From positions 41,174,188-41,238,187 of the forward strand of contig OZ024872.1 in NCBI GenBank assembly GCA_964017185.1: a DNA stretch of 64,000 bases, written 5' to 3'. The position numbers and the translations under genes are program-made. The notes under the pieces are model-generated. The model was not told where the DNA came from. It was given only the letters and a program-made list of their open reading frames with translations, and made no database searches. The stretch comes from Rugalucina vietnamica (taxonomy: Eukaryota > Mollusca > Bivalvia > Lucinida > Lucinidae). Each line of letters opens with the position of its first letter. Position 1 is the first letter of the stretch. This document shows, one piece after another, positions 1 to 64,000 of the stretch.

Positions 1-715
1 CGTCAGTTTGACTGATTCTGAATAAAATTGAAGCATGTTATTGCGTGTTCAATCAGGAAAACATGCCCATGCAATATACAGAGATTCTTAAAGTTGTTGA
101 AAATTAAAATTTCTGTAGAAAAAATTTGATATTTTTCTTATTTTTGCTCAAAACATAGATTGTGGGTACACGTTAGAACCGCCTCGTCGAGGCGGTTCTA
201 ACGAGTACCCACAATCTATGTTTTGAAGCAAAAATAAGAAAAATAGGTATACTCCTGTAAACCCCAGTTTTACTATAAAAAAGTGGGGTTGAAGGGGGTA
301 CTTATTTCATGGACATGTTTTCCTGATGTATTACAGTTGATATAAAAGTTTCCATCCTCGCAACTTATATAATTTACTTGAATACATTGTCCTGGATCCA
401 CATTTTCTCAAGCTAATTTTGTCCTATTATCTAAAACCACCTGACCTCTGATAATATACGTTCGCAGCAGTTGCCTCTCTACAGGAAAAACTGATCTCAT
501 CAGGATCTAGATATTAAATATAGAGGATCTTACACGAGTGGTCATAGCACGTTTTATTACATGACGTTATCCACTGGAAAAACATCGACTTCATATGATA
601 AGGTCCATTCAGGACTTGCAAAACATTTGAAAATCGGTCTCCAGATAATGTTTTTATGGCCAAAATAAATTTTGATTCCGGATTTTGTTTTGAAGGGGGA
701 TATTCCATGATCACG
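1..715. repeat. Diverged duplicate of the TMEM53-like gene's upstream flank
   Basis: Bases 1-51 and 328-about 640 align in the same order and orientation with 12,120-12,920 and 14,078-14,100, the flank immediately upstream of the minus-strand TMEM53-like gene. Shared landmarks include CTGAATAAAATTG, CCTCTGATAAT, CGCAGCAGTTG, GACGTTATCCACTGGAAAA and GGACTTGCAAAACATTTGAAA. Position 1 corresponds to a point about 20 bases upstream of the intact gene's ATG, so a paralogous coding region is probably cut off by the left edge. Each copy carries transposons the other lacks, which gives natural empty sites. A further patch, 1,495-1,650, resembles 14,285-14,420. Confidence 0.8.
52..327. mobile_element. 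Hairpin MITE, family A (copy 1)
   Basis: The ends are inverted repeats: ATCAGGAAAACATGCCCATG on the left, and its near complement ending in ATGTTTTCCTGAT on the right. The centre, about 136-240, is a near-perfect hairpin of roughly 50-bp arms with GTGGGTAC-CGTTAGAACCGCCTCG turning at a CGAGGCGG apex. A second small hairpin (CCCCAGTTTT/AGTGGGG) lies at 260-290. No coding capacity is seen. The paralogous flank near 12,185 lacks the element. Six other copies occur in the window. Confidence 0.85.
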
Positions 716-935
716 GAATTTCATATTATTTAAACCGTTTACTTGACCATGAAAGTTTGGTTTTAAAAATGTAAGTCATTTGTCTCATTTTATATAATGG
801 TTTTGAGCAATCCTTATAAAATAGCTAGAATTTTCAAATTTTATGGGAGATAATTAGTCTATTTGTCGATCTTTAAATCCTTATAAAAATTGTTTTAATC
901 AACAGATTCTTTCAAAGCTTTACATTTAGGGGAGC

Positions 936-1035
936 GCTGTGACCTAGTAGTTAATGCGTCAAACTCTGAATCGTAATTAAGACCCTAAATTCTAAATCCA
1001 CTCGTTGTGTCCTTGAGTAAGACACATTGACTTCT
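936..1035 (+). mobile_element. tRNA-derived SINE-like fragment
   Basis: GTGACCTAGTAGTTAATGCG resembles a polymerase III A box in a decayed tRNA-like head. It is followed by GTCCTTGAGTAAGACACA, similar to a conserved block in many invertebrate SINEs. The B box is degenerate. This is a call by pattern only. Confidence 0.45.
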
Positions 1036-1188
1036 TGTACAGTATATAGGTAAAAACAAGGTGGACAATCACGTGACTTAAAGCAATTATTGTATACTAG
1101 TATATATTCGACCAGAACCAGTCAGCAAATCAGCTATATAGTTTTCTGTAGGATCTCAGTTTTAATTTTTAATTCTTAAAACTGAATG

Positions 1189-1349
1189 AAATTTCACGGT
1201 GTAAAGTGCACATACCACAACCGGATTCATGTGTTAACCCCGAGGTTGCTCGGGGTAATCTATTAAACTATAACTCGCATTAAACTGTCTATTGTATAAT
1301 ATGTTAGAGGGAAGCATTCCGGGGTATGTGCACTTTACCCCATGAATTT
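1189..1349. mobile_element. Short foldback element
   Basis: An inverted repeat of about 28 bp bounds a 161-bp segment: GTAAAGTGCACATACC on the left and GGTATGTGCACTTTAC on the right. A small internal hairpin (CCCCGAGG/GCTCGGGG) follows the left arm. It is non-coding and MITE-like, and no target duplication could be fixed. Confidence 0.6.
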
Positions 1350-1884
1350 TAAGAAGTTTTAAGAAATCTATGGCCGACTTGCTTACTGGTTATGTCCGAA
1401 TACTACTGAGTGCTCAAAAATAAATTTTAGTCACGCGATTGTCTACTTTGATAAAGCGACGGCTCAGTCTAGACATCGACATGACTTAAATTTTTTTACT
1501 AGAACGGTAATCCACAATACAAACCAAGCTAAAACTTACATTTATATCATTTATCCGTAAACGAGCAATGTGTACTTTAGACTTATCTTTAGTGCATTAT
1601 GCTATGCAGTACACCATTACACAATACAATCAATTGCATGATATTGCATATAACAGTAAAACTATATACTTAAACGCAAAAGTTTCGCAACACTTATAAA
1701 ATGCAAATTTCTTCTTGTCGACTCAAAAATTTCTTTCGGTGATATTACGACTGGTAAGTCCTGTTCTTTGCCTTGCATGCAACATGAAAATCAGAACGCT
1801 GCGGCTTATATTTCTTCTGATACTCTGAGTCGATCAATTTCTGATAATCATGCCCTCACAGACATTTTATTTTTCAGACATAGC

Positions 1885-2055
1885 GATTTGTTTCATAAGT
1901 AATGGTATATAGCAGTACCAGTACTTGCAGCTAGGCCAAAGTTCATTGGGTATTTGCAGATTTGAACGGATTTCGCTAACTTTGTCAAACCTAATACATA
2001 GAACTATTCACTAATTGTAACATTTTAGATTTTGATCGATTAATTTATAAATAGA
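1885..2055. repeat. Inverted partner of 9,445-9,615
   Basis: This segment is the reverse complement, with scattered mismatches, of 9,445-9,615. Shared strings include GATTTGAACGGATTTCGCTAA, read as its complement there, GGGTATTTGCAG, and TAACATTTTAGATTTTGATCGAT. The pair is separated by about 7.4 kb and points in opposite directions. It may be the ends of a larger duplicated or inverted block. Confidence 0.7.
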
Positions 2056-2492
2056 CTAGTACAAGTAAGGATTGGCTAATAGACATTTCCAACTTAGTCT
2101 GAGATACGATATACGGTGTACGAGAAACTTTAATCGATTTCTGGGGGGTATCTCAAGGCTGTCCAACTTAGTTAACATTACAAACTTAGAGAAAACCCTA
2201 TACTTCTACTACCTTACACGATCAAAGGTGTTTGATAACTTTCGTAGCATGTTTTATAAGTTTTTCAGAAGGTATATGAAGTTTTTTAATTTAAAAATCG
2301 TACACAGATCTTATTTTAATCTTGTGCATCGATCACATACATGCTAAGGCCATGGTATGTTTTTAATTGTTTCCTGTCACAAATCACGCAAATCTATGCA
2401 CCTTGCAAGAAACAGACGTCTCAGGTGAAGCATTATGATTGTCTTAGCAATTCTGCTTCTTAGACATCGACTGCCTAGTGGTGGTCGTCGTC

Positions 2493-2511
2493 GGGGGGGG
2501 GGGGGGGGGGG
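2493..2511 (+). repeat. Poly-G tract
   Basis: An uninterrupted run of 19 G. Length is likely unstable and prone to sequencing error. Confidence 0.95.
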
Positions 2512-3190
2512 CACAGCAGTTCTCGATGTTTGATCGGAAAATGCCTTGTGAAACCATCGTGCCTGGAAGGTGACAATCACACCATTGAAATATGCTGGTT
2601 TATCAATTATCGACATTTTACTGGCGTCGCCAAATGGATTCGATCCCTATGTAGGTAATCAGAAGATTACGACGCTACTGATCGAATGAGTTATCCGGAA
2701 AGTTCTTTCTCAGTGCGGCGGTCATATACTAGTCATATATGCGTAGACAATGATATTCTGACACTGATGGAGTTAACACAAATGAGAAAAGTCGCATCCA
2801 AACTTTGAGAATTTTAGTGACAACTTTTATTCACTGAATCATTCTTGGTTATCCAGTTCGCAGAACAGTCAGCGGCGGAGCTCTACAAAGCAACAACAAC
2901 AACAATGGCACTATCAGGGATTTACAATTTTAAGTTTATTTTGAAAGAAATGTTTCCAGATTGCATAAAATTTTCACTGTCTTTGTTTATATCTACGTGT
3001 GTCCTACACCCGTCAATTCTTTTTGTCAGAAAGTGTTGTTTTCACATTCATAAAACATACCATCATGGCATTCGTGGGGGCACGTAATGAGAAACCCCTT
3101 CTTAAAAATGCTCTGTTCACTTCTACTGGAATGGTGCGATATCATGTTGGCATACATAATTCCACTGTTTCTAACATGTGCTAAAATAAC

Positions 3191-3429
3191 TGAGCCGCGA
3201 CGCGAGAAACCCGGTCTTCGGGGTTTCCGACCAGGTCTGACACAACTCGAGCTGTACAAGGACAGGCGATGACTAGAGACGGGAAATTTTAGATTATGAA
3301 AGTAGAGGAATTGTACTAGCGAATTGTAGCGAAAACAAAGCTGCTAATCAGCTTCGCAGCTGCTGTGAAGCTGCTCTGCGACTTTGTTTTCGCGTAGGCA
3401 AAAATCCGGTTTTCTCACGACGGGGCTCA
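3191..3429. mobile_element. MITE, family B (copy 1)
   Basis: Ends are TGAGCCGCGACGCGAGAAAC and its inverted counterpart ending ACGGGGCTCA. Two inner inverted blocks, GCGAAAACAAAG and CTTTGTTTTCGC, flank a central hairpin built on CAGCTTCGCAGC. The copy is about 239 bp and non-coding. Eleven copies are present in the window, clustered around the spectrin gene. Confidence 0.8.
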
Positions 3430-4699
3430 TTATTAAAACAGGCAGGCACATCGTCGTCTTACCTTAGAGACTTACACCAAGAGATTGCACAATTTGGCGG
3501 GACTTTCCCTATACTTCATGTTGTATTTTTACTAGATGCTGCCAACTGATAAGCCGTAAGTCCTCTAGGTAGTCTGTAAAAACTGGCTTGTACCCACATA
3601 TGTACCTTATCTGTTGATACAAGAAATGAAAATATGGTTTGATGCCTTGCGTCCATGGAAAAAAAATGTTGAAGTAATGTCGGTCGTTTATATCTACCAC
3701 ATCATTTATGGTAAAGCCATCTGAATTCTGGTCAGTCTCTTGCGCCTGGTCTTCTTCTGTTGAGCCATGACAAAACAGTACAATGTAACGCGCATGCGTA
3801 AGCAAAGCATAATATATCGGATAATAAATCAATTTATGGTCTTCGTCGTGCGTTAAATATATAACAAAATCAACTGTCATGTTGATTTGTTAACTAAGAT
3901 AATAATGATAAAAATATGCATGTACATATGCTTACACGAATCTTTGCTTGTTGTACATACTCTACCTTGATATTGAGTATAATATTAAGTTTCAAACAAT
4001 ACTGGGACCTAGAAAAGTCCTAACTTAGTGCAAGACATATTCCAAGGACCGGCGTTTATGCGTTGTCGGTAAAACACGAATAAGCAATGGCGAAAAAGTT
4101 ACTCGCTATCGTCATTTTGCTAGCAAGTAGGAAATGTCTAGTGACGCATGCGAAGGTGTGCATCTGTACAAGTTCTCAAACCCGATATATTGCGTCCACC
4201 CCCACCCCGGGCGACCACCATCCAAGGGCCGCTGAAAAGATGTGGGAGAATACATTTGTTATGATCTCGCCGACGCATACAAATGCCATAATCTTATTTC
4301 CTAAGACAGCACGGCGCCTCAATAAGCGATTTACCGATAGATCCCGTGTATATACATGAACATGTTTGTATACAATGTCTTCACCTATTAGCTTACATGT
4401 TGTCCTTGACAATGTCCCTCAAAAAAATTATCCGATTGTCAAACTCCCATATCAATATCGGATTAAGTTGGAAATGTCTATTAGTAAACTAACGGTGGCG
4501 GACACAAATTATACTTTTAAATCCTATAATATCACGAAAATTTGCTGCACAGTAGCAGTTTTGAAGCTAGATCCACCCAGCTTAGTCGGGCAGTCAAGCG
4601 AAACATTGACGTCATTTCCACTGTTATGAACTATGTACTTTTTCGTACGTTTGTATGTGCTAAAACTGACAGTGTGTTCGTTATAAATACCAGACGTCT

Positions 4700-4800
4700 T
4701 TAACAAATTCCATGGCCTGGTGGTTAATGCACTTGACTACCACCCGGGCGACCTCGGATTGAGTCTCCACTCTGTCACTTTTTTTTCTTTTAGCACAGCT
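4700..4800 (+). mobile_element. tRNA-derived SINE head
   Basis: GGCCTGGTGGTTAATGCACT matches a polymerase III A box in a tRNA-like head. GACCTCGGATTGAGTCTCC matches a degenerate B box about 35 bases on, and a T-rich stretch follows. A functional tRNA is excluded because no acceptor stem can be drawn. Confidence 0.6.
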
Positions 4801-4825
4801 TTTCGTTAAACAAGTGTATTGAAAC

Positions 4826-5078
4826 ATCACGGAAACATGTCCGTGTAATGTTAAACCCTTATATACCAATTTTACATGGCAAAACTGGGGTTTGCAGGGG
4901 TATACCTAATTTTCTTATTTTTACCCCGGGTACTCGTTAGAGGCGGTTCTAACGTGTACCCACAATCTATGCTTTGAACAAAATAAAGAAAAATATATTT
5001 AAAAAATCAGCTAAAAAAATTCAATTTTTAAAGCTCAAAAATTATCTGTTTATTGCATGGGCAAGTTTTCATAATGAA
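4826..5078. mobile_element. Hairpin MITE, family A (copy 2, reversed)
   Basis: This is the same element as 52-327 in the opposite orientation. The left end reads CACGGAAACATGTCCGTG and the right end GCATGGGCAAGTTTTC. The central hairpin keeps GGGTACTCGTTAGA and TCTAACGTGTACCC but has lost part of one arm. Both ends have drifted. Confidence 0.75.
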
Positions 5079-5338
5079 TCCGCTATTTTTTGTTTTATTG
5101 TACATGCCTTCCTTTTTAGCTCGACTGTCTTTTGAATATGTATATGAATCAAGTTGATCCTTTGCATGTTGGTAGATGTTTGTGTGAAGTTTAATGCTGC
5201 ACCATCACGACCTGCATAAGTGACCTCCAGGTCATGGTCATGGTTCATAGATTAATATAATATCAAAGCAGAACTCAGGCGAGCTACGCTGTCCTGCGGC
5301 ATCTCTTATTTTTTATATGCAGGTGACAAAAGTCCAAA

Positions 5339-5340
<2 letters not shown>

Positions 5341-5388
<48 letters not shown>
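5341..5388. repeat. Poly-T tract
   Basis: An uninterrupted run of about 48 T. A comparable T-rich tract lies at 6,707-6,758 and an A tract at 10,600-10,631. Confidence 0.9.
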
Positions 5389-5390
<2 letters not shown>

Positions 5391-6726
5391 TATTATTTAT
5401 TTTCCTTAAAACAACAATCACACTCTTGCGTTTGAGGCAGGCGTGTACCGGACGTATGGCGTGTGAGTCAGGCGTGTGCCGGATGTAAAAATGAATGTCA
5501 ACACGCTGACAATTTAGGAGTACATTTCTGTTACGTCTCAGAAACGTCCAAACCATTATCTCAGAAACTGGGAACGCGCATACATGAAGCATACACTGAC
5601 GTGCCTAATGCTTGCACCGAATGCGTTCAATGTGTATTTAACGCACCTGTATAAGACAAACGTTTGAGATACGCAGGGTTTTTCAAGTTTTAAGCATGCT
5701 TGTTTTAGGCATATAAGAATTTCATGGGATGTAAGCTGCACTTTGATTCGTTTCTGTTCAAGCATGATAAACCGTGGTTAATGTATGTTAAGAAGTTAGA
5801 GGTCAGAAAAAATACCATGTCAATTCAATAGCAGGTGTAAAACAGAAGTTGCCAAAAGAAGTGTATTAAATCGGCTGTGGTTGGCTCTATGCAATGTCTC
5901 TGTCTGTGTCGCACGTTCAATTTGTCAAGTTTGTTTATACGATCTACAGAAACGACTTGTTATTTTTCTTACCCCTTACATGGCAAAAAAGCATGTAGCA
6001 CGGGGTTGTTTGCTTTTATAGAATCAAATAAAAGTATAAGTTATCCCAAACTTTCGTGAGAATGAAATTCTAATGTGTAATGAAAGGTTTGCAATGAAAT
6101 GAACTTGATGATGAGAGACAGAGTTTCAAAACAGCAGATGGTTATAGCCTTTTTACTTTTCCTTAAGTATATAAAGTTATCATGTTGAATTATATTTATT
6201 ATGCATAATATTCTCACATCGTGCTCGTTGTGTGCTCGGAACATACAGTGAAGAAAACAATAGCACCCCGCATGCACTAGCCAGATAAATTCGCCAAATG
6301 TCGTTGACAATGGAGCGATGATCAGTTCATTCGAACTTCCTCGATCAGTTAAGGAATACGGCATACAGTTATGTACGAAATTACAACATTATTAGAGACA
6401 GATGTAAACGAAGAAAAGCAGTGAATAAAAAACTGTTGGCTTTGATGCTTTTGTTTCATAAAGTGTAATATAGGGTGTATAAAAATGTAAATTTTATTTT
6501 TTGACAGTCCAACGGTTTTTTAGGAATGTCACTAGTTCCAATAACGTCAGCGTCAGGTCACATTGGGCGTAACTTTTTTGCCTGACGTAGTAAAATTCAG
6601 ACAATCAGGGGCCTAAGTCTGTTTTCAGATCGAGGAGATACGACAAATACATGTACACAAATGTATCTCTGATAATAATATACGAAACATCAATTTTTCA
6701 AATAGATTTTTTTTTTTTTTTTTTTT

Positions 6727-6759
<33 letters not shown>

Positions 6760-7629
6760 TCGTTTTTGTATTTATGTCTAACGCCTAACGCCCCTTTAAA
6801 CAATTGTTCAGTTATGTCGAGACGGAAGACCGCTTCCTGGGTACTAACCAATACTATAGAGTGTTGCCTGCTGTGACACAACACGCTGCCCCTAGTACGA
6901 CATATATACTGAACAAAATTGAAAACGCTACGTTTATTTTGTTTCAAGTTGTACATTGACATCGTGTGGCGGTTTAAAAATCAATGATAATTTTTATAAT
7001 ACACCTGTTACACATCATTGGTAATGCGACGCATACATGTACGTAAAAACTCGAGAACATTACGCTTAACAAATTTTGTTGTGACGGTCTGATTTTCCAC
7101 AAATATTGGTGGAATAACCATGACTGTTTATAAGACCACTTAGATTTAAGACGCTTGACACAACTTAACCTTAATTCAAAATATAGGGACTGCCAAAGAA
7201 AATACCACCTGTTATGGATGTTTTGCAATCAAATGAAACAAGGGGCAAATACTATGTGTAGTGTTTTCACATTTGTTCAGTACTGATAAAATCGCGAAAA
7301 TAATTATAAAATTTAAGTTATTCTCTTTGGCTTCACGGCCAAAATTGTAGAGTCACTGAAGAGGCTTAAGTAGCCGAAACCGCGGTATTGCCCATCCCCT
7401 TTCTCATTAATATGTTCACCTCGGTTTTATATTTTATTATATACCAAAATTCTAAAACAGGTAAGATAAGCTGACAATACGGATTCGCTTTCCAGTTTGG
7501 GCCTTTGAATGTGTATTATTATCATTTGGGTGAATCCATCTTAATTTTTAAAATTTTAAGGCGCGATTTTTTTTTTCATTTTCCGACTAAATTCCTTTTC
7601 TGAAAAGAGAATGAATAAAAGAGTGAATA

Positions 7630-7740
7630 ACAAAAAAGAAAAAAAACATTCGTCTGACATTGGGATTGAACCCACAACCTGAGGATTGCAAAGTAAAGAG
7701 AGTGTGCTAACCACTAGACTAGGGAGACTGTTTTCTTTAT
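7630..7740 (-). mobile_element. tRNA-derived SINE
   Basis: On the minus strand CTAGTGGTTAGCACACTCTC is a good A box. GGTTGTGGGTTCAATCCCAA is a good B box some 30 bases downstream. The spacing and flanks fit a SINE head and not a functional tRNA. Confidence 0.65.
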
Positions 7741-8204
7741 TGTCATAACCTAAGATAAATGTATATTCGATACACATTTGTGTAAAGTCACACAAACCGT
7801 ACATTATTCCGTACAGTAAGTTTTAGTTACTACACTATAATAGTTTCAGTGTTACTTGTACTTGTCTAGTAGCAACATATTAAAATTACAAGCAAAATAT
7901 CATAACTTCTTAGATACAAATATCAATGTTAACATTGATTTCATACACTTCAAGAAAGTTTTAACCAAAAACAGATTATATTGTTAAATTGGAATATCAC
8001 CCGGCACACTGCATGTATCATAATATTTGTTCTACCCTGTGTATATTCAAGGTTATTGAAGCTTGAAATATTGCATCCTACAAGCCATGGTACACCATAT
8101 CATACAATCAGTCAGCGTTTGAAACATAATAACACATACAATCGGTTGTTATTCAGTTTTTTGTCCCTTTCAAGATTATTTCAGCTCATATGAGACGGGC
8201 CAAT

Positions 8205-8385
8205 CAGTAGGTGGGCAAAAACGGGAGAACCCCGAGGAAAACCAGCTGGCACACCCGCAAGCAGAACTTGGCTTGTCTCACATGTGGCCAGAGAGGGGCT
8301 CGGACCCACACTTGACACAGCGGTGAGATGATCGAGTGATTAAGAAACAGCGCTCTTAACCGCTCGGCCACGGGGCCGCTATGTA
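8205..8385 (-). mobile_element. tRNA-derived SINE with conserved tail
   Basis: On the minus strand GGCCGAGCGGTTAAGAGCGC is an A box of Ser/Leu tRNA type, and GTGGGTCCGAGCCCC is the B box. A tail with GGTTTTCCTCGGGGTTCTCC follows. A related tail occurs in the SINE at 46,690-46,865. Confidence 0.7.
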
Positions 8386-8683
8386 AATATTTGATCCCAA
8401 GGAAGCCGTTCGAAAAGTTACTGGGACACAAAATGACGAAAAGACAGTCCAAACAAGGTAAGGCAGTCTTGTAAGATGCAAGATTTCAAGCTTCGATAAC
8501 CTCGACTGTACACAGAGTATACCAAATATTATTTATAATGCAACAACCCTACAGATCGGCATAATAAAGGGGCTTCATAAATAGAAGCTTTATTTAGCTA
8601 CTGACCGAATAAAGGCCATCTCTACTGACTAAATAAAGACCGCATTGCAATTTTGTTTAACGCATTAAAAAGAAGCGCGCCAG

Positions 8684-8716
8684 TGACGTCAAATTTAGTC
8701 ACGTTTTGTGACGTCA
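8684..8716. promoter_or_regulatory. Two consensus CRE palindromes
   Basis: TGACGTCA occurs at 8,684-8,691 and again at 8,709-8,716, centres 25 bases apart. This is the full CREB/ATF consensus. No gene start is visible next to it, so any role is unproven. Confidence 0.35.
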
Positions 8717-8926
8717 ATCTCCGCCATTGTTATGCAACGTTACGTAGATGAAACAATGGACAAGCAAAATTTAAATTATCAATAAAATCTACTGCTATGA
8801 TGGCGAATTTTGAGGAGTCGTTTTCTGCGGAGTGATTGCTGAGCTGTTGACTAAATAAACAAAATGGCGGAAAGCAAGTTTTTCGCGAAATTTGTCGGCT
8901 TTCGTTGCATTATAAAGTGAATAACT

Positions 8927-9289
8927 ACCACGTGACCAAAAATAAACCGATTTATCAGGCTCGGACCGTAAGCAGATGAAAGGGCTCGCTGAAAGCTCGC
9001 CGTTTCATCTGCTTACTAATCCTCACGTTATAAATCGGTTTATTCTTGGTCACGGGGTAGTTATTTACTATGTAAGTTGTAGTCTATTGCATGATCTGTA
9101 ATTTTAATGGAATAATAATTAAAATTACAGATCATGCAAAAGACTACAACTTACATAGTAAATAACTACCCCGTGACCAAGAATAAACCGATTTATCAGG
9201 CTCGGACCGTAAGCAGATGAAAGGGCTCGCTGAAAGCTCGCCGTTTCCTCACGTGATAAATCGGTTTATTCTTGGTCACGGGGTAGTAA
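8927..9289. repeat. Two tandem hairpin units
   Basis: Each unit has the arms GTGACCAAGAATAAACCGAT and its complement, flanking GCTCGCTGAAAGCTCGC. Unit one is 8,927-9,065 and unit two 9,164-9,289. Between and after them, ACTTACATAGTAAATAACTA and its complement form an outer palindrome. The arrangement suggests one foldback element that duplicated in place. Confidence 0.75.
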
Positions 9290-9960
9290 TTTACTATGTA
9301 AGTTGTAGTCTATTGCATGATCTGTAATTTTAATGGAATAATAATTTTTTAGTTCAAACCTCCTTGTAGTGAGAGAAATCAATGTTAACATTGATATCTG
9401 TGTTACGTAAGTTATGTTATTTCGTTAATAATATTTTTTGTGTTATTATCTATTTTATAAATCGATCAAAATCTAAAATGTTACAATCAGTTAATATGTC
9501 TATGTATTAGGATTGACTTAGCGAAATCCGTTCAAATCTGCAAATACCCAATGAAATTTGGCCATGCTTCAGGTACTGGTACTGCTATGCCATTACTTAT
9601 GAAACAAATCGTTAAGTACTAAACTTCTGGAACGAACCTGTACCTTTTAGGCAGATGAGCGCTGTCGAGCTTGCTTAGCTGAAAAAGGACTAACACAATA
9701 TTATAAATACACGCCCCGGAGAAAAAAAATCAATAATCCAAGGGGTCTTTGGTTACCGATAGATAATGCAAAATTGTTGAATCAGGGAGCGGAGAACCCA
9801 CTCCTTCACATGTGAAATGTAGACCATTTTGGTACGTAGTCTGGTATTTTCCCACTAGACAGCTAGATACACTCGACGGTAACAATTATGTTAAGTTTAT
9901 CAACAAAAATATAGATCTAGCGTAAGGTTTACCATGTATGTTTGCAGATTAAAAGAATCT

Positions 9961-10102
9961 ATGATGGGGTTGAGGCCGAGACAAGGAAATCTCAGATAAG
10001 CTTCAGATTATTCAAGTCTCACCCGAGGCTCTGCCTCGGATGAGACTTGAATAATCTGAAAACGAGCCTGAGATTTCTGTGTTGAGGCCTCAACACCATC
10101 AT
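9961..10102. mobile_element. Hairpin MITE
   Basis: The ends ATGATGGGGTTGAGGCC and GGCCTCAACACCATCAT are inverted. The centre is a strong hairpin (AGATTATTCAAGTCTCA with its complement around CGAGGCTCTGCCTCG). It is 142 bp and non-coding. Confidence 0.7.
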
Positions 10103-10597
10103 TGATTATTTTTCTCACCCGTCACTTAGATAGGCTACAAGTGCTGTTCAGGCAGCCATTTTGTTTTACATGAAACAATATGCAAATTAACTAAAGAAAA
10201 AATAAAAACAATTTTGTATATGCAATAACCTTAAAAAAAGATTCAATCAGCATTTTGTTTTGTGGATGAAATTCTCGGCAAAATTAAATTTTGAGATTTT
10301 TATCAAAGCAGCAGACTACAATTACTCCTGTAAACTTCCTGAAATTAACATCTCCAAGTTTAGGAAAAAAAAAACCCGACCGACCCTGTCAAAAACTCCC
10401 CGACTCTAATATTTTATTCCTGTTTTCCGAAAATAAAAACTCGAAAATCGAAAAAAGATCGTGTTTTTCAAGTACCGGACCGGCAAATGAATAAAAAAAT
10501 AAACTAAGAAGCTGTGCATGTGCACTGGAGGAGAAAACAGTTTAATTCTGATTAAACTGTATATCTCTGTTCAGGTATTTTACATGGTAAGGCTTCC

Positions 10598-10635
<38 letters not shown>

Positions 10636-11100
10636 GACCTATCGACCCATTTTTTTTTTCTGGCATGTTACCGGGAACATTCTTATTATTTTTTTTTGGC
10701 CTTATTTTTGTCACTGACAGTTGACACCTGGCTTATCATTTCCTTATATGGAAGTACACATGAAGATGTACATTTCTATTGGCTAAATACAGAAATGATT
10801 GGCATTTTGAGACAGCTGAAATCTACTAGTTCTGAGACAGAAATATCTCAGACAGGCCCATAAAGAGATATGCTCGTCTGATGGGTGAGAGAAGGCAGTG
10901 TGCCTTTAGTTCATATAACGATATGTAAAAGAATATTTTCAGTTGATAGCATTTTAATTACTGTTTGACAGACATCTGACCTTTTATATAGAAAGTCTAC
11001 AAACTTAAATCTCAACCCACGTAGATGGAAATTTCCGATTTAAATAACCAAAGACTGCAATTTATGCTTGTTCATAAATGTTAAAATGCCAACAATTTGT

Positions 11101-11106
11101 TTTATT
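11101..11106 (-). terminator. Polyadenylation signal of TMEM53-like gene
   Basis: The plus-strand TTTATT reads AATAAA on the coding strand, about 58 bases beyond the stop codon at 11,164. It is the nearest canonical signal and is well placed for a short 3' UTR. Confidence 0.55.
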
Positions 11107-11163
11107 TTAACATTTAAAAACAGGATAAATTTTAGTCTCAGCTGAGTTGAGCATGAAATATCG

Positions 11164-12108
11164 TTATAGCTTTGACTTGGGCTTTGGCGAATCACTTAAT
11201 CCCGGAACGGCCAAAAGAAATTTGTTGATGCAATCAAGATACTCAGATGTATGTATCATCAAGTGAGCAGCATGTCTTGATTCACGCCAACATTTGTGGA
11301 GCACGGTGAACGAACCCATTGTCTTGTAGCGTTCGACCAGTTTACGGATGTCTTGATGGCTACTTACCGGATCATTTTCACTATAGAAAAAGAGAGTAGG
11401 AACCTCCAAGGGTGTGGTTTGTAGCATATGGAACATGCGTTCGATTTGTAATAAGGAGAAACCTCGCATTAGATAGAAGTAAATCATCATAATTTCTGGG
11501 AACGCTCTTTGTAAATAAACATTTCTAAACGCATGCAGACCAATTAAGTAAACCACAGTTTTGACCACCCCATCTGCATTCCCATTCCCGATGGCGAATC
11601 CAATACTGTCATATACTATAGCTTTAATCTTATACTGAATATGTCCATATTTCTCGGGGTACCTTAAAAGAAGTTCGTATGTGAAATTATTGAAATTGTA
11701 ACATCCAACAGAAATTCCATGGATGATATATTTAGTATATTCCGATGCTTCCAGGTTTAAATACTCCATCAAATCTTCCCCAAGTTTGATAGAAGAACGG
11801 GCCCACAGTAGCTGTCGGAATGACCCTGGAACAAACAACACATGCCAACCTCGGTTGAGGTAAATATCGCAGTATCTGGCGATGATCCTTTGCGTGGCAC
11901 CAATAAACCCATACAAAACAACGAGAACATCTTTCCTTGGATCATAGTCCGTTGCTGTCCAGAGCGAGAAACGCCCACCTCGTATAGGCAGTATGCATGT
12001 ACGTGCTGTCGATTGCATACGAGTTTTATATAACTGACAACCGAACGCTTGTCCATAGGTACAATAGGGACGTTGTATTCTCATGCATGATCGCAAGATG
12101 GATATCAT
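11164..12108 (-). CDS. TMEM53/DUF829-like alpha/beta-hydrolase-fold protein
   Basis: A single uninterrupted frame of 314 residues. It resembles the TMEM53 (NET4)/DUF829 family, whose vertebrate member is a nuclear-envelope protein with a hydrolase-like fold and no established enzymatic reaction. The family pattern is visible in order: VLVVLYGFIG (61-70) and the NRGWHVLFVPG strand-turn (85-95); a nucleophile-elbow-like HGISVG (130-135, Ser133); IVYDSIGF (164-171); FFYSENDP (240-247, Asp246); SRHAAHL (277-283, His279). Ser133, Asp246 and His279 could form a triad, which is inference. The length slightly exceeds the roughly 277 residues of the human protein. It has no introns, so it may be a retrocopy or an intron-poor invertebrate form. 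The start is the first Met of the frame. The N-terminal 45 residues are poorly conserved and the true start could be Met31. A poly(A) signal follows closely. Confidence 0.8.
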   Translation of the reverse strand: MISILRSCMRIQRPYCTYGQAFGCQLYKTRMQSTARTCILPIRGGRFSLWTATDYDPRKDVLVVLYGFIGATQRIIARYCDIYLNRGWHVLFVPGSFRQLLWARSSIKLGEDLMEYLNLEASEYTKYIIHGISVGCYNFNNFTYELLLRYPEKYGHIQYKIKAIVYDSIGFAIGNGNADGVVKTVVYLIGLHAFRNVYLQRAFPEIMMIYFYLMRGFSLLQIERMFHMLQTTPLEVPTLFFYSENDPVSSHQDIRKLVERYKTMGSFTVLHKCWRESRHAAHLMIHTSEYLDCINKFLLAVPGLSDSPKPKSKL

Positions 12109-12259
12109 GTCTGACTGAGACGGTATCCGTCATTCAAGGCTCTTTCTGAATAAAATTGGAGTATGTTATGATTTGTTATTGCATGTTATTAGAGTTGATA
12201 TTTTCCATCCTTGCAATTTACATACTGTACTTGAATACATTGCCCTGGATCCTAATTTT

Positions 12260-12575
12260 CAGTGGGTACTTCCTTGGTCCCGATATAAAAAGGTTTTGTC
12301 TCTTTGGTAACGGATTTTGTTCTACAACATTAACACAGCAAACATTAATTCATATCACCTCTTAACGAATCAGAAAAATATTTACTATAGATTTATGACT
12401 TGAAATTCTTTCAATGAAGGCATAAATTAAAATCAAGTCAAATCATTGACAAAATTCTTGGAATTATTGCAGAAAAAAAATCTGATACCAGAATCAAAGA
12501 AAACGAAATCCTATTGGGACCTATAGTATAAATCAATCAAAACTTTTTATATCGGGACCAAGGAAGCACCCAGTG
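12260..12575. mobile_element. MITE with 5-bp target duplication
   Basis: Inverted ends begin CAGTGGGTACTTCCTTGGTC on the left and CACTGGGTGCTTCCTTGGTC on the right, read inward. They continue through GATATAAAAAG. Direct repeats of ATTTT flank the element at 12,255-12,259 and 12,576-12,580. The paralogous segment near 415 reads straight through with one copy of this sequence, so it is an empty site. The element is 316 bp and non-coding. Confidence 0.85.
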
Positions 12576-12918
12576 ATTTTGTCCTATAATCTAAAACCTG
12601 ACCTCTGATAATTAACTTTCGCAGCAGTTGTCTGTCAGCAAGAAAACTATCAGGCTCTAGACGAGTGTAATATTCGTTTTATCATATGACTTCTAAAATA
12701 TGTTTTTATCGCTTTTAAAGTGGACATATTTCCAATGAAAATTTACATTGTTGTTACGGACGTCGTCAATGACGTTATGTATTCCCGCAAAAGTGTTATT
12801 ACACGTGTGGTTATACAATTTTTATGACATGACGTTATCCACTGGAAAACAGCGGCGTCATATGATAACACTTTTTATTACATGACGACGTTATCCACTA
12901 AAATACAGCGACATCATG

Positions 12919-13634
12919 TTACGTCTACACTGGGCCACGTCCTCACCACGTCCTTACTACGTCCTAAAATTAAGGACGCCATAAGGACGTGGTACGGTCT
13001 TGTAGGACGTGGGAGAAACGTAGTAAGGACGTAGCGAGGTCTTGATGGACGTTGAGGTCTTGGTAAAATTTTGAACATGATCAAAAGAAACGTGGCGAGG
13101 ACGGGATAGAATCAGAACGCAGTAAGGACGTAGTAAGGACGTGGTAAGACGCAGTAGAAACGTGTAGGACGTAGTAAGAACGCTGTGCAAACGTAGTAAG
13201 GTCTTCATGGACGTGGTATACGAACCTGTTGCAGACCATTAAGACCTCATCAGGTGTTCACTACGTCCGCGCTGCGTCCACCAGGTTTTCGATAAGACCC
13301 TACCACGCTTCTCGTAAGTCCATACCACGTCCTAGAAGATATCACTGCGTTCGTATTACGTCCTTGCGGTTCCCAACACGTCCTCTGTAGGTTCTTACCA
13401 CGTTCACGTCAGTTTCCTAACACGTCCTCCGCGTTTTATTAATTTTGTTTTAACTGACTCATTCCCTCAAGAAATAGTTTGCGCGTCAATCATTTTGAAA
13501 TAAAAAAATAACCGAGAAGTACTCTGACTTGGAATTCTCTCTTCTTCAATAACACCAAAACTTATTCGATGCACTCGCAGAATAGGATGAGATATTGCTG
13601 GGTGCGCCCCTAGCTGTGAGCTATGAAAATGGAT

Positions 13635-13682
<48 letters not shown>

Positions 13683-14077
13683 CGATTGCTGCTGCTGATG
13701 ATGATGATGAGGATGAGGATGATGATGATAAAGGCTTCACTATGGACACTATGGAATTTAAGTACTCGTTCTTCAACTGAGCACAATTATTATAATACAT
13801 AAACACAACATGCTGAAAGCGTAGTACGCGACGCTAGCCTGAACTGCTTGATCTTCGTGAGGGCGTTGTAAGGACATAGTGTAAACGGGATGAGCTTGGT
13901 GAACGCGTAGTGAGGACCTAGTGAAAACATGAAGGATCCAGCAAGGACGTGGTGGGGACGTATAGTAAGGACGTAGTGTGAACTTACAAACCAGAAATTG
14001 TTTCATTCTGACCCCATCCTCGCCACGTCCTTGAATTGTTTTGGACGTAGTAAGGACGTGACCCAAAGTAGACGTAA
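12919..14077. mobile_element. Foldback element built of ACGT-rich short repeats
   Basis: The ends TTACGTCTACACTGGGCCAC and its inverted counterpart bound 1.16 kb. The left half is made of degenerate 11-12-bp direct repeats of the type AAGGACGTAGT, and the right half carries the same motif mostly in the opposite sense. A GAT microsatellite (13,632-13,735) lies near the middle. The paralogous segment at about 595-625 lacks the element. The poly-aspartate frame it creates is not a gene. Confidence 0.8.
13632..13735. repeat. (GAT)n microsatellite
   Basis: Imperfect GAT trinucleotide repeat with a short GCT interruption, inside the foldback element. Confidence 0.9.
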
Positions 14078-14960
14078 GGACTTGCAAAACATTTGAAACT
14101 CGGTCTTTAACATACTTTTACATATTTTAGACTTTTTAGTGTTTTTAAATTGTATTTTATCCAAGAATATTATTTTAACCATTATGAAGTTTAAAATTTC
14201 TGTCACTAATAAAGGAAAGAAAAGCATTTTACACGAAGGTAATATTTATTGAATTGATGCTGTACTCTAAAGTAGCTTAGTCCTGACATTACTTTTTTTA
14301 CTAGGAAGGTAAACCACAATACAAATAAAACCAAACTTACCGTAAATGAAGACTTATCTTTCAAAGTGCATTTCAACTTTACACAATAAATGGTATTATA
14401 ATATATTGTAATAGTGCATGTAATTGTACATAGTGCAGTTAAATATAGGTGTGCATGAATACACTTTTTGTAGCCATAGCGAATCTGTAGATGGTCCGGA
14501 TCAAAATAATTTTCAAAATATAAAACAAGAAATTTTTAAAACGAACTTGGCCACCTGACTCTTGATTCAAACATGTTTCATTCCATCGCTCAATGATCCT
14601 GGATAATGACGTCAACATCTTGTTCATAGAAATCAAAGTAAAAGAAAAAAAAAGAAACAATGAAGAAGCAGATTGAACAATGATATAGAATTCATTCAAA
14701 GTGAAAACAATAAACTGAAAACTGACCTAAGTGAAGCAAGGAAACAAAATGAAGGAACAGTTAAGATAGCCAAGCAATGCCTGCAGAAAACAATATTTAA
14801 AAACGGAATAGTGTGAAAATACTGATTATTGAAGAACAGCCAGATGAAGATGAAGATAAATACGTAAAGGATATTCAAATGTTTCTGTTGAATATGACTT
14901 TTATTTCATTAGTGAAGTTTTTTTTTATTTCATGAGTAGCGAAGCCAAGAATGAAATGTA

Positions 14961-16108
14961 TACTCAGTACAAAAAGAAACGCAAATTTTTCATTTTCATA
15001 TTAATATAAAATATTTTCCAAATCTAAAATTTTCTAAGGTTTCGTTGCGATTTAAAAACCTTAAACTGTTTAAGGAGAAAACTTGTGAAGTCAACATTTT
15101 CCCCAAAAAATCACAATTCAGAGAAAAGTTAAACAGACATTTGCTTTAAGTTTGGTCATTGTGGATCAGCAAATCAGAAAAACACAAATTAATTGAATTT
15201 CATTAATTGAAAAATTTTCTGGGATTTTTAAAAAATGTGTTTTACAAAAAAACATTCAAGCGCGTTGGAAATTTCGCCATTTTGATATATTGTTTTGGAA
15301 AAGTAGGTCCCTTTTTCGATAACATAATGTTAGTTTGCATACATGTGACTCTCTTAATGTTTAACCTCAGTTAAAATTTCAAGTCGTTTTTCCGAACGTC
15401 CGGTTCATTGAAAAAGGTTTCTCTTAGTGATACAATCCAGGTTAAGGCAAACATTCAAAAGTTGACAGCCTAAAACTTTACTACAGTTCACGGCATCAAT
15501 ATAACGTAATTTGCAATTTGCCACTACCCCAAATTTAATTTTTGGACAATCTTGACGTTTTGCCAATTTTTGGCAAAATGTAAGGTGCCTTACATTTTAT
15601 GGACAGTATACAACTGCGTTTTAGACGGTATTATTCTTTTGGAAGAGGGTTTGACACATTTCATGTGCATTCAAGCCCAAAAGTTTACTTATGAATTTCT
15701 TTTGAGTGCCAGATTTGCCACCGTTTTGGGCATTTGGCTTCTTTTTGTGCTGTTGGCTATAGCAGCACAAGTTAGTCTGACAAACAAACTCACAAACTCA
15801 ATTCTGATTCACGAGAAGCAATCAAAAATGCTTAAATATCGTTTAAAGAAAACAAACTGACATAAGAAGTTTGTTTAAAGGATTAAAAAGAGTTTTCATC
15901 TCCACATACTCTTGCGACCTTTTGTTTATGGGTACTCTTGATTGAAACAGAAAAACATAACGTCTACGGGTTCGGGAAGTTACGGACTTCAGTCTGCTGG
16001 TAGGAAAAACTATGTCAGTCCTTGATTCCTGATTTGAATTGGTTATCGTTAAAATTGTACAAGTTATAGAGGAAAATATTTGTTTTGCGTTTCTTTATGT
16101 ACTGAGTA
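14961..16108. mobile_element. Tc1/mariner-like non-autonomous element
   Basis: The inverted ends are TACTCAGTACAAAAAGAAAC and GTTTCTTTATGTACTGAGTA, flanked by TA on both sides. TA duplications and short terminal repeats are typical of the Tc1/mariner superfamily. No transposase with a DDE/D signature was found. A 102-residue frame at 15,552-15,860 is unrecognised and may be a remnant or chance. Confidence 0.65.
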
Positions 16109-16272
16109 TACATATTTTTCACTTCACGAATGAAATAAAAGTATGGCAAGCCGTTTTACTATTTATTCAAAAACAAACAGCTATGTTATATTGTATATAA
16201 GATATCTTCTTTAATAAATGAGATTTCTACTTTATTTTATTAGATGTCTATTATAAAGAAGATATCATATAT

Positions 16273-16928
16273 CTGAATCTGAATAGTTTACTGGTGACAG
16301 GCCAAATGACATTATTTCACCAGGGGGTTCGGATGGGGGAAAAATTAGTCCCTTGAACACACGAGTGAAGCGAACTTGGACACACAATATCAGACATTTC
16401 AGTAGAGGAGATAAGTGAATCAGGGAGGTCATTCCAGTCCCTGATAGTCTGTGGAAAGAAACTACTTTTGTACACTTCTTTGCTAGCTGAAGGTATCTGA
16501 AAAGCCAAAGAGTGTTAATTTCTACAGCGCCTATTCTTTGGGATAAGGTCATCTGTGGATATTCTGGCTTTACCCTTTAGACCTTTGTATAGCAATATAA
16601 GTCTACTATCCTTCCCCCTTTTCTTAAGAGATTCCCATTGCAGTTGACCTAAAATGCCAGTCATGCTCCCAGTTTCAAAAACATAATTTCCCGTCACAAA
16701 CCTTGCCGCACGATTTTGGACCTTTTTCAGTTCTTCCTGGAGGCTATGAGTGTGAGGGTCCCAAACTGAGCTTCCATATTCCAAGACCGGTCGCACCAGT
16801 CCTTTATAAACTGCTTCTTTCATATCTGGGGGACAAGAATACAAATTTCTCCTCAAGAATCCTAGAGTTCTGTTAGCCTTTGTGCAAACATTGGAAATAT
16901 GAGTATTCCATTTCAAATCATTTGTGAT
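16273..16928 (-). mobile_element. 5'-truncated non-LTR retrotransposon (CR1/jockey-like RT C-terminus)
   Basis: The minus strand encodes the region after the reverse transcriptase core. A 133-residue frame (16,515-16,916) contains LGFLRRN, YKGLVRPVLEYGSSVWDPH and VQNRAARFVTGNY, a pattern common in CR1/jockey-type elements. A second frame (16,317-16,508) continues with FFPQTIRDWNDLPDSL, so at least one frameshift separates them. The 3' end is a TGAATC/GATTCA-type short repeat. It inserted inside the GATATC array and is dead on arrival. A related fragment is at 47,090-47,720. Confidence 0.8.
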
Positions 16929-17502
16929 ATCTATAGCAAATAAGATATCTGTTTTGTTATATTATATATCTAAATTGTCAATTGAGATATCTTATATAGT
17001 ATATAAGATATTTTTTTAACTAAACAAGATATCTTTTTTTGCTAATGTAGATATCTAAATTAACAAATAAGATATCTTGATTGATATATTAGATATTGTA
17101 AAAATCAATAAGATATCTTAATTATTCATTTAGATATCTGATATAGCATTTAAGATATCTTATTTGTTAATTAAGATATCTTGTTTAACAAATTAGATAT
17201 CTTAATCTTGTAAAGAAGATATCTTATTTAGGTATAGTAGATATCTTATTTAGTACATAAGATATCTTATTTAGTATATTAGATATTTAAATTATCAAAT
17301 AAGATATCTTATATGCTATATAAGATATCTTAATTGTGGGATCAAATAAGATATCTTATTTAGCAAATAAAATATCTTTTTTACTATATAAGATATCTAA
17401 TTTAGGATATAAGATATCTTTTTTGATAAAGAAGATATCTTTATTGCTAAATAAGATATCTTATATCCTAATTAAGATATCTTATTTACTATTCAAGATA
17501 TC
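16926..17502. repeat. 21-bp phased GATATC array
   Basis: Observed GATATC-type starts include 17,050, 17,071, 17,092, 17,112, 17,133, 17,154, 17,175 and 17,196, then 17,218, 17,240, 17,261, 17,282, 17,303 and 17,324. After a 26-base step they continue at 17,350, 17,371, 17,392, 17,413, 17,434, 17,455, 17,476 and 17,497. The core is conserved (AAGATATCTT) while spacers differ, unlike an ordinary satellite where whole units are conserved. Confidence 0.95.
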
Positions 17503-17599
17503 TAATAAGCATAATAAAAAGTAAAACGGCTTGCCATATAAAAGCCATATTCAACAGAAACATTTGAATTTTCTTTTTATTAAATACAATGTTTAGTAC

Positions 17600-17793
17600 A
17601 GCCATTTCAGCGAAGGAAAGCAAATCTAGCTATCAACTATAGCTTGTTGTTACAAAATCTGGCATTTGAAATTCTGTGGTATTGAGCTTCATAAATAGCC
17701 ATTTCAGCGAAGGAAAGCAAATCTAGCTATCAACTATAGCTTGTTGTTACAAAATCTGGCATTTGAAATTCTGTGGTATTGAGCTTCATAAAT
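17600..17793 (+). repeat. Tandem duplication of 97 bp
   Basis: Two adjacent, essentially identical copies (17,600-17,696 and 17,697-17,793) beginning AGCCATTTCAGCGAAGG. The identity implies a very recent duplication or an assembly artefact. Confidence 0.9.
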
Positions 17794-17904
17794 CTCTATT
17801 TTACCCAAAAAGAGTCGCGTGCTGGATGACCAGATGTTGACCAGACAGCAATGACATTTACTCTTGACATGGGGATTCAGTCTTCCCATTGAACATATAC
17901 ATTA

Positions 17905-18157
17905 CCACCCATGTAATACACAGAGATTTTTAAATTTGTAAAAGAATGAAAATTTTTAGTAGATTTTTATATAGTTTTTCTTATTTTTGTTCAAAATATA
18001 GATTGTGGGTACTGGCCAAGGCCGTTCTAACGAGTACCCACAATCTACGTTTTGGAGCAAAAATAAGAAAAATAGATATACCCTTGCGTACCCCAGTTTT
18101 GAGTATAAAAGTGGGGTTAAAGGGGGTATTAATTTTACGGACATGTTTTCCTGATAT
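17905..18157. mobile_element. Hairpin MITE, family A (copy 3)
   Basis: The central hairpin is kept (ATTGTGGGTACTGGCC... GAGTACCCACAAT). The right end is ATGTTTTCCTGAT and the left end is degenerate (ACCCATGTAATACACAGAG). It lies directly upstream of the broken TMEM53-like copy. Confidence 0.75.
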
Positions 18158-18230
18158 ATAAGATTTCAGTATATATGGAAACAATACAGCATTATTCATT
18201 TACATGATGGATGTTTTACACTTTAGAAGA

Positions 18231-18745
18231 AAAGAGACATTGGCGAATCAAGGAAAGATGTTCTCGTGGTAATGTTTGGCTTGTTTTGCCAAATACTGCG
18301 ACCGAGGTTGGAATGTGTTGTTTGTTCCCGGGTCATTCCGACGGCTACTCTATCAAACTTGGAGAGGATTTGATGGAGTATTCAAACCTGGAAGCATCGG
18401 AACATACGCATTATACGTATCATCCATGGAATTTCTGTTGGATGTTACAATTTCCATGCTTTCACATACGACGTCCTGAGAAGTATGGACATATCCGATT
18501 TAAAATTAAAGCTATAATATATGACAGTATGGGATTCGCCATCGGGAATGCATATGGGATGGTCAAAGCTGTGATGAACTTAATTGGTTTGCATACGTTT
18601 AGAAATGTTTATTTACAAAGAGCGTTCCCAGAAATCATGATTAATGCGAGATTTCACAATATTACAAATCGAATGTACGTTCCATGTGCTACAAACCATG
18701 CCACTGGAAGTTCCAACTCTCATATGATCCCGTAACTAGCCATCA
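18231..18745 (+). pseudogene. Broken TMEM53/DUF829-like copy
   Basis: Pieces of the protein at 11,164-12,108 are recognisable in order but in more than one frame: the RGWNVLFVPGSF strand in one frame, then SIKLGEDLMEYSNLEASE, then RRPEKYGHI, IKAIIYDSMGFAIGN and NVYLQRAFPEIM in another. It covers about residues 66-255 of the intact protein. The nucleophile-elbow motif is frameshifted, the N- and C-terminal parts are missing, and a truncated family B MITE follows. It is intronless like the intact gene and in the opposite orientation. It is clearly non-functional as a full protein. Confidence 0.85.
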
Positions 18746-18754
18746 AGACATCGG

Positions 18755-18932
18755 TAATCGCGAAGCTGATCAGCGTCTTTGTTTTCGCTACTCGGATAGT
18801 ATAATTCTTCTAATTCTTCTACTTTCTAAATCCAAAATTTCCAGTCTCTAGGTCTTTTCTGTGCTTGTACAGGCTGGTTTGTGTCAGACCTGTTCGGAAA
18901 CCACAATGTTGGTTTTCCCACGAGGCGGCTCA
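18755..18932. mobile_element. MITE, family B (copy 2, truncated)
   Basis: Only the right two-thirds remains, from the GCGAAGCTGATCAGCG hairpin arm to the end CACGAGGCGGCTCA. It abuts the TMEM53-like pseudogene. Confidence 0.75.
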
Positions 18933-20044
18933 TATGCATTTTGTATGTCAAGGACAGGCAACTCCTCCATCTACAAAAAGGTACTTTAGAACAAATAAAT
19001 ATAAAATGGACGTCTGTGCGGGTTTTGTACGCATGAAATTCACCACGGCAGCCAGAATCAATGATAAATGCAAATTATTAATAATGAAAAAATGAATTGT
19101 ATATAGGCTATGACTTTTTTGTTGTAGACTAGATCTAGTAAGAAACTATCACGAATTCATGTAACATTGCTATAATCTCTATAACCTCTGAACAAGAAGA
19201 CTGCATACATATATTCAATATGTATACTCTGAAAAAAATAAAAACAATGAACATCATCATTCAATCATTGTATCTTCTTCTTCCATTCATATCACTCATC
19301 CTTCGGACAAGCCTGCGGAAAAAGTAAGAAAAAAAAAGATCGTGATGGACTGAAGTTTCAACAGCTGTGTCAATATTTAATAGCGGTACATAAAAAGCGC
19401 GATTGAATAATTTTTTATTGATTTCTTAGCCATTTCTTAGATCAGCTTTTCAAGCTTAATCAGTGCTAGTTTGCATAATAGAAGAATCTCACTCAGGTTC
19501 TTGCTAACAAATCACATACGTATGTTTCATGCGCCAAATTAACATACGCACAAATTAACTCCGGTGTGTAAATTTACTCCGGTGTGCAAATTTACTCCGA
19601 TGAGCAAATTAGGTCTTGAGCGTTCGCATGGGTTTGATCACCGAGAGTATTTTTTTAACTAAAACATTTCTCGAGTTAAGCTTTGCAAAGCAGTAAGAGG
19701 CTGCACTGCAAATGCTGCATGAATCCTCAACAAGAATGATGAAGAAGTAGTGTAACGGACTGCACACCCTAATGTATAAAATGTATTGAATTAAAGTAAA
19801 TTCTTATTCAACAACAATATCATTAGTTTCAGCAACTGCCAAGTAATCAGTAGAGAGTAAAAATGTGAAAATCCATTATCTAGAAAGCAGATTCTGCAAC
19901 CAATATCTGACCGTCGAAATGAATTTGCACACTGGAGCGAATTTACTCCAATTGCATTTGCTAGCAATGTAGTGCCAAAGAAAACAACATTTTATCATGG
20001 TATGCCACTGTATATCATTGCCAAGATTAATTTTCCAACGCACC

Positions 20045-20310
20045 AAAGTGTGTAGTCACAGCACCGAAATTGTTGGAGTCACATCACTAAGTTTGTTGGA
20101 GTCACATCACTGAGTTTGTTGGGGTCACAACACTGAGTTTGTTGGAGTCACAGCACTAAGTTTGTTGGAGTCACAGCACTGAGTTTGTTGGAGTTACAGC
20201 ACTGAGTTTGTTGGAGTCACAGCACTGAGTTTGCTGGTGTCACAGCACTGAATTTGTTGGAGTCACAGCACTGAATTTGTTAGAGTCACAGAACTGAGTT
20301 TGTGGAGATT
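20045..20310 (+). repeat. 23-bp minisatellite
   Basis: About eleven units of GTTGGAGTCACAGCACTGAG plus TTT, with point differences. It ends just downstream of the CNRIP1-like gene's last exon and could lie in its 3' UTR. Confidence 0.9.
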
Positions 20311-20317
20311 ATGTTTG

Positions 20318-23300
20318 CTATAAATATCTTTCTTTGGTGACATCAACATATGTATGTCCCTCTGAAACATGGCAGTCATATTCGATGGAAGTCAATTTGT
20401 TTCCCCATTTACTGTGTTCAATTTCCTTTTCAGCGTAGAACTTGCACTGTAACTGTGCCTTCAGAATAAGGCCGGGTTCCAACTAAAAATACGGACAAAA
20501 TACAGTGAACTCGACAATAGAGAATCATCGACAATGGCGAACCACTCGTAAAGATATTGCAGAATTTCTTGAAACATACAAAAAATCATTTATTATATTA
20601 CTCAGTCATTTACTTTCATCTATGCCTTGGGGTTTGGTAAAAGAATGGAGTCAAAATTCCACCGGACAATAAAATCAGGGTTGCTGAAACGCTTGGCCCC
20701 TTAACTAAGATGCCTAGTTTATTGTTCGACAAAAAGTAACGTTCAGATAAAATGTGTTTCATACCTCGTTTCTAAGCATTTGATGATGGCCACTTTTGCA
20801 TTACTTTAATGCCTAATATCCCTAGTTATGCAATATGCCTGTTTTTGATAAAAGTTTTGACACTGAAGGTAGATGTAAGCGGGGAAAGATGTACATTTAA
20901 ATTCGACAATAGCGAATCATACTTTGTGTGGTGAAAAGAATGTGCACAAAATACTGATAATCTACCTTTTGAAGGCTTGCCCTGGAACCATTTGGTTTGG
21001 TTAATGGCGTAACTAATATTGGTGCAAGTCGTGGTTTAACCATCTTGCTTTTAGGCTTACATTGTGATTCGTTAAAGCAACCAGAGGACCAATGGTCCTG
21101 TAAACGCTCACCTGAGACCTGAGATATATACCAATAAATTTGTTTGACTAGAATGGTAATATACATGTATATAACCCCAGAGCAACCTCTGGAGGCAATT
21201 TCTTTTTTAAATCATAAAGATTCAGTCCATTTGCCAATTTACTGCAAGTTTTGCCCTAACAATTTTCCCCATTCAAATGCATGGGCAACCTAAGTTGACC
21301 TTGCTGTAAAAAAGGTCAAGGTCATCCCAGGGTCATGATTTATACAAACTTTGTAGAGCTGCATTGCCTGATGCTTCATGCCAAGTTTCAAAATCATAGG
21401 CCTTCTGGTTCTGGAGAAGAAGATTTTAAAGGTTTTTACTATTTATAGCCATGGCAGCCATCTTGGTCATGTGACCTTGACCATTTATACAAATTTTCAT
21501 TCACTCTTCCTAAGAATGCTCCACAAAAAGTTTGGCTTTGATTGGCCAAGCGGTTTCAGAGAAGATGTTTGAATATTATGGTCATACACATGTATATAGC
21601 CCCAAGGCAGGGGCAGACAACCCTCTGGGTCCAAAATATTTTCATTAATATGAATATTCTGTCCATTTGCTCATTCCTAGCAAGTTTTCTGCCATTAAAT
21701 GACATTTTTCTATTTTTTCCCATTCAAATGCATCGACGGCCTAAGTTGACCTTGCCGTAAAACAGGTCAAGGTCATCCCAGGGTCATGATTTATACAAAC
21801 TTTGTAGAGCTCCATTGCCTGATGCTTCATGCCAAGTTTCAAAATCATAGGCCTTCTGGTTCTGGAGAAGAAGATTTTTAAAGGTTTTTGCTATTTATAG
21901 CCATGGCGGCCATCTTGGTCATGTGACCTTGACCATTTATACAAACTTTCATTCATTCTTCCTAAGAATGCTCCACATAAAGTTTTGCTATGATTGGCCA
22001 AGCGGTTTCAGAGAAGAAGATGTTTGAATATTATGGTCATACACATGTATATAGCCCCGGGGCAGGGGCAGACAACCCTCTGGGCCCAAAATATTTTCAT
22101 AAACATGAATATTCTGTCCATTTGCTCATTCCTAGCAAGTTTTCTGCCATTAAATGACATTTTTCTATTTTTTCCCATTCAAATGCATCGGCGGCCTAAG
22201 TTGACCTTGCTGTAAAACAGGTCAAGGTCATCCCAGGGTCATGATTTATACAAACTTTGTAGAGCTCAATTGCCTGATGCTTCATGCCAAGTTTCAAAAT
22301 CATAGGCCTTCTGGTTCTGGAGAAGAAGATTTTTAAAGGTTTTTGCTATTTATAGCCATGGCGGCCATCTTGGTCATGTGACCTTGACAATTTATACAAA
22401 CTTTCATTCACTCTTCCTAAGAATGCTCCACATAAAGTTTGGCTTTGATTGGCCAAGCGATTTCAGAGAAGAAGATGTTTGAATATTATGGTCATACACA
22501 TGTATATAGCACCGGGGCAGGGGCAGACAACCCTCTGGACCCAAAATATTTTCATAAACATGAATATTCTGTCCATTTGCTCATTCCTAGCACGTTTTCT
22601 GCCATTAAATGACATTTTTCTATTTTTTCCCATTCAAATGCATGGGCGGCCTAAGTTGACCTTGCCGTAAAACAGGTCAAGGTCATCCAAGGGTCATGAT
22701 TTATACAAACTTTGTAGAGCTCCATTGCCTGATGCTTCATGCCAAGTTTCAAAATCATAGGCCTTCTGGTTCTGGAGAAGAAGATTTTTAAAGGTTTTAG
22801 CTATTTATAGCCATGGCGGCCATCTTGGTCATGTGACCTGGACCATTTATACAAACTTTCGTTCCCCCTTCCTAAGGATGCTCCATATGAAGTTTGGCTT
22901 CGATTGGCCTAGCGGTTTCAGAGGAGAAGATCTTTGAAATTGTGAACGACGGACGACGGACGACGGACGACGACGGACGACGACGGACGCCGGAGCATGG
23001 GTATACTATAAGCTCACCTGTGAGCCTTCGGCTCAGGTGAGCTAATAAGACATGCTTAAATCGGTAAAATTGACCTTTCCGGTATGGCATTTGCTGTTGA
23101 CAGTAAACGTAAAGCACAAAAGCAAATTAACACAATATTGTCAAACCCCATTTAGTTTCGAATGATGATGGCACCATTTGTGAGCAAAAATACTCTTCTA
23201 AAATGGTCTCTTATGGGCTATAGACTATCTGATTCGCCATTGTCGAGTTTGGTTCGCCATTGTCTAATGCAGGAGGTATCATATCAACAGAGTTATCTCC

Positions 23301-23489
23301 CATTAAGAAATTGAATGAATTTAAATTATCATTTTCCTGTAAAGCTGAGATATGTTAGATGTTCTTAGTATCAAATAGAATAACATTCTCATGGTCGTGT
23401 TTAAAATAATAGCGTTAGATCTCTTAGTGATTCGCCATTGTCGAGTAAACTGTAGTAAGATCGTAATGCGATCGTATATAAAATAGTAA

Positions 23490-23548
<59 letters not shown>

Positions 23549-26500
23549 AAATCCAGATGTAGATCCTCAAAATGAAATAGATATACAGAAACAAAATCAC
23601 TTTCATCGGTATTCTCATTGCAAGAGTGATTTTATATAATACTCTTTACTTTCGCAGTTTCTTTAACGGTAAAAGTAACCCCAGATACCTAAATGTTTTC
23701 CATGTTTAAATTAAACGCCGCGTCAACTTTAAAATGATCCCATTGTTATTTCTCATGTCTTCTTAATGTATGTCGATAACACGTGTACATAGAAAGAAAC
23801 TGTCTTCTCTGGCATGTCATACAAGAAACGAGATGAATGCTGTAAAATCGTTTTACCTCAAAGACAAAGGGTACTTCCTTCCTCTTCCCATTCTTGCTAT
23901 GGTCATGACCACCAGTGTTGTAGATCGCATTGTAAACTCGCTTGTTTTCTTTTGCTTCAACGCTTTCAACTTCTACGTCGAGACTTTCACCATGAATGAT
24001 CAGCTTCCTGAAAACGCATTCATTTTTTGTGGGTAAATAAGATATTACCAGGATTCTGCCAAATGCGTATTTTCGTCCTTGCTCTGTACTTTGAGAGACT
24101 ATGTCCTCGTTGAGTATAATTTTAAATATAAGAGAACTACGCCGGAAGCACGGCGTTGGACTTTGAGTCTTGAATGTTAGCGACGACTCAATCGATTTTA
24201 ATCTATGACTGACTAGACTGAATCTCAACTCCCCAATAAATGATTTAACAGGTAGTCAATCTTCACGTAAATTACTAATGTAATCATTTGACCTTTCTAA
24301 CGGAGTTGGATTTGGAGTTGGAATTGTAATTGGACTTGGACTTTGTAATATTAGCGAGGGTTGTTTCAAAACATTGAAGGTAAATAAGTATAAAAGCAGA
24401 ACTGTATACAGGACAATGTTACGGTATTTGAATTTGAATATGGAATATAAAAGAGGGGTGTGTCAAAGAGTTTTATCACTTCTCTTTTTCAACTGACAGA
24501 CAGCAAGACTGCAATTGGTTAATTTCATTACATGAAGTAAACTTTTTAATAGAATTTTATTAGACATACTCGTCGTCACTAGTGTCACTGCTGACGCCCA
24601 GCTCTCTCAGCAGTTTTGGGACCTTCTTTGTTAAGAACCTTCTATACAGAAGCTGGTTCTCTCTTAACAGCGAACTCTATTGAAAAAGTTTATTCATGTA
24701 ATGTAATTAACCAATGCTGCCAATCAATTGATACCAGAGGACCAATGGTCCTGTATACGCTCACCTAAGATCTGCTGCATACACCAATAAACATGAATAT
24801 TATGGTATTTTACCCCAGTGCAGGGATGAAGCCCTTGTACAATTTTCTTTTTTCAGAATAATCAATATTCTGTCCATTTGCCAATTTCCTTCTCGTTTTC
24901 CCTTTCAAATGACATTTTTAACAGTTTTCCCCATTCAAATGCATAGGTAACCCATGTTGACCTTGCCATAAACTGGGTCAAGGTCATCACAGGGTCATGA
25001 TTAATATATACATTTCAGTACTTTTGCCATCGATGCTTCACGCCAAGTTGCATTGAAATCAGTTTATTGATTTCTGAGATGAAGATTTTTGAAGGATTTT
25101 TACCATATATGGGCATGGCCGCCATCTTGGTCAAGTGACCTAGATTATTAATATACATGTTTATATATTGGTTCCCCCATCCTATAGATGTTTCACATAA
25201 AATTTGGCTTTAATTGGCCAAGTGGTATCAGAGGAGAAGATGTTTGAATATTATGGTAATATACATGTTTATTGTCCCAGAGTGGGGGCATATGAGCCCT
25301 AGGGTCCAATCTTTTTTCAGAATCATTAATATTCAGTCCTACTACCCATTTCCTGCAAGATTTTCACCTCAACTGACCTTTTAAAAGTTTTCCCCATTGA
25401 AATGCATTGGCGACCTATGCTGACCTTGTCATAAAATAGGTCAAGGTCACCACAGGGGCATAATTTATATACACATTGTAGAACTTTAGGCTCGATGATA
25501 AATGTCAAGTTTTTTTTGAAGATTTTTGAAGTGTTTTACCATATATGGGCATGGTGGCCATCTTGATCATGTGACCTAGATTTTTATATACATATAAATT
25601 CCCCCATTCTATAGATGCTTCACAAAAAATTTGGCTTTGATTGGCAAAGCGGTTTCAGACTGAGATAAAGATGTCTCTGTTTCAGAGGAGAAGATGTTTG
25701 AATATTATGGTGATATACGTGTATATTGCCCCGGGGTGGGGGCTTACGGGCCCCTAGGGTTTATTCTTTCAGAATCATTAATATTCCGTCCTACTGCATA
25801 TTTCCTGCAAGACTATCACTTTAAATGGCATTTTAAAAGTTTTCCCCATTCAAATGCATTGATGACCTATGTTGAACTTGCCGTAAACAGGTCAAGGTCA
25901 TCACATGCTCATGATTTATATACACATTGTAGAACTTGAGTCTTCCATACTTCATGCAAAGTTTCGTTGAAATCGGTTCACCGGTTCTGGAGAAAATGAT
26001 TTTTGAAGGGTTTTTTTATCATATATGGGCATGGCGGCCATCTTTGTCATGTGACCTAAATTATGTATATACACATTGGTTCCCACTTCCTATATATGAT
26101 TCATGTAATATTTGGCTTTGATTGGCCAAGTGGTTTCAGAGAAGATCTTTGAAAAGTGTGTATAGACGACAGACTGTCCAAGGTCAAAAGATGACATTGA
26201 CCTAAATTAATCATATACATGTACCTTCATCTAATCCATTAGTTGTTTGCATCTACCACTTTTCGGGTCTCAGGCTGCAATAATTTCAAAAAATCCATAG
26301 TTTTCGCTTTTTCCCATGTAAAAGCCAATGTTTCCAAAATTGACCTTGGTTAAATAGGTCAAGGTCATCAGAGGGTCATGCTTTATATATATATTGAAGT
26401 ACTTGAGTCATAGATGCTTCATGCCAAGTTTCATTGAAATCGGTTCAATGATTTTTAAAGATTTTTAACATATATGGGCGTGGCGGTCATCTTGGTCATG

Positions 26501-29500
26501 TGACCTGGATTATTTATATACACATTGGTTCCCCCTTCCTATAGATGCTTCATATAAAATCTGGCCTTGATTGGCTTAGTGGTTTCAGAAGAGAACATCT
26601 TTAAAATTGTGGGCGGACGGAGGGACGGACGCCGGATCATGGCCATCCTATAAGCTCACCTTGTGAGTCTAACGGCTCAGGTGAGCTAAAAAAGAAGTAA
26701 TAAAACCATTTGAGACACCCCTCTTTTATGTTCCATATTCAAATTCAAATACCGTATCCTAACATTGCCCTGTATACAGTTCTGCTTTTATACTTATTTA
26801 CCTTCGATGTTTTGAAACAACCCTCGCTAATATTACGAAGTCCAAGTCCAATTCAAATTCCAACTCCAACTCCAACTCCATTAGAAAGGTCAATTAGCAG
26901 CTCTTCCTATTGGACTTCGTCCCAGACAAATTGTTAGCCAGTGATAGATTCACTTTTGTTATAACAAGTACAAAAAGATCATTTATATAGTGCATATGTA
27001 TGGGGTGCCGTTTTACTATAAAATCCCGATTTTTTGATATCAGAAATTCGATTTTTTGATATCAAAAATTATTTTTTGATATCAGAAATTCGATTTTTTG
27101 ATATCAGAAAATATTATTTGATATCAGAAAATATTTTTTGATATCAAAAAATCGATTTTTTGATATCAGAAAATCGAATTTCTGATATCAAAAAATCGAA
27201 TTTGTGATATCAAAAAATCAGGCTTATTTTTTGATATCAGAAATTCGATTTTTTGATATCAGAAATTCGATTTTTTGATATCAAAAATTCGAATTTTTGA
27301 TATCACAAAATCGAATTTGTGATATCAAAAAATCAGGCTTATTTTTTGATATCAGAAAATCGAATTTCTGATATCAAAAAATCGAATTTCTGATATCAAA
27401 AAATGGAGAGTATTTTTTGATATCAAAAATTCGATTTTGTGATATCAAAAAATTCCTTAGACCTTCCTTTGCTGAGAAAAAATGATAGATCCCTCAAATT
27501 ATTTATAGGCTTGCATGGGCTGAGTTCAGGTGTTTAACTATGGTCACTATAGTTTTCGCGAAAATCTACTTGAAATCCGCTGTGTATGTTCAGTAAAATT
27601 ACCGATAAATTGCGCGGCATGGTCAGACTTGAAACATGCGCAGCAGAATATACACGGTTTCCCATGCGTTTCTTTATTGAAATGGGCCGGAATGTGCCTA
27701 TAATTATTGAAACATTTAATTACACTCGTAGACTAAGACTCAAGGAATATTTTTATGAAAAAAATACTGATAAAGATGGTGTCTCAGAATCAAACATGTA
27801 TAAACAAATGCCATTTTTTAATAAGAAAGTATCAACATTTATTCCACCGAGCGGCCGCGATACCTATTTGGATTTCTACATTGAAGCAGTTACACAAGAA
27901 ATTCTCCAAGCAAGCCCTAAACAAACAGTCTACAGTAATATTTCAAAAGAGGAGATGAATTCACTGCGCTCACTTAGCCAAGATGATTCAATTGTGATAA
28001 AAAAGGCTGACAAGTCAAATATGATTATAATAATGAACAAAACAGACTATATCAAGGAGGTTGAACGTCAATTAACTGATGAAAAATATTATACTGAATT
28101 AGATGAAAATCCATCTAAAGCAATTGAACAGAACATTTTTGACTGTATCAATAAGATCAGTGAAACAAACAGTGCTGTAGAGCGTGAATTTGATCCCATT
28201 CCAAACCATGTACGTGTTCCACAATTCTACATACTACCTAAAACTCATAAACAGTATCAGGACCATTTACCAATTGGATATCCGGGACGCCCTATTGTAT
28301 CAGCATGTAACAGCTACACAGAAAATATTTCTAAATACATTGATTACATTTTGCAACCATATATGAAATCTTTACCATCATTTGTTAAAGATACTACAGA
28401 CTTTATTTGCAAAATAAAATCTGTCCCCAAGTTGAAACAAAATTCATTGCTCGTCACACTTGATGTTACCTCCCTATATACAAACATTCCCCATGAGGAT
28501 GGAATAGAAGCTTGTAAATACTTTTTAAACCAAGATAAAAGCATCAGTCGACTATCACCTGATGAAATCTGTAGTCTTATTAAACTGACACTTGAGAATA
28601 ACCATTTTCAATTCAATGATAAAAACTACATTCAGAAGCTTGGAACAGCAATGGGAAGTTCTATGGCTCCAGCGTACGCATCACTCTTCATGGGTAAACT
28701 TGAAAAAGACTTCATAGAACAGTGTTCATTGACACCAACAGTATGGCTTCGTTTCTTGGATGACATCTTCATGATCTGGGACCATTCATTAGCTGAACTG
28801 GAAGATTTTATAAACCGCTTGAACAGTTTTCATCCAACTATCAAATTCACACACACAGTATCTGATACAAGTGTGAGTTTTCTGGATGTTAACATATCCA
28901 AAAATGTGGACAGTACATTATCTACAGATATTCACATCAAATCAACGGACGTTCACCAGTACTTGCATTTTTCTTCGTGTCACCCGAGAAAATGTAAGGA
29001 AAGTATACCATACAGTCAAGCAAAACGGTACCGGCGAATAATATCTGATGATAACAGCTTCCAAGGATCACTAGATGAACTCAAGGGACATTTCCTTAAA
29101 AGGCAGTATCCAGAAAAGGTCATTGACTCGGCATTCCAAAAGATATCATCACAGACACAGGATGAAGCCTTAGTGAATTCTGATGTGAAAGATAAAGCTA
29201 AGAACATTATTCCATTTGTTGTACCATACAACATTTCACTGCCAAATCTTGGTTTAACAATAAACAAGTACTGGGACCTGTTTAATTTATCAAGTAAAGA
29301 AAGTCTAAACTTTCTTCACATTCATACGCCAGTTATAGCCTTTAAAAGAGCTAAAAATCTTCAAGACTGTTTAACACATTCAATTTTGAATAAGCCCAAT
29401 GAAAGTAGCCAGTCTACAAAATGTAATAGACGCCGATGCACACACTGTAGTTCCATTATAGAAAGTACTCATTTTACCAGTACAAACACTAATGAAACAT

Positions 29501-30091
29501 TTAACTTACATTTTAGCAGTGACTGTAGATCAAAGGACGTTATTTACATGATAACGTGCAAAAAGTGCAAAAAACAGTATATTGGTCAAACGCATCAGTT
29601 AGTGTCTAACCGTATGAACAGTCATAAATTTGACATTAGAAATATGAGTGATCCAAGTTTCTCAACAAATGTTGCGATTCACTTCAATTCTAATGGACAT
29701 TCAATTGAAGATTTTTCTTTTATGCCAATTGATTATGTTTCTAATAACATGAATAGACTGCTCAAAGAGACGTATTGGATTCACAAACTAGATACTTTAT
29801 ATCCTAAAGGTCTAAATGCTAAAGTGCTTTACAAAATATAATTCAACTTTTTATTGGTACTTTACTGTTGTTTCCATTTTACATGTTTTATATTATAGGA
29901 TCTAATTTCTATGGAAATAATTGCATCATTGTATTACTGTAGTTTCCATAAATGAATAAATGCCCCCCCCCCTTTCTATCCATTATATTATTTACTTAAC
30001 TATCTATTTATTTTATTTATACAAATTATTATTATTATTATTTTTTTATAATTCTTTTATTTATTTATTTATTCATTCATTTATTTATTAT

Positions 30092-30139
<48 letters not shown>

Positions 30140-30210
30140 ATTCATTCATTTTTTATTTATTTTTATTTATTTATTATTATTTATTTTTTTTTTTATTTAT
30201 TTATTTACTT

Positions 30211-30242
<32 letters not shown>

Positions 30243-33200
30243 TTTGTGGAAGGTATGGTAATACTTTTTGATCCAGTTATGGTATCAATGTACTTTCAAA
30301 ACTTTAGCATTTACTGTGTTCCATAACGTCAACGTCATTTTGGCGTTTTCCAATAACGTCAACGTCATTTTGGCGTTTTTACATCACTTCCTGCTAAATT
30401 CACCTAATTTTGGCGTTTTTGCTGTCATTTCCTGTTATTTCTATCTGATGAAGGGAGTAATCCCGAAACATGTTATAGAAAGAAAAATACTGTGTTGATT
30501 TTGATTTGATCCCAGCTCCTATAATTATTGGACACTTTGAAGGCAGAACAGAATAAGAGCCGCCGCATGAGGAAACTAACAATCTGCATAGGCGAAAATA
30601 AAGGCGCAGGATCAGCTTCGCAGTAACCGCGTATCTGATCAGCGCCTTTGTTTTCGCTACACGGATAGTACATCATCAGTTTCAATACTTTCTAGATCTG
30701 ACATTCCAAGTTTCTAGCATGCTTCTTTGGCTGTACAGGACTTGGTCGGAACTGAAATTGTTGTTTTTCTCACGCACAGACTCTAATATTATATAGATAA
30801 AGATAATTATTGTTATTATGAGCCTGATATAAGTACCATACAAGTGTGTGCTGCGGCGTACGATGGGGGGGGGGGGGTCTAGCTGACATCAATTGCCTAT
30901 GCTTGTGTCCCTGAAGACTACCGTCACGTTGACAACCCCTGATATGAGGTCTGGTCATAGTTTTGATCGAAGAAACGTTGAATCAGCGTTAAAATTCTAA
31001 CAATTATTCCCCCTCCACCTTCTTCTGTCATCCGTAACCCAATGCGCAACTGCAGGAGGTTAATTTTATTATGTTTAAATGAAACACATCTGATAGGCCT
31101 ACTTGTATTTTTATGCATATGAAATACTACACAATTACACAGCAGTAAGGCCATTCCGATAATTAGGTCCATCCGGTAAAGGAACCACGTGGATGCCACG
31201 AGGTGCGACTGGTACAGAGCGTTTCGCGAAAAGTCAAACAGTCAAACTATGGGACAGATAGTTGAGAGAGTTGCCTTTCATTAGTGAGGATGAACATTTA
31301 TCACCGACATAAAATGCCTTTACGGCCGATCGGGAATCGAACAGCCAACCTCTCGGTTGCAAAGCGAAAAAGCTATCTACTTGACTAGCGTGACACTAGC
31401 TACCACCCGAACTAACCCATAAACTGTTTATTTTACATGGGAAACTACTCTAATTGTTTCTTGTTAGGGAGCCGTCATTTCTTAGATGGAAAATTTTCCA
31501 GATTTTTTGATATCAAAAAATCGAATTTTTGATATCAAATAATCGCTTTGATTTTTTGATATCAAAAAATCGAATTTTTGATATCAGAAAATCGAATTTT
31601 TGATATCAAGAAATCGCTTTGATTTTTTGATATCAGAAATTCGATTTTTTGATATCAGAAAATCGAATTTTTGATATCAGAAAATCGAATTTTTGATATC
31701 AAGAAATCGCTTTGATTTTTTGATATCAGAAAATCGATTTTTTGATATCAGAAAATCGAATTTTTGATATCAGAAAATCGAATTTTTGATATCAAGAAAT
31801 CGCTTTGATTTTTTGATATCAGAAATTCGATTTCTTGATATCAGAAATTCGATTTTTTGATATCAAAAATTCGATTTTCTGATATCAAAAATACTGATTT
31901 TATAGTAAAAAGGCGCCTCATACATATGAGATTACATGAGGCACCGTAGACAGAAACTCGTTCATGAATCTTAAAATTAAAGTACAGCTCCGTTTCATTA
32001 ATAACATACCCCTGCAATGTCGCAAAATAAATTGACCCCGCACCCTACATTGCATGGCTCATTGCTGGGTGGTTATTAGTCTGGCCTGGATGAAACTTCT
32101 ACAAGTTGTGTATATATTTATGTGTGTTAAACTGGTAGTTTGTTTGTATTGATCGTGAGCAGTCCGATTGGACAGGAAGCTGCTTTCGGCGTGTACCAAA
32201 ATTCTGATAGATTTAATGTCAAGTTTTCAACTTTCGGCGATTGGTATTATGTAAGTACTGTGAATATTGCCAGTTTCTGACATGAATGTTGTTCATTGGC
32301 ATCTATTGTAGATACCTTAAAACTAACATCACATTCGCTAAAGTACTGAAGTAGAAATGAATATCTAACTATACCTACTACCCTGTATATGCTACCATGC
32401 AAATGCATGTTTTCAGCACAATAAATTGTCTGAAAGTTTATCAAATTTAAAAACTGGACATCTGAGAACATCATTAACAGTTGACATGATTATTTAAAGA
32501 GAGTTACGATAGCCTTGTATCTAATGCAATGTGTACCTGCCTATGACGATGTTTTAAGTTAAGTAATGACATTCTTAAACATATATTTATTAAGGTCATT
32601 TGATGGTTTTTGAATACAATTGATTGAAATAGTGTGACTGGCGATTTTAACAAGACTGCTTATATTAGTAATCATCCACTTTCAACGAATTAAATATTAA
32701 ACGCGCGAGAACAAACTAAGATGGAAGTAGACATTTAGAGCAGTTTTGCTTCCTTGAAGTATGTCTGTAATGAAGGAAATAGCATCTATTTAATCATTAT
32801 TTCTAAACTTTATATGTAATGCGAATGCGGTGCAAGTTTTAATGTATATCAAAGAGATGTCAATGAATAACATTCAGGTCAGAAAGTGGCAGAATTCACA
32901 GTACTTACATAATACCAATCGCCGAAAGTTGAAAACTTGACATTAATTCTGTCGGAATTTTGGTACATGCCGAAAACAGCTTCCTGTCAAATCGGACTGC
33001 TCACGATCAATATAAACAAACTACCAGTTTAACACAAATAAATGTATACACAAATTGTAGAAGTTTCATCCAGGCCAGACTAATAACCATCCAGCAATGA
33101 GCCATGAAATGTAGGGTGCGAGGTCAATTTATTTTGCGACATTGCAGGGGTATGTAATTAATGAAACGGAGCTGTACAATAATTTAATAGAAATAAATTT

Positions 33201-33518
33201 CAGTAAAATATTTCCTTACCGCAAATAACTCTTTGATAACCACGCCGGTTGATAATGTACTTACGCTGTTAAGAAAAAAAATATAAAAACAAAAACTAAT
33301 CTAAAAATAAATAACTATCAGTATATTTGGAGGAGTGAAAGAAGCACTTACAGCAATTGCATTGTTGGACGAAACGTCACTCTAACGTTGTAAACTGTGT
33401 TGACGTTCAGTTTCACTGTATTATTATGACCAAATCTCTGTCCGTCTATCTTATGTGACACAGGTTCGTTAGTATCTTTCCTCTTTATTTTTAAAACTAG
33501 TTTGAAGTTATTACCCAT
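20318..33518 (-). CDS. CNRIP1-like protein (gene 1), three exons
   Basis: Exons on the minus strand are 33,352-33,518, 23,857-24,007 and 20,318-20,482, with GT-AG borders and matching phases (2 then 0), giving 160 residues against 164 in human CNRIP1. CNRIP1 binds the C-terminal tail of the CB1 cannabinoid receptor in vertebrates; invertebrate homologues exist without a clear CB1, so the partner here is unknown. The family signature is DGQRFG at residues 25-30. The exon 3 segment CKFY...HSKWGNKLTSIEYD corresponds to the vertebrate QVKFYN...CQWGSPFSVIEYE stretch. The start Met is conserved among all first-exon copies (M-A/G-N-N-FKL). Intron 1 spans 9.3 kb and holds at least three large transposons. 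Joining the distant exon 1 to exons 2-3 is inferred from phase and from the intact neighbour at 40.5-41.5 kb. No poly(A) signal was identified. Confidence 0.75.
20503..23452. mobile_element. TA-flanked element hosting a tandem-unit element
   Basis: Ends CAGTGAACTCGACAATAG and its counterpart ATTGTCGAGTAAACTG are inverted and flanked by TA (20,501-20,502 and 23,453-23,454), which is Tc1/mariner-like. Further copies of the terminal motif TTCGCCATTGTCGAG lie inside (20,530, 20,903 and 23,232). The interior is mostly the nested element 21,083-23,045. It starts about 20 bases from the exon 3 acceptor of the CNRIP1-like gene 1. No transposase is visible. Confidence 0.65.
21083..23045 (+). mobile_element. 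Tandem-unit repeat element (family C, copy 1)
   Basis: It begins with the hairpin AGGACCAATGGTCCT and ends with GCTCACCTGTGAGCCTTCGG plus CTCAGGTGAGCTAA, a second hairpin. Between them lie about four units of 452-456 bp, then a GACGGACGACGG microsatellite. This layout resembles bivalve 'pearl' and Helentron-type non-autonomous elements; that attribution is from memory. Each unit carries AGGTCAAGGTCA. The open frames of about 73 residues repeated once per unit are by-products. Confidence 0.7.
23488..23549 (+). repeat. (AAAT)n microsatellite
   Basis: About fifteen near-perfect AAAT units in intron 2 of the CNRIP1-like gene 1. Confidence 0.95.
24299..26892. mobile_element. Long-inverted-repeat element with ATT target duplication
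   Basis: The ends TGACCTTTCTAACGGAGTTG and its complement extend into inverted arms of about 170 bp (24,299-24,470 and 26,705-26,892). ATT flanks both sides (24,296-24,298 and 26,893-26,895). The paralogous segment reads C-ATT-AG at 36,470-36,475 with nothing inserted, confirming the ends. The interior is occupied by family C copy 2. No transposase is seen. Confidence 0.85.
24736..26689 (+). mobile_element. Tandem-unit repeat element (family C, copy 2)
   Basis: It has the same start (AGAGGACCAATGGTCCTGTA) and the same terminal hairpin (GGCTCAGGTGAGCTAA) as copy 1. Four diverged units of about 450 bp each contain GGTCAAGGTCA and a GTGACCT motif. It is nested in the element 24,299-26,892. Confidence 0.7.
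27036..27446. repeat. Left GATATC array of element B
   Basis: About twenty copies of TTTTTTGATATCAAAAAA or variants. Start-to-start distances are mostly 22 bases, with some of 20 and three of 27. Many units are perfect 18-bp palindromes, and the linker is usually TCGA. Confidence 0.95.
27586..29841 (+). CDS. Penelope-like reverse transcriptase with GIY-YIG endonuclease
   Basis: An uninterrupted 751-residue frame; a stop codon lies five codons upstream of the chosen Met. Penelope-like elements copy RNA into DNA with a telomerase-related reverse transcriptase and usually carry a C-terminal GIY-YIG endonuclease. Visible here are the conserved FYILPKTHK block; motif A TLDVTSLYTNIP (Asp293); the GTAMGSSMAP block; and motif C RFLDDIF (Asp392-Asp393). 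A Cys cluster (Cys613, Cys618, Cys621) precedes the endonuclease, which has VIYMITC (652-658), YIGQT (665-669), Arg676, His680 and Glu728. The first Gly of GIY is Val, as in many members. All catalytic residues look present and the frame is intact, so the copy is young. It sits between the two GATATC arrays and in intron 1 of the CNRIP1-like gene 1, antisense to it. Confidence 0.95.
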   Translation: MFSKITDKLRGMVRLETCAAEYTRFPMRFFIEMGRNVPIIIETFNYTRRLRLKEYFYEKNTDKDGVSESNMYKQMPFFNKKVSTFIPPSGRDTYLDFYIEAVTQEILQASPKQTVYSNISKEEMNSLRSLSQDDSIVIKKADKSNMIIIMNKTDYIKEVERQLTDEKYYTELDENPSKAIEQNIFDCINKISETNSAVEREFDPIPNHVRVPQFYILPKTHKQYQDHLPIGYPGRPIVSACNSYTENISKYIDYILQPYMKSLPSFVKDTTDFICKIKSVPKLKQNSLLVTLDVTSLYTNIPHEDGIEACKYFLNQDKSISRLSPDEICSLIKLTLENNHFQFNDKNYIQKLGTAMGSSMAPAYASLFMGKLEKDFIEQCSLTPTVWLRFLDDIFMIWDHSLAELEDFINRLNSFHPTIKFTHTVSDTSVSFLDVNISKNVDSTLSTDIHIKSTDVHQYLHFSSCHPRKCKESIPYSQAKRYRRIISDDNSFQGSLDELKGHFLKRQYPEKVIDSAFQKISSQTQDEALVNSDVKDKAKNIIPFVVPYNISLPNLGLTINKYWDLFNLSSKESLNFLHIHTPVIAFKRAKNLQDCLTHSILNKPNESSQSTKCNRRRCTHCSSIIESTHFTSTNTNETFNLHFSSDCRSKDVIYMITCKKCKKQYIGQTHQLVSNRMNSHKFDIRNMSDPSFSTNVAIHFNSNGHSIEDFSFMPIDYVSNNMNRLLKETYWIHKLDTLYPKGLNAKVLYKI
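29990..30246 (+). repeat. ATTT/poly-T low-complexity tract
   Basis: Mixed TTTA repeats and an approximately 45-base T run immediately 3' of the Penelope-like ORF. It could be the element's own tail or later microsatellite growth. Confidence 0.85.
30322..30384 (+). repeat. Short tandem repeat upstream of ribozyme-like motif
   Basis: CAATAACGTCAACGTCATTT followed by TGGCGTTTT occurs twice in a row with small differences. A third partial copy of TTTTGGCGTTTTT follows at about 30,410. Confidence 0.8.
30438..30482 (+). ncRNA. Hammerhead-ribozyme-like motif
   Basis: Stem I can pair TTTCTAT (30,438-30,444) with ATAGAAA (30,475-30,481). Between them come the core CTGATGA (30,445-30,451), stem II GGGA-GTAA-TCCC (30,453-30,464), the core GAAA (30,465-30,468), a minimal stem III (C-AT-G) and the cleavage-site-like GTT. 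Penelope-like elements are known to carry hammerhead ribozymes with very short stem III. One extra A (30,452) between the core and stem II departs from the consensus, so activity is uncertain. It lies about 600 bases after the reverse transcriptase stop, on the same strand. Confidence 0.6.
30556..30783. mobile_element. MITE, family B (copy 3)
   Basis: It begins AGAGCCGCCGCATGAGGAAA and contains GATCAGCTTCGCAGTAAC and GATCAGCGCCTTTGTTTTCG. The right end is decayed (CTCACGCACAGACTC). Confidence 0.7.
31310..31415 (-). mobile_element. tRNA-derived SINE fragment
   Basis: On the minus strand GGCTGTTCGATTCCCGATC is a B box and GTCAAGTAGATAGC a weak A box, about 50 bases apart. It lies inside element B. 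Confidence 0.45.
31508..31895. repeat. Right GATATC array of element B
   Basis: GATATC palindromes spaced about 20-24 bases apart, with a higher-order unit marked by repeated AATCGCTTTGATTTTTTGAT (four occurrences). It mirrors the left array across the element. Confidence 0.95.
31985..33174. mobile_element. TA-flanked long-inverted-repeat element
   Basis: Ends CAGCTCCGTTTCATTAAT and ATTAATGAAACGGAGCTG extend into inverted arms of about 280 bp (31,985-32,270 and 32,895-33,174). TA lies on each side (31,983-31,984 and 33,175-33,176). The centre has no recognisable gene. The paralogous segment near 36,640 lacks it. It looks like a Tc1/mariner-like non-autonomous element. Confidence 0.75.
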
Positions 33519-34700
33519 CGTTGGTTCATCAGCAAACCAACCGATTTTTAAACATTTGTTTTAGGACGTGATAAGAATATTAATGAAATAATGACTTCTA
33601 GATGTAGATACAGTTACCCTATATATTTCAATCAGTTACTTGGATATGTAGCACATTCTGTTCGAGACTGTTAAATGCACTTTTTTTCCTGGTACCGTAA
33701 AACAATCACAATAGTTGAACGTCAGCTCTTGACCTTTTAGCATTCATTGACTATTGCTCTTTATTTCCAAGTATTATGTGGTTTCAGCTTTATCGCCATC
33801 ATTGTTTATAGCCGTCTATTAAAATCGCTGTTTAATCCATTGTCATGATAATGGTTTGCATAGTCAGTAAAATACCCTTCCTGGCATTTCTTAATTATGG
33901 ATATATGGTTCTCAACAGGAACATTATAAACTTTATACGATTTCCTACGCAGTGTCACCAATCTAAGGCCTCCAGTGTATTTATAAACGAAGGTAAAAGT
34001 AGGCAATGATCAGGAAAAGTTGCAATCAGAATGAGATAACCACTCCAAAAACCAAGGTGGGAAAATTAATATCTATGTTTTCACATCATTCATAAAACAA
34101 AGCATTCCAAATGTAAAAACAATTCATTCACTTTGGGCAAACGTAGTTCTTATACAAACATTAGTCGAATATTCTGTCATATCGCATCTTCGCTTATTGG
34201 CAAATGCATTCCAAGAAAAGACCACAAACTGCTTCTATTTCTGACATTAATTGGAAATCGTAATCAATTTTATCCAAGAGAGTCTGTCACGGAATGTGTC
34301 TCACATAAACAACGTAGGATCACGTCAAAAAAGCATTATGCTCTAACACTCTTAAGTGATCTATTGTGAATTGCATGGTCGTACCAATGAAAATACTGAG
34401 AAACGAAATGTCGAAACCGTTTTATACAGTGATGATTAAAGTGCAAAAAATAAGTATATCCCTTTAAAGCTTGTGTATAAAAAGTGGAGGCCGAACGTGC
34501 ATTTGCATAGGCCCATACCGTACATGTATATTAAGTAATGTAACATGAATGCAGATTGATACATCAGAGTAAACGTTGTTTTGCCTATAGCGATACATGT
34601 GACAGATGCAACATGATTTGAAAATCATACAGGTAAGACGAATTCATTTTTTAGTCCATGTCGAATGGGAATCTCGTGCGGTTTTTGGCGATTTATGACG
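33519..34700 (-). repeat. CNRIP1-like upstream module (copy 1)
   Basis: Starts at the exon 1 ATG of gene 1 and runs upstream. Conserved strings in all copies include CCCTATATATTTCAATCAG, TATTATGTGGTTTCA, AGTCGAATATTC, CTTATTGGCAAATGCATTCC and TTAAGTGAT. Other copies: 37,088-38,310, 42,777-43,615, 44,234-45,362 and 45,900-46,410. Plus-strand frames of 60-90 residues repeated in these copies show no known motif. Confidence 0.75.
33616..33628 (-). promoter_or_regulatory. TATA-like box of CNRIP1-like gene 1
   Basis: Read on the minus strand, AAATATATAGGGTAACTG lies about 100 bases upstream of the ATG. It is retained at a similar distance in other module copies, for example 44,327-44,338 before the exon at 44,233 (TATATATAGGGTCACTG). 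It is a candidate core promoter only. Confidence 0.35.
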
Positions 34701-35959
34701 ACCTATATAAAACTTATCTATGGGGTATATGTATAACAATAAACCTGTTCGTCGCACTAACAGCCGCGTCAGAGTCGATTTATGACGCCATCAATATGGC
34801 GGCTATCTGACTATATATGAATTAATTGTATTTCCATCAAAATGAGTTTAAAACATCGCATTATTGCGTTTTTTGCGAAGAAAATGTGTATGAAATGCAT
34901 CTGATTATACACACGATAGACGAATTATGTCGATGGGTTAAAGGATATTTCCATTTTCACTTATCCTAGAATATTGAACATGGTCTCAGTTTACAGCTTA
35001 GATATAGTCCTTTCTTCCTATGGTAAGTAATGCAAATTATCTTATTTAAATATTCATTAATTTTCATGAAAATATGAAAAATGGCAAAAAGTCTTTAAAA
35101 ATCTATAAATGAACTAATTTCAGGCCCAAACTGCCATTGTGACACTTTGTTATTGAACCAGTAGTAACATATGACAAATTTATTGATGACCTAGTCATAT
35201 ATGAAAATTACCTCATTTGCATATTCATGAAAATTAATAAAAATGTCAAAAAGTGAGGAAAAACGAGGGAAAGCAAGGTATTGCATATGTTATAAGGCCT
35301 ACCTTGCATCCTTTGGGACAAATTTTCAAGGCTGTTAGTGTTGTCAGAGGGACCACCTTAACTCATATAAGCCTGGCGTCCTTTTTGTGGGACATAGGCA
35401 AACAGTATAGCCCCAGATGTGACGCCACAGAACGCGGCGTCCCATCGCGGGCTATTCTGTTTGCTTAGAGAAAATTCATCAAAAAATGAGATGAAAATTT
35501 AAAATTACACCTAAAGTCCCTAAAAACGAAAGTAAACTCGCCCAAATGATAATGATGGGAGAATCCGTTCGTCAAATATGGGTTCATGCCATCAAATATT
35601 GTCCTCAGCAATAAAATCGTTTGCATGATGTAAAGTTACTTAGTTTCCACACCCACCTCTCATGCGATTCTAAAGTCTAGGGTGTACCTACAAAAATACT
35701 CATATCCCACCAATAGAATTCTCTAGAATACTATATTTGGTCTGATAGTGATGCATGAGCTGAACAATTAAACCTTGATACCTAATATTTAAATCTCCGA
35801 ATTTACTTATTCATGAAAAGTAATATAAAACACATAAAATGGAGAAGAATTGTGGAAAACTAGGAGGTATATGTACCTAATCGCTTGTACCAGAGCTGTT
35901 ATTCAACCCAGGGTGCTGAAAGGGGTATCAAATGTATTTTGTGTGTAAATAAGGTTTTA

Positions 35960-36660
35960 CTGTGGTTCTCGCAAATGCATTGGTGCTCTGCACTTTGACA
36001 GACTATGCCCTTGTTGAGTATAAGAGAGCTATGCCAGAAGCACTGCGTTGAACTTCGTCTTAAATGTTAGTGACGACTCAATCGAACTTAACCTACATTG
36101 TATAATTGACTTGACTGAATTTCACAGAATTTCATCATCCATAGTGCAGATTATATTTTCCTTTCGGTCATATGAGATCAGTGAGGGTATTATGTGAAAT
36201 CAGAAAATGATTATTTAGATTCATTTTCTAACCAACGTTTAATATATTTGGTGCCATTTGGAGTTGACTATCCAATTAAAAGATGCAAAATTACAGTAGT
36301 TATCGTTGGCTCCATGTTGCCAAATCTTATAGGTTAAGTAGCCGAAACCGCGGTATGGCCCATCCCCTTTCTCATTAATATGTTCACTGCTTTTAAAGGA
36401 TCTCCTTATTCAACAGCCAAATAAGTGATTTAACAGGAAGTCAATCTCGACGAAAATTGCTAATGTAAACATTAGCGGCTCTTCCTATTGTACTCCATCC
36501 CAGACAAATTGTCATCGAGTGATAGATTCACTTATATTATAACAAGTACAAAAAGATCAGTTGTAGATTAAAGATAGTGCAGAGAGATCACATGGTGTAC
36601 CATAGACAGAAAATCACAAATATGATGAACCTTTAAATTACCATAATTTGATAGAAATAA
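35960..36660. repeat. Paralogue of CNRIP1-like gene 1 intron 1, without its transposons
   Basis: Aligns in pieces to 24,045-24,298, 26,893-26,992, 31,929-31,982 and 33,177-33,230. Landmarks include GACTATGCCCTTGTTGAGTA, GACGACTCAATCGA, CTCTTCCTATTG, CCAGACAAATTGT and ATAGAAATAAATTTCAG. The three large elements in gene 1 intron 1 are missing here, so it records their empty sites. Homology starts just past exon 2, which is not included. Confidence 0.8.
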
Positions 36661-36963
36661 ATTTCAGAATGAGATGTCTTATAAGCAAACAAATGAATCT
36701 GTACTTATAAATAACTTTGCCGGTTACTGATTTTAAGGCTTGGTACTGGACCATATTGAGTGCCTGATGCTATGGGTTGGTTAAACTAATCTCAGTAAGG
36801 CGGACTGTGGGTAGCCCCTTAGTACCTCTGGTGCCAGGCTACCTTAAAACCAATGAATGAATGAATGGTTTTAAGAACTGACGTAAAGACAAATATAAAA
36901 ATAAGAACGATTCTAAAAAATAAATAACGGTCAATACATTTAAAGTAGTGAAAACCCACTAAC

Positions 36964-37087
36964 GTCACTCTAACACTGTAAACAGTGTTGACGTTCAGTT
37001 TCACTGTATTAGTATGATCAAATCTCTGTCCGTCTAGCTTGTATGGCACAGGTTCGTTAGTACGAGTAGTTTGAAGTTATAAGCCAT
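36964..37087 (-). pseudogene. Decayed CNRIP1-like first exon
   Basis: Begins ATG-GCT-TAT-AAC like the functional first exons. An internal deletion of roughly 20-30 bases after FKL shifts the frame before KLDGQRFDHTNTVKLNVN. The 3' end with its splice donor is missing. No exon 2 or 3 lies between it and 33.5 kb in this duplicate, so it cannot make the protein. Confidence 0.85.
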
Positions 37088-38310
37088 CGTTGTTTCATTA
37101 GCAAATCAACCGATTGTCAGACATTTTGTTTAGGGACGCGATAAGAATATTAATGAAATAACGACTTCTAGATCTAAATACAGTGGCCCTGTATATTTCA
37201 ATTAGTTACTAGTAGTACATTCTGTTCGGACTGTCAAATGCACTTGTCCTTTCTTCCTGGTTCCGTAAAACAATCACAATAGTAAACCTTTTAAGCATTC
37301 ATTCATTATTTCTTTTAATTTCCCAGTATTATGTGGTTTCAATTTTATCGCCAACATTGTTTACAACCGTCGATTGAAATCGCTGTTTAATCCATCGTCA
37401 CCATAATGCTTTGCATAGCCAGTAAAACACCTCCACCTGACATTTCTTAATCATGGATATATGGTTCTCAACAGCATATAAACTTTATATGAACCCCTAC
37501 GCAAAGTCCCCAATCTAAGGCATCCACTGTATAAACGATTCTTGATACCTATGTTTTTATATCTTGCATTCAACGTTATTTAAAGTATCCAAAATGTAAA
37601 AATATTTCCATTCACTTTGGACAAACAAAGTTCTTGTCTTGGTGTTTTATGTCTTGGTGTTTAAAAATTTTGTGCTGTTGGCGCCTTACGTATGTTTTCA
37701 TATTTTTAGTTAAGTTAAGGTAACTGAGTGGCCACCTATTGGGAAAATAGCTGCTCATTCGGCTTAGGATATGTTTTCATGGTATAAGTACCTGATTGTT
37801 AGTTTGTTTTTTCCCCACCTTCGTTTTTGGAGTGGGAATATTTTTCTGATTGCACCTTTTCCTGATCTTAGCGGGTGCCTACTTGTACCTTTTTTCTTAT
37901 ATATACGACAGTCGAATATTCCGTCATATTGTATCTTCGATCGCTTATTGGCAAATGCATTCCAAGAAAAGACCACAAACTGCATCTATTTCTGACATTA
38001 ACTGGTTATCATGGTTATTGTAATCAATATTATCCAATATTCAGTATCCAAGAGAGTCTCATACAACTTATCCAGTAATGTAGGATCAGGTCAAAATAGC
38101 ATTAGGCTCTAACACTCTTAAGTGATTTATTGTGAATTGCATGGTGGTTCCAATGAAAATACTGAGAAATAAAATCGACATTAGTGCTGCATAAGCATTC
38201 ACTGTCGAAACAATTTTATATAGTGATGATAATGTGACAGATTAAAGTGCAAAAAAAATCAGTACATCAGTTTAAAGCTTGTGCATAAAAATTGGAGGCC
38301 GAACAGGCAT
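37088..38310 (-). repeat. CNRIP1-like upstream module (copy 2)
   Basis: Same module as 33,519-34,700, beginning at the ATG of the decayed first exon. It is interrupted at 37,625-37,905 by unrelated sequence that has a partner at 38,770-39,000 (both contain ACTGAGTGGCC and TTTGGAGTG). Confidence 0.7.
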
Positions 38311-38334
38311 TACATGTGTAAGTTGAGTTAAAGT

Positions 38335-38415
38335 ACCGAGTAGAAAAAATAAGTAAAATAAAGCGAGTCGAAGACGAGCTGTTTTTACTTATTTTTTTCT
38401 ACGAGGTCTTTAACT
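38335..38415. repeat. Inverted repeat
   Basis: GTAGAAAAAATAAGTAAAA and TTTTTACTTATTTTTTTCTAC pair around CGAGTCGAAGACGAGC. A second, perfect hairpin lies at 38,455-38,485 (GTACTGTAACTTCT/AGAAGTTACAGTAC). These are probably parts of a decayed MITE. Confidence 0.6.
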
Positions 38416-40044
38416 AACTTGTAGTATGACAGGCGACCAGTTGACAGATCCGTACTGTAACTTCTAATATCAAGAAGTTACAGTACCGTTTTCATTCCGC
38501 CTCCTTCTTTTGTATTAATATGTTGGCCCGCCTCCTTTGATATTCATTTTTATCGGATTTAATGTTACAAAAACTTCAAAGGAAAAATAGAAAGTCATAC
38601 TACAATGTAACATGTAACATGAATGCAGAGTGATACATCAAAGTAAAAAGACAGTTTTGCCTATAGCAATGCATGTGACTTTGTATTACATAGGACCAAA
38701 CAACTAACTAAATGTTGTGAACCACTGCAGCAGCTGAAGGTGAGAACTAGTTTTTGTATATTACCTATCGTTCCAATGCGATGCTTCTGTGGTGGTTTTC
38801 ACTGTTTAATGTCTTCGGTTTGATTTTTGGGCTGTTTGCACCTAATGTACATTTTTCATATTTTAGTTCAGTTTGGGTAACTGAGTGGCCGCCTATGATT
38901 ACGATGTTGTTAGTGAAGTTTTTTTCCACCGCGGTCTTTGGAGTGAGAATGTCTTTCTGACTGACTGCACCATTTCCTAATCATTGCCTACTTTTACCCT
39001 TGTGTGCAAAACAAGACCATACACTACAGTGTATCACGCTAACAAGACAAATGAAATGAAGTTTCAATGAGTGTTTTCAGCAATGTTCGTCGAACTACAT
39101 GTATAATTGGGCAAATAGGTTACTGTATAGGCGGCAACTTTGCTATTCATATCAGGGCGTCGTCGGCTAGTCCATCTGTTCAAGTAGAGAGATTATAGGA
39201 TAGTCGAACTCAGTCAGCCTGGAGCGCTGTCACATATTTTCCGTAAGAAATCAGCTACCTGTATTTTGTCTAATCCAGTGAATTAGACAAACTCGTATTT
39301 CATTTTTATTTTCTAACGGAAAACATGAGTTGAATCTCTTAACGGTATACCTTTAGATTTTACCTAAGTCAAAGGTAGACCATATCCAATTACGTATTCA
39401 TGAGGTAACGCCCATATAGTGACCTATTTGCCGAATTATACTTTCTATTATAGAATGAGTCGCATCACAAAACTTAAAGAGCATGTATACGTATAGTCCT
39501 ACATCGGATATTGCTTAATTGCTTTATTAGTTTAAATTAAGCAATAAGATACTAATGTATGCAAATAAGTTGAGTGAAAAGCACTTGCAATATATTAGCG
39601 TTTAACATCAGTATCATGTGTTTTGTATACCTATAAATAGAAACACCTTTCATGTTTTGTATGTCTATAAAGAGAAAAATCTTTCATAATAGACCCACGT
39701 CCGTAAGGTTGACCATTATGAATGTGCAATTGGCCAATAGGAACAGGCATGACATTCATATCTATGACGTGAGTCCACGATGAAAGAGTTTTGATTATAA
39801 TTTCCATCTTTAAAAATTTCAAGTGCCATCTGCAGAGCTCCTTGGTTTTGGAGTGGGTATTTCTTTCTGATTGCGCCATTTTCTTATCATTGCTTACTTT
39901 TATTTTTTACCATTCATGCAGACCTGTTTTGTGACATGATAAAATTTCATGCAATGCATTTTGTATGGTAAACAGTAACAGTATACATGTATATGGTACA
40001 CTTACGAGTATAGTGTATTCTATGCCGCACAATGTTAATCATTA

Positions 40045-40318
40045 CCAAAACTTGCCCATGCAATAAACAGAGATTTTTTGAGCTTTAAAAATTGAAAAAA
40101 ATTCAGCTGAAAAGTTTCGATATTTTTCTTATTTTTGCTCAAAACAGAGATTGTGGGTACACGTTAGAACCGCCTCGCCGAGGCAGTTCTAACGAGTACC
40201 CATAATCTATGTTTAAGAGCAAAAATAAGAAACATAGGTATACCCCTGCATACCCCAGCTTTGCTATATAAATGTGGGGTTCAAGGGGGTATACATTCCA
40301 CGGACATGTTTCTTGATG
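40045..40318. mobile_element. Hairpin MITE, family A (copy 4)
   Basis: The left end is CAAAACTTGCCCATGCAATA and the right end GGACATGTTTCTTGATG. The central hairpin is well kept: GTGGGTACACGTTAGAACCG and CGAGGCAGTTCTAACGAGTA. Confidence 0.8.
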
Positions 40319-40480
40319 GGTGTTTCTTTGGTTACACACCAGCCAAGATCATCTTCCTTTGTTTGGTTAACATCAGAAACAGAACGAGAATACGCATAAT
40401 TACATTTTAAAGAATTCTTAAACTATCCGATGAATAGCAATTTTGGTGCATACTCTGAAATGTTCATGGTTCAATGTTTG

Positions 40481-41508
40481 CTATAAATATCTTTCTTTGG
40501 TGATATCAACATATGTATGTCCCTCTGAAACATGAAAGTCATATTCTATGGAAGTCAATTTATTTCCCCATTTACTGTGTTCAGTTTCTTTTTCGTTGTA
40601 AAACTTGCACTGTAACTGGGTCTTCAGAGTAAGGCCATCCTCCAACTGAAATACAAATAAGATATTTACTCAGCCTAAGAATCCGTGCGATCGTAAAAGA
40701 GCATTCATACAGTACTGTTCTGCATTGATTCTATAAGCGACGCGACAGTCACTATAAATCTGTCCAACCAACTGTCCTGGCCTTACCTCAAACACGAAAG
40801 GCACTTCTTTCCTGTTCCCCTTCTTGCTGTGGTCGTGTCCACCTGTGTGGTATGTCGCTGTGTAAACTCGTCTATCATCATCTTGGTCCTTTAAAACCTC
40901 AATATCTTGGTATTCACCGTGAATGAGAAGTTTTCTGAAAATTGAAAGACACGGGTTCTAAATTAGTCAAAGGACTAGTGAATCGTTAAAGCTTGCTCAA
41001 CCAAGAGGGTGATGCAGCCCTTCCGAGCAACCCCCATACAGCAAAGAGGCAGCAGATCTCTTTTCCAACTTGAATCATCACTTCATCTAGAACTACAACA
41101 AAGAGCATTTGCATACAAAGATACTCCATGGCTGCTGGTATTAAACCCTTTTCCTTTATAGCATATTTGTGAGAATCAGATAAAAACGCAATTTAAGGTA
41201 CTAATTTTTGTACTATTTTTTTTATTTTAAAAGACAATGTCCGAGAAGATCAAATCGAAACAAATATGCGAATTTTAACATAAAGACAGGCTAAAAGTTT
41301 TGTCGTTTACAGCTGACAAGTAGAAAAATGCAACAACTTACCTTAATATTACAGCTGGGCGTAATGTAACTTTTATATTATATCCTGTGTTAACGTTCAG
41401 CTTCACTGTATTAGTATGTCCAAATCTTTGCCCGTCTATCTTGTGTGTCACATAATCATTTGTATCTTTTCTCTTAATTTCTAAGTTTAACTTAAAATTC
41501 TTAGCCAT
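40481..41508 (-). CDS. CNRIP1-like protein (gene 2), three exons
   Basis: Exons 41,342-41,508, 40,787-40,934 and 40,481-40,645, with clean GT-AG sites (donors GTAAGT and GTAAGG) and phases 2 and 0, encode 159 residues. Residues 25-30 are DGQRFG and are followed by HTNTVKLNVNTGYNIKVTLRP. Exon 2 has the basic loop HTGGHDHSKKGNRKEVPFVFE. Exon 3 ends in CKFY...HSKWGNKLTSIEYDFHVSEG and a short C-terminus KERYL, where vertebrate CNRIP1 has KESFL. The three exons lie within 1.03 kb, so this is the compact reference for the expanded gene 1. The start at MAKNFKL agrees with the other first exons; the frame is open for 29 further codons upstream. Whether it binds a cannabinoid-type receptor cannot be told from sequence. 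Confidence 0.88.
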
Positions 41509-42410
41509 CTCCTTTACATTTATGACCAACTCAGTTTTCCACAATGTCCTGTTTATAGTGTTCAGTCGGCGCACAACTGTATCACATTTGTTCACATGAT
41601 AATTCTAGAGAAAGAATGTCACAGGATGAGAGAATGAATATTGTTAATATAAAACCGCATCCTGAGTCGTAAACGTCTTGTGACTGCTATTTATGTAATA
41701 TCGTTCTGCTGAAAGTGTCGTCTGACTGAAAGCACAAAGATATACATTTTACATTTTTTATCAATGCAAAATCATTAGCGATGGAAATTGAGTCATAGCA
41801 CTTCTTCGATCTGTATTCCAAGAATTGGATGTCACAAGCTGTTCCTTTGCTGGAAAGTGCCTCGTATTTGTATGCAGCTTATCCAATATCGCGATTCAGC
41901 ATGCTCAATGCTCGTGTGATTAATTTATCAGTCCTGTGGCTGAATAGGTCTAAAGGTTGCACAGCGGCATCTGCTATTTCTAAGAAACGCGTTATTACAC
42001 GAGTGTTGTCAGTGCGATATATTCAGTACTTTCATCCAAATTCGCCTCAAACATAACACAAGTCAATTGCCGAAACTGTTTAAACAATTATGCAGCTTTC
42101 CAATACTTTATATACTACACGGTCCTTGAACTTACATTATTTTATGATTTTCGCGATTTTACAATGGTGTATAGTATATACACATCTTATATGAATGAGC
42201 GGTAATAAAACATTTTACAGCCATGGTTTACACAAGCAGGATTTTGTGCATATGGGAAAGTGGGATTTTCGCATTTGTAAATTTATATAATTTCACGTGT
42301 CCATTGTTTGTAGAAGTATATGATTTGCGAATAAATAGAGAAAGGGCTGTGCCAAGGATTACATTTACATTATATACATACATACGGCAGCGCGACGTCA
42401 AACTGCTGTC

Positions 42411-42447
42411 CCGCCTCTCCACCGCCTCCCCCCGCCCCCTCCCCCCT
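42411..42447. other. Pyrimidine-rich GC tract, possible G-quadruplex on minus strand
   Basis: CCCCCCGCCCCCTCCCCCC gives three G runs on the minus strand. Runs of six could split to supply the fourth. It stands out in an AT-rich setting. Confidence 0.3.
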
Positions 42448-42776
42448 ATCATTGTTTCTGCAACCACCCTATCATTATTTCTGTCGTTGATAACAATGCG
42501 CGCGGCAAAGATGTTATCTCTGCCGCTTATACATCATTTAAAAAAAATTTCCTTGAAAAATAATAATAATAAGTTCCAAGCTGAAAATGGAAAAGATAGG
42601 TAGATCAACAGTAACAGAATTTTGCCAGCGTCCTTAGTTACCTCCTCACTGTACAGAAATGAGAAAGCAAAATCTCAAGGCTATTCCCAGAGAAATCTCA
42701 TTTTCAATGACTTAAGTATTAGTTTATCGTAAATCCACATATTTAACAGTTTCAGCTTGGTAGAAATACCCCGCTA

Positions 42777-43615
42777 GCCATCGTTGTTTCATTAGCAAAT
42801 CAACTGATTGTCAGACATTTTGTTTAATTAGGACGTGACAAGAATATTAATGAAATAATGACTTCTAGATCTAGATACGGTGGCCCTATATATTTCAATC
42901 ACTTACTAGTAGTACATTATGTTCGGACTGTCAAATGCACTTGTCCTTTCCAACTTCCTGGTTCCGTAAAACAAACACCATGGTTGAACGTGAGCTTATA
43001 ACCTTTTAAGCATTTGACCATTGTTCTTAGTTTCCCCCAGTATTATGTGGTTTCAATTTCATCGCCATCATTGTTTACAACTGTTTATTGAAATCGCTGT
43101 TTAATCGAACGTCACGATAATGGTTTGCATCGTCAATAATGAATATTTGGTTCTCAGCAGGATATATTACTCTTTATGCAATTCCCTACGCATGGTCCTC
43201 GGTCTAAGGCCTCCAGTGTAATAAAACGAGTCTTGATATCCACGTTTTTCATTTCATGCATTAAACGTTATCTAAAGCATTCCAAATGTAAAAACATGTT
43301 CATTCACTTTGGCCACTATAGTTCTTATACATACAATAGTCGAATATTCCGTCATATCGCATCTTCGATCGCTTATTGGCAAATGCATTCCAAGAAAAGA
43401 CCACAAACTGCTTCTATTTCTGACATTAATTGGTTATCGTAATCAATATTATCCAAGAGAGTCTGTCACGGAATGTGTCTCATATAAACAACGTAGGATC
43501 ACGTCAAAATAGCATTAGGCTCTACTCTTAAGTGATTTATTGTGAATTGCATGATCGTACCAATGAAAATACTGAGAAACAGAATCGACATTATCCCTGC
43601 ATTCCTTTCAAAAAG
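42777..43615 (-). repeat. CNRIP1-like upstream module (copy 3)
   Basis: Begins exactly at AGCCATCGTTGTTTC, the complement of the start-codon region, with no first exon attached. It keeps the TATA-like CCCTATATATTTCAATC and the distal CTTATTGGCAAATGCATTCC. Confidence 0.75.
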
Positions 43616-44066
43616 ACACCACTTTGTTATAAAGAAATAAAAATCATATGCTTTCTGCTTTGTTTTTGCGCAATTATTCGTCACTGAAAAGCAAAAATCA
43701 GACATAGTTTGATTAATTTATTTCACGTTTTTCGGTGATTTACAGCTACTTGTGCGAACCATTATATGTGATCTGCATATGAAAATCTCATCATTTTGGT
43801 GCAAAAATGTTAAAAATCGGCCCATCCATTCGAATATAGCAAAAATGTGAAGCTTTTAAGGGGCGTCCAAATGCCGTAAAAACGCCAAAACATGCCTCAT
43901 TCGTGACGTTATAAACATGACGTCATCAACGCAACATACAAACTAAAAACATAAACGATTTCTCGTAAGATTGACGAATACGCTGATATATTTTTTTACT
44001 CTCTAACCAAGAGGATTTGTAATCTTCCACCTTGAATTTTAATCACAAGACGCTTAAATCACTTAC

Positions 44067-44233
44067 AGCAATTGCACTGTTGGACGAAACGTCACACTAA
44101 CGTTGTAAAATGTATTGACGTTCAGTTTCACTGTATTAGTATGATCAAATCTCTGACCGTCTATCTTATGTGACACAGGTTCGCTTGTATCTTTTCTCTG
44201 TATTTCTAAAACTAATTTGAAATTATTAGCCAT
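44067..44233 (-). CDS. Orphan or alternative CNRIP1-like first exon
   Basis: A fully intact 167-base first exon with the same length, start context and GTAAGT donor as those of genes 1 and 2. It encodes MANNFKL... with DGQRFDHTNTVKLNVN. No exon 2 or 3 lies between it and gene 2, 2.6 kb downstream. Its phase fits gene 2 exon 2 (40,787-40,934), so it could act as an alternative first exon and promoter for gene 2. It may instead be left from a partial duplication. The intact frame and donor suggest selection or recent origin. Confidence 0.6.
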
Positions 44234-45362
44234 CGTTGTTTCATTAGCAAATCAACCGATTGTTAGACATTAGGACGTGATAAGAATATCAATGCAATAA
44301 CGACTTTTAGATCTAGATACAGTGACCCTATATATATTTCAATTAGATACTGTAACGATCAGCCGAGCCAAGCCACAGCAAACTCCGTCGGTGGAAAAGC
44401 ATGCTCATCCACCAAGGGTGGTTTACTGCGCTATATACTCAACACTTACTCGATTCACAAAGTTTCGAGTTTGAAATTTGCATATTACAAGCACTCAATA
44501 TGCCGCAAATACGTTGCACCAACGTATTTTTCCAAGGGAGGCTATGCCGTCAAAATACATGTAGCACATCAGAATCCTTCGAAACTTTCACATGAACTTT
44601 TCCTTTCTTCCTGTTTCCGTAAAACGATCACGAGCCCTTAACCTTTTAAGCATTCATTGACTATTGCTCTTAATTTGCCAGTATTATGTGGCTTCAGTTT
44701 TATCGCCATCATTGTTTACAACCTTCTATTGAAATCGCTGTTAAATCCAACGACACAATAATTCTTTACATAGTCAGTAAAACACCCCCGCCTGGCATAT
44801 TTTAATCAAAGATATATGGTTCGCAACAGGAACATTACTGTATAAATTTTATACGATTCCCTACGCATGGTCTAAACAAACGAAGGTAAAAGCAGACGGT
44901 GATCAGGAAAATGTGAATACAGAAATAGATTCCCACTCCAAAAACCGAGGTGGGAAAAAACTTGATATATATGTTTTCACATTATGCATAAAACGTTATA
45001 TCTAAAGCATTCCAAATGGAAAAAAAAACATGTTCATTCACTTTGGCCACATGTAGTTCTTATACATACAATAGTCGAATATTCCGTCATATCGCATCTT
45101 CGATCGCTTATTGGCAAATGCATTCCAAGAAAAGACCGCAAACTGCTTCTATTTCTGACATTAATTGGTTATCGTAATCAATATTATCCAAGAGAGTCTG
45201 TCACGGAATGTGTCTCATATAAACAACGCAGGTTCACGTCAAAATAGCATTAGGCTGTAACACTCTTAAGTGATTTATTATGAATTGCACGGTCGTACCA
45301 ATGAAAGTACTGAGAAACAAATCGACATTAGTGCTGCATAAGTATTCACTGTCGAAACAATT
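44234..45362 (-). repeat. CNRIP1-like upstream module (copy 4)
   Basis: Runs from the ATG of the orphan first exon, with an unrelated insertion at about 44,350-44,590. It is interrupted at 45,363 by a family B MITE and resumes at 45,600-45,800. A fifth, partial copy follows at 45,900-46,410. Confidence 0.7.
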
Positions 45363-45599
45363 TGAGCCGCATCGTGAGAAAACGGGATTATTGCCTATGC
45401 GAAAACAAAGGCGCAGATCAGCTTCGCAGTAACTGCGAAGCTGATCAGCGCCTTTTTTTTCGCTACTCGGATAGTACAATTCCTCTTCTACTTAAATCCG
45501 AAATTTCAAGCTTCTAGCTCTTTTCTGAGCTTGTACAGGCCGGTTTGTGTCGGACCTGGTCGGAAACCCTGAAGACCGGTTTTCTCGCGTCGCGGCTCA
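45363..45599. mobile_element. MITE, family B (copy 4)
   Basis: Ends TGAGCCGCATCGTGAGAAAA and CTCGCGTCGCGGCTCA. The central hairpin GATCAGCTTCGCAGT-AACT-GCGAAGCTGATC is perfect in its arms. It splits an upstream module whose sequence continues on both sides (CGAAACAATTT | TTATACAGTGATGAT), so the insertion is younger than the module duplication. Confidence 0.85.
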
Positions 45600-45899
45600 T
45601 TTTATACAGTGATGATGATGAGAGAGATTAAAGTCCAAAAATCAGTATATCCCTTTAAAGCTTGTGTATAAAAAGTGGGGACCGAACGTGCATTTGCATA
45701 GGCCCGTTACGTATATTAAGTAATGTAACATGAATGCAGATTGATACGACAGTTTTGCCTATAGCAATACATGTGACAGAAGTGACATGATCTGTATTGC
45801 AAAGTATGCGAAAAAAATACATACAGTATCACGCTAACAAGGCAAATAAAATGACGTTTCAATGATTGTTTTCAGCAATGTTTATCGAATTACACGTAC

Positions 45900-46410
45900 T
45901 TCCCATTATTCTTAATAATGAATATATGGTTCTCAACAGGATATAAACTTTATTTTGATTCCCTACGCCTGGTCCCCATTATAAGGCCCCCGGTGAATAA
46001 ACGAGTCTTATGTCTATGTTTTTATCTCGTGCATCAAACGTTATTTAAGCATTCAAATGTAAAAATATGTTCATTCACTTTTGGCAAACGAATAGTCGAA
46101 TATTCCGTCATATCGTATCTTCGATCGCTTATTGGCAAATGCATTCCAAGAGAGACCACAAACTGCATCTATTTCTGACATTGATTGGTTATCATGGTTA
46201 TCGTAATCACTATTATCCAAGAGAGTCTGTCACGGAATGTGTTTCATATAAACAACTTATCCAGTAATGTAGGATCACGTCAAAATAGCATTAGGCTCTA
46301 ACACTCTTAAGTGATTTATTATGAATTGCATGGTCGTACCAATGAAAATACTGAGAAAAAAAATCGACATTAGCGCTGCAGATGCATTCACTGTCGAAAC
46401 GGAAGAAGTC
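45900..46410 (-). repeat. CNRIP1-like upstream module (copy 5, partial)
   Basis: Begins within the module (GAATATATGGTTCTCAACAGG) and lacks the proximal promoter and first exon. Outer landmarks are kept. Confidence 0.7.
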
Positions 46411-46689
46411 ACACTTGATTTGGACAACTAGCTGATTTTGACTATGGCAGTGATAAATGCCGGTACTAAGGTATGACAATTTCATAACATTCCAGGACAA
46501 TTTCATGATAAATGGCAAATTTTGAAAATATTCCAGTTTTCAGGACAAAAACCTACGTCAAGGACTTATCAAAGTCTATGCATGAGAACTAACCTTGGTG
46601 CCATTAAACGACTTTGCAACATTTTTTTTCCAAACTTTATTTATTTTACTTCAATTACACAGAAAGCTAATTGAACTTATATACGCGTT

Positions 46690-46865
46690 CTTGAAGGCGC
46701 GGATGTTGGCGGTTGGTGGTCAAACGTGGTGGAGGCAACCGGAGAACCCGGGGAAAACCGCTAAACATGGATGGGCGACCACTACCCTGTCACATGCCTC
46801 GACCCGGATTAGAACCCGGATTGCAGAGGTGACAAGCAAGTGCGTTATCCACTACGCTTTTTTAA
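46690..46865 (-). mobile_element. tRNA-derived SINE with conserved tail
   Basis: On the minus strand GTAGTGGATAACGCACTTGC is the A box and CCGGGTTCTAATCCGGGTC the B box. The tail GCGGTTTTCCCCGGGTTCTC resembles the tail at 8,205-8,260. Confidence 0.65.
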
Positions 46866-46909
46866 CTAAATGATGTCCAGTGATTCGCATTCGCATGCAT
46901 TGCAACCGT

Positions 46910-47820
46910 GGTTGACAACTGTAGGTCTGGTCACGATCATCCCAATGTCACGAGTCATACGAATTTCCCAAAAGCAAGATCATAAGACTTTGGGTTCTGG
47001 CGATTTTTTTTAAATATTTATTAAATATAATGGCGGCCACCTTGGTCAGCTTACCTAAACCTTTTTATATGGATACCTGGGTGTAACTAATCACAAATGA
47101 TTTGAAATGGAATACTCATATTTCCAATGTTTGTACAAAGGCTAACAGAACTCTCGGATTCTTGAGGAGAAATTTGTATTCTTGTCCCCCAGATGAAAGA
47201 AGCAGCTTATAAAGGACTGGTGCGACCGGTCTTGGAATATGGAAGCTCAGTTTGGGACCCTCACACTCATGGCCTCCAGGAAGAACTGGAAAAGGTCAAG
47301 GTTTACTGGAAATTATGTTTTTGAAACTGGGAGCATGACTAGTATTTTAGGTCAACTGAAATGGGAATCTCTTAAGAAAAGGAGGAAGGATAGCAGACAT
47401 ACTCGTATTGCTATACAAAAGTCTAAAGCCAGAATACCTACAAATGACCTTATCCCGAAGAATAGGCGTTGTAGAAATCAACACTCTTTGGCTTTTCAGA
47501 TACCTTCAGCTAGCAAAGAAGCGTACAATAGTTTCTTTCCACAGACTATCAGGGACTGGAATGACCTCCCTGATTCTCTTATCTCCTCTGCTGAAATGTC
47601 TGATGACTGTGTGTCCAGGTTCGCATCTCTTGTGAGAGCCAGGGACTAATTTATTTCCCTCCTGGCGCACCCCCTGGTGAGGTATTGTCAATTTGGCGTG
47701 TCACCAGTAAACCATTCAGATTCAGATGGAATTTCCCCAAACTTCTCAGGGGCTTGGCTTTGGTTGTCCAAGCTGTTTCAATAAAGATCTTTTAAAATGG
47801 TGAACAGACGGATTTAACTT
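46910..47820 (+). mobile_element. Family C unit split by a non-LTR fragment
   Basis: 46,910-47,085 (with ATGGCGGCCACCTTGGTCAG) and 47,728-47,820 (GGCTTGGCTTTGGTTGTCCA) are parts of one decayed family C unit. The non-LTR fragment 47,090-47,720 lies between them. Confidence 0.5.
47090..47720 (+). mobile_element. 5'-truncated non-LTR retrotransposon, second copy
   Basis: Same family and the same truncation point as 16,273-16,928: both begin near TCACAAATGATTTGAAATGG and end near ACCAGTAAACCATTCAGATT. Recognisable pieces are LRRNLYSCP, VRPVLEYGSSVWDPH, FTGNYVFETGSM and FFPQTIRDWNDLPDSL, in more than one frame with deletions. It is non-functional. Confidence 0.8.
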
Positions 47821-48636
47821 TTTGATATCTGCTGAAAACACAATGGACACCTAATATTTGATTGTTTTATATATTAACTAGTACCATTAACTACTAGATT
47901 TGAGGTTTACATGTTGTTAACGATTTGTTTTTGTATGAATAGTCAAGAACACTACATGCTGGAGCAGCATCTGACAGCCATCATCAAGAAACAAGCAACG
48001 ATTTGTCAGCAACTCTGATGGGTCGTTAATGTCTTACATGAATGGTACAAATCTTGGATATATCATTATTTAAAAAAAAAAAAAAGTATGGTGTATCATT
48101 TTTATAGTTCATCAAGGACTAGTATGTGTAGGGACCAAACACGATTCCATTCATTAACATTCGCTTGGTCCCGAGGTTTTCAACACTCCCCGGGGGACCT
48201 AGCGAATGTAAATGGATGACAAAATCATTTTTGATCGATTCAACACAAACATAAGAAATAATGGAGCACTAAATTTTACAGCCTCATCAGATTTTCATAC
48301 TATAAAATTTCATTTTTAAGCTTGTTCGGGCGGACTTCAGTAACTCATTATTAGCACGTGTTTTGCGTGGCGCCCATAACGAGCATAAATAAAAGCCATG
48401 TATACACGAGAATTGCTATATACATGGCTTTTTTAGCATTAATATATTGGCTATTACTATCGCGTGAAATGGGTATTTATGCAATAATGAGGATTAAAAT
48501 ACAAGTGAAACAAGAAATCAGTATATAAAAATAGTTTATTGCATAAAATATGGTCAATATAATGATAAATACTAGCTCACAATATCCACTTTGGAATTTA
48601 CCTACTTGGTATTAAATGGTTTCTAACATCACAATT

Positions 48637-48872
48637 TGAGCCACCTCATGGGAAAACAAACAATCTGCATATGCGAAACCAAAGGCGCAGATCAGCTTCG
48701 CAGTAACTGCGAAGCTGATCAGCGCCTTTGTTTTCGCTACTCGGATAGTCAGATTCCTCCTCTACATATAGCCAAAGTTTCATGATTCTAGCTTTCCTCT
48801 GTGACTGTACAGGTCGGTTTGTGTCGAACCTGTTCGGAAACCACATTGTTGGTTTTCCCACAAGGTGGCTCA
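48637..48872. mobile_element. MITE, family B (copy 5)
   Basis: Ends TGAGCCACCTCATGGGAAAA and TTTTCCCACAAGGTGGCTCA are complementary over nearly their whole length. Confidence 0.85.
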
Positions 48873-48924
48873 TTTGTACATTTATCTTCTCAGTTAAGCC
48901 TTGCAATCTGCTGTTTCTAGGAAG

Positions 48925-49159
48925 TGAGCTGCAACATGAGAAAACCAACAATTTGGTTTCCGAACAGGTCTGATACAAACCGGCCTGCACAGTCACAGAT
49001 GCAGGTTAGAAGCTTGAAATTATGTTTTTAGAAAGTAGAGGTATTGATCTATCCCTGTAGAGAAACGAAGGGGCTGATCAGCTTCGCAGTTACCGCTAAG
49101 CTGATCTGTGTTTTTGTTTTCGCATATGCAAAATGCTGGATTTCTCATGATGCAGCTCC
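48925..49159. mobile_element. MITE, family B (copy 6)
   Basis: Ends TGAGCTGCAACATGAGAAAA and TTTCTCATGATGCAGCTC. It lies 53 bases from copy 5. A decayed seventh copy is at about 49,988-50,195. Confidence 0.8.
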
Positions 49160-50631
49160 AGTTTTAATGTTTTGGTATGCTGTATCATAAAAGCTCTGTT
49201 CTCAGCTACCAACAAGCTTATTACCTACAAACTTTATTTCCTAAATAACTAGTAGTTAAACGATTCCAGTTTTTGTTAATTTGATGCTCCATCAACTTTA
49301 AGATTGCATTTTGGCAGAGCTTTTCGGAAAATCTAAAAACACTTTGTTACAGTTTGTAAAACAGTCAGGTGTATTATGTCTGCATGACTGGTCAAGTTTT
49401 GTCCCTATATTCAATCATTTTTATGCAGGATATTGTGCATTACGCAAGTTGTTCCTATCGGCTCTGTATATATCTATAAATACAAACACTCATATACACT
49501 AACATGTAAATTTCATCCATAATATATTCATTAACATTAACAACATACAAAATGCCCAAGCATAAGCTCAAATTATACAAAAGAACTAACAGCTATATAT
49601 AATCACATTCCTTTGTGACTTTGTGTCTCATGAAGGATTTTTAAAAAAAAAAAAAAAAGCCTTTACCTGACAAAAAAAAATGAAATCACTTGTGCACTGA
49701 GCATTATGGCTCATATCAGGCTATAATTTACCTAATCTGACTCTCCTTGCCAGACGCAATTCACAATTTATGACAGATAAGAGTCAAGACTAATCAAACT
49801 GGATAGATTCAAGCTAAAACCAGGTTGAGACATTACTTGGCACATAAGAGATTCATATAATTTAAGTTGGTTTGACTTGTACAAACTAGCAAAAATTTGC
49901 CACATTACTATTACATTTCTACAACTAAATTCCATAACTACTACTATTTTACTGTGACAACAATATTCTACATTTTGTGCTTTTGCTAGAGAAAACCAAC
50001 AATTTGGGTTGCCCACCAGGTCTGACACAAACCAGCCTGTAAAGTCCCAGAAGCAGAATAGCAGCTTGAAATTTTGGATTTAAGAAAAGAGGAATTGTAT
50101 TACCCAGGTACCAAAAACAAAGGCACTGATCAGCTTTGCAGTTATTGTGAAGCTGACCTGCTCCTTTGGTTTCGAATTTGCAAAATGTTGGTCAAAAAGA
50201 GCATCTGTCAATTAGTGGTGAAAGAAATCTGCACATAGTATCTGCCTCCAGTAGGCCAGCAGAGAAGCAGCGTGGCTATGAAAAGTTCCCCACATGACCT
50301 TACCTAACCATTGATGTAAACTGCTAAAACAGCCATAACAGTAGAGTTACAAAAGCTGCACACAGTATAGTGATCTAATCTATCCATTGTCCCAAAAGTA
50401 TTATTACTTAATGTTGCCAAAAAGTTACTCCAACAAATCACTGAATCATGAATATCTTGGGTCCCAGAAAACATTTATGAATGTAAATACAAATATGTGT
50501 ATTGTAGCAATTATAAGCACTTAAAACATTGTAAATTAAATATTCACTATACATTAACTCATATAATAAATTTCTTAAATATTCTATAGTAGTCAAATAA
50601 AACAACTCAATTCCCTAACAATTATAAAAGT

Positions 50632-50750
50632 GTCCATGAAAAGTATACCCCATTGAACCAATTTTATAATGTAAAACTGGGGTGACCGTGTTAAGGGGTA
50701 TACAATTTTTCTTATCATATATTTTGGGTACACGTTAGAAACGCCTTAGT
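50632..50750. mobile_element. Hairpin MITE, family A (copy 5, fragment)
   Basis: Only one end and half of the hairpin remain (TGTCCATGAAAAGTATACCC, then TTGGGTACACGTTAGAAACG). Confidence 0.6.
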
Positions 50751-50875
50751 AAGTTTGTAAATTAGTACCAAAGTTCAAGCTCTAGGCTATATGAAAGTGT
50801 TATTGCTATCTAGGTTCATTCTGAACCAATAACAAGCTTATATACAAATAGTTTATGTACAAAGACAATAACAAA

Positions 50876-51111
50876 TGAGCCACACCATGAGAAAAACAGA
50901 TTCTTGCATATGCGAAAACAAAGGTGCAGATCAGCTGTGCAGTTACTGCACAGCTGATCAGCACCTTTGTTTTCGCTACTCGGATAGTACAATTCCTCTT
51001 CTACCTATAGCCAAAATTTCAAGCCTCTAGCCTGCTTCTGTGACTGTACAGCCGATTTGTGTCGCACCTGGTCGGAAACCCCGAAGACCAGTTTTCTCGC
51101 GTTGCAGCTCA
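50876..51111. mobile_element. MITE, family B (copy 8)
   Basis: Ends TGAGCCACACCATGAGAAAA and TTTTCTCGCGTTGCAGCTCA. The central hairpin GATCAGCTGTGCAGT-TACT-GCACAGCTGATC shows compensatory changes relative to other copies. Confidence 0.8.
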
Positions 51112-51603
51112 AATAAGAACATATAGACGTATACAACAATTAAAGTAAGCCCTGTTTTGCAGGGGTGCATTAGATTTCTACAGATGTATGTCATTACAAA
51201 ACTATTTGTTTTCTATCTATAAAATCAGCAGTTGACTTGTGGAATGTACACTAGAAAATTTGAATCAAAAGAATAAAGTGCATATTTGAAAAAAAATATG
51301 ATCCACTTAAATGAATTATTACTAGATATGTTTCATGCTGGAAGTTATTTGAAAGACACTGTATTAAAGTACAATGCATTAATGATGATATGTATTCATA
51401 TTTTCTCATGTGGTCCCTAATGTATCCATCTTTGTGAATAAAAATGGGCTAATGGAAGCCACCTTTAATGCGGTGATGCATGGTATTCTGATTATAGTAC
51501 AATATTATGATACAAAAATTGTTTGCCTACTCTTTAAATTATGCAACAAAAACACATACAGCACAGCTTAACATCTTATATTACTCGTACATTTTACAAG
51601 CAT

Positions 51604-51609
51604 TTTATT
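51604..51609 (-). terminator. Candidate polyadenylation signal of spectrin gene
   Basis: AATAAA on the minus strand, about 1.0 kb beyond the stop codon. It is the first canonical hexamer I found downstream. Longer 3' UTRs are possible (another at about 48,535). Confidence 0.25.
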
Positions 51610-52004
51610 TTTAAATTATTGAATTCCAATGCTATTGTACATATACAGAGTAGGAACTATACTATGATATAAACATATCTCAATTTAATAATAGATATTT
51701 CTTTGACATCACAGGAATACTTATTTGCATAATTATGCATTTTTGTCATGGAAGTGATGGGTCTATTGGTCAGAACTTTGTAACAAAATTTAGAAGGCTA
51801 ACAACAAACACGTCAAAATTTGGACCCAGAAATTGTATATAAATTAAGTATCTGTACATGTACATACAAACATAATATGATAAATACAAGTCCAACATTA
51901 TAAGAAAACAGTTTGATTGCAAATGCAAAAAAAAAAAACAATTTTCCATAATGTGACTCCTAATTCTTGCTATATAATAGAGCTACTGGTATAAAGCTAC
52001 TATG

Positions 52005-52235
52005 TGAGCTGCAAGGCGAGAAAATCAGTCTTCTGTGTTTCTGAACCGGTCTCAAACTAGCCCGTGCATTCTCAGAGGAAAGCTAGAATCTTGAAATTTT
52101 GGATGTAAGAAGAGGAGGAATAGTACTATCCTTGTAGCGAAAACAAAGGTACTGATCAGCTTTGCAGTTACTGCAAACTGATCTGCGTCTTTGTTTTCGC
52201 ACAGGCAAAATCTTGTTTTCCCATGATGAGGCTCA
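52005..52235. mobile_element. MITE, family B (copy 9)
   Basis: Ends TGAGCTGCAAGGCGAGAAAA and TTTTCCCATGATGAGGCTCA. It lies in the probable 3' UTR or just beyond the spectrin gene. Confidence 0.75.
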
Positions 52236-52634
52236 TGTAATAAGCTGTCATACCTTGTTAAGATCGAAGCTATAAAATTTTCAATTCTCCCTTCTCAAAG
52301 AAAGCGAAATTCTGGAGTACATAGTACAAGTAATGAGAAGAAATGAAAATGACAAAGAATAAGTGAACAATATTCATGTTTCTCATGAAACTCATAAGGG
52401 TCATGTATGACACATTATATAATATCCCTATCAGCGGTAATGCTGTCACCTTTTTCATGAAAATTCATTCAATGTCCCTGAATCATGCTTCAGAAAGCAT
52501 AATAAGGCAATGAATTTGAACCTTCTTTATGCATATCAGAAAACCTATTGTATACAGGTTACTGCACAACTGACAAACTCTTGTTTCTCTTACACTGTTT
52601 TTTGTGTAATTCTGATTTATCAATTTATCCCATT

Positions 52635-55600
52635 TTAAGATTTTTCTTTCTTATGATGTTTCTTGCTGTCTTTGTGTTTTTCATGCTCATCATGCTCTTT
52701 TTCCTTCTTCTTGGACTTCAGGAAGCTAAACATGCTCTTGCGTTTCTTTTCTTTGTCATCATGATCCTCCACGCTACCGGGGGTACCCATGGGCTCAGAC
52801 ATGGGCCGCTGGGACGTCCTTGGCGAGGCTCTTGGTCTAGCCTGGTGTAAGAGAATAGGTACTGAGATAATGATATAATTTCATGAAGTAAGAAACTGAA
52901 GTCAAGACCTTAACTATGGTATCGCACATCACAAACATTTGAAGCATAAATAATTGGTTTCAACCCACAAAGGTCAAATGGAGATGGGACCTCAGTTTTA
53001 ATTCTTATCTCAAAAACAGGATTTTATGACATGATCATCTTAATTACCTAATACATGTACAAAAATTCTTTCAAGATCATAAACAGGCCTACATTAGGAA
53101 AACACGCCAATGTAATATAAGCAATCATTGATACTGTGAAAATTGAAATTTTTTCAGCTGAAAAATTTTGATAATTTTAATAGTTTTGGTCAGAATATTG
53201 ATTGTGGGTACATGTTAGAAACTGCCCCACCGAAACAAGTATCCACAATCTTTATTTTTGATCAAAGAATAAGAAAAATTGCATAACCCTGCATACCCCA
53301 AGAGTTTTACTACATAAAAGTGGCGCATATGGGGGAATATATTACATGGACAAGTTTTCCCCGATGTAAAAAACATAAAACTCACCCTAGGAGATTCATC
53401 AGCATCATGGTTCTGAGCTCTGCCATCTGTCATGTCAGAGTAGTCTAGCCTTGGTGATGGGCTAGGTCTTGATGGCATCCCTGCAACAAATAGATATACT
53501 TTGGTGATAAATGCAAGTGCCATAAAAGGATAAGAATATAAAAGAGTAAACAACAACCACTTTTTTAACATGATAAAAAGATATTTTTAAGACAAATTAT
53601 TCAAGTGCAACAAATATGCTATGGAGTATAAAATGGATTACACCACAACCACTTTTTCAAAACGATTCATTGTTGAAACAGGCTTACACACCTTCATTTT
53701 CAGCTTTAATGCCAGCCTCTCTGCCATTGGGTGACGTTGGGCTCTGTATTGTCCTCTCTTGGGGCTCGGACCTAGGACTGGGCACTGGGACAGCACCACC
53801 ATGTGGGGACACACTTCTGTCAGGACTTGAGGGCCGTGGGGACACCGCTGGGGACTCCATACCTGGTTGTTCTGTAAACAGATTCAGGTAATCAGTAATA
53901 AAACTTAATGAATACTTTAAGTCAAAATTTCTTGGTAATGAATGTAAACTAAGAAAACCTTTTAATTAATGTATGATATCTTTTTATGTACAATCCTAAT
54001 TGCATGACAATTTACCTACTTTTTCTCTCCATTTGGGAAATGTTAAGAAGATCTCGGGTTACCCTTACATTGCTTGACTTTCGATTTTGTCACATGTATT
54101 TTGTAAGTGTGATTTATCCTACTTTTCACAGGTTTTTCATGGTAAAACAATGAGAAGAGTATAATCTATGAAATTTGCAAAGAATTAAAATTTGGAAAAA
54201 AAATATGTGACTGTCAAAATGTAGCCTTAATGAATGAAAAAGAATTTGAAATATGATATTGAATAAATGAAAAATAAACAAAAACTCTTTAAGTAAATTA
54301 AAGTTAAAATGTGTAAATAATGACGTAATTCAAATTATTTTTCAAAATACATGTACTATCTACTGATCAAATTTAATATGATTGATTTCCCAATCATCAG
54401 TGACGTGTTATTCCAACCATTTGACACACAAAGCATTTCATCACCAAGATCTTAGAACCTCTCACCCACATTTCAAAAAAGAATTACCAACTCTCCCAAA
54501 ACATGATTAGTGAGTGTGTGCAAACTAAATATCAGAAAAATTGGTTTTAACTTTCATATGACAATTAAGCAGGCTACTGTTAATGTGATATTTAATGGTT
54601 TAGGTTTTTTTCTTCCCGTTTTTGTCTATTCTTTGTTCTGGCTTTTTGAATAAATCACATGAAGATCCATATTTTATTTTGGATTGATGCTCTATATCTT
54701 AGTCTACAATTTTTCACTGACATGTTCCAATAGAACATGGTCAGTACTACAGTCTACAGAGAGTTAATGTTTCTTGCCCAAGATCACAACACAGCCTTGG
54801 CATTACGAAAACTTGCCTATGCAATAATAAAAGCGCTGCAGGCATGCATGATACCCCGCCACGCAAATCTAATTTAGCAAAAATGTTTGTCAATAAATTC
54901 TCAAGATAAAGAGCAGAACAAAATTTTGTCATAAATGAAGGAGCATAACTCTGTATACATTGATAAAATTTACCCATCTTCAATCCCAAACCACTACTTC
55001 CTGATTTGAACTTTTATACAAAGTTTGAAGAAAATTGGTTGATAAATGCACAAAACAGAGGCAGGAAACGAAATTTTAATGTAAATCATGGGCCATAACT
55101 TTGTACTTATTTAACGAAATTCATTCATTTTCAATCTCAAACCACTCCTTCCATATGAACTCCTATACAAAGTTTGAAGAAAATCGGTCAATAAATGCTC
55201 AAGATAGAGTCCGGAAACAAAATTTTAACGTAAATCAGGGGCCATAACTCTGTACTTATTTGACAAAATTTACCCATCTTCAATCCCAAATCACTCATTC
55301 CTAGTATGAACTCCTATACAAAGTTTGAAGAAAATCGGTCAATAAATGCTCAAGATAGAGCCCGGAAACGAAACGCTGACGGACAGACAGACGGACGGAC
55401 AGAGGCAGGAAACGAAATTTTAATGTAAATCATGGGCCATAACTTTGTACTTATTTAACGAAATTCATTCATTTTCAATCTCAAACCACTCCTTCCATAT
55501 GAACTCCTATACAAAGTTTGAAGAAAATCGGTCAATAAATGCTCAAGATAGAGCCCGGAAACAAAATTTTAACGTAAATCAAGGGCCATAACTCTGTACT

Positions 55601-56975
55601 TATTTGACGAAATTTACCCATCTTCAATCCCAAACCACTCCTCCTATACAAAGTTTGAAGAAAATCGGTCTATAAATGCTCAAGATAGAGCCCGGAAACG
55701 AAACGCTGACGGACGGACAGACGGACGGACGTTCCTACCAGAGAGACATTGTGGGGTGACCAATGTCCATGCCATAGAAAATAGTGGAGTGATTCACCAT
55801 TTACGGAATAAATCGCAGCCCATTATACAATTGTGCACCCCACATTACTCTCAGAACACCCCACATTTCACCAATATTCTCATAACTCATCCCACATAGT
55901 ACCTCTGGTTAGTTCGGACAGACACTCAAACGCAAATTTTTTTTTGAGGGTATAACATAATACCCCGCACTTTTTTAAGTGGCGGGGTATAAAAAGGAGA
56001 TTTTTAAAGCTGTAAAAAATGAAAATTTCAGTAGAAAATTTTTGATATTTTTCTTATTTTTGCTCAAAACATAGATTGTGGGTACATGTTAGAGCTGCCT
56101 CGGCAAGGCAGTTCTAACGAGTACCCACAATCTATGTTTTGGAGCAAAAATAGGTTTACCCCTGCATACCCCAGTTTTTCTGTATAAAACTGGGGTTCAA
56201 GGGGGAAATATTACATGGACATGTTTACATGGACATGTTTGCGTGATGGTACGCTGGTTTCAAAACATCTACATGTTGCTCTGGAGTCTGACGCTCTACC
56301 ACAGAGCCACTATATCTTAAATGCTCCCTTTTTTTCTTTGTTTTGTACATCTATGTGGATTGTCAATCATTTCTATTTTTCAGTCTTGAGCTGTCCAAAT
56401 AAATTGGCAATTCTGCTGGTCATATTTTCAAGTGCAGGGGATCTATTTAATTTTTTATCCTATTTTTCTTTTCTAAAAGCTGTGAAAAGCAACAAAAATG
56501 TTATCATTCTATCTATCTGAAAAGAAACACTAAAATCTAGCTAGCCAAAGTAAAACTTGATCAGAATTAGCCATAAACAAATAAAAATTTCATAACCTAT
56601 TATGACATAAAAAACAACATATAAAGCACAATTTTAAAACCTTCTAGAACCATTTCTATGTAGTAACTACAAAACTTTACATAACTAGAAAAAGTGCCTT
56701 GAGAGGCACGTATACCCCCGGCTGGTAGCCACAAAGCCCCCTCTCTACCCCCTACCTATACAACCCTGCACATGCTCACCCCTGACATTGAACCTCAACC
56801 CCCCAATGAAAGACAGTACCCTTATCAAGTACACTTTAGAAATAAGCACTGTAAAGCACATTGCATACAAACATGGGGGAGTGGTGTTTTAGAATGACAG
56901 ATCTATTTTAGAGCAGTATACAGAGCTGACGTGTATACTCCTCAGTCCTAGATTGCAATGAAAATAGAGTGTCAT

Positions 56976-57017
<42 letters not shown>

Positions 57018-60000
57018 AGACCTTGACCTCAAGTCCCACCCCCACCCCATGCATGGACCATTGGGTCCATCCCTCCCCCACCCCCATGCATGGACCCTTG
57101 GGTCTAACCCTTATGTGGTACCTATGTTGTAAGTATAGTATATGAATGCTTTCTGACAAATGGTTGTCAAGATATAGACCTACAGAATATTAATCTTGGT
57201 AAATATTCTGCATTTTATAAATGTGTCCTAGATTTTGACCTCCAGCCCCACCCCTAGAGTTTGGTGCCATGGAATTTAATTCAACCCTAAAGGGCATCTA
57301 TGATCCAAATAGGAATACATTCCTATAAGTCTTTGTTAATATATGAACTTAGAGAAGAAAAAAAACACTATGTAAATAGCACATTTTCAAGGTGACCTAG
57401 ATTTTGAACTCTAGCCCCACCCCCAAGCATGGACCCTCAGGTCTGAACTCGCGGAAACAAAGCAAACCTTATAGGGTACCTAAAGTCCAAATATGAATGA
57501 TTTCTGAAAATTGGCTCATGAGATATACACCATTAGAGAAACTTTAACAAAAACTTTGACGCAAATTAAAGGTGACCTAGATTTTGACCTCTAGCCCCAC
57601 CCCCAGGCATGGACCCTGGGGTCCGAACTCTTGGAATCAAAGCTAACCCTATAGGGTACCTAAAGTCCAAATATGAATGATTTCTGATAAATGGTTCTTG
57701 AGATATACACCACTAGAGAAACTTTAACCAAAACTTTGTCGCAAATTAGAGGTGACCTAGATTTTGATCGCTAGCCCAACCCCCGGGCATGGACCCTGGG
57801 GTCCGAACTCATGGAAACAAGGCAAACCCTATAGGGTACCTATGGTCCAAATATGAATGGTTTCTGACTATAACTGCATGAGATATACACCACTAGAGAA
57901 ACTTTAACCAAAACTTTGACGCAAATTCTACTGAACTAACGAACTAACGAACTAACGAACGAATGAACGAACAAACGAACGAACATACGAACGGACAAAC
58001 GGAAAAGCGAAAACTATATACCCGTCGGCATAAATGCCGGGGGTATAACTAAGACAACAGTAAGCATAGAAGATCATAGAAAAGATATTTTAATATCTTT
58101 CTTTGTTATAATTATTCATTTTTCCTTTCTTTTTTTCTCCATGTATATATTGTGCAATCTTGGCGATAAGCTCTTTAATAAAAAGCCAATGTTGGGGTTG
58201 GTACCATGCATGATGAATGGGCTTTTTAATTATACAATTGGCTGGATTGCATGTACAATCTTTTGGTTTTCATGTACAAATATGTACTATAATATTGCCA
58301 TGCCCCAAAACCTACAAGCAGCAAACAGTAGAGAAATTTCACATAAAATTCATATAAGGGGTCATAAAGTCAATAAATACTGGTACCACTTATAGGTCTT
58401 TAAATCAGAAAGCTCACTTAAAACTAACTCATGCATACTAAAAAATTCCCTACAGGATGTTTGAGTTACATTTCTTTACTTGTACGGGTAGGATCTATTA
58501 CAAAGTGACTCAAACTTTATCAGCTGAAATGCATGCAAACGTGACCTCATTCTACAACACTATGCTTGGTATAGGCTTGAGAGGGGTGGGGTTCATTCAA
58601 CACTATCTAGGGCATCAGCATTCAGTCAAAGCTCCCACTTGTAAACTTCCCGTAAAGGACAATAAATTAGGGATCAGCCCCTTAAGGTAAGGTGTTAAAG
58701 GTGCTGGCAAGTACGGTAAACAAATAAAAACAAAGACTGCTGAATGGAAGATGAAGAAAAATGATAATTTCTCTTTATTCATTTACAAAATTCCAGTGGT
58801 GGAATAAAATATGCAACCAAAATCATTGGCATTCACTCAGTCATGTGATTTTCTTTGTGCAATCATTTCACCACATTCCATTTAGCAATGTCTTTTTCTA
58901 ACAACAAAACCAGGATAAGAATATCATTGATACAAATAATTACTGTAAAGTTTTTTTATTTTTATTTTTTCTAAATAATTACTGTAAAGTTTATTATTAT
59001 TTTTTTTAAATTTTACAGATTTTCTTATCCAAGTAAGGTTATTACAATCAAATAACCTGCACTAAAATATTCCCTTCAAAAATATCATCAGCTACTCATT
59101 CTTAGAAAGCCCTATTAGAATTCGATCATATCACCAAAAGCTTCCTTTTTCAAAAAGCAAGTAAAGCTTCAATGCTAAAGCATGATTTGTAGAAGAAAGC
59201 AAAAGTGAGATGCTCATTGCTACCTCATTTTTTCTATGAGAGAAGCTTGCCGTAAAAGCATTGCTGAGTGACTGAATTGCAAGAGTTTATAGCAGTAAAA
59301 TATTTTTATGCAGGCCTGAGGCAAGCTCCTTACTTTCCAAATTACCAAGAAATTGTTATCAGAAGAATGAAATTCTTTGGTTACTTGAAATATATCAAAA
59401 CAAACTGCAATAGGAGCCAACAGAAGAAAAGTCATGCATATCTAACGGCTTACAAAAAGGTTTTTACTTGTTTTTCCCTGAACAAATATGTGAGTACTCG
59501 GCAAAATCACCTTTTCAACTATTTGCTGGTTTTATGTGTATAACTAGCCAACTTCAAGAAATGGACAAATTTGTTCAATTTCTTGGTAATTTGAATAGCT
59601 ATATGAGCATCATCATGAAACTCTTTTTTCCATAGTCATAAATGACTGATCAACTTGTTCAAATCTGCAAGCTTTTATATTCTTTTCTGAAGACATTTTA
59701 AGGCATAAGACAGGGTTCCATGATGATGCTCAGTATTTAATGAGCACAGAAATTGGACAAATAGGTTAACAGCAACTAATGAAAATGAAAAACGGCAATG
59801 AAACGCTTTTTTCATATCTTCACCTCCTGATTCCTCATGGTCGAGGGTCTCGTTGGAAAAATCCATGTCGGGAAACATTGCTGGCTGGTCTGGAAACACC
59901 AATCAAGATCAAGGAAATATGTCACATGACAATCATGCCACGATAATTACTTAAAGTTGTAAACACAAATTCTGCATTGCATTTAACTTTAACGTATATC

Positions 60001-62989
60001 AGGCAAACAACAGAGCTTTATCTCAAGCATTATTACAAGTTAGAAGTAACAAATTAAAAGTAGTTTTATTAAAGAATGGAAACTACTTATTAAATGTTTC
60101 AAACATAGATGCAAAAAACATGCCAAATTATACACATATATCATGCTAAAACATTAAACAATATTTTGCATTACATGCAATTAATTTCCTTAATTGACAA
60201 AGCCGCTGAATATTTCATAATTATATAGACATATAAACAATTTTTAAAACAAAAATTGAGATTCAAATGTAACAATTGCCCCATATTATAATTTTTCAAT
60301 CACTGTTCAAACTTTATAAACTACCTTTCTTTTATCATATTTATTTTTGTTTCTTTTAAATGGTGATTTATCTACCGAAAAGTGTAAGGGACTCAATTTT
60401 CTAACAGACTGTCTTGACATAGTAAAATGTAGCTGAAAAATCCCTTTCAAAGTAAAACATCACCAAAACTAATCAATCACCAAACTAGCATGTTTCTGAG
60501 TACATAATGGATAATCCTGCAACCTAAATCGGAAGAATAACTTTATACGAGAAAACCGGTCTTCAGGGTTTCCGACCAGGTTTGACACAAACTGACCTGT
60601 GCAGTCACAGAAGCAGGCTAGAAGCTTGAAATTTCGGATTTAAGAACAAGAGAAATTGTACTAGCCATGTATCAAAAACAAAAGTGCTGATCAGCTTTGC
60701 AGTTACTGTGAAGCTGATCTGCGCCTTTGTTTTTGCATAGGCAAAAATCTTGTTCTCTCATGACGCGGCTCATACATGTATGTACATGTTAGTTGATTGT
60801 CTACTTTGTTTGTTTGCCTTTATATTATATGTCCATGTCCAGATTTTCAGTCATGTCAGGACATCACCTGTAACCTGTGCTGGTCTAGCTCAAAGACACA
60901 ACTTCATTACAAATAAGGGGTTGAACCTTGACAAAAACCACTAGGCCACCACATCATTTCCCTATGACAATAATTGATTCCATAATGTTTTAATATATGG
61001 GGAAATTAATTATTACACATTTCTAAGTGTGATTAGTCTGATTAAAGTTACATACATTTAGTATATACAGGAGAGCCTTTCACTGTTTTTCACTTATAAA
61101 CAAGAAAGGCACAGCTCAGATGAACTGCATGGCCTGATCCATGTTTTTGTCCTTTGCTATCTGGATTTATCTAATTCCTCATCTCTCTGAACATAAATTT
61201 CAATATCTATTTGGCTCAGCAGGCCTGGGTGTCGAGTTTTAATAGACAGGAAATCATGAAGTTATATGATGGGTTCTCAAATTATTTACCTGCTAATTTC
61301 TTGATTTTTCCTAACCATTCTACCATCTCATTCTGACTGGGTGCCTCTAGGAGAAATTCTGAATGATCTCGTAGCTTTAGTCGTAGAACATGCTTCTTCT
61401 TGTGGTAATCTGAGGCGATTACACACGCTGCATCATGAATATTCAATGGTGGTATAGCTGCAACTTGTTCCATGAATCCTATAAAAGTGAACATTTATCC
61501 ATTAGTGACATTACATATGGACTTTCCCATTGTTATTATTTCAACTTTTATTCAATTTTTCGATGCAATTTCTTCATGCAAACAGAATAGCCCCAAATGG
61601 GACGCCGTCTAATGGGTCACTTTTCCCTTGCCACTTTCAAAAGACTGTAGATGGCCAGGATCAAACACATGACCTTTGGTTTACAAGACAAGAAACTTAA
61701 CCCTGCTCTCACAGAGCCCTCAGTAATATATGTAAGATTAGTCAAAAAATTTAGAAAATCCATAATAACATACCTTCTCTATCTTTGAAGAAACACAATA
61801 ACTGTCCATACAAAGCTGCATAGTAATTCTTCCAAGATCTTATCGTTGCCTTCTTTCCTCCACTTTGTAATTCTTGCTTCCGCTCTAACAATCCTTCCAT
61901 TTCTATTGGTGGCAGATTCTCTGGCAACTTATGTTTATCCTTAAAACTCTGTGTCCGTTTTCTAATATTAAAACTAGGGGTTCGTTTTTTCTTATCATCT
62001 TGAGCTTTTGCTTGTTCTAAATGTTTTTGTTTCGGACTAATGGGAGGTGATAATTGTTCTTTCTTTGATAATGGGCTTTTAATAGATTCTATAAACTGGG
62101 GTGGGGGTGCTGATGGTAAATCAGGGGCATTTTCATTCTCAGTAGGAGTCTCTGGCCCCGGGGCATCTTGCCCAGGGGTTGGGGGTGGGGTGACCACACC
62201 CTCACCTTGTCGGAACACATAAGCTTTTTGTAAGTCTGGTGGAGGCAGAGTTATCTGTGCTTCTCCTGATTTTTGTGTGCGGAAACTAATTGCTCGTTTC
62301 ACATCCCTTGAAGAATCCTTGGCCTTTTTCATACTTGAGGAACGAATGAGATTTTTCACAACATTCTTATCCAATTCTCCTCTGTAAAGAAAACATAACT
62401 TGAAACTGAGACTAGAGTATGAATAAATGAGCCGCCTCGTGGGAAAACCAACAATGTGGTTTTTGAACAGGTCCGACACAAACCGGTCTGTACAGTCACA
62501 GAAAAGAGCTAGAATCTTGAAATTTCGGATTTAAGTAGAAGAGGAACTGTACTATCCGAGTGGCGAAAACAAAGGCGCTGATCAACTTCGCAGTTATTGC
62601 GAAGCTGATCTGCGCCTGTGTTTTCGCCTATGCAGATTGTTGGTTTTACCATGAGGCGGCTCAAATTCTTGACCATTTATAACTTGGTTTGTAGAAAATA
62701 ACTTTCAAAACTGAACCAAAAGTTTAAATGCACCCTTACACTGATATTGGTGAACCCTTTTCCCTGGGTTTTTGGTGCCAACACATACATGCAAAAATTC
62801 AAACAAAGTCTTTACTTGATGAATAATGGTTATTATTTGTTTGTTTGCTTGTTGTTTGTTTTGTTTTTCTTTTACGAATACAGACTAAACTTATTATTAC
62901 TTCTCTTCATCCGAGGATTCGTCTCCACTCTTCTGTCGGCGTAAGAGAATTTCTTGGGCTTTCAAATTGTCTTTCTCTCTTCGCCTCTC
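52635..62989 (-). CDS. Beta-spectrin-type protein, C-terminal seven exons (5' part outside window)
   Basis: Exons 62,901-62,989, 61,774-62,381, 61,290-61,478, 59,824-59,889, 53,692-53,871, 53,386-53,480 and 52,635-52,841 join in one frame to give the last 477 residues. Beta-spectrins cross-link actin and bind membranes through a C-terminal PH domain. Seen here: a charged segment (LRRQKSGDESSDEE), a Pro/Ser-rich linker, the PH domain at about residues 191-295 (MEGLLERKQE, RSWKNYYAAL, CFFKDREG, HDAACVIASDYHKKKHVLRL, ending WLGKIKKLAG), then about 110 Pro/Ser-rich residues and a basic tail (KRKSMFSFLKSKKKEKE... ending KKEKS). The tail parallels the KEK...FSLFGKKK end of vertebrate beta-spectrins. 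All splice phases agree. The 62,900 donor (GTAATA) is slightly weak, but using it avoids an immediate stop. Spectrin repeats and actin-binding domains must lie beyond the right edge. The two Pro/Ser exons (59.8 and 53.8 kb) may be alternatively spliced; both keep phase if skipped. Confidence 0.88.
53094..53368. mobile_element. Hairpin MITE, family A (copy 6)
   Basis: The left end is TTAGGAAAACACGCCAATG and the right end GGACAAGTTTTCCCCGATG. The hairpin arms are shortened (ATTGTGGGTAC / GTATCCACAAT). The right end lies 17 bases from the spectrin donor at 53,385. Confidence 0.75.
54793..56246. mobile_element. Hairpin MITE, family A (copy 7) split by a tandem-unit element
   Basis: The left end CGAAAACTTGCCTATGCAAT (54,795-54,825) and the remainder from GGAGATTTTTAAAGCTG (55,995) to ATGTTTGCGTGATGG (56,246) form one family A copy. 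The 1.16 kb between them is another element. The right end has a short duplication (ACATGGACATGTTT twice). Confidence 0.7.
54832..55993 (+). mobile_element. Tandem-unit repeat element (pearl-like), about 175-bp units
   Basis: It is bounded by ATACCCCGCCACGCAA and ATACCCCGCACTTTTTTAAG plus TGGCGGGGTAT, the latter a terminal hairpin. It holds about five units with GGGCCATAACTTTGTACTTA, CCTATACAAAGTTTGAAGAA and AATAAATGCTCAAGATAGAG. GACGGACAGACGGACGG microsatellites follow the third and last units. The layout resembles bivalve pearl/Helentron-type elements (from memory). Confidence 0.65.
56255..56320 (-). mobile_element. tRNA-derived fragment
   Basis: On the minus strand GTGGCTCTGTGGTAGAGCGT is an A box, followed by CAGACTCCAGAG and a weak B box. 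It is a tRNA pseudogene or SINE head. Confidence 0.5.
56690..58050 (+). mobile_element. Tandem-unit repeat element, about 180-bp units
   Basis: It starts near GAGAGGCACGTATACCCCCG and ends CGTCGGCATAAATGCCGGGG plus GTATAAC, a terminal hairpin sharing TATACCC with the start. It contains units with GGTGACCTAGATTTTGACCT, CATGGACCCTGGGGTCCGAA and TTGAGATATACACCACTAGA, then a GAAC/ACGG microsatellite (57,930-58,010). It has the same architecture as 54,832-55,993 but different sequence. Confidence 0.65.
60547..60772. mobile_element. MITE, family B (copy 10)
   Basis: Starts ACGAGAAAACCGGTCTTCAG (the first bases of the end are lost) and ends TCTCATGACGCGGCTCA. Confidence 0.75.
60888..60960 (-). mobile_element. 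tRNA-derived SINE fragment
   Basis: On the minus strand GGTGGCCTAGTGGTTTTTGT and AAGGTTCAACCCC give A and B boxes with a deletion between them. Confidence 0.45.
61620..61715 (-). mobile_element. tRNA-derived SINE fragment
   Basis: On the minus strand GAGGGCTCTGTGAGAGCAGG and GTCATGTGTTTGATCCTGG are degenerate A and B boxes. It lies in the spectrin intron between the two PH-domain exons. Confidence 0.45.
62428..62663. mobile_element. MITE, family B (copy 11)
   Basis: Ends TGAGCCGCCTCGTGGGAAAA and TTTTACCATGAGGCGGCTCA. It begins 46 bases upstream of the large spectrin exon (61,774-62,381), so it sits within the acceptor-side intron. Confidence 0.85.
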
Positions 62990-63504
62990 CTGAAAAGCCA
63001 GAATAAAATGACTTATTAGTGTTTGTAATATGTCAATATTTCACAAAGTCAGTTTTTGAAATCATATAACAACCACACAATATTTTTTGGCTTTGAAACA
63101 ATTTATTTTTTTTGTTGTTTCTAAGATACAAGAATTCTTACATAAATAATTTGATATGTTATCCAGAAAACATAATATTTTACCAAAGCCTCTAAAGCAT
63201 AAGCGCTTTGAAATAGGTAACATTTTCATATAAGTCGTTGTCAGCCACAGCCGTCTTAAATGCTTGCTGCCTCCTTATTGTTATCTCATATAATCCTACA
63301 TCAGTGAACATTCATGTTCTGAACTGATGTAACCTTTAGATAACCCCTTTAAGCCTTTCTATTTTAGTAAACAGGAAAGTTGATAATTGTTTACTCTTCA
63401 ACTAACCCATCTTTATGTCTAAATACAATGTAACAGAAATAAAAGAATAAAAGTCATCAGATTCTGTTTAAGAAAAAAGGAGTTGAGCACTCGGTTGGTC
63501 AATG

Positions 63505-63935
63505 GAGGAAGCGATTTCTTTTCAGGAATAATTCAATTAACATACACATTAGTTGGAAGAAGCAGTTTCTTTTCAGGAATAATTCAATTAACATACACAT
63601 AAGTTGGAGGAAGCAATTTTTTTTCAGGAATAATTCAATTAACATACACATTAGTTGGAGGAAGCAGTTTCTTTGGAGGAATAATTCAATTAACATACAC
63701 ATAAGTTGGAGGAAGCAATTTCTTTTCAGGAATAATTCAATTAACATACACATTAGTTAGAGGAAGCAATTTCTTTTCAGGAATAATTCAATTAACATAC
63801 ACATTAGTTGGAGGAAAAAAAGCAGTTTCTTTGGAGCAATAATTCAATTAACATACACATAAGTTGGAGGAAGCAATTTCTTTTCAGGAATAATTCAATT
63901 AACATACACATTAGTTGGAGGAAGCAGTTTCTTGC
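63505..63935 (+). repeat. 51-bp minisatellite
   Basis: About eight to nine units containing CAGGAATAATTCAATTAACA and ACACATTAGTTGGAGGAAGC. The unit is 51 bases, a multiple of three, which creates an open minus-strand frame with a 17-residue repeat (LIELFLKRNCFLQ). That frame is a by-product. It probably lies in a spectrin intron. Confidence 0.9.
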
Positions 63936-64000
63936 AGAAGCTGAGGGTGAGGTTAAGATCCTGTAAAACCGGTTTAAGCCCGACAGTAACTTTGTGTTAC

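Follow-up and report, generated by a model that had tools for sequence, protein, structure and literature searches.

Two array-bearing elements in the window

The window, a 64,000-nucleotide stretch of the genome of the lucinid bivalve Rugalucina vietnamica, carries two elements bounded by terminal inverted repeats (TIRs) and each flanked by an exact 6-bp target-site duplication (TSD; Table 1). A search with TATGGNNNGCCGTTTTACTAT at up to three mismatches returned exactly four matches in the window (16142 +, 17538 -, 26999 + and 31922 -), against 0.03 expected, which bears out the first-pass annotation on the two TIR-bounded elements; the border repeats that it describes are exact. Element 1 ends in TATGG..CCATA and element 2 in TATGG..CTCATA, the T-type right end reading TATGAGG; the TIRs, which had been described as shared, have a common core, but the right end of element 2 is an imperfect mirror of its left end.

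Table 1. Coordinates of the two elements and of their parts in the window
Feature	Position	Strand	Remarks
Element 1, A-type, AAGATATCTT arrays	16142..17538	+	1,397 bp, non-autonomous; relatives with their own TSDs
Element 1 left TSD	16136..16141	.	TAAAAG; exact match to right TSD
Element 1 left TIR	16142..16167	+	about 26 bp, one mismatch against right TIR (by eye)
Element 1 left-array remnant	16201..16266	.	2 exact GATATC
LINE-like reverse-transcriptase tail inside element 1 array	16275..16915	-	borders approximate
Element 1 main array	16926..17502	.	23 exact GATATC, spacing mostly 21-22 or 41-42 bp
Element 1 right TIR	17513..17538	-	TIR search
Element 1 right TSD	17539..17544	.	TAAAAG; exact match to left TSD
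Element 2, T-type, TTGATATCAA arrays	26999..31922	+	4,924 bp with nested retroelement; relatives L054, L047, L055
Element 2 left TSD	26993..26998	.	CATATG; exact match to right TSD
Element 2 left TIR, TATGGGGTGCCGTTTTACTATAAAATC	26999..27025	+	sequence read
Element 2 left array	27036..27446	.	19 exact GATATC, spacing 20, 22 or 27 bp
Element 2 left internal non-array sequence	27447..27709	+	common to L047 and L054
13-bp TSD of Penelope-like insertion, CCTATAATTATTG, first copy	27697..27709	.	single in L054
Penelope-like retroelement inside element 2	27710..30517	+	2,808 bp; RVT_1 and GIY-YIG frame
13-bp TSD of Penelope-like insertion, second copy	30518..30530	.	repeats 27697..27709
Element 2 right internal non-array sequence, T-type	30531..31508	+	relatives in genome
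Element 2 right array	31509..31886	.	17 exact GATATC, spacing 22 or 27 bp
Element 2 right TIR, TATGAGGCGCC type	31896..31922	-	TIR search
Element 2 right TSD	31923..31928	.	CATATG; exact match to left TSD

GATATC occurs 71 times in the window against 15.2 expected, and 42 pairs are separated by 14-16 intervening bases, against 0.02 expected. The enrichment agrees with the earlier description of ends that run straight into arrays, but on the left of element 1 only two exact sites precede an insertion that splits the array. This fragment is presumably LINE-like, judging from its look (its frame gave no Pfam match), and the copy L004 is continuous across the site without it.

The coding region of element 2 belongs to a passenger retroelement and not to a transposase. 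Its open frame (27574-29841, 755 codons) lies mostly within the nested segment and matches RVT_1 (E = 9.8e-11) and GIY-YIG (E = 6.1e-5) in Pfam; we take a reverse transcriptase and a GIY-YIG endonuclease in one frame to be the hallmark of Penelope-like elements, and by these predicted domains the segment is one. The frame can be dismissed both as a cargo gene and as the transposase of element 2: it is missing from L054, where the 13-bp TSD stands only once. Element 2 is 4.9 kb long because of this insertion; a relative without it measures 2,189 bp. The annotation was right that neither copy holds a transposase; its account of element 2 needs correcting in that the interior is largely the inserted retroelement. 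An ARAGORN search of the window found no tRNA.

A large dispersed family with 6-bp target duplications

The exact TIR core occurs 1,313 times (637 + 676) in the 1.09-Gb host genome, and the reversed control gave no match (0 + 0). As background, a 257-Gb prokaryote collection yielded 19 stretches, each with a single match and 0-2 GATATC within 300 bp; viral contigs yielded none with the 26-base query form, which T-type ends would not match. The T-type right TIR, TATGAGGCGCCGTTTTACTAT, has 118 exact matches in the genome, the window copy differing at one base, and the interior segment 31140-31490 of element 2 recurs at 99-100% identity: with 40 of 190 candidates scored, at least 40 such places are known, one of them the window itself.

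Among 27 distinct flank pairs, the 6-bp duplication is exact in 20 and holds at 5 or more of the 6 positions in 24, while none extends over 7 or 8 bp; the corresponding counts for mismatched flank pairs are 8 and 17 of 702. After copies of one insertion were collapsed by hand, 22 separate insertions remained, with the TSD exact in 18, matching at 5 of 6 bases in two and absent from two (L016 and L018). Since copies had been picked for paired ends, this is the rate for intact-looking copies. The proposal of a real family with TATGG..CCATA ends, 6-bp TSDs and GATATC arrays is upheld by these counts.

Target sites vary among copies. The 27 copies tested measure 0.4-3.4 kb, element 2 with its nested retroelement apart, and the dispersed A- and G-type relatives are 82-98% identical over their aligned parts, L030 apart; further copies, as well as other elements, are found inside family members. 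TAYGG..CCRTA is present at both ends in element 1 and, among the A- and G-type copies examined, in those whose two ends are exact. The T-type has it only on the left, and in some A-type copies one end reads AATGG instead. By eye, the TIR extends over about 44 bp with one mismatch in the G-type L017 and over about 26-27 bp, then diverging, in element 1 and L054.

Three palindromes on one array plan

The arrays had been divided into two subfamilies. Several subfamilies do exist, but at least three symmetric array types are found: AAGATATCTT (A), TTGATATCAA (T) and GGATATCC (G). A- and G-type copies longer than 800 bp carry 24-57 palindromes, most of them spaced at 21-22 bp. Site number per copy ranges from 5 to 57, and L047, a full element, has only five exact GATATC, so dense arrays may be dispensable. 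The sites follow the helical repeat only in part: the resultant for phasing at 10.5 bp is 0.64 (A), 0.49 (G) and 0.52 (T), and higher values are obtained at other periods.

It is unlikely, although worth weighing, that the arrays are a passive minisatellite that was captured by the element, amplified by slippage and has no part in movement. The variable site number would suit such a history, as would L032, in which A-type elements lie in tandem with their flank (three 1,065-bp units), and the satellite families CgiSat35 and CgiSat47 of an oyster, which a published table labels DNA/IS3EU and which thereby tie tandem repeats to IS3EU in an animal (PMC8268682; unit lengths 690 and 129, the comparison being one of label and unit length alone). 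However, within each subfamily certain symmetric positions flanking GATATC are nearly invariant while other bases vary, and three palindromes on one plan are not predicted by drift alone.

Relationship to IS3EU and other systems

The ends and the TSD length are already known from IS3EU, and the palindrome array is the unusual part. The cited passages describe fungal IS3EU elements with TAYGG..CCRTA ends, 6-bp TSDs and TIRs longer than 30 bp (PMC12730594), and complete IS3EU families with invariable TA..TA termini and usually 6-bp TSDs (PMC10045372); the annotation, whose author knew of no system with these ends, is not supported on this point. The family here has the TIRs, TA..TA termini and 6-bp TSDs of IS3EU/GingerRoot; it agrees in part with the TAYGG..CCRTA ends reported for fungal IS3EU, from which the T-type right end departs. 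It differs in that the copies read lack a transposase and are internally made up largely of GATATC arrays, which the cited passages of the IS3EU accounts do not mention; nor do the portions of the open-access literature consulted report an IS3EU element with such arrays. Styx of Zymoseptoria, which has coding sequence in common with IS3EU and by its published account probably transposed non-replicatively, resembles the family in its 6-bp TSDs, in the length of its TIR (36 bp, again a few dozen) and in having TIR subgroups whose differences lie in the central part (PMC10853768). Styx has coding sequence, whereas the copies here are mostly short with no assignable frame of their own.

Other systems fit less well. 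Polintons are large and encode a polymerase, an integrase and capsid proteins; they are rejected given tested copies of 0.4-3.4 kb and the RVT_1 and GIY-YIG domains of the element 2 frame. Helentrons are rolling-circle elements, unlike a family with TIRs and a 6-bp TSD, and piggyBac duplicates TTAA, which differs from the 6-bp TSD here, and has another TIR. The satellite-carrying Helentrons of the Pacific oyster nevertheless resemble the present family as mobile elements that disperse short tandem arrays (PMC7492417). Dada, a candidate named in the annotation, lacks TIRs and inserts in small RNA genes (PMC3706591), and is set aside for a family with clear TIRs and varied target sites.

No transposase-bearing copy was found among the copies read. 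A genome search with the rva_4 integrase profile (PF24764) gave 134 matches; the stretches examined at four of these loci (L050-L053) held no good TIR match and at most two GATATC (L051 gave eight poor TIR-like matches at six mismatches), which speaks against the genes at these four loci as partner, and neither of the two matches on C1 below 79.47 Mb, the range covered by the exact TIR matches listed, lay within 40 kb of one of those TIRs. One of the four loci sits in an eight-copy unit with 99-100% identity over at least 4.5 kb. The locus L048, where an exon-like frame adjoins a TIR and array, was rejected as an autonomous copy: the exon-like segment has two further copies (99% over its whole length), the C9 copy of the segment (L056) begins to match only at L048:560 and contains no TIR at up to four mismatches, and no right TIR of L048 was found at up to four mismatches in about 18.7 kb after the left one. 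Membership in IS3EU is unproven because no transposase-bearing copy was found, and it is the ends and the TSD that make the link.

The missing transposase could also mean that the family represents an undescribed superfamily of its own, with another kind of transposase and 6-bp TSDs, whose TATGG ends arose by convergence, although non-autonomous families are commonly without a master copy. The IS3EU accounts and the literature titles and abstracts, among the matches listed, describe no dense palindromic arrays, in keeping with such a superfamily, but the five terminal bases and the TSD length coincide with IS3EU (PMC12730594), and we consider separate origin improbable. Judging from ends, TSDs and copy number, both elements probably belong to a large dispersed family of non-autonomous cut-and-paste IS3EU-type transposons that depend on a transposase supplied in trans from another locus.

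A putative role for the palindromes

If the elements are of IS3EU type, a DDE transposase of that type would cut at the TA..TA ends and join them to sites staggered by 6 bp. The GATATC palindromes may be where a dimeric protein binds, the simplest candidates being the DNA-binding domain of the transposase itself and an accessory factor, and these putative sites would repeat mostly about every two helical turns. Arrays of this kind would raise the amount of enzyme gathered at the element, so that copies rich in sites could be amplified preferentially, and the three array types may be sub-lineages with changed binding preference. The palindromes of piggyBac/piggyBat, likewise subterminal and bound by two cysteine-rich domains of a transposase dimer, provide a precedent for this model, although piggyBat has three imperfect palindromes at its left end and none at its right, compared with the dozens here (PMC11707139).

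More tentatively, this could be a lineage whose mobile DNA consists in essence of a single long run of putative binding sites for an element-specific protein that acts as a dimer. Three sub-lineages would have switched the central palindrome (GATATC preceded by A, T or G), with the ends, the TSD and near-equal spacing retained. If so, it would provide a natural series of protein-DNA specificity changes, and site number would possibly be a fitness trait of non-autonomous copies. The non-autonomous elements are dominated by regularly spaced palindromes in three natural variants of one array; should these bind transposase, it becomes testable whether site number drives amplification or restrains it, the latter being the effect of the subterminal sites in piggyBat.

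Left and right arm compositions are complementary within the palindromes. Pairing of the arms within a site beyond composition is inconsistent over 30 arm positions, with z from -3.5 to +3.1 and both signs represented: G-type position 3 has z = +3.1, and A-type positions 3 and 5 reach -3.0 and -3.5. Symmetric arms without consistent covariation are more in keeping with a site bound by a dimeric protein than with a conserved hairpin. This result weakens the idea, which we hold very improbable, that the palindromes act by folding into hairpins or cruciforms, at the DNA or the transcript level, in the manner of fold-back elements; every GATATC site can self-pair, and 136 pairs of long imperfect inverted repeats lie in 15900-18100 around the element 1 array, but all 27 Rfam matches in 26900-32000 fall below the gathering score. 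That elements 1 and 2 form one composite 15.8-kb mobile unit, as neighbours with common end sequences might, is scarcely credible, as the two differ in TSD and array type and each has separate relatives at other loci.

Duplicated 6-bp targets across the host genome

The first-pass annotation proposed two elements with terminal inverted repeats (TIRs), 6-bp target duplications (TSDs) and GATATC arrays, and all three features proved real in both. The four TIRs tabulated below are the only matches at up to three mismatches in the window (0.03 expected), TAAAAG and CATATG are duplicated, and there are 71 GATATC sites where 15.2 would be expected, with 42 pairs separated by 14-16 bases against 0.02 expected.

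Features of the two window elements and of the three array types
Feature	Position	Strand	Detail
TIRs	16142, 17538, 26999, 31922	+, -, +, -	match at ≤3 mismatches
Element 1	16142-17538		TSD TAAAAG
Element 2	26999-31922		TSD CATATG
Penelope-like retroelement in element 2	27710-30517		from comparison with the T-type copy L054
A-type array			AAGATATCTT; spacing mostly 21 bp
T-type array			TTGATATCAA; spacing mostly 22 and 27 bp
G-type array			GGATATCC; spacing mostly 21-22 and 26-28 bp

The host genome (1.09 Gb, 47 contigs) contains 637 forward and 676 reverse matches to the TIR core TATGGNNNGCCGTTTTACTAT (reversed control, 0 and 0); prokaryote contigs (257 Gb) gave 19 stretches with one TIR hit apiece and 0-2 GATATC within 300 bp. 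Insertion events are fewer than these 1,313 host hits, because some hits are copies of single insertions inside larger repeats; six loci (L014, L015, L016, L023, L027 and L028) have a common outer flank. Copies were drawn from the 100 places at the head of the list, every one on contig 1, with 20 stretches picked for paired ends and 20 as unpaired ends, with ~9 kb taken on the inner side, the T-type copies L054 and L055 being added later. A comparison of 17 elements gave 82-98% identity over aligned parts among A-type copies, and likewise among G-type copies, with the exception of L030 in the A type (73-75%).

Duplications were scored in copies with both ends at up to three mismatches (L001-L054 and the window), excluding L005, a second view of L004, and counting identical 8-bp flank pairs once. 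The 27 distinct flank pairs comprised 20 exact over 6 bp and 24 at 5/6 or better, none matching over 7 or 8 bp; mismatched pairs gave 8/702 and 17/702, respectively. Collapsing L002/L014/L025, L031/L037/L038 and L010/L011 by hand left 22 insertions, 18 with an exact TSD, bearing out the proposed 6-bp duplication on genomic copies; two more stood at 5/6 (L010/L011, L040) and two had none (L016, L018). L016 may pair the ends of two nested elements. By eye, L055, outside this count, has a 5/6 duplication.

Array anatomy

Subfamilies do differ in the palindrome's flanks, as first proposed, but they number three (A, T and G), not two. Compact copies consist almost entirely of array; L004, for example, has 48 sites in 1,359 bp and L022 has 37 in 999 bp. 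Some G-type copies hold a nested ~430-bp relative with CGTGCC on its flanks, and the same site is empty in L022. Spacing is only partially in phase with the helix.

Arm composition is complementary left and right of GATATC, and pairing within sites shows no consistent excess beyond composition (154 A, 28 T and 168 G distinct sites from 4, 1 and 7 elements), on z-scores that are rough because the copies are related. Complementary composition without consistent within-site pairing points to a putative protein site that is symmetric, with each half read on its own, rather than a conserved hairpin.

At L032:5520-8922, an A-type element and its flank form three 1,065-bp units, a transposon becoming a satellite-like array.

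Interiors and nested insertions

The 755-codon frame of element 2 (27574-29841) matches RVT_1 and GIY-YIG (Pfam) and is a Penelope-like element. L054 (2,189 bp, TSD GACTAG) is without it; CCTATAATTATTG is single in that copy but stands at both 27697 and 30518 in element 2. L055 holds another nested insertion at a different place; by eye, the separate repeat bearing gacaatagagaatcatcgacaatggcgaac (window ~20490-21090) has a relative nested within L055. L047 (2,985 bp, TSD GGTTAC) has only five exact GATATC and, across the internal parts that align, is a relative at 81-82%.

Element 1 is interrupted by a LINE-like tail with no Pfam match, which a second tail at 47197-47649 (+) resembles by eye. 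A tRNA-like B box (GTTCGATTCCC, minus strand, by eye) lies in the T-type interior (~31290-31420), for which ARAGORN reported no tRNA; the region is perhaps a captured SINE.

Relation to IS3EU

The ends had been thought to be of no known type, which did not hold: PMC12730594 gives TAYGG..CCRTA ends, TIRs >30 bp and 6-bp TSDs for fungal IS3EU, and PMC10045372 describes complete IS3EU families with termini always TA..TA and TSDs usually of 6 bp. Element 1 and the G type agree with TAYGG..CCRTA, whereas the T type deviates at its right end (TATGAGG). The array is the interesting part of a family otherwise probably of known kind (IS3EU-like ends, 6-bp TSDs). Among the open-access papers listed, none came to light that describes palindromic arrays in IS3EU elements, and Repbase may already catalogue the family. 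Two oyster satellites labelled DNA/IS3EU in a table of PMC8268682 count against novelty, a likeness by label.

No transposase frame was found in the copies read; the Pfam scans covered 5 and 10 open frames. PF24764 (rva_4), which we take to be a suitable model for IS3EU, has at least 134 matches in the host genome (150 of 242 candidates scored). Four such loci lacked IS3EU-like family ends within the stretches examined, so these genes are not established as the partner transposase. At one, L052 (G000:C3:1765200-1769700), the integrase gene sits in a unit with eight copies, 99-100% identical across 4.5 kb or more; on C3, two pairs of these copies are inverted, their starts separated by 9 and 12 kb. 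The unit moved or was duplicated very recently.

Window surroundings

A DUF829 (TMEM53-like) frame (Pfam; 11164-12129, -) has by eye a shorter relative without a Pfam match just downstream of element 1, in opposite orientation (18208-18735, +). Also by eye, a ~100-bp stretch from gccatttcagcgaaggaaagc, tandem twice (~17600-17795), adjoins element 1, and a tandem array of a ~24-bp unit (gttggagtcacagcactgagttt) lies at ~20060-20300.
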